Origin: a virus
Strand: one strand, 5' to 3'
Virus record (IMG/VR): IMGVR_UViG_3300021335_000086
Location: 1 to 24,658 of that record
Length of the DNA stretch: 24,658 bases
Below are positions 1 to 24,658 of the stretch, piece by piece. Position numbers and translations under genes: made by a program. The number at the start of each line of letters is the position of its first letter. Position 1 is the first letter of the stretch. Below the pieces are notes generated by a model. It had not been told where the DNA came from. It worked only from the letters and a program-made list of their open reading frames with translations, and did no database searches.

Positions 1-823
1 CTAGAGATATAGAACCGATCTCACCATCTTGCACAACTAGAAACGCCTGAGTATCCGTAGTACCTGTAGCTGTTAGGTTGGGGGAAGACAGATACGTGAA
101 GTTATCTGAACCAGAGTTTGGCTCAACGCCAGTCTGGTACTTAATGTACAAACGAGCATCTACACCTGAAGTATCCCCGTAAACTCTTATCGAGTTATCT
201 ACAGTCTCGGCTGTGATTGGCAGACCTGAAGTATTCAACGCCACCATGATGTCTGAAAGGCCAGTGCCGCCTATGGTCACGTTGGTGTAGCTTGCGGGGT
301 CGTCCGTTGTCGTACTCACAAATATACCGTAGTCGGTACTCATCTGCGACCAGTGCGAAGAATACAGGTAAATCTCAGGAGGGTACTCATCTGGAGTGAA
401 CTCGTTCGCCAAAGGCGTACATGCTTGCGTCGGAGCCGCCAAGCCAAGCGGTCTAGTTTCCGCAGGGTAGTTTGGGCCTGATAACGCTATAGCGTTATAG
501 GTAGCCTTCGGCGCACCGTCACCTGTGAAGAAAGTCCACTCGGACGCGTCACCCGCAATCTGCCCACGGCACACATCAACGTCTTTATTCCAGTGGAACC
601 AGTATTGTGTGTCGGACTTGGTATCCTGCCCAAAGCGGTAGATAGTTTTAGGGACACCTGTCTTGGTGAGTGTGTGGACTGTGCTTCCCAACCCGCTTAG
701 AGGTTGAAGACTGCCGTTAAACACAGGGCAGTTTGTAGCGACCTGCGCTTGGGAGTCCTGAAGGTATCTAGCAGGAACTTTCGGCGCTATGCCCCCAAAC
801 GATTTAATTGTCAAAACTGGCAT
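1..823 (-). CDS. Virion structural protein, partial (3' end outside the window)
   Basis: The frame opens at ATG 823, preceded by AGGAG about 6 bases upstream, and stays open to base 1, so at least 274 residues are present and the C terminus is missing. The protein begins MPVLTIKSFGGIAPKVPARY and continues with a segment of the type 'AQVATNCPVFNGSLQPL'. I associate this N-terminal pattern (a Gly-containing turn, Pro-Arg, then A-Q-x-A-x-N-C and G-x-L-x-P-L) with large tail or virion proteins of podovirus-like marine phages. The rest is rich in Thr, Ser, Gly, Tyr and Asp with short alternating hydrophobic residues, as in beta-structured virion proteins. It is the last gene seen in the late minus-strand series and lies directly after the endolysin. 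The exact role (tail tube, nozzle or internal protein) cannot be told from this part. Confidence 0.8.
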   Translation of the reverse strand, partial: MPVLTIKSFGGIAPKVPARYLQDSQAQVATNCPVFNGSLQPLSGLGSTVHTLTKTGVPKTIYRFGQDTKSDTQYWFHWNKDVDVCRGQIAGDASEWTFFTGDGAPKATYNAIALSGPNYPAETRPLGLAAPTQACTPLANEFTPDEYPPEIYLYSSHWSQMSTDYGIFVSTTTDDPASYTNVTIGGTGLSDIMVALNTSGLPITAETVDNSIRVYGDTSGVDARLYIKYQTGVEPNSGSDNFTYLSSPNLTATGTTDTQAFLVVQDGEIGSISL

Positions 824-842
824 GTGCTAACTCCTAAACACC

Positions 843-1667
843 TTAACCGATCATCGCTTTGTAAGTCTTAGGGCCAACTATCCCGTCTGGGGTCAGTCCG
901 TTATTACCCTGCCACGCGATCACGGCTAGTTCTGTTAATTGTCCAAACCATCCGTCCGGCTCTTGGCCCACTGCAAATTGAACCTTGCGAACTTCCTCGC
1001 CCTTAGAACCCTTCTTCAAAAGAATCTTTAAGGGAGACACAAGCTCTTGGCCTGAAAGAATGTTTTGCGCCCGTAGGTAACGATTGGTTCGATCATTTAT
1101 ACCGTGGTAGCCACCGTTAATACGCTTAGTAGCGCCACGGATGTCTCTGTCATCGGATAATTGGTTTAGGCCATTTGCGTCCCAATACCAGAGCGCACCT
1201 TCAAGCGCACCCTTTGTAGTAAGCAGGTATTCGTTTGCGTTATCAAGAGGACGCCCAATATAGTCCGCGAACTTAGCAGTGTTGTAACGCCCAGTTACTT
1301 GGATCGCGCCCTTTCCTCTAAAACGCCATCCGTCGCCCGACGCCTCGTCACCGTTATCCATACGGTTTGCATAGACCACGTTAGCAATCTTCTCAGGCTG
1401 ACGATGGTAGTCTTTAGCGTTACGGCCTGTACCTTCACCAAAGTATTTCTTCCACACTTTATTCAGTGCTTTTTCGCTGTAGTTCAGGTTTTCTTCCATC
1501 ACCGTAAAGTCTAGGCACTCATGCCCACACTGCGCAAAAAACATTGCGATACGATCAGCAGACTGAATACCGTAGTTCGGGAATAACCCCCAGATAGGAT
1601 CGACCCACTCTTCCCAGTCGTCGTTTCCCGGCATTAAGTTCTTAATCTGTTTCACAGTTAGCTTCAT
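843..1667 (-). CDS. Endolysin: GH19 lysozyme/chitinase-type domain plus peptidoglycan-binding domain
   Basis: This 274-residue protein should cut the glycan strands of host peptidoglycan at the end of infection. Residues 1-200 look like a phage glycoside hydrolase family 19 domain. They include QCGHEC around residue 46 with the candidate general acid E50, and the downstream EENLNYS block with E59 as the likely second carboxylate. The segments GDGWRFRGKGAIQVTGRYNY-like (here ending RYNT) and RINGGYHG are typical of GH19 endolysins. Residues about 212-272 form a peptidoglycan-binding repeat of the PG_binding_1 type, with GSKGEEVRKVQ and PDGIVGPKTY. The domain order catalytic-then-binding is common in phage endolysins of Gram-negative hosts. 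There is no signal peptide, so it needs the holin encoded just upstream (stop 3 bp from this start). The ribosome site (AAGAAG) is weak. Confidence 0.93.
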   Translation of the reverse strand: MKLTVKQIKNLMPGNDDWEEWVDPIWGLFPNYGIQSADRIAMFFAQCGHECLDFTVMEENLNYSEKALNKVWKKYFGEGTGRNAKDYHRQPEKIANVVYANRMDNGDEASGDGWRFRGKGAIQVTGRYNTAKFADYIGRPLDNANEYLLTTKGALEGALWYWDANGLNQLSDDRDIRGATKRINGGYHGINDRTNRYLRAQNILSGQELVSPLKILLKKGSKGEEVRKVQFAVGQEPDGWFGQLTELAVIAWQGNNGLTPDGIVGPKTYKAMIG

Positions 1668-1670
1668 TGG

Positions 1671-2060
1671 TTACTTCTTTCCAAAGAATTTAGTGGCTGA
1701 TCTAACGGCGAAGCTACTCGCGACGATTACCCCCAAGGTGTAGCTGTACCACTGAGGCATCTCATCCAAAGCAGCAAAACCATTCTTGACTGCTTCATCT
1801 GCCCATTCAAAGGGGAGAAATGCTAAGATCAAAGGGATCGAGAAGAGAAGAACGAGATACTCGTCTTTCCAACTTGACTGCGTCCCTTGCGCCATGATCT
1901 TTTCCCACTCCGCTTCCGAGGTCGCGGCGGATTTCATTATTGTCGCCTTGGCTTCCGCCTCGACGAGTTTCAAGTTCGCTTGAGCCGCTTGGGCTGTGGC
2001 TTTGTTCTTTAACCATCCGCCCGCCAACTCAGCTATTGGAGCGATAAGTGCTTGAAGCAT
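1671..2060 (-). CDS. Holin, GTA-type three-transmembrane family
   Basis: A 129-residue membrane protein that probably forms the lesion through which the neighbouring endolysin reaches the cell wall. It matches what I know of the GTA_holin_3TM family (holin first described for gene-transfer-agent release). It has an N-terminal amphipathic segment (LIAPIAELAGGWLKN), an Ala/Glu/Lys-rich helical linker, the conserved SWKDEYLVLLFSIPLILAF hydrophobic segment, and a C-terminal membrane segment (YSYTLGVIVASSFAV) ending in basic residues. I chose ATG 2060 rather than the in-frame ATG at 2087 because GGAGG sits 6 bases before 2060. It overlaps the 3' end of the EF-hand membrane gene by 32 bp and lies 3 bp before the endolysin, so the three genes form a lysis cassette. 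Confidence 0.85.
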   Translation of the reverse strand: MLQALIAPIAELAGGWLKNKATAQAAQANLKLVEAEAKATIMKSAATSEAEWEKIMAQGTQSSWKDEYLVLLFSIPLILAFLPFEWADEAVKNGFAALDEMPQWYSYTLGVIVASSFAVRSATKFFGKK

Positions 2061-2361
2061 TTTTTGCCTCCAGAGCGTTAAAACCAAAATAAGCAGCCGT
2101 CACACCAGAGACAGCCACGACGTAGACCGCAGCTATGTCCGCAATAAGCGAAGCCGCGTTATCGAAACCTAATACAGAGGCGACGAGAATAACTAACGGG
2201 TACAAGACCATCCCTGACAATGCGAACCAAGTCATATTACGCTGCGCGTCCCGCTTGGCGTCTTCGTCTTCCATCCGCCGTTTGCGGTCTTCCAACATGA
2301 TCTCGCGTTCGTCCGGGTCTATCTTGCCATTACCGTTTAGATCATACTCATCCTTGGTCAT
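2029..2361 (-). CDS. Small membrane protein with an N-terminal EF-hand loop (lysis-associated)
   Basis: This 110-residue protein starts with one clear EF-hand calcium-binding loop at residues 7-18 (D7, N9, N11, G12, I14, D15, E18). A highly charged Glu/Asp/Arg helix follows, then two hydrophobic segments at about 43-66 and 72-96. Proteins with this same architecture sit beside holins and endolysins in several marine phages; that is recalled, not searched. Its position immediately before the GTA-type holin suggests a second holin, an antiholin, or a calcium-responsive regulator of lysis timing, but the function is not known. The start at 2361 follows a GTTACAGG stretch with AGGGG further upstream. 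A GTTTACGTGTTAAC element lies just before the gene at 2380-2393. Confidence 0.85.
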   Translation of the reverse strand: MTKDEYDLNGNGKIDPDEREIMLEDRKRRMEDEDAKRDAQRNMTWFALSGMVLYPLVILVASVLGFDNAASLIADIAAVYVVAVSGVTAAYFGFNALEAKNASSTYRSNS

Positions 2362-2379
2362 CCTGTAACCCCTACATAC

Positions 2380-2393
2380 GTTTACGTGTTAAC
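2380..2393. repeat. Copy of the GTTAAC-N2-GTYAAC intergenic element
   Basis: GTTTACGTGTTAAC lies between the EF-hand membrane gene (start 2361) and the end of the 40-residue Cys/Lys gene (2422). It differs by one base from the perfect copy at 18651-18664. No convincing -10 box is placed 16-18 bp away on the minus strand, so here it looks more like a protein-binding site or degenerate promoter. Confidence 0.5.
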
Positions 2394-2421
2394 ACATTAT
2401 GGATTTGTTTTCCATAAGTGT

Positions 2422-2544
2422 CTACTTTCCTTTTTTCTTACCCAAACAACGTTTTGCTGCCTTACATTTAGCAGGCATTGGGCAACCCTTACAGGGTTTG
2501 AAAGCGGGTTTCTTAGTTGTCGTTTTCTTTTTTGCGTAAGCCAT
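2422..2544 (-). CDS. Tiny Lys- and Cys-rich protein (40 aa)
   Basis: A 40-codon frame starting MAYAKKKTTTKK and ending in LGKKKGK, with four cysteines arranged C-x2-C, C and C (residues 18, 21, 27 and 33). The spacing could bind one zinc ion. Its ATG overlaps the stop of the upstream 97-residue gene in a TAATG junction, which shows translational coupling and supports it being real. The protein is extremely basic, so a nucleic-acid-binding role is possible. I do not recognise a characterised family, though similar Cys/Lys mini-proteins occur in marine phage genomes. Both neighbours are also unusually Lys-rich. Confidence 0.7.
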   Translation of the reverse strand: MAYAKKKTTTKKPAFKPCKGCPMPAKCKAAKRCLGKKKGK

Positions 2545-2837
2545 TACCACTTTTCCTTGTTCGCCCAGTACGCCGCAGACATCTTACCTTTGGCGATATT
2601 CTTACCGTGGCGAGCCTTGAACGACGCACGTTTCTTTTTCATTTTGTCGGATTCACCCGCTTTTGGTTTGCCTGCGGTCTTAGCGCCCTGCTCGCCGAAG
2701 CGGATAGTTTTTACTTTATCGCCTTCTTTTGCCACAACGACATGAGACTTAGTCGGGTGGTTAGGTGTGCGTTTTGGTTTGTTGTAACCGCTCACGCCTG
2801 CCCTTGCTAACCTTGGGTCTTTTTTGCTTTCAGCCAT
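2544..2837 (-). CDS. Basic conserved phage protein (DUF6321-like)
   Basis: A 97-residue, Lys-rich protein with KKDPRLARAGVSGYNKPKRT near the N terminus, then HPTKSHVVVAKEGDKVKTIR, FGEQGAKTAG, and a C terminus reading HGKNIAKGKMSAAYWANKEKW. I recognise this as a widespread cyanophage and marine-phage family, which I believe is DUF6321; its function is not known. The SHVVVAKEGDKVKTIRFGEQG stretch is predicted to be beta strands and the termini are basic and disordered. It overlaps the preceding 51-residue gene by 31 bp and the following 40-residue gene by 1 bp. No membrane segment or signal peptide is present. DNA or RNA binding in the particle is a guess from charge only. Confidence 0.8.
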   Translation of the reverse strand: MAESKKDPRLARAGVSGYNKPKRTPNHPTKSHVVVAKEGDKVKTIRFGEQGAKTAGKPKAGESDKMKKKRASFKARHGKNIAKGKMSAAYWANKEKW

Positions 2838-2962
2838 TTTTGTAGATACCTCTCTGCTACCTTTCTGTGGTGGGTGATGATGAGTAGCATCCCTCTCTCA
2901 TCATAAACTGCGTACTTTTTGCCCCGTTCTACCACCGCCCCTGATTGTGTCCGATCAACCAT
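2807..2962 (-). CDS. Small protein of unknown function (51 aa)
   Basis: The 51-codon frame starting MVDRTQSGAVVERGKKYAVY continues with DERGMLLIITHHRKVAERYL and a basic end. The pattern 'K-Y-x-V-Y-D-x-x-G-x-L-L-I-I-T-x-x-x-K-x-A-E-x-Y' resembles short single-domain phage proteins with two or three strands and a helix. The frame extends upstream to an ATG at 3019, but that start would lie deep inside the 157-residue gene, so I prefer 2962. This gives a 34-bp overlap with that gene; GTG 2935 is another option. No strong Shine-Dalgarno sequence decides between them. Its stop lies 31 bp inside the next gene. Existence is likely but not certain. Confidence 0.55.
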   Translation of the reverse strand: MVDRTQSGAVVERGKKYAVYDERGMLLIITHHRKVAERYLQKWLKAKKTQG

Positions 2963-3402
2963 ATAATTGCCGCCATCATCCCCACACCAGACACAGCCGC
3001 TAATATCCCTGCGGTCCACTCCAGTACGGCGTTCTTTAGTTCTTCTTTGCGGTAAAGTTCTTCTTTGCGCTGCTTGCGCATCTTCGCCTCAATCGACAAG
3101 ACTTCTTCCCATGCGCTTGGACCGTACACAAAGCTGATATGGTTTTTTATCTCTTTGCGCATTTCTTCCATTTTGCGCTTCTGCGCGAATATCTGGAGGG
3201 CTGTTTCCTCATCGGAGCCTTTGAATGCATACCACGGAGGATTCTTACTTTTCTCCTCTGCGTAAGCAAAATCTGAAAATGCCTTACCCCACTGGGAAAG
3301 TTGTCCAGTCATGTCTTGGAGGTCACGACCTACAGATACGCCGTGTTTGATGGCATTGAACGCGGAAGTCGCGAGGCCAACTGCTGTAATAGGATCAATC
3401 AT
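2929..3402 (-). CDS. Phage protein with N-terminal hydrophobic helix, charged helical middle and C-terminal membrane segment
   Basis: This 157-residue protein begins MIDPITAVGLATSAFNAIKH, a pattern shared by small marine-phage proteins of the 'DPxTAxxLAxxAFxAIKxGVxxG' type. A long Lys/Glu-rich helix follows (KRKMEEMRKEIKNH and KMRKQRKEELYRKEELKN), then one strongly hydrophobic segment at about 132-150 (AGILAAVSGVGMMAAIIWLI) and a short polar end. Such a tail-anchored coiled coil beside lysis genes would fit a spanin-like or membrane-associated structural role, but there is no direct evidence. GAGGT lies 5 bases before ATG 3402, and the preceding 55-residue gene ends in an ATGA overlap with this start, so the pair is translationally coupled. 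Confidence 0.8.
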   Translation of the reverse strand: MIDPITAVGLATSAFNAIKHGVSVGRDLQDMTGQLSQWGKAFSDFAYAEEKSKNPPWYAFKGSDEETALQIFAQKRKMEEMRKEIKNHISFVYGPSAWEEVLSIEAKMRKQRKEELYRKEELKNAVLEWTAGILAAVSGVGMMAAIIWLIGHNQGRW

Positions 3403-3566
3403 GCGTACCTCAATTTAGCGGGGCAGTAATCTTGTGGGTTTGTGCGGTAAACCCTATCGAAGAAACTGTCTGGCCTTGAGCCGCAGTTGTAAAAGCAGGC
3501 TTTATATAGAAACAAATCCCCTGCTACCATCACATGCCCGTATGTTATGAGAACGAGCAGGCACAT
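3399..3566 (-). CDS. Tiny secreted or membrane-anchored Cys protein (55 aa)
   Basis: A 55-codon frame fills an otherwise unexplained 167-bp gap. It begins six bases after the stop of the 81-residue gene's codon run (TAAGTCATG) and ends in an ATGA overlap with the 157-residue gene. Residues 3-20 are hydrophobic (LLVLITYGHVMVAGDLFL), compatible with a short signal anchor. The rest contains C24, C28 and C48 as well as C2, with YKACFYNCGSRPD and a tyrosine-rich end. The start has no strong ribosome site, so it is probably reinitiation from the gene upstream. The position between coiled-coil membrane proteins suggests a periplasmic lysis accessory, for instance a spanin-like partner, but no family is recognised. 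Confidence 0.7.
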   Translation of the reverse strand: MCLLVLITYGHVMVAGDLFLYKACFYNCGSRPDSFFDRVYRTNPQDYCPAKLRYA

Positions 3567-3569
3567 GAC

Positions 3570-3815
3570 TTATTTTCTGTTTTCGACTAAACGATCCAGT
3601 TTGGCGTCCAGTCCTTCTAGTCTATCCAAGACCCTGTTTATGTCGGCATGTACCTCGGCTTTGGTAACATACTCTTTCGCCATCTCCTCACGGGTGCGGT
3701 TGAGTAAAATAGTAACGCGCTGTAGCTCGAGGTGCAGCACGCGCCAGTTCCACGCGATCAAACCGACCACGACAGAGATTAAAAAGTTCCAAGCCATAAC
3801 CATATCAGGGGCCAT
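3570..3815 (-). CDS. Short membrane-anchored coiled-coil protein (81 aa)
   Basis: The 81 residues comprise one N-terminal membrane segment (about 8-24, MAWNFLISVVVGLIAWNW) followed by a long heptad-like helix with Leu/Val/Ile at a/d positions (LHLELQRVTILLNRTREEM and INRVLDRLEGLDAKLDRLV). This is the layout of XhlA-like haemolysin proteins and of inner-membrane spanins, so a role in lysis or in membrane-linked virion assembly is likely. It sits in the lysis region, 3 bp after the oxygenase-like gene and just before the 55-residue gene. GAGGTG is 5 bases before ATG 3815. The sequence has no lipobox. Confidence 0.8.
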   Translation of the reverse strand: MAPDMVMAWNFLISVVVGLIAWNWRVLHLELQRVTILLNRTREEMAKEYVTKAEVHADINRVLDRLEGLDAKLDRLVENRK

Positions 3816-3818
3816 TGG

Positions 3819-4472
3819 TCACCTCATACTCAAGTTGAAGCCAATGATGATACGATCTTGGCCTGAGTTATTTTCCACTGAAGTATGAGGTAAGTAGCCG
3901 GGAAATAAGACAATCTTACCTGTGTTAACTTCAAACGTTTCTCTTGTTTGCGGCTCAAAAGACTGGTTGTTTGTAACGGGGATCATTGCAGTCTTTGTCA
4001 TCCATGCAGGGTCACGGAAAGTAAGACCGCCTGCACCGGGTTCAGCTTTCACGTAGAAAGACCCACTATACAAAGCATTAGCGTGGTTATGCTCGGGGAT
4101 GTACCCGCCTTCGGGGTAAATAGACAGCCACATTGTCTCCAAAATGACATTCCTAGAAACATCATCATGGTAGTGGGACAGCATGGTGCGGGACGCACCT
4201 AAGATAGCATCAGCTACAGGATGCCATTTAGCGTCTGCAAATAATCTATTATTGTTGCCGAAAGATGTTATACCGTACTGCTTTTTGATCTCAGCTACAG
4301 CACTGCGTTCTTGCTCGTCCCACTTTTTAGAAACAAGCAAAGGATTTTCACACGTATCAGCAAACTCATACGCCAGCTTGCACGCAAGGTCAGTAACCGC
4401 AGTGTCGGTGACATTGGCGGAAAATACGTGGGTTGGGAAAAGTGCGTGTGCCCGCGCCTCGCTAACCGCCAT
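3819..4472 (-). CDS. 2OG-Fe(II) oxygenase-like protein (2OG-FeII_Oxy_5 type)
   Basis: A 217-residue protein with the features of the putative 2OG-Fe(II) oxygenases common in cyanophages. These are an N-terminal LFPTHVFSANV strand, the metal-binding block IPEHNHANALYSGSFYV (H128 and H130), the GGLTFRDP turn, and the distal block LFPGYLPHTSVENN with H196, followed by R207 in DRIIIGFNLS as the likely 2-oxoglutarate-binding arginine. Known members are presumed to hydroxylate an unknown substrate using 2-oxoglutarate, oxygen and Fe(II). The phage substrate is unknown. The gene lies between tail-fibre and lysis genes, so modification of virion proteins or host surface components is plausible. AAGGT precedes ATG 4472. 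A UUCG hairpin separates it from the upstream chaperone-like gene. Confidence 0.82.
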   Translation of the reverse strand: MAVSEARAHALFPTHVFSANVTDTAVTDLACKLAYEFADTCENPLLVSKKWDEQERSAVAEIKKQYGITSFGNNNRLFADAKWHPVADAILGASRTMLSHYHDDVSRNVILETMWLSIYPEGGYIPEHNHANALYSGSFYVKAEPGAGGLTFRDPAWMTKTAMIPVTNNQSFEPQTRETFEVNTGKIVLFPGYLPHTSVENNSGQDRIIIGFNLSMR

Positions 4473-4499
4473 ATGCCTAACCTTTCTACATGCAGTTGA

Positions 4500-4513
4500 G
4501 GGGCCGAAGCCCC
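4500..4513 (-). terminator. GC hairpin with UUCG tetraloop (attenuator, terminator or RNA stabiliser)
   Basis: Read on the minus strand, GGGGC-TTCG-GCCCC forms a 5-bp all-GC stem closed by a C(UUCG)G loop, extendable by further G residues. It lies between the stop of the 79-residue gene (4524) and the start of the oxygenase-like gene (4472). No U tract follows, so full intrinsic termination is doubtful. The same hairpin occurs after the capsid gene at 12255-12270. Confidence 0.6.
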
Positions 4514-4523
4514 CCTACTTTCA

Positions 4524-4763
4524 TTACGCCGCAGCCCATTCGTCGTGAGTCTGGACTTCTCCGCTAAACGCCATGACTTCTTCAGTTGTCATAGTCGCAG
4601 GTAAGTCGCGTAGATACTGACGGTATCCTGCATAGGATGTTTGAGCCGCCTCATCCAACCCACTGTCGAGGAACTGTGTACGATCAGTTTCTGCTAGCGC
4701 TGCATTACGCGCCGTACGAACAGCGTTCAGAGCGATTGTTTCTTCTGGTGTTTCAGGTGTCAT
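4524..4763 (-). CDS. Tail-assembly-chaperone-like small protein (Phage_tail_APC type)
   Basis: The 79-residue protein contains R-T-A-R-N-A-A-L-A-E-T-D-R-T-Q-F-L-D followed by SYAGYRQYLRDLP. This is the signature I know from Phage_tail_APC proteins and from the C-terminal chaperone domains of phage tail-fibre loci (pattern R-x4-L-x-x-T-D-W-T-x-x-x-D ... YRQxLRDLP). Here the usual Trp after TD is Arg. It follows the glycine-rich fibre gene, so it may help fold or attach that fibre. No slippery sequence or frameshift product is evident. A GGAGTAGAG ribosome site precedes ATG 4763. Confidence 0.75.
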   Translation of the reverse strand: MTPETPEETIALNAVRTARNAALAETDRTQFLDSGLDEAAQTSYAGYRQYLRDLPATMTTEEVMAFSGEVQTHDEWAAA

Positions 4764-4777
4764 AATCTCTACTCCTA

Positions 4778-6130
4778 TTAGCTTGCTACAACTGTCTCGT
4801 CAGCGCCCGCATGGGGTGCTTGATTTGGGTAACTGCCCCCGATCAACAGACGGGCACCGCCTGCGGCACCGCGACAGAAGTTTGAGTTGCTGTTAACAGA
4901 TGTACCGCCACCTGCTGCTCCGCCGCCGTAGGCACCGCCTTCACCGTGGTAGATAGTGTAGCTTGACAAACCTGTGTCTTCGCCGCCTTGAGAGCTTTCA
5001 CTAGAGTTGTTGTTCGAGCCGCCATCGAAGCCGCCGGAACCGCCTTTACCCTCATACAACTGACCGCTTGAGTAGCTGTAGAAGCTGTTGCCGCCGTTAT
5101 TACCGCGTCCAGTACCGCTACGGCCTTCACCGTAAAGACCGACTCCGCCGCCTCCGGCAAACGCGTAAGTTGAGGAATCATAACCAGTTCCTCCGCCGCC
5201 TGCGCCGCCTGTACCGTTTACAGAGCTGTTGTAGGTGTTGTTGGTGTTACCTGTAGTACCGTAGTAACCGTTACCACCGTTACCTGTGTAGCCGCCTGCA
5301 CCGCCGCCACCGCCGTAACCGTTGTTGGAGACAAGACCACCGCGACCGCTGTCGATGTTGCCCGGTTGGATTGCTCCAGCTTTTGGGTTACCGTAGCTAG
5401 TGTTGCGTGATGTGCCGCTGTACTGCCCGCCTTGCGCACGGAAAAGTTCGCCACGCGTGCTTGAGGTTAGAATACAGTCGCGACCGTGGTTTTGGTTCGA
5501 AGTGCGGGTAGGCACGCTAACTGTCAAAATCTCGCCCGGTGTTACAGCGAAGTTGGCCCAAGCAAGAGCGCCGCCACCGCCGCCTGAGTTAGCCCATTGA
5601 TATCCGCCACCGCCGCCTGAGCCTACAAGAACTGCGGCCATATTATACACGCCACTCGGTACTGTGTAATTGCTTTCGATGCTTGTGTTTAGATTGGTGG
5701 AATTGTGACCCATGGTGTAGGTACGCCCGATCCTTTTAGCGATCGATTCACCAGCTGAACTACCGAAACCTGTCCAAACATGTGTACCAGAGATGCCAGC
5801 GCCAGAGTAGTACCAAGCCTCGCCTGTATTAGTGTTGAACCACAATTGTCCAACTGCGCTACCGGCAGTGGTGGTAGTAGGGTTACTTGTGTTCAGTGCG
5901 GGCGCGAGAGACGCCAGAGTTGTGTTTAGGCTTGTTTCGTAGGTACCTAGTTGGTCTGAAACGTAAGAATTTACCTGACTAATGGCGGTCGCCATGTCCT
6001 GCATGTCGTAGACACTAGAAAACGCTTCTAGTGATTTTGTAAGGAGAAGAAGTTCCTTCTCCGCTAGTCCGCTAGCATTATTCAGTTTTGTCTGAAGTGT
6101 GCTAGTAAAGGTTGAAATGTCGATACTCAT
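4778..6130 (-). CDS. Glycine-rich tail fibre / receptor-binding protein
   Basis: This 450-residue protein begins with a short helical module (FTSTLQTKLNNASGLAEKEL) that is also found at the start of the adjacent 416-residue fibre. A helix-rich stretch follows, then a small beta module around GQLWFNTNTGEAWYYSGAG. From about residue 155 to the end it is dominated by Gly-rich runs (GSGGGGG, GGGGGAGG, GGAGGGG, GGGGVG, GGSGGF, GGAAGGG) alternating with Asn/Ser/Tyr segments. This composition is that of polyglycine-II sandwich adhesins such as the S16 gp38 receptor-binding tip and other phage glycine-rich tail domains. The GGARLLIGGSYPNQAP end is common in such fibres. It likely contacts the host surface. 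An AGAGGTG site precedes ATG 6130, one base after the previous stop. Confidence 0.85.
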   Translation of the reverse strand: MSIDISTFTSTLQTKLNNASGLAEKELLLLTKSLEAFSSVYDMQDMATAISQVNSYVSDQLGTYETSLNTTLASLAPALNTSNPTTTTAGSAVGQLWFNTNTGEAWYYSGAGISGTHVWTGFGSSAGESIAKRIGRTYTMGHNSTNLNTSIESNYTVPSGVYNMAAVLVGSGGGGGYQWANSGGGGGALAWANFAVTPGEILTVSVPTRTSNQNHGRDCILTSSTRGELFRAQGGQYSGTSRNTSYGNPKAGAIQPGNIDSGRGGLVSNNGYGGGGGAGGYTGNGGNGYYGTTGNTNNTYNSSVNGTGGAGGGGTGYDSSTYAFAGGGGVGLYGEGRSGTGRGNNGGNSFYSYSSGQLYEGKGGSGGFDGGSNNNSSESSQGGEDTGLSSYTIYHGEGGAYGGGAAGGGTSVNSNSNFCRGAAGGARLLIGGSYPNQAPHAGADETVVAS

Positions 6131-6131
6131 T

Positions 6132-7382
6132 TTAGAACACCTCTGCTAAGATTAAGACTTCATTGTCGTCGATTTTGCCGTTCAACGTTTCGGAGTCGAT
6201 TGAATCCGCCAACGCTTGGGCTTGGGCTTGTGCAGCTTCCGCTGCGGTTTGAGCTGACTGCGCCGCATTCTTGTAATTGTTTGCATTGGTCTCGCTCGTT
6301 GCCGCATTGGTTTCTGATGTGGCAGCTGCACTAGCGCTCGCGGCACTCTGAGAGGCGGAGTTTGCTGATTGGGCTGCACTGTTGGAGCTTGCTGACGCGC
6401 TGCTCGCGGCGGCGTTTTTAGAACTAAGAGCGCTTGAGGCGCTGCCTGCGGCAGATAACTGCGCTGCTTCGGCGTCTAGTTCACTTGCACGCGCTGCGTT
6501 TTTACTCGTCAACGCGCTGTTCATATAGCTGTTTGCGTTCTGCATGTGGCTATATGCATTCGACTCGCTAGTTGCTGCCGCAGATTGACTTGCTGCCGCC
6601 GCCTGAGAACTTGCCAACGCGTTAGCAGCTTCAGTCGTAGCGATTGTTTCTGGAGCAACCCAGCTTGAACCATTGTAGAACCGCAGCGTGTTAGTGCTTG
6701 AGTTCCAGTAAATGTCACCTGAATTTAGGGCGTCACCGTCGTTGTCTGTTGTTGGGTCAGAAGTTTTAGAGCCTAGGTACTGATCGCCAAACTGATCGAA
6801 CACGCTCTCAGTTGTTGACTGTGCTAGCTCCGCCGCTGCTTGGGCCGCTTCTGCCGCTGCCTGTGCTGTTTGAGCTTGTGTTCGTGCAGTCTGAGCAGCG
6901 CTTCTTTGGTTAGAAGCCCCTAGCTCGCTGTACTCAGCGTTTTGCTGCGCTGTCTCTGCTGCCGCTTGAGCCGCTTGAGATGCATCACGCGCTGTCTCTG
7001 ACGCAGCCTGTGCTGTTTCAGAATGCCCTTGCGCCACCTCGGACAAGTTCTGAGCAACTTCCGCTAGGTTCTGTGCAGTTTGGGCTGCGCTTTCGCTGTT
7101 TGCCGCCGCAGTTTCGCTCGCCGCCGCTGCCGCTTGACTTGCTGCCGCTGCCGCTTCACTTGCCGCTGCGTTTAGTTTGTAAGTCTCAGCCAAGTCGCGG
7201 GCTGCTTCCGCAAGCGCTCGTTGGTTGTTAGCGATTAAGACTTCCGCTTGGATTTCGTCGAGAGCAACGTTGTCGATGACCGACTCGATAGCCTTACTGA
7301 TAAGCAGTAGTTCTTTGGTGTCGGTCGCGTTATTCAGCTTATCCTGAATGGTCGCTCTAAAAATTTCAAAACTTAGTGCCAT
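6132..7382 (-). CDS. Alanine-rich coiled-coil tail fibre protein
   Basis: The 416-residue protein consists of an N-terminal module (FRATIQDKLNNATDTKELLL) homologous to that of the glycine-rich fibre, then two long Ala/Ser/Gln/Glu heptad tracts (about 50-200 and 255-390) made of repeats like AAAASETAAANSESAAQ. Between them is a short beta insert (YLGSKTSDPTTDNDGD, YWNSSTNTLRFYNGSSWVAPE) at roughly 205-245. Such Ala-rich trimeric coiled coils form the shaft of T7- and cyanophage-type fibres. It ends NGKIDDNEVLILAEVF, a tail shared with the next gene upstream. Base composition follows the Ala/Ser repeat (GCx, TCx) and creates many shadow frames. Order in the operon is 74-aa, 416-aa, then glycine-rich fibre. 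Confidence 0.88.
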   Translation of the reverse strand: MALSFEIFRATIQDKLNNATDTKELLLISKAIESVIDNVALDEIQAEVLIANNQRALAEAARDLAETYKLNAAASEAAAAASQAAAAASETAAANSESAAQTAQNLAEVAQNLSEVAQGHSETAQAASETARDASQAAQAAAETAQQNAEYSELGASNQRSAAQTARTQAQTAQAAAEAAQAAAELAQSTTESVFDQFGDQYLGSKTSDPTTDNDGDALNSGDIYWNSSTNTLRFYNGSSWVAPETIATTEAANALASSQAAAASQSAAATSESNAYSHMQNANSYMNSALTSKNAARASELDAEAAQLSAAGSASSALSSKNAAASSASASSNSAAQSANSASQSAASASAAATSETNAATSETNANNYKNAAQSAQTAAEAAQAQAQALADSIDSETLNGKIDDNEVLILAEVF

Positions 7383-7383
7383 G

Positions 7384-7608
7384 TCAGATTCCTACCAAAG
7401 CCAGAATTTCAGCGTCGTCGATTTCTTGAGCATCGCGTAACGCAGCAGAACCCAGTTCCAAGTTGGACCGGGCTGCGCTTTTGTCTGTAAGTTCTGACAA
7501 GTTACTTGTACGTTCTAGCTTCTCGCTGTTGAGATTAGTGAAGTTGGAGTCAACTTCGGCATTAGTAAGAGGTCGCTCAAGAGCTTGTCTTAATGTTAAA
7601 TCTGCCAT
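7384..7608 (-). CDS. Mini tail-fibre protein (74 aa)
   Basis: The 74 residues contain LTLRQALERPLTNAEVDSNF followed by TNLNSEKLE. This is the 'L-T-x-x-E-x-D-x-N-F-x-N-L' pattern seen at the N termini of many phage fibre and virion attachment proteins. NLSELTDKSAARSNLELGSA resembles the 'NLSDL..AATARTNLGLG' repeat of fibres. It ends QEIDDAEILALVGI, matching the end of the 416-residue fibre. It therefore looks like a condensed fibre (head, one repeat and tail) rather than a fragment. GGAGG lies 6 bases before ATG 7608, and the stop is separated from the next start by one base, so it is well placed to be translated. Confidence 0.8.
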   Translation of the reverse strand: MADLTLRQALERPLTNAEVDSNFTNLNSEKLERTSNLSELTDKSAARSNLELGSAALRDAQEIDDAEILALVGI

Positions 7609-7638
7609 GACGCCTCCTTCACTAAAACTCTACAGTGC

Positions 7639-8091
7639 TTACGCGTTAGAAATCGTAACGGTCCAGTTAACAGTCATGCTGTCGCCCGGCTGTTTGTTCA
7701 CAACTGGGAATACTGTACGGCAAAGCATTGTACCTGCTGTCGCGTCGTTAAAGATACCTGACTCAGTTACAGCACCTGTACCAACACCCGGATCGAATGT
7801 TGCAACGTAAGTGATTGTGTTACCAGTAACCTCTGTAGATGTTAGTCCTACACGGCTTCCCGCAATCTCTGACTCAAGCGTGATATCGCCTAGGTCTGCG
7901 GCTGTTGTACCTTCGCCCAAGCTCATGTGAGACATGACGGCGTCAGTACCTTCTTTCATGCGAGAAACAATGAAGTTCAAGCCTGTGCTTACCGCAAGGT
8001 TTTTGAACTCATAGACTTCATTTTCGCCTGTGGCTTTTTTTAGTAAGATGGTCAACTCACCCTTAGAGCCGACATTTGATTTATGTAACAT
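7639..8091 (-). CDS. Conserved phage virion protein (tail/fibre-associated, beta-rich)
   Basis: A 150-residue protein with the pattern NLAVSTGLNFIVSRMKEGTD, AVMSHMSLGEGTTAA, LESEIAGSRVGLTSTEVTGN, TITYVATFDPGVGTGAVTES, GIFNDA and TMLCRTVFPVVNKQPGDSMT ending VNWTVTISN. I know this family from numerous marine and other phages, where it is annotated as a structural or tail-associated protein. The strand-turn pattern and lack of Cys pairs suit a compact beta domain, and the N terminus is basic. It lies between the Asp-rich repeat protein (9-bp gap) and the fibre genes. TAGGAG precedes ATG 8091. Precise location in the virion is not known. Confidence 0.85.
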   Translation of the reverse strand: MLHKSNVGSKGELTILLKKATGENEVYEFKNLAVSTGLNFIVSRMKEGTDAVMSHMSLGEGTTAADLGDITLESEIAGSRVGLTSTEVTGNTITYVATFDPGVGTGAVTESGIFNDATAGTMLCRTVFPVVNKQPGDSMTVNWTVTISNA

Positions 8092-8100
8092 TAGGGACTC

Positions 8101-10212
8101 CTATGTAATTTCACGCCCAACTCCAACGAAAGGTTCGGCAAAGTAACTGCTGTCGCAGTAATCTGTCATCACGACGTAGCCGCTATTCTGCAAACTTACA
8201 GCTTCAGTCGACTCTCGTCTTAGCGTTAAAGTATGGGCCTCATTAGCAAGCCCGCATGTGTCACTAAGCCGTTTATATGTTAACGCGTAAACAGTTTCAG
8301 CACAAGTACCATAATCCGCAATAGATTTCCAGTTGTTTGTGGTTCTTATGTCTTCTAACGCGCCAACGTCTTCTTGTGATGGAATACCCTCGTAAGGGAA
8401 GTAGTACACCAGTGCATCATCCGGTGCGAGCAAGCCATCCTCGCGGAACTTAGCCAGAGAAATAGCAAGGTGGTCTGTAACCCCAAGATGGTCAGCTATC
8501 GGCTTAATCATCTCAAAGGTAGCAGGGTCAGTCAGCGAAGTGTCATCCTGAGTAGGCTTCGAAATGTCAGAAGCCACGGCCTCAGACAAAGTACCTTCGT
8601 CTTGTAACGGTTTAACGTTCTCAACAGTTGTCTGCTCGGAAGTAGACGCACTGTCTTGCTTCGCCAGTTGGACATGGGACGTCTGGTCGTCGTCGACGTT
8701 TGTTTCGCCTAGGAAGTCATCTGTTGCACCCAGATCGTCGTTAACATCTTTTACAAACGCAGAAGTAAGTTCGTCTTGGGTAGCAGTGTTATCTTGTCTC
8801 GGGGTTTGCAACCCAAGCGTCGTTTCCTCTGAAATCAGGGAGGGGTCTTCCAAAGGTTTAACGACTGCTTGGGTTACCTCTTCCGCCGTTGAAGTATTAT
8901 CCTCGGCGGCTTTACCTACTTGATACTCTAAGACATCATCTGTGGTAGTTGCGTCTTCTCGGGGCTTCGTAAGATCGTACGGCGCATCATCAACTACTTG
9001 GCCTTCATCGAAACGCGGCTTTGTAGAACTGTAGGTAGTAGTCTCGTCTAGTTTAGGTCTATCGTGTAAAGGCTTAACAACAATGGCAACTTGGTCGTCG
9101 TCGATGTTCGCGTCACCCAAAAAGTCGTCGGTCGCGCCTAAGTCTTCTTTTACGTCTTTGGTAAACGCAGAAGTAATGTAATCGTCGAATACGCTGAAGT
9201 CGGCGCGTGCTGCCAAGAAAGACACGACTGCTTCGTCTAAGCCTGCAACCTGTTCGTCAGATAGTTTTGAGAACTCGTAGACTGCTTTCTCAACTAGGCC
9301 CGCAACGTCGATAGAAGGTTTGTTAACATCAGAAGTCTGCTCATCTACCACGCCTGCATCGCTATCAGTGACGTTGACGTTCTTGTCAAAGTCCATTGTC
9401 TGGTCGTCGTCAGGGTTAGCATCGCCGTAGAAATCGTCTGTCACACCAATGTGGTCAAAGAAGACTTTGATGATGTTTACTGTAGTTTCTTCGGAAGTGA
9501 GCGGCTCGTCTGCGGCAACTTTTTTAACGTAAGCGGTTGTAGCGTCCCCAGCATACGCAAGGTCATCGCCACGGTTCTTAGTTACATGCGCTGTCTGAAC
9601 ATCGTCGGTCTCAGTATCGTCAGACGTAGGCTTAGTTAGGTGGGAAGTGTACTCGTCGTCTGATGTATAAGGGTCATCAATCGGGCGCTTAAAGTTCCGT
9701 ACTAACTCTTCTTCAGTAGTCGCTTCTATAGGATCGTTGACGTTCTTCTCGAAATCAATCGTGTCATCGTCTGCCGCAGTCGCACGCTCGTAGCGTGGCT
9801 TAACCACGTAAGCGACCTGATCGTCGTCGATGTTCGCGTCACCGTAGAAATCGTCTGTAGCTCCAAGGCTGTCTTGAATGTCTTTAACGATCTGGAAGTG
9901 GTAGTATTCGCTTGTAAATGACTCATCAGTCGCTGCTTTTTTAACGAACGCAATCGTAGAGTCGCCAGCGTAAGCAAGCTCGTCACCTAGCCCTTTGGTG
10001 AAGATGTACTCGAGAACATCGGGAGATAGAATGTCTTCGAAGCGAACTGGGTGCTTGCCAACGAAATCTTCTTCCGTGTCAGCAACTATGTAGAAGTATT
10101 CAGTCTCGCTAACAGGAACGTCGTAGGTGATGAGGACGTTTTCCTCAAGCACCTTATCGTCTGTCTGTACCGTAGGTACAAGAAACTGTACTTGTACAGA
10201 CGCTCTAATCAT
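8101..10212 (-). CDS. Asp-rich tandem-repeat virion protein (703 aa)
   Basis: This very acidic protein is built from short units of roughly 17-22 residues of the form 'D-[DE]-x-x-[TS]-[DE]-[DE]-x-x-x-x-x-x-x-K-P', for example around 180-215 and 380-480. Superimposed are four blocks of the type LGATDDFYGDANIDDDQ with the DDF motif at residues 122, 261, 364 and 500, and a longer duplicate (DELAYAGDSTIAFVKKAATDE-type) at about 77-98 and 217-236. The last 90 residues lack the repeat and contain several Cys and Tyr. Related D-rich repeat proteins occur in cyanophage virions. A role as a long fibre or whisker stabilised by divalent cations in seawater is inference. The ATG overlaps the preceding stop as TGATG. 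Confidence 0.85.
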   Translation of the reverse strand: MIRASVQVQFLVPTVQTDDKVLEENVLITYDVPVSETEYFYIVADTEEDFVGKHPVRFEDILSPDVLEYIFTKGLGDELAYAGDSTIAFVKKAATDESFTSEYYHFQIVKDIQDSLGATDDFYGDANIDDDQVAYVVKPRYERATAADDDTIDFEKNVNDPIEATTEEELVRNFKRPIDDPYTSDDEYTSHLTKPTSDDTETDDVQTAHVTKNRGDDLAYAGDATTAYVKKVAADEPLTSEETTVNIIKVFFDHIGVTDDFYGDANPDDDQTMDFDKNVNVTDSDAGVVDEQTSDVNKPSIDVAGLVEKAVYEFSKLSDEQVAGLDEAVVSFLAARADFSVFDDYITSAFTKDVKEDLGATDDFLGDANIDDDQVAIVVKPLHDRPKLDETTTYSSTKPRFDEGQVVDDAPYDLTKPREDATTTDDVLEYQVGKAAEDNTSTAEEVTQAVVKPLEDPSLISEETTLGLQTPRQDNTATQDELTSAFVKDVNDDLGATDDFLGETNVDDDQTSHVQLAKQDSASTSEQTTVENVKPLQDEGTLSEAVASDISKPTQDDTSLTDPATFEMIKPIADHLGVTDHLAISLAKFREDGLLAPDDALVYYFPYEGIPSQEDVGALEDIRTTNNWKSIADYGTCAETVYALTYKRLSDTCGLANEAHTLTLRRESTEAVSLQNSGYVVMTDYCDSSYFAEPFVGVGREIT

Positions 10213-10592
10213 CAGAAGTCTTCCCGAACCTTAAACTTCAGTACGTCGTAAACTGTGTGTTTACCACCATCTACGTCTTCAATTTCTATCTCGCCTGCGT
10301 ACACGCCCGCTGGGATGTCTAGGTCGCCCGGACGCCAAACAAACTGACAACGACCGCCCGGGCCGGGAACGTCGTAGGGAGGAGACAAATCTTCTGTACC
10401 GTCTTCTTTAATACGACCCGCGATTTGGTAGCCAATCAACGTGAACAGTATTTCTGTTGAGCCTAACTCTTTGAAAAACAAACGAACAGTTGAGTCCGTC
10501 AAATCCTTTGGCTCTCCGGTAGTTTCATCTGTGAGGTTAACTAAGACGTTTGGCTTAGTATCACCTTGGACAAGTTTAATCTTAGCCGCCAC
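10212..10592 (-). CDS. BppU-like N-terminal-domain virion protein
   Basis: The 126-residue protein starts from GTG 10592 with AGGAGAGG upstream. KLVQGDTKPNVLVNLTDETT is followed by PKDLTDSTVRLFFKELGS, a QFVWRPGDLDIPAGVYAGEI segment and a closing strand DVLKFKVRED. This Ig-like pattern is that of the N-terminal domain of baseplate upper proteins (BppU/DUF2479-like), which anchors peripheral fibres. In a short-tailed phage it would probably connect the Asp-rich repeat protein or fibres to the tail. It overlaps the preceding adaptor gene by 11 bp and the following gene by 1 bp, so these are co-translated. Confidence 0.75.
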   Translation of the reverse strand: MAAKIKLVQGDTKPNVLVNLTDETTGEPKDLTDSTVRLFFKELGSTEILFTLIGYQIAGRIKEDGTEDLSPPYDVPGPGGRCQFVWRPGDLDIPAGVYAGEIEIEDVDGGKHTVYDVLKFKVREDF

Positions 10593-11232
10593 GGTTAATT
10601 CCTCTCCTTGCTACACTGTCGAAACCTACATTTGCTACACGCAGGTTCACGCGACGATAATCTTTCGCCTTTGCTATATCTGCATCTGCGGTGAAGAGGC
10701 TTCTGTAATACATGGCAGACTCTGGATTAGACCATTCCTTGCCCGGAATAGCAGCTAGTCGAGAGATCGCACCATAAGCGATACAGCGCCCGTGGTTGTT
10801 CCAAATCCACTCTTCGATGTCTTTAGCGTCCAAAGAGGTTTTGAGGATACCTACGCCCTTAAAACGGTAGTTAGTGTTAGGTGTAGGGAACAAACGCACA
10901 GAGTCATTCTGGTACATTGAGTAGTACATTGGGCGTGAAGTTGTGTCTAAAATGGCACTGTTCATGTGTTTGTCAGTAACCTTCTTTAGCTCAACTCCAT
11001 CCAATGAAAGATACAGCACGTCGTGTAGAACCGCACCGCGAGGAACGTCGATCTCGTAGTCAGGTTCGTTACGGGCAGTAATGTCTAGGTCAATGTCGAA
11101 ACGCCACACTTCGCTGCGTTCAAGGAACTCGGCAGCAGCTTCTTGCAGGTGCGCGGTAATAACAACTTCAGGGCAACCGGGAAGGTGCGGTTGCACATAT
11201 GGATAAAAAACATCCCAGTCTTTGTTTGCCAT
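10582..11232 (-). CDS. Neck or tail-tube protein (head-tail connection)
   Basis: The 216-residue protein begins MANKDWDVFYPYVQPHLPGC and has VITAHLQEAAAEFLERSEVW. The pattern 'A-x-L-R-x-A-A-x-E-F-[CL]-x-x-[TS]-x-[VI]-W' is typical of a conserved phage neck/tail protein found next to DUF6682-type adaptors. The middle has strand-rich YEIDVPRGAVLHDVLYLSLD, and the C-terminal half has a helical stretch (DIEEWIWNNHGRCIAYGAIS) with YYRSLFTADADIAKAKDYRR. It ends in basic GINRGG. The gene starts one base after the 229-residue adaptor. Whether it is the adaptor ring, the nozzle or the tube is not certain. Confidence 0.75.
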   Translation of the reverse strand: MANKDWDVFYPYVQPHLPGCPEVVITAHLQEAAAEFLERSEVWRFDIDLDITARNEPDYEIDVPRGAVLHDVLYLSLDGVELKKVTDKHMNSAILDTTSRPMYYSMYQNDSVRLFPTPNTNYRFKGVGILKTSLDAKDIEEWIWNNHGRCIAYGAISRLAAIPGKEWSNPESAMYYRSLFTADADIAKAKDYRRVNLRVANVGFDSVARRGINRGG

Positions 11233-11233
11233 G

Positions 11234-11923
11234 TTATGTCACCGTACTTGCTGCGGTAGGTGCCACTGCGGCGTCCACCTGAGTTTTCGTGCCTAGAGCA
11301 GAATTAAACGCATTGTACGCTGCAACTGCTCGCGCTTCATTTGTCCCAAACTCGGCATCCTTAGAGTAAGCACGGTACAGAACCCAGTCGATGATCGGAG
11401 ACATGTAGATGTCATCCACTTTAATCACATCTGTATTTGGCCCTGTCGGGTCTAGCTCCGCCTCAGTCAGCGAGTGAGAACTTGGTGTATCCGCGTAGAC
11501 AACTTCCAATACTGCTTCTTCCGACGCAGGCGGGTACACAAAAAATTCTTTGGGCTGGCGGGCATCATAGGTGTAGTGCTGAATATTGATTGTCTCAGCT
11601 TCCGAATGCCACGTTGGCCTTTGATCGTCCAAAACACTACGCGAAACAATGCGAATAACCTTCTTGTTAGAGGTCGGTGCAAGGTTTCGCGTGATGTCCA
11701 GAATACGCAGAGCGGATGAGAACTGCGCAGTTAAACTCTGACGAGTTCCTGCCGCGCAAGTAAACTCACCCGTCTTAGCGTTTGCATCGGGACGCATTAA
11801 TGTGATCGCAAGATACGATTCATTTATCCATGTTTGCAGCTCTTCACGGGGCCAACGGACTCCGGTGTCTTGCAAAATAGACTCAACGCGTCTGATGATG
11901 TCGATAACTTTAACTGTCGCCAT
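11234..11923 (-). CDS. Head-tail adaptor (DUF6682-like / SU10-type adaptor)
   Basis: This 229-residue protein contains VRWPREELQTWINESYLAIT, MRPDANAKTGEFTCAAGTRQ, LRILDITRN, EFFVYPPASEEAVLEVVYAD and DWVLYRAYSKDAEFGTNEAR. This succession (W-P-x-x-E-L-x-x-W-I-N, R-P-D-A, A-G-T-R-Q, F-x-V-Y-P-P, L-Y-R-A-Y-S-K-D-A-E) is the signature I associate with DUF6682, an adaptor that sits below the portal in podoviruses. A Thr/Ala/Val-rich tail ends the protein. It overlaps the end of the 106-residue gene by 14 bp. The gene order capsid, small protein, adaptor, neck fits podoviral head-tail joining modules. Confidence 0.85.
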   Translation of the reverse strand: MATVKVIDIIRRVESILQDTGVRWPREELQTWINESYLAITLMRPDANAKTGEFTCAAGTRQSLTAQFSSALRILDITRNLAPTSNKKVIRIVSRSVLDDQRPTWHSEAETINIQHYTYDARQPKEFFVYPPASEEAVLEVVYADTPSSHSLTEAELDPTGPNTDVIKVDDIYMSPIIDWVLYRAYSKDAEFGTNEARAVAAYNAFNSALGTKTQVDAAVAPTAASTVT

Positions 11924-12230
11924 CTACCCATGCCTCATTTACATCAGGCGTACTAGGATCGTCGCCTTTTAGAGTACCGTCTGAGTTACGCGCACGAACG
12001 CGCTTCTTAGCGGGAGCTTTCTTTTTTAAGAAAGTCTTCTTTGCTTTTGGTGCAGGAGTAGGTTCTTCGATTGGCTTAACGTCAGCCGCTAGAGCTTGGC
12101 CTTGTTCTGTAAGAACCCACTCTTTGCCACTGACTTGCGCTACGACGATAGCCTCGCCCTTAATACGAACAATAGCTCGGTTCGAGACGAGTTTCGCGCC
12201 AAGTGCGCTGATAGTTTCTAACGTTCCCAT
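11910..12230 (-). CDS. Small Lys-rich head-associated protein (106 aa)
   Basis: The first 55 residues look folded (IVRIKGEAIVVAQVSGKEWV with helical ends). Residues 56-85 form a Pro/Ala/Lys-rich linker (EEPTPAPKAKKTFLKKKAPA), and the end reads RARNSDGTLKGDDPSTPDVN with EAWVDG. The 'R-A-R-[ND]-x-x-G-x-x-x-x-D-D-P-x-T-x-x-x-N-E-A-W' tail is common in small proteins encoded between capsid and adaptor genes of many phages; their role is unclear (decoration or head completion is a guess). AGGAGG lies before ATG 12230, directly downstream of the post-capsid hairpin, so this gene may be expressed less than the capsid gene. Confidence 0.7.
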   Translation of the reverse strand: MGTLETISALGAKLVSNRAIVRIKGEAIVVAQVSGKEWVLTEQGQALAADVKPIEEPTPAPKAKKTFLKKKAPAKKRVRARNSDGTLKGDDPSTPDVNEAWVDGDS

Positions 12231-12254
12231 AACAACCTCCTGTTAGTGTAGAGA

Positions 12255-12270
12255 GGGGGCCGAAGCCCCC
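12255..12270 (-). terminator. GC hairpin with UUCG tetraloop after the capsid gene
   Basis: On the minus strand GGGGGC-TTCG-GCCCCC forms a 6-bp GC stem with a C(UUCG)G loop, 16 bp after the stop of the capsid gene. UCUCUAC follows instead of a U run. It probably attenuates transcription past the capsid gene or protects the 3' end of its mRNA. The hairpin core is the same as at 4500-4513. Confidence 0.7.
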
Positions 12271-12285
12271 CCGCTAGGTCAGTTG

Positions 12286-13287
12286 TTACGCTGCGCCTAC
12301 TAGGGCAGTTACTAGAGCTTCTGGCTTGATGACCTTGCGACCATATACTGCCAAGCCGCGAACGATGTCGCCGAAGTCAGTTTGGTTGCGTAGAGGCTCA
12401 GTTTTGCTGATTTGTGAAGCAAACGCACAAGACGCTTTAGTACCAGCAACCATCATGCGACGGTTCTTAGCACCTGCTGAAGCTGCGCCGTCGGCAGTTG
12501 CGCCCAAGCCTGAAACCATGCCTAGGTCCGCGCCACCTTTTGGAAGCAAGTTAGACACGTATACTTCGAAGCGATCCAACATGCCGATCTTACCTGTACG
12601 GATTGTGCTTGATGCATCACCTGTGAAGTAAGCCTGTGCAATGTCTGTTTGCATTAGAAGCTGACGGTCGTATGGAGTGATGATCAACCAACGGCCTTCT
12701 TCAGGAACGTTTTGCTCGTCCAAAGCTGCTGACATGCGAAGGATCGCTTTCAGAACTTCACCCGGAGTTGCTTGGTCGATTGGAGCCGCGTCAGTACCTA
12801 GGTTGTACTCACCAGACAATGCGCCTGCTGTGTCACCTGAGTTAGCTGCTGCTGCGCCGTTGTTCACGAACCACTCATAGAAACAATCGTTTTCGATTGC
12901 GATTTTAAGTTGCTTCGCCGCGTCGTCAGTGAACATGTTCATTAGGTCCATGTCCGCTTGGTGCGCCAACACGTCGTTGACTTGTACGCTGAAGTATTTG
13001 CCTTTGTCGATCTGCATGTCTGTGTAGACTGGTGCAGGAACTTCAGAAGCAAGAGTTGTACCCGCGCCCGCGTAATCGTTGATTGTGATTGACGGTGCAG
13101 TACGGATGCGAATTGTGTCACCCTGATTTTTGATCTCGCCTTCCCAATCGGTGTTGGCAATCTCTGTCATCATTGTGTTCGCGTAGAACTTCGCGTTTAG
13201 TTTGTTTGACCACAGTTGTGGAATGAAACCGCCTGAGTAAGACGGATTTGTGGCGAAATCGCCGTTTACTGGAAATACAGCAGCCAT
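12286..13287 (-). CDS. Major capsid protein (HK97 fold)
   Basis: This 333-residue protein is the shell subunit. Indicators are its position between scaffold and adaptor genes, the N-terminal FIPQLWSNKLNAKFYANTMM and IKNQGDTIRIRTAPSITIND segments of podoviral coat proteins, and KYFSVQVNDVLAHQADMDLM resembling the spine-helix region. WLIITPYDRQLLMQTDIAQA and RTGKIGMLDRFEVYVSNLLP match the A-domain 'R-x-x-[VI]-[VI]-x-P-x-x-x-x-x-L ... G-x-[IV]-x-G-[FM]-x-[VI]-x-x-[ST]-[NS]' pattern of P22-like and pelagiphage capsids. No N-terminal delta domain is fused; the scaffold is separate. AGGAGG lies 6 bases before ATG 13287. A candidate promoter lies at 13312-13340 and a UUCG hairpin follows the stop, consistent with high separate expression. 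Confidence 0.93.
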   Translation of the reverse strand: MAAVFPVNGDFATNPSYSGGFIPQLWSNKLNAKFYANTMMTEIANTDWEGEIKNQGDTIRIRTAPSITINDYAGAGTTLASEVPAPVYTDMQIDKGKYFSVQVNDVLAHQADMDLMNMFTDDAAKQLKIAIENDCFYEWFVNNGAAAANSGDTAGALSGEYNLGTDAAPIDQATPGEVLKAILRMSAALDEQNVPEEGRWLIITPYDRQLLMQTDIAQAYFTGDASSTIRTGKIGMLDRFEVYVSNLLPKGGADLGMVSGLGATADGAASAGAKNRRMMVAGTKASCAFASQISKTEPLRNQTDFGDIVRGLAVYGRKVIKPEALVTALVGAA

Positions 13288-13311
13288 TTTTGGCCTCCTA
13301 AGTTAAGTTGG

Positions 13312-13349
13312 TTTTTAACAGCTGCTTCTCTTTCTGTTAACGCGTTAGC
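13312..13349 (-). promoter_or_regulatory. Candidate capsid-gene promoter overlapping a GTTAAC element
   Basis: On the minus strand TTAACA (13335-13340) and TAAAAA (13312-13317) are separated by 17 bp, a sigma70-like arrangement just upstream of the capsid gene. The -35 side lies within GTTAACGCGTTAGC (13336-13349), an imperfect copy of the recurrent element. Transcription would start about 20 bases before the AGGAGG ribosome site region. Match quality is moderate. Confidence 0.4.
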
Positions 13350-13352
13350 AGT

Positions 13353-14342
13353 TTAGCGCACGCGCCCTTCGAGATAGGCAGTTGTTATTTCAGCTTCAAG
13401 TTTAGCCGCTTCGTCGTGCATATTCCGTTTCATCAGTGTGCGAACCTTGGTCCAAGCATCTCCAATCTCTCGCTCTGAGTAGATTTTAGATTCTTTTCCA
13501 ACGCTCTTCGTGTTCACGGAGTTCGCTGAACGATTTGGCGCAACCTGCTTTTCAAGTTCGTTCTGCCGAGTCTGACGATCAGTTGATTCGACGGGAGCTA
13601 GAGTATCCTTAAACAGCTTTACATAATGTGCCACTGCTTCAGCATCTCCGGCCTGAAACGCCTTCATCGCCTGTTCTCTGCGTGGGCCACGGATCATAGG
13701 ATCGAACTCGTTTAGCCACGCAATCCAACGCTCATCGTTGTCGATCTGGTCAAAGTCAGGGACCAACTGGGTCAGTCTCTGAGCAAAGCTCATCTCGCCA
13801 ATCCGACCATCAGTGTTTTGCAGTTTGTCCTGCAACGCCTTGATGATCTTATCCTGCTGCTCTAATCGCCCCTCGTATTCTTGAGAGACTTCTTTTGCAA
13901 CACGACGTTGAACGTCAATCAGTTCCTCGCCAAATTCCTCTCGGTCGGCATCGGTCACATAACTGATTTTCTCCTTCGCCTTTGTCGAATCGGGTTCGGC
14001 CTTCTCGGCGGCTAGTTTACTTAGCTCGTCGATCTTTGCTGTCAGTTCGCGTACTTGCTGGTGCAAGCGTGGAACTTCTGCGTCGTACTTACCCCGTAGA
14101 GTTTTGTACTTCTGTTCGAACTCGTCCGCTACATCCGTCGGTGACGTATCAGCTGGCTTCGCTTCTTCAGGTTCAGTTGCTTCTTCTGCTTCGACTGGTA
14201 CTTCTGCCTCGGTATCCGTCGGGACTTCAGAAAGTTCGGGCTTCTTAGCTTTCTCTTTCTTGCCTTCCTTCGGGGCTGTCAGCGTTTTCTCTAGTTCTTC
14301 GACTTCCGCAAGCTGTGCCTGCACCTGTTTTGGCAATGCCAT
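13353..14342 (-). CDS. Capsid scaffolding protein
   Basis: A 329-residue acidic, mostly helical protein. Residues 1-85 are low complexity and rich in Glu, Pro, Lys, Ala and Thr (VPTDTEAEVPVEAEEATEPE). Then come coiled-coil segments (FEQKYKTLRGKYDAEVPRLH, QQVRELTAKIDELSKLAAEK and YEGRLEQQDKIIKALQDKLQ). The C-terminal third has a folded-looking LVPDFDQIDNDERWIAWLNE segment that recurs in scaffolds of related podoviruses, and a basic ERE-x-x-DAW-x-x-x-R end. Position directly before the capsid gene is the standard place for scaffold. AAGGAG is before ATG 14342. No protease motif is seen, so the scaffold is more likely to exit intact than to be cleaved, which is inference. Confidence 0.88.
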   Translation of the reverse strand: MALPKQVQAQLAEVEELEKTLTAPKEGKKEKAKKPELSEVPTDTEAEVPVEAEEATEPEEAKPADTSPTDVADEFEQKYKTLRGKYDAEVPRLHQQVRELTAKIDELSKLAAEKAEPDSTKAKEKISYVTDADREEFGEELIDVQRRVAKEVSQEYEGRLEQQDKIIKALQDKLQNTDGRIGEMSFAQRLTQLVPDFDQIDNDERWIAWLNEFDPMIRGPRREQAMKAFQAGDAEAVAHYVKLFKDTLAPVESTDRQTRQNELEKQVAPNRSANSVNTKSVGKESKIYSEREIGDAWTKVRTLMKRNMHDEAAKLEAEITTAYLEGRVR

Positions 14343-14417
14343 TCTCTTCTCCTTAAAGCACCAACTCTGTTCCTAGCGTCCCGTGGGTATGCTGTTCCCG
14401 TTATGGTGTGCCTTCGG

Positions 14418-14660
14418 TTAACGCGCGTAAGCGCTTCTATCTACCTTCGGCGACTCTTCAACCGCCGTCAGTATATCTTGTAGTGCTTCGGCTCGGCCTT
14501 GCAGACGGTGGACTTGGACCATGTCGGCTGCGTGTACGAGCTTCTGCTTGGCGGATTCAAGCTCCGCCTCAATCAATCTCAAAAATGCTTCGGTTCCCGG
14601 CTCTCTGAGCCTCGTAAGCGCCTTTACGGCCTGTGACTCAGCATTGTTGAGATCAATCAT
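14418..14660 (-). CDS. Small helical protein between portal and scaffold (80 aa)
   Basis: The 80-residue sequence is almost entirely helical (FLRLIEAELESAKQKLVHAA, VHRLQGRAEALQDILTAVEE). Proteins of this size and 'L-x-x-L-x-G-x-[AR]-x-x-L-x-x-[IL]-L' pattern lie between portal and scaffold genes in many short-tailed marine phages. The function is not known; a minor head or portal accessory is plausible. The start ATG 14660 has little ribosome-site signal (GAAGA very close), and a promoter-like pair lies so close that the message could be nearly leaderless. The stop overlaps a single GTTAAC at 14416-14421. Confidence 0.75.
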   Translation of the reverse strand: MIDLNNAESQAVKALTRLREPGTEAFLRLIEAELESAKQKLVHAADMVQVHRLQGRAEALQDILTAVEESPKVDRSAYAR

Positions 14661-14666
14661 GTCTTC

Positions 14667-14696
14667 AAATTATCTTATACATGTTAACGTGTCAAC
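14667..14696 (-). promoter_or_regulatory. Candidate promoter with GTTAAC-N2-GTYAAC element before the 80-aa gene
   Basis: The minus strand carries a perfect TTGACA (14690-14695) and, 17 bp on, TAATTT (14667-14672); GATAAT at 15-bp spacing is an alternative -10. The -35 box is part of the element GTTAACGTGTCAAC (14683-14696, plus-strand reading). The predicted transcription start is within a few bases of ATG 14660. Confidence 0.5.
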
Positions 14697-14707
14697 AAGT
14701 GCATACA

Positions 14708-16738
14708 TTAACGTCCGTTTGGACGCTGTGCCATGAGGCTGTCTTGTCGACCCCCCATCTCAGTGCCGTCCTCTTGGAGGTTTGCTGCTTCTTGCATCGC
14801 TTGTTGCTGCATCATCATTTGCTGCTGGGCCATAGCCTGCTGCTTTTCAATGTCTTCACGACTCGGGACCAAGCGGTCGACATTCGTGTTGAGATTGCTT
14901 GCCAAGTCTCGCATAAGCTCTGCCGTACCCGCTGGACCAACAATTTGTTGCGCCACAGGGCTTTCCAGTACAAGACGGAGGAACTCATTCTTACGGACAG
15001 CTTCAGCTTCTTTGACGACCAATGACATCGCGCCTTTTGCCACAATTTGTACATCACCAATCAACTCCGGATCATCGCTGTAGCGCAAGTTGCGTTGGTA
15101 CTGACGCTCTAGCATTGGGGTCAGAACATCGTGATCTACGTTACCGATCACCTGCTTAATACTCTTGCCTGCGTTTGAAATCAGCATAGAAAGACCAGAC
15201 GAGGTACGACCTGCGCCCGGAACGTGCTGACCAGTCATATAACGCGGTATGCCTGAAACTTCGTCGGCAAGAGCCATAAACTTATCGAACACACCCATTA
15301 GCTCGGCTGCGTTTGAATTTGGTTGGTAGAAAGAAATGGGCGGAGAAGAATCTCCGTACTCCGACTGCTTAAACTGCCAAATCTTCCAAGGGTACATCTG
15401 AGTGATGTCTTCCCCGTTTGGTAGACGGCTGATATTAACGCCGACCTGTGGACCGGAGGAGATACCCATGTTGTTAGCTAACGCTCGAGCGGCGGCGTTA
15501 CACATATTCTGGGCATCGATACAAAGGTCGGCTACTCCGTTCCCGTCGACTCTGCCCGGAACCTTCTCGAACGAAGTAATGTAATAAGGTTTGCGTCCTA
15601 GAGGATCGTAGTTCAGCACCGCTTTGATTACGATGTTATCCACCATCCAGACTTCGCAAGGGTAAGACTTCTGCGGGTCTTCGATCTCTGACTCATCCAT
15701 ACCCCATTCGATTAGGAGCGTGCCGGGAATTGAATCCCAAAGCTGGATCGCCGCGATCACGTCGTTGTGAGCGTTGTCGTAGTCTTTGTCTGTGACCTCT
15801 TCCATCTCACTGATGTCGTGGTCTAGCCAATCGAACCCTGTTGAGCCAAAGTCAGCAAGTAGGCTGCGAACCGCAGCTTCGTCGTACCCGTCTACGCCCA
15901 ACATCGCCTCAACGTCTTCGCGAGTTAAGTGGTGTAGCTCTAGGACAGGCATATTCTGAATGTCGTCGCCCCAAGGTGCCCAGAAGAACTTGTATGGGTC
16001 AACGCGTTCCCACTCGTCACGGAGTACGTCTACAGCAGCAAGACCGCCGTTTACATACTTCATCGCCTTACGTTTACGTGGGATTGGGCCTTTCATTACC
16101 GCGAACGGGAATGTCGCAAGATCGTTAGTGAACTCGAACAGCGCCTTTGTGTAGCCGCCTTCGGTCAACTGATCTTCCATTTTCTGTTCCATACGCTCGA
16201 CACGCTTCTCAGCCTCGAACTTCATAGCCCGCATCGCAGTATCTTTCATACCGGACGCTAGCTGCTTGAGGTCGATTGGGTCGATAGGGCCGTTGCCCTG
16301 CGCGTAATACTCTTGGAGGTTCATCTGCATAATGCGCTGCAAGTTCTGCTGCACATCCGGTGGTACCTCTGGAATGGGTGTTGCGTTAATAGACCAAGGT
16401 TTGTCTACGCCTGTGCCTAGAAGTGTATCGCGCAACCATGCAGTAGCTGTACGACACTTACTGCTGACAATACCCATAAAGATTTCCGAGCCGCCTTGGT
16501 CACGGATTTCCGCAAGTTTGCTTGGTTCATATTCCATATTCCTTGCGCGGACGCATTTGGACAGACGGTCGTCGATCTCCAATCGTTTGTGGTCACGCAT
16601 TATTTCCCAACGTCGTCTGACGTGGGATGCTAAACCTTGGATCATTGGAGTGGCCTGCTTTTCAGCAGACGCGCGTTGCGCCGCAGCCTCTAGGTCAGAG
16701 GCACGGGCCACAGGGATAAGACCGGAACCTATTGCCAT
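14708..16738 (-). CDS. Portal protein
   Basis: This 676-residue protein forms the dodecameric DNA-entry ring at the head vertex. Support comes from length, position between the large terminase and scaffold, and typical segments of podoviral portals. These include an N-terminal helical region (WEIMRDHKRLEIDDRLSKCV), IFMGIVSSKCRTATAWLRDT (wing entry), the stem-like YYITSFEKVPGRVDGNGVAD and QNMCNAAARALANNMGISSG, then DEVSGIPRYMTGQHVPGAGR, TSSGLSMLISNAGKSIKQVI and a Gln/Met-rich C terminus (MAQQQMMMQQQAMQEAANLQ) as in barrel domains of P22-like portals. The gene begins after a 64-bp gap with a good promoter candidate. The ribosome site is GAGAT with long spacing. Confidence 0.92.
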   Translation of the reverse strand: MAIGSGLIPVARASDLEAAAQRASAEKQATPMIQGLASHVRRRWEIMRDHKRLEIDDRLSKCVRARNMEYEPSKLAEIRDQGGSEIFMGIVSSKCRTATAWLRDTLLGTGVDKPWSINATPIPEVPPDVQQNLQRIMQMNLQEYYAQGNGPIDPIDLKQLASGMKDTAMRAMKFEAEKRVERMEQKMEDQLTEGGYTKALFEFTNDLATFPFAVMKGPIPRKRKAMKYVNGGLAAVDVLRDEWERVDPYKFFWAPWGDDIQNMPVLELHHLTREDVEAMLGVDGYDEAAVRSLLADFGSTGFDWLDHDISEMEEVTDKDYDNAHNDVIAAIQLWDSIPGTLLIEWGMDESEIEDPQKSYPCEVWMVDNIVIKAVLNYDPLGRKPYYITSFEKVPGRVDGNGVADLCIDAQNMCNAAARALANNMGISSGPQVGVNISRLPNGEDITQMYPWKIWQFKQSEYGDSSPPISFYQPNSNAAELMGVFDKFMALADEVSGIPRYMTGQHVPGAGRTSSGLSMLISNAGKSIKQVIGNVDHDVLTPMLERQYQRNLRYSDDPELIGDVQIVAKGAMSLVVKEAEAVRKNEFLRLVLESPVAQQIVGPAGTAELMRDLASNLNTNVDRLVPSREDIEKQQAMAQQQMMMQQQAMQEAANLQEDGTEMGGRQDSLMAQRPNGR

Positions 16739-16769
16739 TATATGCTATCTCACATGTGATATGAGGACC

Positions 16770-16799
16770 ACAATAGCCTCAATGTGTTAACAGGTCAAC
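16770..16799 (-). promoter_or_regulatory. Candidate portal-operon promoter with GTTAAC-N2-GTYAAC element
   Basis: On the minus strand TTGACC (16793-16798) and TATTGT (16770-16775) are exactly 17 bp apart. The -35 box belongs to GTTAACAGGTCAAC (16786-16799, plus-strand reading). The element begins right at the terminase stop (16803-16805) and the predicted start is about 25 bases before the portal ATG, so portal and downstream head genes could be transcribed independently of the terminase. Confidence 0.55.
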
Positions 16800-16802
16800 A
16801 CG

Positions 16803-18218
16803 TTAAGTCCAACCTCTTGAGGAGACACGGACCACCTCTCGGCGTTCATCAGCAAAGTTATACCCACCAAATAACTCGCCTCCGTCGGCGTGTAGACACA
16901 AATACTGGAACGCATCGGCAATGTCAGACCAAGGGTGAGACTTCTCAGGACTTTCGTCCCGCACACCTTTCGTGTTGATTTTATACCGATATTTCCCCGC
17001 AAGAGCTTGTATCAACTCTGTCGAGTCTTCAGGATCGAAGACAACGCCGTATTTACCATCAACAACCCTCGTCAAAAAGTTATCAACGGCAGAGAGGCGT
17101 GCAGCAACAGAGTTTGTCTTAGCTGCTTTTACAAAGAAACCTTCGTTCCTCCATATATCAGCGACGGTCCTCTCATCGGTCTGGACCCTCTGAAACGCTG
17201 CGGGGTCGATTATAACAATAGATCGCCGTCCGGGGAACTTGTTTGTCAGAAGAGGTTTTACCTTCTCCCGAACGAAACGCAGTGCGCCCATGCCGTCGGA
17301 GATCAGACTGTCATAGATGACTAAGCGACCGTCGTACGCAACTTGGCCTATCACAGCCGCCGGAGTAAGCCCTGCGTCTACGCCGATGATGAGCGGGTCA
17401 TCGGAGTATATCGGTCGTATGGAGCTTTTCGCTACGTGGTTAGCACGGTCAAAGGAACGAAATACCGGCTGGCCCGAGAGCGATTTACCGAACTTCGCGT
17501 TGATATAGACGTCGATCCAATCTTCAGTCTTACCTTGCGCAAGATTGTCATAGTAATCATCAGGAAGGAAACGCGTCCAATCAGCTTCGGGACTCAACCC
17601 CGACGGCTGGATAGTCACATGTACGTTGGAGGGAGGTTCAGTAAGCAACTGTTCCCAAAAGGTATCTTGGTCTGGGGGGTTTGTCATACCCCAAATGTGA
17701 GCGTTCGACCGACCATCATCGGCAACACAACCCACGCTGTTCATCATCTTATCAGGGTAACGACCCACACGGCCCTGCGCAGCGTTATAGATGTCAGGGT
17801 GAATCTCTCTGAACTCGTCAAATATGATGAAACTCGCCTGTAGCGACAATAATCGCCTTACGTCGTTTGCATCATCAAGACCACGGAACAACACCTCGCA
17901 TTCGATGTCTCCCACTTTTATGACGAATTTGTACTCAGTCTTGAGGAACGACCCCATTACCCCGTCAGGAATCCATTTAAGGAAGTCGGGTATCGAAGTA
18001 TCCCGTAACTGTTCACGCGTGTTACGAACCCAAATACATCTTGAGCGCCGCATACCATCTTTACACGGGGCCATCTGCGCCGCGTGATGCAGGATTTTCA
18101 TAATACCTGCGGTCGTCTTAGTCGATCCAACTGGTCCAACAGCCAACGAAACAAACTTTTCAGAATAGAAGAAATCATCAAGTGACTCGATAACTTCAAA
18201 GTTTATCTCATGTGCCAT
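16803..18218 (-). CDS. terL: Terminase large subunit (DNA-packaging ATPase/nuclease)
   Basis: The 471-residue packaging motor. The N-terminal ATPase domain has a Walker A variant GPVGSTKT at 28-35 (K34, T35) and Walker B FIIFDE at 130-135 (D134, catalytic E135), with RNTREQLRDTSIPDFLKWIP between them. The C-terminal RNase-H-like nuclease has IIGVDAGLTPAAVIG with D281, IVIIDPAAFQRVQTDE with D338, and HPWSDIADAFQYLCLHADGG with D432/D435 as the expected metal-binding acids. The length suits compact Terminase_6-type large subunits. It overlaps the preceding small-subunit candidate by 11 bp. It cuts at the packaging site and pumps DNA through the portal encoded next. Confidence 0.95.
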   Translation of the reverse strand: MAHEINFEVIESLDDFFYSEKFVSLAVGPVGSTKTTAGIMKILHHAAQMAPCKDGMRRSRCIWVRNTREQLRDTSIPDFLKWIPDGVMGSFLKTEYKFVIKVGDIECEVLFRGLDDANDVRRLLSLQASFIIFDEFREIHPDIYNAAQGRVGRYPDKMMNSVGCVADDGRSNAHIWGMTNPPDQDTFWEQLLTEPPSNVHVTIQPSGLSPEADWTRFLPDDYYDNLAQGKTEDWIDVYINAKFGKSLSGQPVFRSFDRANHVAKSSIRPIYSDDPLIIGVDAGLTPAAVIGQVAYDGRLVIYDSLISDGMGALRFVREKVKPLLTNKFPGRRSIVIIDPAAFQRVQTDERTVADIWRNEGFFVKAAKTNSVAARLSAVDNFLTRVVDGKYGVVFDPEDSTELIQALAGKYRYKINTKGVRDESPEKSHPWSDIADAFQYLCLHADGGELFGGYNFADERREVVRVSSRGWT

Positions 18219-18564
18219 CTTCTAGCGCCTGTGCTGAACCTTCGATGGTGATTGCATCATCTTGATCCTTGGCGCGTGTAATGTTTATGACCACTTGAGG
18301 GCCATTTCCACTTACTTCCGCTTTGGTATCCGGTTCCAGCTTGCCGAGCTTATTCAGCATCTTCTGGAACTCAATCCGGGCCATCGGGTTGATTGTTGGG
18401 TTTTGCATCGTTCTGAACAAGTTGTCGAGGTTAACCGCGCCCAGCATACGGGCAAAGGTCTCCATTTTGGACGGGTCTTCCTCAATCGCAAGCATATCCG
18501 CCGGAGACAAGATAGACTTATCCGCCAGATCAGGACTTATAGCTTTATATACGTGGTTGCTCAT
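18208..18564 (-). CDS. Probable terminase small subunit
   Basis: The assignment rests mainly on position, directly before and overlapping terL. The 118-residue sequence has MLAIEEDPSKMETFARMLGA and MQNPTINPMARIEFQKMLNK, which are helical and suited to an oligomer core, followed by a polar linker and VVINITRAKDQDDAITIEGS, a beta segment like the C-terminal part of TerS rings. There is no clear helix-turn-helix. ATG 18609 in the same frame would add 15 residues (133 aa), but it has no ribosome site and a promoter-like pair lies inside that extension at 18571-18599, so I prefer ATG 18564 (MSNHVYKAIS). Neither start has a good Shine-Dalgarno sequence. Confidence 0.65.
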   Translation of the reverse strand: MSNHVYKAISPDLADKSILSPADMLAIEEDPSKMETFARMLGAVNLDNLFRTMQNPTINPMARIEFQKMLNKLGKLEPDTKAEVSGNGPQVVINITRAKDQDDAITIEGSAQALEDGT

Positions 18565-18570
18565 CTCTAC

Positions 18571-18599
18571 ACGGTAACTCGTTAACACTATTCTGTCAA
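18571..18599 (-). promoter_or_regulatory. Candidate promoter for the terminase genes
   Basis: On the minus strand a perfect TTGACA (18594-18599) is followed after 17 bp by TACCGT (18571-18576), a weak -10. A GTTAAC (18581-18586) lies in the spacer. The predicted start falls at or next to ATG 18564, again suggesting a leaderless or near-leaderless message. This would be the head of the whole minus-strand late region. Confidence 0.4.
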
Positions 18600-18650
18600 G
18601 ATTACTCATATGAAGCTGAATAACACGTACCCGCAGGTTTTCATTAATTT

Positions 18651-18686
18651 GTTAACGTGTTAACTTCTTCGCAACTTGAATACAAT
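18651..18686 (+). promoter_or_regulatory. Divergent control region with a perfect GTTAACGTGTTAAC element
   Basis: The gap between the leftward terminase genes and the rightward HNH gene contains GTTAACGTGTTAAC (18651-18664), two HpaI-type palindromes with 2 bp between. On the plus strand TTAACT (18660-18665) and TACAAT (18681-18686) are 15 bp apart, a somewhat short promoter whose start would lie about 10 bases before the HNH GTG. As the only divergent intergenic region in the window, it is a logical place for a switch between gene sets. Confidence 0.5.
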
Positions 18687-18701
18687 ACGGACACCTAGCC
18701 A

Positions 18702-19067
18702 GTGCCGCGAAAATCAGCAGAAGGCCGCAAAGCCTACAACAAAGAATATAGCAAACGCTGGTACGCCAAGAATAAAGAAAAGCAGAAGGCCAGAGCCGCC
18801 GCAAACCGCAAAAGGCAGTACCAAGAGTGGGTTGAATACAAAGCATCGCGCGAATGTTCTGTATGTGGTGCCTCGCACCCTGCGATCATAGATTTTCACC
18901 ACATTATCCGTAAAGACAAACAATCCGTTAACGTATTAGTGAAGAACGGACGTTTCGGAGCAGCCTACAAAGAGGCTGAGACCAAATGCATACCTATATG
19001 CGCCAACTGCCACCGGAAGCACCACTGGGAAGAACGGCGCAAAACTCCCCCTAAAGACCGCGACTGA
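18702..19067 (+). CDS. HNH endonuclease (packaging-associated)
   Basis: The 121-residue protein starts from GTG 18702; no ATG is suitably placed and no ribosome site is visible. A basic N terminus (KSAEGRKAYNKEYSKRWYAK) precedes an HNH domain. It has C52-x2-C55 (CSVCG), the H66/H67 pair in AIIDFHHI, and C100-x2-C103-H104 with H107 (PICANCHRKHH), where the cysteines bind structural zinc and the histidines with N102 form the nicking active site. Small HNH proteins next to terminase genes assist cos cleavage in several phage groups. The neighbouring terminase and the G/C tract at 19162 fit that role. A free-standing homing-type HNH is the alternative. Confidence 0.88.
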   Translation: MPRKSAEGRKAYNKEYSKRWYAKNKEKQKARAAANRKRQYQEWVEYKASRECSVCGASHPAIIDFHHIIRKDKQSVNVLVKNGRFGAAYKEAETKCIPICANCHRKHHWEERRKTPPKDRD

Positions 19068-19071
19068 TCTG

Positions 19072-19089
19072 TGCGCATTTATTTGCGCA
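19072..19089 (+). terminator. Weak hairpin after the HNH gene
   Basis: TGCGCA (19072-19077), loop TTTATT, TGCGCA (19084-19089) form a 6-bp stem 5 bases after the HNH stop. The next bases are AACAATTAAC rather than a U run, so termination would be partial at best. It may instead be part of the structured gene-free region that follows. Confidence 0.35.
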
Positions 19090-19161
19090 ACAATTAACTG
19101 AGCAAGTCTTTGTTATTTTAAAAAGGGTCAAATTTTGGGTTGCTCTATACGCAATACATAA

Positions 19162-19201
19162 GGGCTGGGGCGGGGGCCACCCCCCCTCGGTCCCTACCCC
19201 C
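19162..19201. other. G/C homopolymer tract; candidate cos or packaging site
   Basis: A run of GGGCTGGGGCGGGGG is followed at once by CCACCCCCCC and, after TCGGT, CCCTACCCCC. The G and C blocks can pair as one or more GC hairpins. This is the most extreme composition in the window and it lies about 95 bp after the HNH gene and 600 bp from the terminase genes. Phages with HNH-assisted packaging often have G/C-rich cohesive ends near those genes. Function here is inference; it could also be part of an origin. Confidence 0.4.
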
Positions 19202-19612
19202 ATCTGTTTACGTCGCGCCATTGTTGAGAGATTAAAAGCCCTCAGGCTTAGGCGGGAATTAAGGTATCTCTCCGGCAGACACTCCGAGGTGTTGACGTCT
19301 TTTATCGCGCGTTTGTGCGGTCGAAGTAGCGGGCACCTTCTGGCAATGATTAACCGTAGGCGAGTCGAGAGGCGTTAGGTGCGGGATGTGAGTTGGGGTC
19401 GTTAGTAGAGCGGACGGGATAGGTGTGACTTATGTATGCGGTCACTGAGTCAAGCACCTTATGAAAGTCGAGCGCGCAGCAGGCGTGATTAATCGACACC
19501 TCACCGGTGATTAGGTTCACGCGGCAGCGCTAATAATCCTGAAGGGGATTATACATTAAGCATTCACTCGAGTGTTTAATGCCCTAATCCCTTAAATCTT
19601 TGGAGGCTTATC
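19202..19612 (+). other. Gene-free region with hairpins and a G-rich plus strand
   Basis: No frame longer than a few dozen codons with a ribosome site is present on either strand. The plus strand from about 19360 to 19435 is strikingly G-rich. There are two clear inverted repeats near the end: ATAATCC (19533-19539) with GGATTAT (19546-19552) around a TGAAGG loop, and GCATTCACTC (19560-19569) pairing with GAGTG and AATGC (19570-19582), with a TTT bulge, centred on the palindrome CACTCGAGTG. TCACCGGTGA (19501-19510) is another 10-bp palindrome. This could be a structured RNA leader for the next gene, a replication origin, or part of the packaging site. No tRNA was recognised. Confidence 0.45.
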
Positions 19613-20107
19613 ATGCTTACTCTTAAACAACTTAACCAGAAAATCGCTGGTATCCGTCGCACTACTGCGGCACTTCGTGAAAACATCCACGTTGTATTGT
19701 GCAACGCTGCGGGTCATGCGTACGAACACGGCGACGTGACGCCACTCGCTAATCTATTCGAGGCCACATCAGGTGTAAACCGCAAGCGTATCGCTGCTTG
19801 GGTGCGTGACAATGGTTTCGCCATGCTGCAAAAGGATGGATCATTCAAACTCAATAAGCAAATGCGTAAAGAGGCGGACTTCACCGACGGTGATGCGGTC
19901 GTCGAATATCTCACCAACGAAGTACCTGCTTGGTACGTGGATGAGGAAAGTGCTGCTCAAATCGTTAAAGAGTTGGACGCAGTTCAACGTATCAAATCCT
20001 TAACAGCTCAAATCGCCAAAGAAGGCGCGGTCGTCAAGAATGTGGACTTCGCGGCATACCGCCAAGCAATGGAAGACTTAGATGCTGCTATCCGCCAACA
20101 CGCATAA
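19613..20107 (+). CDS. Conserved phage protein with an 'EHGD' helical domain (164 aa)
   Basis: The protein starts with MLTLKQLNQKIAGIRRTTAA, a helix, and then NAAGHAYEHGDVTPLANLFE, followed by NRKRIAAWVRDNGF. I recognise the pattern 'A-x-x-H-x-x-E-H-G-D-x-T-x-[LI]-x-x-L-x-x-A ... R-x-x-A-[FL]-x-x-W-[LV]' from many phage early genes; its function is not established. The rest is helical, with KKDGSFKLNKQMRKEAD-like basic segments and a C-terminal coiled coil. GGAGG lies 6 bases before ATG 19613, one of the strongest ribosome sites of the right arm. It stands alone between two long noncoding regions, so it is probably a monocistronic, highly expressed early protein; nucleic-acid binding is possible but unproven. 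Confidence 0.85.
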   Translation: MLTLKQLNQKIAGIRRTTAALRENIHVVLCNAAGHAYEHGDVTPLANLFEATSGVNRKRIAAWVRDNGFAMLQKDGSFKLNKQMRKEADFTDGDAVVEYLTNEVPAWYVDEESAAQIVKELDAVQRIKSLTAQIAKEGAVVKNVDFAAYRQAMEDLDAAIRQHA

Positions 20108-20117
20108 AAACCATGTG

Positions 20118-20135
20118 TGGGGTGCTTGCACCCCA
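20118..20135 (+). terminator. Hairpin after the 164-aa gene
   Basis: TGGGGTG (20118-20124), loop CTTG, CACCCCA (20129-20135) is a perfect 7-bp stem, 11 bases after the stop codon. No U run follows. It probably marks the end of the monocistronic message, by termination or by 3'-end protection. Confidence 0.55.
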
Positions 20136-20147
20136 TGCACCCACCAA

Positions 20148-20435
20148 TAAGACAGAAAAGTTTTGTCTTGTTCGTTGTCTTAATAGCAGAAAATGCCAAG
20201 TGACTGTTTTTATTAATAGAAATAGATAGATTAAGACAATAAGACAATAAGACAAAGAAAAAGAGAGAGATGTAAGTTTGCTGAGTGTGTGTTGCGTCGG
20301 TGTAAATCGCGAGCATGTTTGGCATCCCCCACATCTCATTCTCTGAGCCTGTCTTAATGTCTTAATACTGTAAAATCAAACACTTACAAGCAAGACACTG
20401 TCTTAATAGCTTTGTCTTAATACCACTTTGTCTTG
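20148..20435. repeat. Array of 12 TGTCTT[A/G] repeats in both orientations; candidate origin or operator
   Basis: TGTCTTA or TGTCTTG occurs on the plus strand at 20164, 20176, 20350, 20358, 20399, 20413 and 20429. It occurs on the minus strand (read as TAAGACA or CAAGACA) at 20148, 20231, 20240, 20248 and 20391. Most extend to TGTCTTAATA. There are direct clusters with 8-9 bp periodicity (20231/20240/20248 and 20350/20358) and inverted pairs able to form hairpins, the best around 20149-20169. The intervening DNA is A/T-rich (20190-20270). The gap holds no credible gene. Iteron-type origins and multi-site repressor operators have this look. Confidence 0.75.
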
Positions 20436-20462
20436 TTCAAACCCCAAATAACAGGTGTTCCA

Positions 20463-20645
20463 ATGAAAAATCACTCAGTGCGTGACGCTGTAGGCGGCGT
20501 CATAGGTTGCATCATATTCTCAGCGTTCTTCGTGTTCGTGATCGTCAACTGGCTGCTTGGATGCGGCGAGGTGTTCCACGGAGCGAACGGTCAACTCATT
20601 CACGGTGAGTGCATGTCGTTCTACCAGATGTTCTTAGGCGGATGA
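20463..20645 (+). CDS. Small single-pass membrane protein (60 aa)
   Basis: The 60-residue protein has a polar start (MKNHSVRDAVGG), one hydrophobic segment at about 11-34 (VIGCIIFSAFFVFVIVNWLL) and a polar end with two Cys and His residues (CGEVFHGANG and HGECMSF). ATG 20463 is preferred over the in-frame ATG 20433 because AGGTG lies 6 bases before it and because the longer form would start inside the repeat array. This is the first gene after the TGTCTT array and the first of a row of small genes with 1-17 bp gaps. Superinfection or host-membrane functions are typical for such early proteins, but nothing specific is visible. Confidence 0.7.
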   Translation: MKNHSVRDAVGGVIGCIIFSAFFVFVIVNWLLGCGEVFHGANGQLIHGECMSFYQMFLGG

Positions 20646-20646
20646 C

Positions 20647-20787
20647 ATGGACGTTCTTTACGAGGTGCGCCGTGTAGGTAAGCACTATCAAATCATTCAC
20701 CTGCGAAGTGGCTACGCCGTCGAGCGTGGCATCAAATATAAGTCGTATGCTGATGCGCTATGCGCACGGTTCAATCAATGTATCTGA
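20647..20787 (+). CDS. Tiny conserved-type protein (46 aa)
   Basis: A 46-codon frame starting one base after the previous stop: MDVLYEVRRVGKHYQIIHLR followed by SGYAVERGIKYKSYADALCA and RFNQCI. The pattern 'Y-x-I-x-x-x-R-[ST]-G-x-x-V-E-x-G-x-K-Y-K-S-x-A-D-A-x-x-x-x-x-x-F-N' recurs in short phage and plasmid proteins, with a small beta hairpin followed by a helix. Function is not known. Its fit in the gap between two genes and the ordered sequence pattern support it as a real gene. Confidence 0.7.
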   Translation: MDVLYEVRRVGKHYQIIHLRSGYAVERGIKYKSYADALCARFNQCI

Positions 20788-20803
20788 ATAAGGAGTTATT
20801 CAC

Positions 20804-20995
20804 ATGGGCCAACCCACGATCAATGTCGTCGTCAAAAACCAATACGGTAGCGATGCGCTTTATCCTGCTTGCGAAACGTCAAAGTTCTTTTGCGAGTTGG
20901 CAGGTAAGAAAACCCTAACACTCCAAATGGTCACAACGATCAAAGAACACGGTTACCGTGTGATGGTGCAACCAACTATGGCGGTAGAGTTATGA
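20804..20995 (+). CDS. Small conserved phage protein (63 aa)
   Basis: AAGGAG lies before ATG 20804. The sequence NVVVKNQYGSDALYPACETS is followed by KFFCELAGKKTLTLQMVTTI and KEHGYRVMVQP. 'V-K-N-x-Y-G-x-x-x-x-Y-P-A-C-x-x-[ST]-x-x-F-x-x-[LI]-A-G-x-K-T-L-T' is a motif I know from short proteins in many phages and some plasmids; no function is assigned. The fold is probably two strands, a helix and a third strand. Its stop overlaps the next ATG (ATGA). Confidence 0.75.
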   Translation: MGQPTINVVVKNQYGSDALYPACETSKFFCELAGKKTLTLQMVTTIKEHGYRVMVQPTMAVEL

Positions 20996-21273
20996 CACGT
21001 AAGAAACTAGACCCGCTTGGGGAAAAGATGATCGCGTTCGGCAGCGATGGTAAATCTAGCGTAGCTGTTGAGTTCCACGTCACTACTAAGGGTGTGTACT
21101 TTTACATCACATCAACAGATGAGAAAGCGCAGATGGTCAGTGTGAAGTTAACCGCTGACGACATGCGTAATCTGCGTGGAGTTATCAACAACTGCTTGCG
21201 CTGTGAGACAGAGTTAAGTGGTCGCGAGGTACCAACGCGCAGCGTCGGTGGACTGCACAGTAGGTATAGGTAA
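20992..21273 (+). CDS. Unrecognised small protein (93 aa)
   Basis: The 93-residue frame starts in the ATGA overlap with the preceding gene. KSSVAVEFHVTTKGVYFYIT and AQMVSVKLTADDMRNLRGVI suggest four or five strands followed by a helix containing C68 and C71 (NNCLRCETEL), a possible metal or disulfide pair. The last 20 residues are basic and polar. No family is recognised. Tight coupling on both sides (stop 5 bp before the next ATG) indicates expression with its neighbours. Confidence 0.7.
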   Translation: MTRKKLDPLGEKMIAFGSDGKSSVAVEFHVTTKGVYFYITSTDEKAQMVSVKLTADDMRNLRGVINNCLRCETELSGREVPTRSVGGLHSRYR

Positions 21274-21277
21274 TCAC

Positions 21278-21766
21278 ATGAATATATTTGTTCTCGACAT
21301 GGACCCCACCGAGGCGGCGATAGCACAGTGTGACAAGCACGTTGTTAAGATGCCGTTAGAGTGCGCCCAGATGTTATCCACCGTACACCATATCTATGAC
21401 AGTGATCGCGTAGATGAGGTGTATAAAGCAACCCACCGCCACCACCCTTGCACAGTATGGGCGGCAACTTCACGTAATAACTACTACTGGCTGTACGATC
21501 ACTTCGAAGGATTGTCCCAAGAATTCCGTTATAGATACGGTAACACTCACAAGTCTTGGTTCAAGTTGCGCGACACGCTGCGACACCCACCCGACACGCT
21601 CAAAGCAGTCGGACTAACGTCATTCGCTCAGGCTATGCCCGACGAATACAAATGTGACGACGCCGTCGTTGCATACCAACGGTTCTACAAATCAGAGAAG
21701 AAATCCTTTCTGACGTATAGCAAACGCTTGCCTCCAGATTGGCTCGACGATCCACGAACCTATTAA
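21278..21766 (+). CDS. Conserved phage protein of the 'CDKHVVKM' family (162 aa)
   Basis: The start at ATG 21278 (MNIFVLDMDP) is chosen over the in-frame ATG 21218 because the family begins exactly here and AGGT lies upstream. Conserved blocks are DPTEAAIAQCDKHVVKMPLE, HRHHPCTVWAATSRNNYYWL, YRYGNTHKSWFK, then FAQAMPDEYKCDDAVVAYQR and FYKSEKK. I know this as a widespread phage and bacterial family, sometimes annotated as pyrimidine-dimer DNA glycosylase-like, but I have no firm basis for that activity. The many invariant Cys, His, Lys and Asp residues suggest an enzyme. It is followed by a promoter-like gap before the MoxR gene. Confidence 0.75.
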   Translation: MNIFVLDMDPTEAAIAQCDKHVVKMPLECAQMLSTVHHIYDSDRVDEVYKATHRHHPCTVWAATSRNNYYWLYDHFEGLSQEFRYRYGNTHKSWFKLRDTLRHPPDTLKAVGLTSFAQAMPDEYKCDDAVVAYQRFYKSEKKSFLTYSKRLPPDWLDDPRTY

Positions 21767-21799
21767 CGTGTTGACACCTTATGTGTTTACATGTAACCA
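21762..21799 (+). promoter_or_regulatory. Candidate promoter with GTTAAC-type element before the MoxR module
   Basis: The plus strand has ATTAACGTGTTGAC (21762-21775), a copy of the recurrent element, containing TTGACA at 21771-21776. Seventeen bp later lies TAACCA (21794-21799), a weak -10. Predicted start is near 21806, giving a 40-base leader with AAGGAG before ATG 21846. The element overlaps the stop of the upstream gene. Confidence 0.5.
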
Positions 21800-21845
21800 T
21801 ATGAAACCACTTGCGCACGTATGTGCATACAAGGAGCTAAAAACC

Positions 21846-22859
21846 ATGCCAAGTATTTCTCAGATCGCTGACACTGTCACTGCGATGTTCCGCAATTCCC
21901 CCAAAGTTGTACCTATGATCCACGGTGCGCCCGGGATGGGTAAGTCGGAAGTATGTCTCCAGATCGCCGAGCGTCTGGACATCCCCAAAGATCGTGTGCT
22001 TGTAGTACACATCAATAATCACGACGTCGTTGACTTCACTGGTGTGCCCAGTGTGACCGACGGATACACGCGTTTCAATCCAACCGAGATATTCGCCAAG
22101 TTCCGCAAAGGTACTGGTAAAGGTCTTATTATCTTGGAGGAACTCGCACAGTCCACGACTCATCACCAGACGTGGGCAGCAGGCTTCACGCTAGAGCGTG
22201 CGACTACATCGTTCGAACTAGATGACGACGTGTGCATCATTGCTACAGGTAACCGCGCTGAAGACCGTGCGGGTGCTAAACCACTACTCGCTCACTTGAA
22301 TGATCGTATGTATCACTTCGATGCTGAGACATCGCTCGACGATTGGTGCGAGTGGGCAATGGACAACGGTGTCAATGCAATGGGTATCGCGTTCTTACGT
22401 CTACGCCCCAACTTGCTCAATGACTTTGACCCTAACAGACGCAGCAACCCAACGCAGCGTTCGTGGACTAAGTTGTTCAAAGAAGTACCTGACGACTTGC
22501 CGACTGATCTGTACATGATGGCAGCAGAGGGTAAGGTCGGCGAAGGTGCAGCAGCCGAGTGGGTCGCAGCGCGTGACATGATGCAGAAAATGCCAAGCAT
22601 CGACGCTATTCGCTTACACCCTAAAAACGCAGAAGTCCCGAAAGAACCTGCGGTGCAGTATGCAGTAGCCACAGCGCTTTCAATGTCGACGTCTGTCGAC
22701 GCGTTCGAGCGTGATATCGACTACATCAGTCGTATGCCTAAAGAGTTTCAGATGGTCTACGTCACTGATGCAATTCGCCTACATCCACAACTTCAAACCA
22801 CTAAGTTCTTTATCAATTGGGCGATCAACAACAAAGACATCTTTATGGGAGGTAACTAA
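21846..22859 (+). CDS. MoxR/CobS-type AAA+ ATPase
   Basis: The 337-residue ATPase starts at ATG 21846, with AAGGAG upstream; an in-frame ATG at 21768 would lie in the promoter region. Motifs are Walker A GAPGMGKS at 27-34, Walker B GLIILEEL at 93-100 (E98 in place of the usual Asp, E99 catalytic), sensor 1 IIATGNRAEDRAG at 131-143, and the arginine-finger region HLNDRMYHF around R154. A C-terminal lid follows (RSNPTQRSWTKLFKEVP, VGEGAAAEWVAARDM). MoxR-family ATPases act as remodelling chaperones with VWA-domain partners, as in CobS-CobT magnesium/cobalt chelation. Here it begins a coupled set with DUF7303-, DUF3150- and DUF2201-like genes. Confidence 0.9.
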   Translation: MPSISQIADTVTAMFRNSPKVVPMIHGAPGMGKSEVCLQIAERLDIPKDRVLVVHINNHDVVDFTGVPSVTDGYTRFNPTEIFAKFRKGTGKGLIILEELAQSTTHHQTWAAGFTLERATTSFELDDDVCIIATGNRAEDRAGAKPLLAHLNDRMYHFDAETSLDDWCEWAMDNGVNAMGIAFLRLRPNLLNDFDPNRRSNPTQRSWTKLFKEVPDDLPTDLYMMAAEGKVGEGAAAEWVAARDMMQKMPSIDAIRLHPKNAEVPKEPAVQYAVATALSMSTSVDAFERDIDYISRMPKEFQMVYVTDAIRLHPQLQTTKFFINWAINNKDIFMGGN

Positions 22860-23089
22860 TGACCCAGATAAAAATAGAAAAGAATGTTCCAATGCCTGAC
22901 GAACACTCAGGTGTAGGTCGCGCCAAGTCCCCCGAGCGCATTGCTATGGAAACAATGGATATCGGCGATAGCTTCGTGACCACATTACATAAACGCAAAA
23001 TGGTGGGATCAACTTCCCTGCTTATCAATCGTAAGTTCACAACCCGCAAGATCGGGGACAATCAATACCGTGTATGGAGAATATCATAA
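22859..23089 (+). CDS. Small conserved protein (DUF7303-like)
   Basis: A 76-residue protein whose ATG shares a base with the MoxR stop (TAATG) and has a perfect GGAGG in the end of that gene. IKIEKNVPMPDEHSG is followed by ETMDIGDSFVTTLHKR, INRKFTTRKIGDNQYRVWRI. The '[IV]-x-K-x-[VI]-P-[MIL]-P ... M-x-x-G-[DE]-S-F ... F-x-x-R ... R-V-W-R' pattern is one I associate with DUF7303, common in phages and conjugative elements. Function is not known. Its coupling to the ATPase suggests stoichiometric expression, though such genes are also found without MoxR. Confidence 0.8.
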   Translation: MTQIKIEKNVPMPDEHSGVGRAKSPERIAMETMDIGDSFVTTLHKRKMVGSTSLLINRKFTTRKIGDNQYRVWRIS

Positions 23090-24225
23090 TGAACATGCAA
23101 GATCGTTTACGCGCTGCACTACAAGCAGCAGAAGCCGAGGCCAACAAAACACTGGAGATCACTGGTGATAAGTTGGTCGATGATATCTTGGAAGGATGGG
23201 AAGTAGAAGCGTCCGTCGCAGGTACATCAGAAGAACCGAATACGACGACGGAATCACCCGTCGTTGAAGAGCCTGTCGTTGAGGTGAGCGAAATCACTGA
23301 GCCACACGACGACGGCTCAACGCAACAACCTGTTAACACGTTAACTCCACAGACAATCCAGATCAAGAACTTGGATGAGAAAGCGGTGTTAGTCTCTGTC
23401 AAGCGAAGAATGTACAACCCATACAAACATGATGCCGAGGCAACAGCAGAGTACGGCGTGGGTAACACGAACAAGCACTTGTTCGAGGGTCGTGACAATC
23501 GCGTCAAAGCAGCACTGAGTAAGTACACCGAGGTCTACGGTTACGTCAAAGATCAGACTGTGCCTTGGTCTACAGGTGTAGAGATGTTGAACATGACAAA
23601 CTACATGGACTTCACCTCTGGACTGCGCGAGAAGATTGCCGCCGCCGACGCTGCGGTACGCGATCTAGTCAACAACTGGGACTTTGAGGTCCAGAAAGAT
23701 ATTCAACGCATCAAAGACATATGCTTGCGTAAGGGTATCCCTGACCGCTCCAATCCCAACGACTACCCTGAAGCGCACGAAGTGGAGGCACGGTTCGGTA
23801 TTGAGGTACGTTACATTCCAGTACCCAAGGTCAACGACTTCGATCCACGTCTTGGTCTGAGTGATGCCGACAAAGCGTCGTTACAGCAGCAGCTCGATGA
23901 TGCATCGACGAACGCAACTCGTCACGTTCTTACTCAGATGATTGAACCAATGCAACGCGCCGTCGAGAAGCTCCGGGTAAACATCGGCGACGACGGTAGC
24001 ATATTCCGTGACAGTCTTATCGACAACATGGTCGACGTTGCTGACCGCATGAACCGTGTCAATCTCAGTGACGATCCCAAGATCACCAACGCGATCCGAG
24101 ACTTGCAGTCTTTGGTTGGTACATACGCCAACAACAAAGACATGCTGCGTTCTACTCAGTCTATCCGTGAGAAAGCAGTAACGCAGATCGACGATCTAAT
24201 GAGCAAGATGCAAGGTCTGGTCTGA
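23089..24225 (+). CDS. DUF3150-like protein, partner of the MoxR ATPase
   Basis: The 378-residue frame is taken from ATG 23089 (TAATG overlap with the previous stop, GGAG 9 bases upstream); ATG 23074 would add 5 residues. Residues 20-90 are an acidic low-complexity linker (TTTESPVVEEPVVEVSEITE). From about 95 to 290 lies what looks like DUF3150, with VLVSVKRRMYNPYKHDAEAT, then LPWS-like TVPWSTGVEMLNMTNYMDF, and a VPKVNDFDPRLG segment. The C-terminal 110 residues are helical. DUF3150 proteins lie between MoxR-type ATPases and VWA/metallopeptidase proteins in cyanophages and some bacteria. No catalytic motif is evident. An exact GTTAACACGTTAAC occurs within the coding sequence at 23332-23345. 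Confidence 0.85.
   Translation: MNMQDRLRAALQAAEAEANKTLEITGDKLVDDILEGWEVEASVAGTSEEPNTTTESPVVEEPVVEVSEITEPHDDGSTQQPVNTLTPQTIQIKNLDEKAVLVSVKRRMYNPYKHDAEATAEYGVGNTNKHLFEGRDNRVKAALSKYTEVYGYVKDQTVPWSTGVEMLNMTNYMDFTSGLREKIAAADAAVRDLVNNWDFEVQKDIQRIKDICLRKGIPDRSNPNDYPEAHEVEARFGIEVRYIPVPKVNDFDPRLGLSDADKASLQQQLDDASTNATRHVLTQMIEPMQRAVEKLRVNIGDDGSIFRDSLIDNMVDVADRMNRVNLSDDPKITNAIRDLQSLVGTYANNKDMLRSTQSIREKAVTQIDDLMSKMQGLV
23332..23345. repeat. Exact reverse complement of the divergent-region element, inside a gene
   Basis: GTTAACACGTTAAC is the reverse complement of the copy at 18651-18664. It lies in the low-complexity linker part of the DUF3150-like gene (encoding VNTLT at residues 82-86), where protein constraint is low. 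Confidence 0.6.
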
Positions 24226-24452
24226 TGACCGCCGCTATCAAGTTTGTTTGTAACGAGTGCGGAGCAGACGACAGTATACACACCCTAGCATACGTCCGTT
24301 GGAACCAAACCAAACAAGACTGGGAGTTCGATGAACTTTGGGATTCCAGTCTACGGTGTTCTTGCGGTCGCGACGATAACTTCCGCGAGGAACCTGTCAC
24401 TGACCTGAAAGTGGCAGCACAACATGCAATCCGACAATTAACAAGGAGTTAA
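24225..24452 (+). CDS. Small zinc-ribbon-like protein (75 aa)
   Basis: The ATG overlaps the preceding stop (TGATG). The 75 residues contain FVCNECGADD (C9, C12) and LRCSCGRDD (C45, C47), a C-x2-C ... C-x-C set that could bind one zinc ion, separated by VRWNQTKQDWEFDELWD. The pattern of a Trp-rich strand between two cysteine knuckles is typical of short zinc-ribbon proteins in phage and bacterial operons. It lies between the DUF3150-like and DUF2201-like genes and ends 4 bp before the latter, so it may be an accessory of this complex. No specific family is recognised. Confidence 0.75.
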   Translation: MTAAIKFVCNECGADDSIHTLAYVRWNQTKQDWEFDELWDSSLRCSCGRDDNFREEPVTDLKVAAQHAIRQLTRS

Positions 24453-24456
24453 TCAC

Positions 24457-24658
24457 ATGAACGCCCCACTACAGCACACTGCACTTGATGAGTTGCAACG
24501 CAAGGTAGGCAAGGCCAAGTCACTACTAATACTTGACCACCCATTCTTCGGAACCGCTTGCTCCAAGCGTCCGATCATCTATTCGACGTCCATACCAACT
24601 GCGTGTATGTCTGCCACTGGTCAGATGACACTTAATCCAGATTGGTGTGCGAACCTGA
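24457..24658 (+). CDS. DUF2201/VWA-type putative metallopeptidase-domain protein, partial (3' end outside the window)
   Basis: The frame starts at ATG 24457 with AAGGAG 8 bases upstream and is open to the window end (67 codons). The segment KSLLILDHPFFGTACSKRPI followed by IYSTSIPTACMSATGQMTLN and PDWC matches the beginning of DUF2201_N, the 'putative metallopeptidase' domain usually fused to a VWA-like domain: 'L-L-x-D-x-P-F-F-G-x-L-x-x-x-[LK]-P ... S-[IV]-P-T-A-x-x-x-G-x-x-L-x-x-N-P'. In bacteria these proteins pair with MoxR-type ATPases, which agrees with the gene four positions upstream. The HExxH-like site and VWA part, if present, lie outside the window. Confidence 0.8.
   Translation, partial: MNAPLQHTALDELQRKVGKAKSLLILDHPFFGTACSKRPIIYSTSIPTACMSATGQMTLNPDWCANL

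Follow-up and report, generated by a model that had tools for sequence, protein, structure and literature searches.

The array of short repeats at positions 20148 to 20435 of the window (the whole 24,658-bp stretch of viral DNA analyzed here, IMG/VR record IMGVR_UViG_3300021335_000086) is, with a probability of about 80%, the replication origin of a lineage of ~55-63-kb phages in which a primase-helicase with a DUF927 domain would act as the reader of the repeats, the function of the array and its binding by this protein being inferred. The best reading is that of an iteron origin similar to those of the SaPI and PICI elements, with an initiator that would be encoded ~17 kb away, beyond the window contig. 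It should be noted that the record comprises these 24,658 bp only and that the rest of the genome plan is taken from relatives.

A letter search of the window locates 12 copies of TGTCTTR within these 288 bp, seven on the plus strand and five on the minus strand, starting at 20148(-), 20164(+), 20176(+), 20232(-), 20240(-), 20248(-), 20350(+), 20358(+), 20391(-), 20399(+), 20413(+), and 20429(+), and this recount agrees in number, strand, and position with the initial annotation of the sequence. Nine of the 12 are TGTCTTA, a word that is found 13 times in the whole 24.7-kb window as against a mean of 3.18 in shuffled sequences, none of which reached 13; the four copies outside the array are single and dispersed over the window, and the motif is not equally frequent there. 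The longer form that had been attributed to most copies is not general, as exact TGTCTTAATA is present in only 4 of 12 and the minus-strand copies are mostly TGTCTTATTG. Iterons 1 (20148-20154, minus strand, template offset 0), 2 (20164-20170, plus strand, a TGTCTTG variant, offset ~16), and 3 (20176-20182, plus strand, offset ~28), which are assigned from the motif and conserved offsets, are followed by iterons 4-6 (20232-20254, minus strand), a tandem series of 8-bp units that reads TAAGACAA TAAGACAA TAAGACA. The spacer between the two iteron sets (20255-20349) has at either end one arm of an imperfect inverted repeat, AGAGAGAGATGT / ACATCTCATTCTCT, and begins with an A+T-rich (here A-rich) tract, 20255-20275, which is positioned by reference to relatives and is the proposed site of melting; in the window, the A+T content of the 30 bp that follow the triple is 67%, compared with 50%. 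In relatives, the stretch richest in A+T is not the whole of 20190-20270, the region that had been suggested, but the ~20 bp right after the third tandem unit. Beyond the spacer are iterons 7 and 8 (20350-20364, plus strand), a pair 8 bp apart on the strand opposite to the triple, iteron 9 (20391-20397, minus strand), a TGTCTTG variant assigned from the motif, and iterons 10-12 (20399-20435, plus strand, offsets ~250, 264, and 280), assigned from the motif and conserved offsets. The array is free of genes, as the initial annotation held: no credible gene overlaps it, and the open reading frames there are mechanical.

Late genes (tail, capsid, portal, terminases), recognized by position and similarity, are on the minus strand up to 18609, and the gene for the terminase small subunit is ~1.5 kb from the array. 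The early genes are on the plus strand and comprise a 164-aa gene upstream of the array (phrog_1448, 19613-20107) and, downstream of it, small genes, a pyrimidine-dimer-glycosylase-like gene, and a gene for a MoxR-like AAA ATPase (21768-22859, plus strand), which served as an anchor for finding relatives. The glycosylase-like protein (Pyr_excise, phrog_624) is encoded at 21218-21766 in the early operon, and no ortholog of it was detected among the class-A members of the set of twelve genomes described below. An HNH endonuclease-like open reading frame with a GTG start (18702-19067, phrog_3106, E 1.4e-17) lies where the late and early modules diverge. A GC-rich hairpin, GGGGTGCTTGCACCCC (20119-20134, plus strand), follows the 164-aa gene and precedes the array; this hairpin is kept in relatives (e.g. 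L072 and L089) as AGGGCGCTTGCGCCCT followed by a run of T; it is possibly a terminator, and a terminator scan of the window did not call it. The slot before the array is subject to exchange, being occupied either by the 164-aa phrog_1448 protein or by a protein of ~155-169 aa with no evident similarity to it, with the same array behind both (seen in the window and in L058, L109, L111, L113, L115, L121, L133, L136, L141-L144, L148, and L163).

When the terminase, the 164-aa protein, and MoxR were used as queries, 162 loci were recovered, and in most of those that extend far enough, the same slot carries an array, often with a different word; in close relatives the array is at the same position. 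When each array is searched with its own word and placed in the orientation of the window, a template of offsets emerges, 0(-), 16(+), 28(+), 85(-), 93(-), 101(-), 201(+), 209(+), 250(+), 264(+), and 280(+), that recurs across nine or more words. The geometry is kept in 65 distinct arrays, in the common order of three tandem 8-bp units, an A+T-rich tract, a spacer, a pair on the opposite strand, and three to four further copies; the tandem triple at 8-bp spacing is present in 59 of the 65 and the 8-bp pair in 52. The plus-strand pair is 99-103 bp away from the third tandem unit in 40 of these 52 arrays and 109-117 bp away in 11, and these two spacing groups are about one helical turn apart, which would fit a protein complex that is held on one face of the DNA. 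The ~20 bp that follow the third tandem unit have a mean A+T content of 0.82-0.83 in 56 aligned arrays, compared with 0.52 for the loci. Many arrays of classes A and B also have a semi-conserved element resembling GTGCAAAACGCGC midway through the spacer, with CTCTCTC ahead of the plus-strand pair. An open reading frame of ~60 or more codons (MYREI...EKALF...VLLSYY...) runs through the spacer and the right-hand iterons in L058, L121, L141, L148, and L132; it is probably not coding, as the substitutions in it lack a clear third-position bias (43/34/29).

The near-complete genomes (G001-G005 and G011) have a common plan of 55-63 kb that encodes a family A DNA polymerase, an SNF2 helicase, a PD-(D/E)XK nuclease, MoxR and VWA proteins, and a DUF927 protein of ~980 aa. 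In G004, the array is at 42.15 kb and the helicase gene at 22.4-25.4 kb, and the two are similarly separated in the other genomes; the window contig stops short of the helicase gene, which is ~17 kb from the array in relatives, and the protein is for this reason missing from it. The GC skew has its inflection no more than ~1 kb away from the array in G005, near it in G011, and ~5-6 kb away in G001, G002, and G004, and in the relatives this inflection coincides with the switch in gene strand. Two genomes contain a second, unrelated cluster of short words, TAGGTAA (six copies, at 28071 of G001, L177) and GCTAAGA (eight copies, at 4897 of G011, L192), and a small protein of the early module in G005 (L189, 15136-15444) resembles sigma-70 region 4 by eye.

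Although the geometry is kept, the word is not. On the strand of the triple, the unit is TAAGACAA in class A, to which the window belongs, TTAGACAA in B, TATGACAT in C, TATGACGT in D, TATTACAT in E, TATTACGT in E2, TGCTACAC in F, and TATTGTTC in G, and more variants exist. Within an array, the word differs from those of the other classes in all copies together, and classes A and B, C and D, C and E, D and E2, and E and E2 differ from one another by one base. Arrays with mixed words are found in L003 and in parts of class B and look as intermediates would. The clearest pair for inspection is L072 (class A, TAAGACA) and L089 (class C, TATGACA), which are 95% identical over 3.6 kb of late genes and have almost identical spacers, but nearly every copy of the motif in the stretch that they share is changed at the same base. 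On the terminase tree, the twelve word classes require 14 changes. A concerted change of this kind would call for a sequence-specific protein whose preference has been altered.

Candidates for this protein were compared across all twelve genomes in which both the array and the DUF927 protein are found, seven of class A and five of class B. Their early regions were fetched, and every shared early protein was scanned for class-separating columns, defined as those with a single residue in one class and no more than two in the other. Nine such columns are present in the DUF927 protein in the 7 class-A and 5 class-B genomes, and four of them fall within 20 residues of the predicted C-terminal winged helix (class A/class B: 935, K/R; 937, Y/(T,V); 938, I/L; 954, F/(L,I)), whereas 0-1 columns were counted in each of ten further early proteins sampled in the same way; as the set contains only two independent A/B contrasts, a formal pair test is without power. 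A 182-aa protein, sampled in 7 + 3 genomes, has five class-separating columns, but these are spread out, and clustered residues that follow the class are therefore confined to the DUF927 primase-helicase among the early proteins of the twelve genomes. The class-A locus L221 branches inside class B by the rest of its DUF927 protein, yet its wing has the class-A residues; a class-A wing (K-[C/V]-Y-I-G) is also what would be predicted for the initiator that belongs to the window. It seems reasonably likely that the geometry of these arrays is rigid and that at least eight 8-bp words, several of which are one or two bases apart, have succeeded one another stepwise, with about ten copies rewritten together and matched by residues in the wing of a fused primase-helicase-binder.

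The 164-aa protein, which the initial annotation had put forward as the partner to be tried first, is not supported as the reader of the iterons. Many TGTCTTA arrays are preceded by the dissimilar ~155-169-aa gene in its stead; its alleles are alike in L074 (class A) and L123 (class C) and different in L089 (class C), and zero columns separate A from B among 18 and 11 proteins, respectively. Its structure was modeled with confidence (pLDDT 90), and the model had no significant match in the PDB. MoxR also fails the class-column test. A search for bacterial genomes with the DUF927 helicase found none, and a search for additional long contigs with both parts yielded almost none with MoxR beyond those already used; several contigs stop before the array.

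The match of the primase-helicase to DUF927 (PF06048) covers residues 428-681 of 984 (99.4 bits versus a cut-off of 22.6, E 3.8e-28), and the helicase part also matches the Cch helicase (5dgk, E 3.6e-13) and 8tch by sequence. The N terminus was not matched by family models; by eye, it contains conserved DDFDVD, SSGGGYHCY, and AVDMDSARILRP motifs that can be compared with the DxD, SGGGxH, and hD of AEP primases. In a model of the C-terminal 420 residues, the AAA+ part failed (pLDDT under 50), but a winged-helix domain is usable (pLDDT mostly 60-87), and in it residues 935-938 fall on the strand of the wing (model residues 371-374, confidence about 60-70). The closest match to this modeled domain is SaPIbov1 Rep (8tch; Z 8.5, rmsd 4.5, 113 residues), and others are SCCmec Cch (5dgk; Z 7.5, rmsd 3.4, 93 residues), a DUF1528 domain (2ipq; Z 7.3), and the oriT-binding accessory protein of pCW3 (5vfx; Z 7.0); these Z scores are middling and a fold alone shows no function, so that the weight of the matches comes from their agreement with the sequence hits, 5dgk and 8tch appearing in both, and with the class test. 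Foldseek, applied to the model including the poor AAA+ part, gave no significant match. In G005 (L189), the DUF927 gene (4590-7444) is split into three frames, by sequencing error or by real breaks.

In the mechanism that we propose, the ~980-aa phage protein, with a predicted N-terminal primase-polymerase and a central MCM-like DUF927 helicase, would read the 8-bp iterons through its C-terminal winged-helix domain. Loading would take place at the tandem triple and at the pair in the opposite orientation, probably in the form of two hexamers that face each other. The loaded helicases would open the A+T-rich tract next to the triple, continue to unwind in the outward direction, and prime synthesis for the family A DNA polymerase of the phage.

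The initial annotation had offered an iteron origin or a multi-site operator, and the former is the better supported, through the kept geometry, a word that tracks the C-terminal domain of the helicase, and the A+T-rich tract, from which we infer origin activity. As an operator, the array would be bound by a phage repressor or activator that controls the downstream early operon (small genes, MoxR, VWA). It does lie upstream of that operon, behind a GC-rich hairpin at which the 164-aa transcript could terminate, and such a regulator would also suit the concerted change of word. However, the primase-helicase is the only early protein with residues that cluster by word class, the placement of the triple beside an A+T-rich tract and the inverted pair fits an origin, and a promoter scan of the array, which is a weak test, found no sigma-70-like site; an operator consequently appears unlikely. 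Many phages recruit host initiators, and the array could be the same origin with a host or other phage protein binding first and the helicase recruited second; this is quite improbable, given that the word class tracks the wing of the phage helicase in twelve genomes and that the differing words in very close relatives would need hosts of differing specificities.

Two further explanations are less probable still. In favor of a packaging (pac) or terminase-binding site are the proximity of terS and terL and the ability of terminase small subunits to bind repeated sites, but TerS and TerL have no column that separates A from B (34 versus 11 and 30 versus 11 proteins, respectively), a result that also speaks against them as the readers of the word; the late genes remain 95% identical in DNA across the L072/L089 class switch, and TerS is almost unchanged between L074 (A) and L089 (C), making such a site very improbable. 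An RNA-level element, in which the inverted repeats fold as a structured leader or an antisense-type RNA, is the least credible. The window strand, taken as RNA, folds far better than its shuffles (z -5.69), as is expected of any array with copies on both strands, but the two strands carry unequal numbers of copies, which lack one-to-one pairing, the spacer alone, as single-stranded DNA, folds no better than shuffles (z -0.67), and pairing offers no reason for the word to follow residues of the helicase.

The interpretation as an iteron origin can be compared with described systems. The origins of PICIs "always" consist of two iteron sets that flank an A+T-rich region (PMC6092414), and the SaPI Rep, apparently as two hexamers, recognizes the iterons through its C-terminal domain; Cch is a relative of SaPIbov1 Rep (PMC7581432). 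The initial annotation knew of no described phage origin with this motif, which may hold for the word, but the organization is close to that of SaPI and PICI origins (PMC6092414, PMC7581432). The phage array resembles these replicons, among them SaPIbov1 Rep-ori and the E. coli PICI origins, in its two sets of short iterons on either side of an A+T-rich region (here the triple and the pair, with the 82-83% A+T tract of the 56 arrays), in the pairing with an AAA+ helicase encoded by the element and having a C-terminal DNA-binding domain (here predicted, in the DUF927 helicase of the relatives), and in iteron words that vary between elements (PMC6092414, PMC7581432). It differs in that the SaPI origin is directly downstream of rep, whereas the array is ~17 kb from the proposed initiator, in belonging to a 55-63-kb phage in which primase and helicase are apparently one protein, and in having an 8-bp unit in a fixed template of at least 10 sites, with neighboring classes one or two bases apart. 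The lambda-type origin also has clustered iterons that adjoin an A+T-rich region, but these sit within the gene for the initiator O, which is not a helicase, whereas the present array lies between genes and a long way from the initiator proposed for it. The alpha protein of phage P4, which acts with ori/crr, combines in one polypeptide the functions of primase, helicase, and origin binder, the iterons being short and present in both orientations. The DUF927 protein, in its proposed role, resembles alpha in this respect, although the arrangement of primase and helicase in alpha is of a different kind. PMC6092414 makes mention of P4 alpha and its ori. For DUF927 domains that are joined to primases, a role as replicative helicases of mobile elements has been predicted (PMC5862659), and the Cch and Cch2 proteins of SCCmec are similar in the DUF927 (Cch) helicase fold and in a C-terminal domain, that of Cch2, that reads direct repeats (PMC7581432). 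In contrast, the Cch2 origin, which is putative, as is the replication of SCC in cells, consists of three 5-nt iterons, and the primase of SCCmec is a separate protein.

A cultured relative, Pseudomonas phage Rollin (OR577172), has a terminase with 43% identity and a helicase with 25% identity over 97% of its length (E 3e-68). Eight of its nine copies of TATGCAA are inside 420 bp, at positions 260-679, in an unannotated cluster ahead of the late genes that includes TTGCATACTTTGCATACTTTGCATA followed by TTTATATACAAAATAATAATAATAATAAGG, a tandem triple at 9-bp spacing with an A+T-rich tract after it. Judged by these features, Rollin carries the same plan with a 9-bp unit and allows direct tests. 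The Rollin record (OR577172.1) has about 9.5 kb without an annotated feature (51781-61282) and a run of N near position 1000. Rhizobium phage RHph_TM3_14A has the layout and helicase residues 79-522 in common, and its gene-free gap contains A+T-rich near-repeats only. Within the collection of literature that was searched, nothing was found on Rollin or on such origins in phages.

The origins of most uncultivated phages are unknown, and the array provides a candidate that extends across a lineage, together with a proposed initiator. It would link the replicons of the SaPI and PICI satellites to a large phage lineage. Because close relatives differ at nearly every copy, the question of how a ten-site origin changes its code without losing function is open to direct experiment. 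If the proposed reading is correct, the words and their readers would constitute a natural series of mutually exclusive, and possibly orthogonal, pairs of origin and initiator inside one phage lineage.
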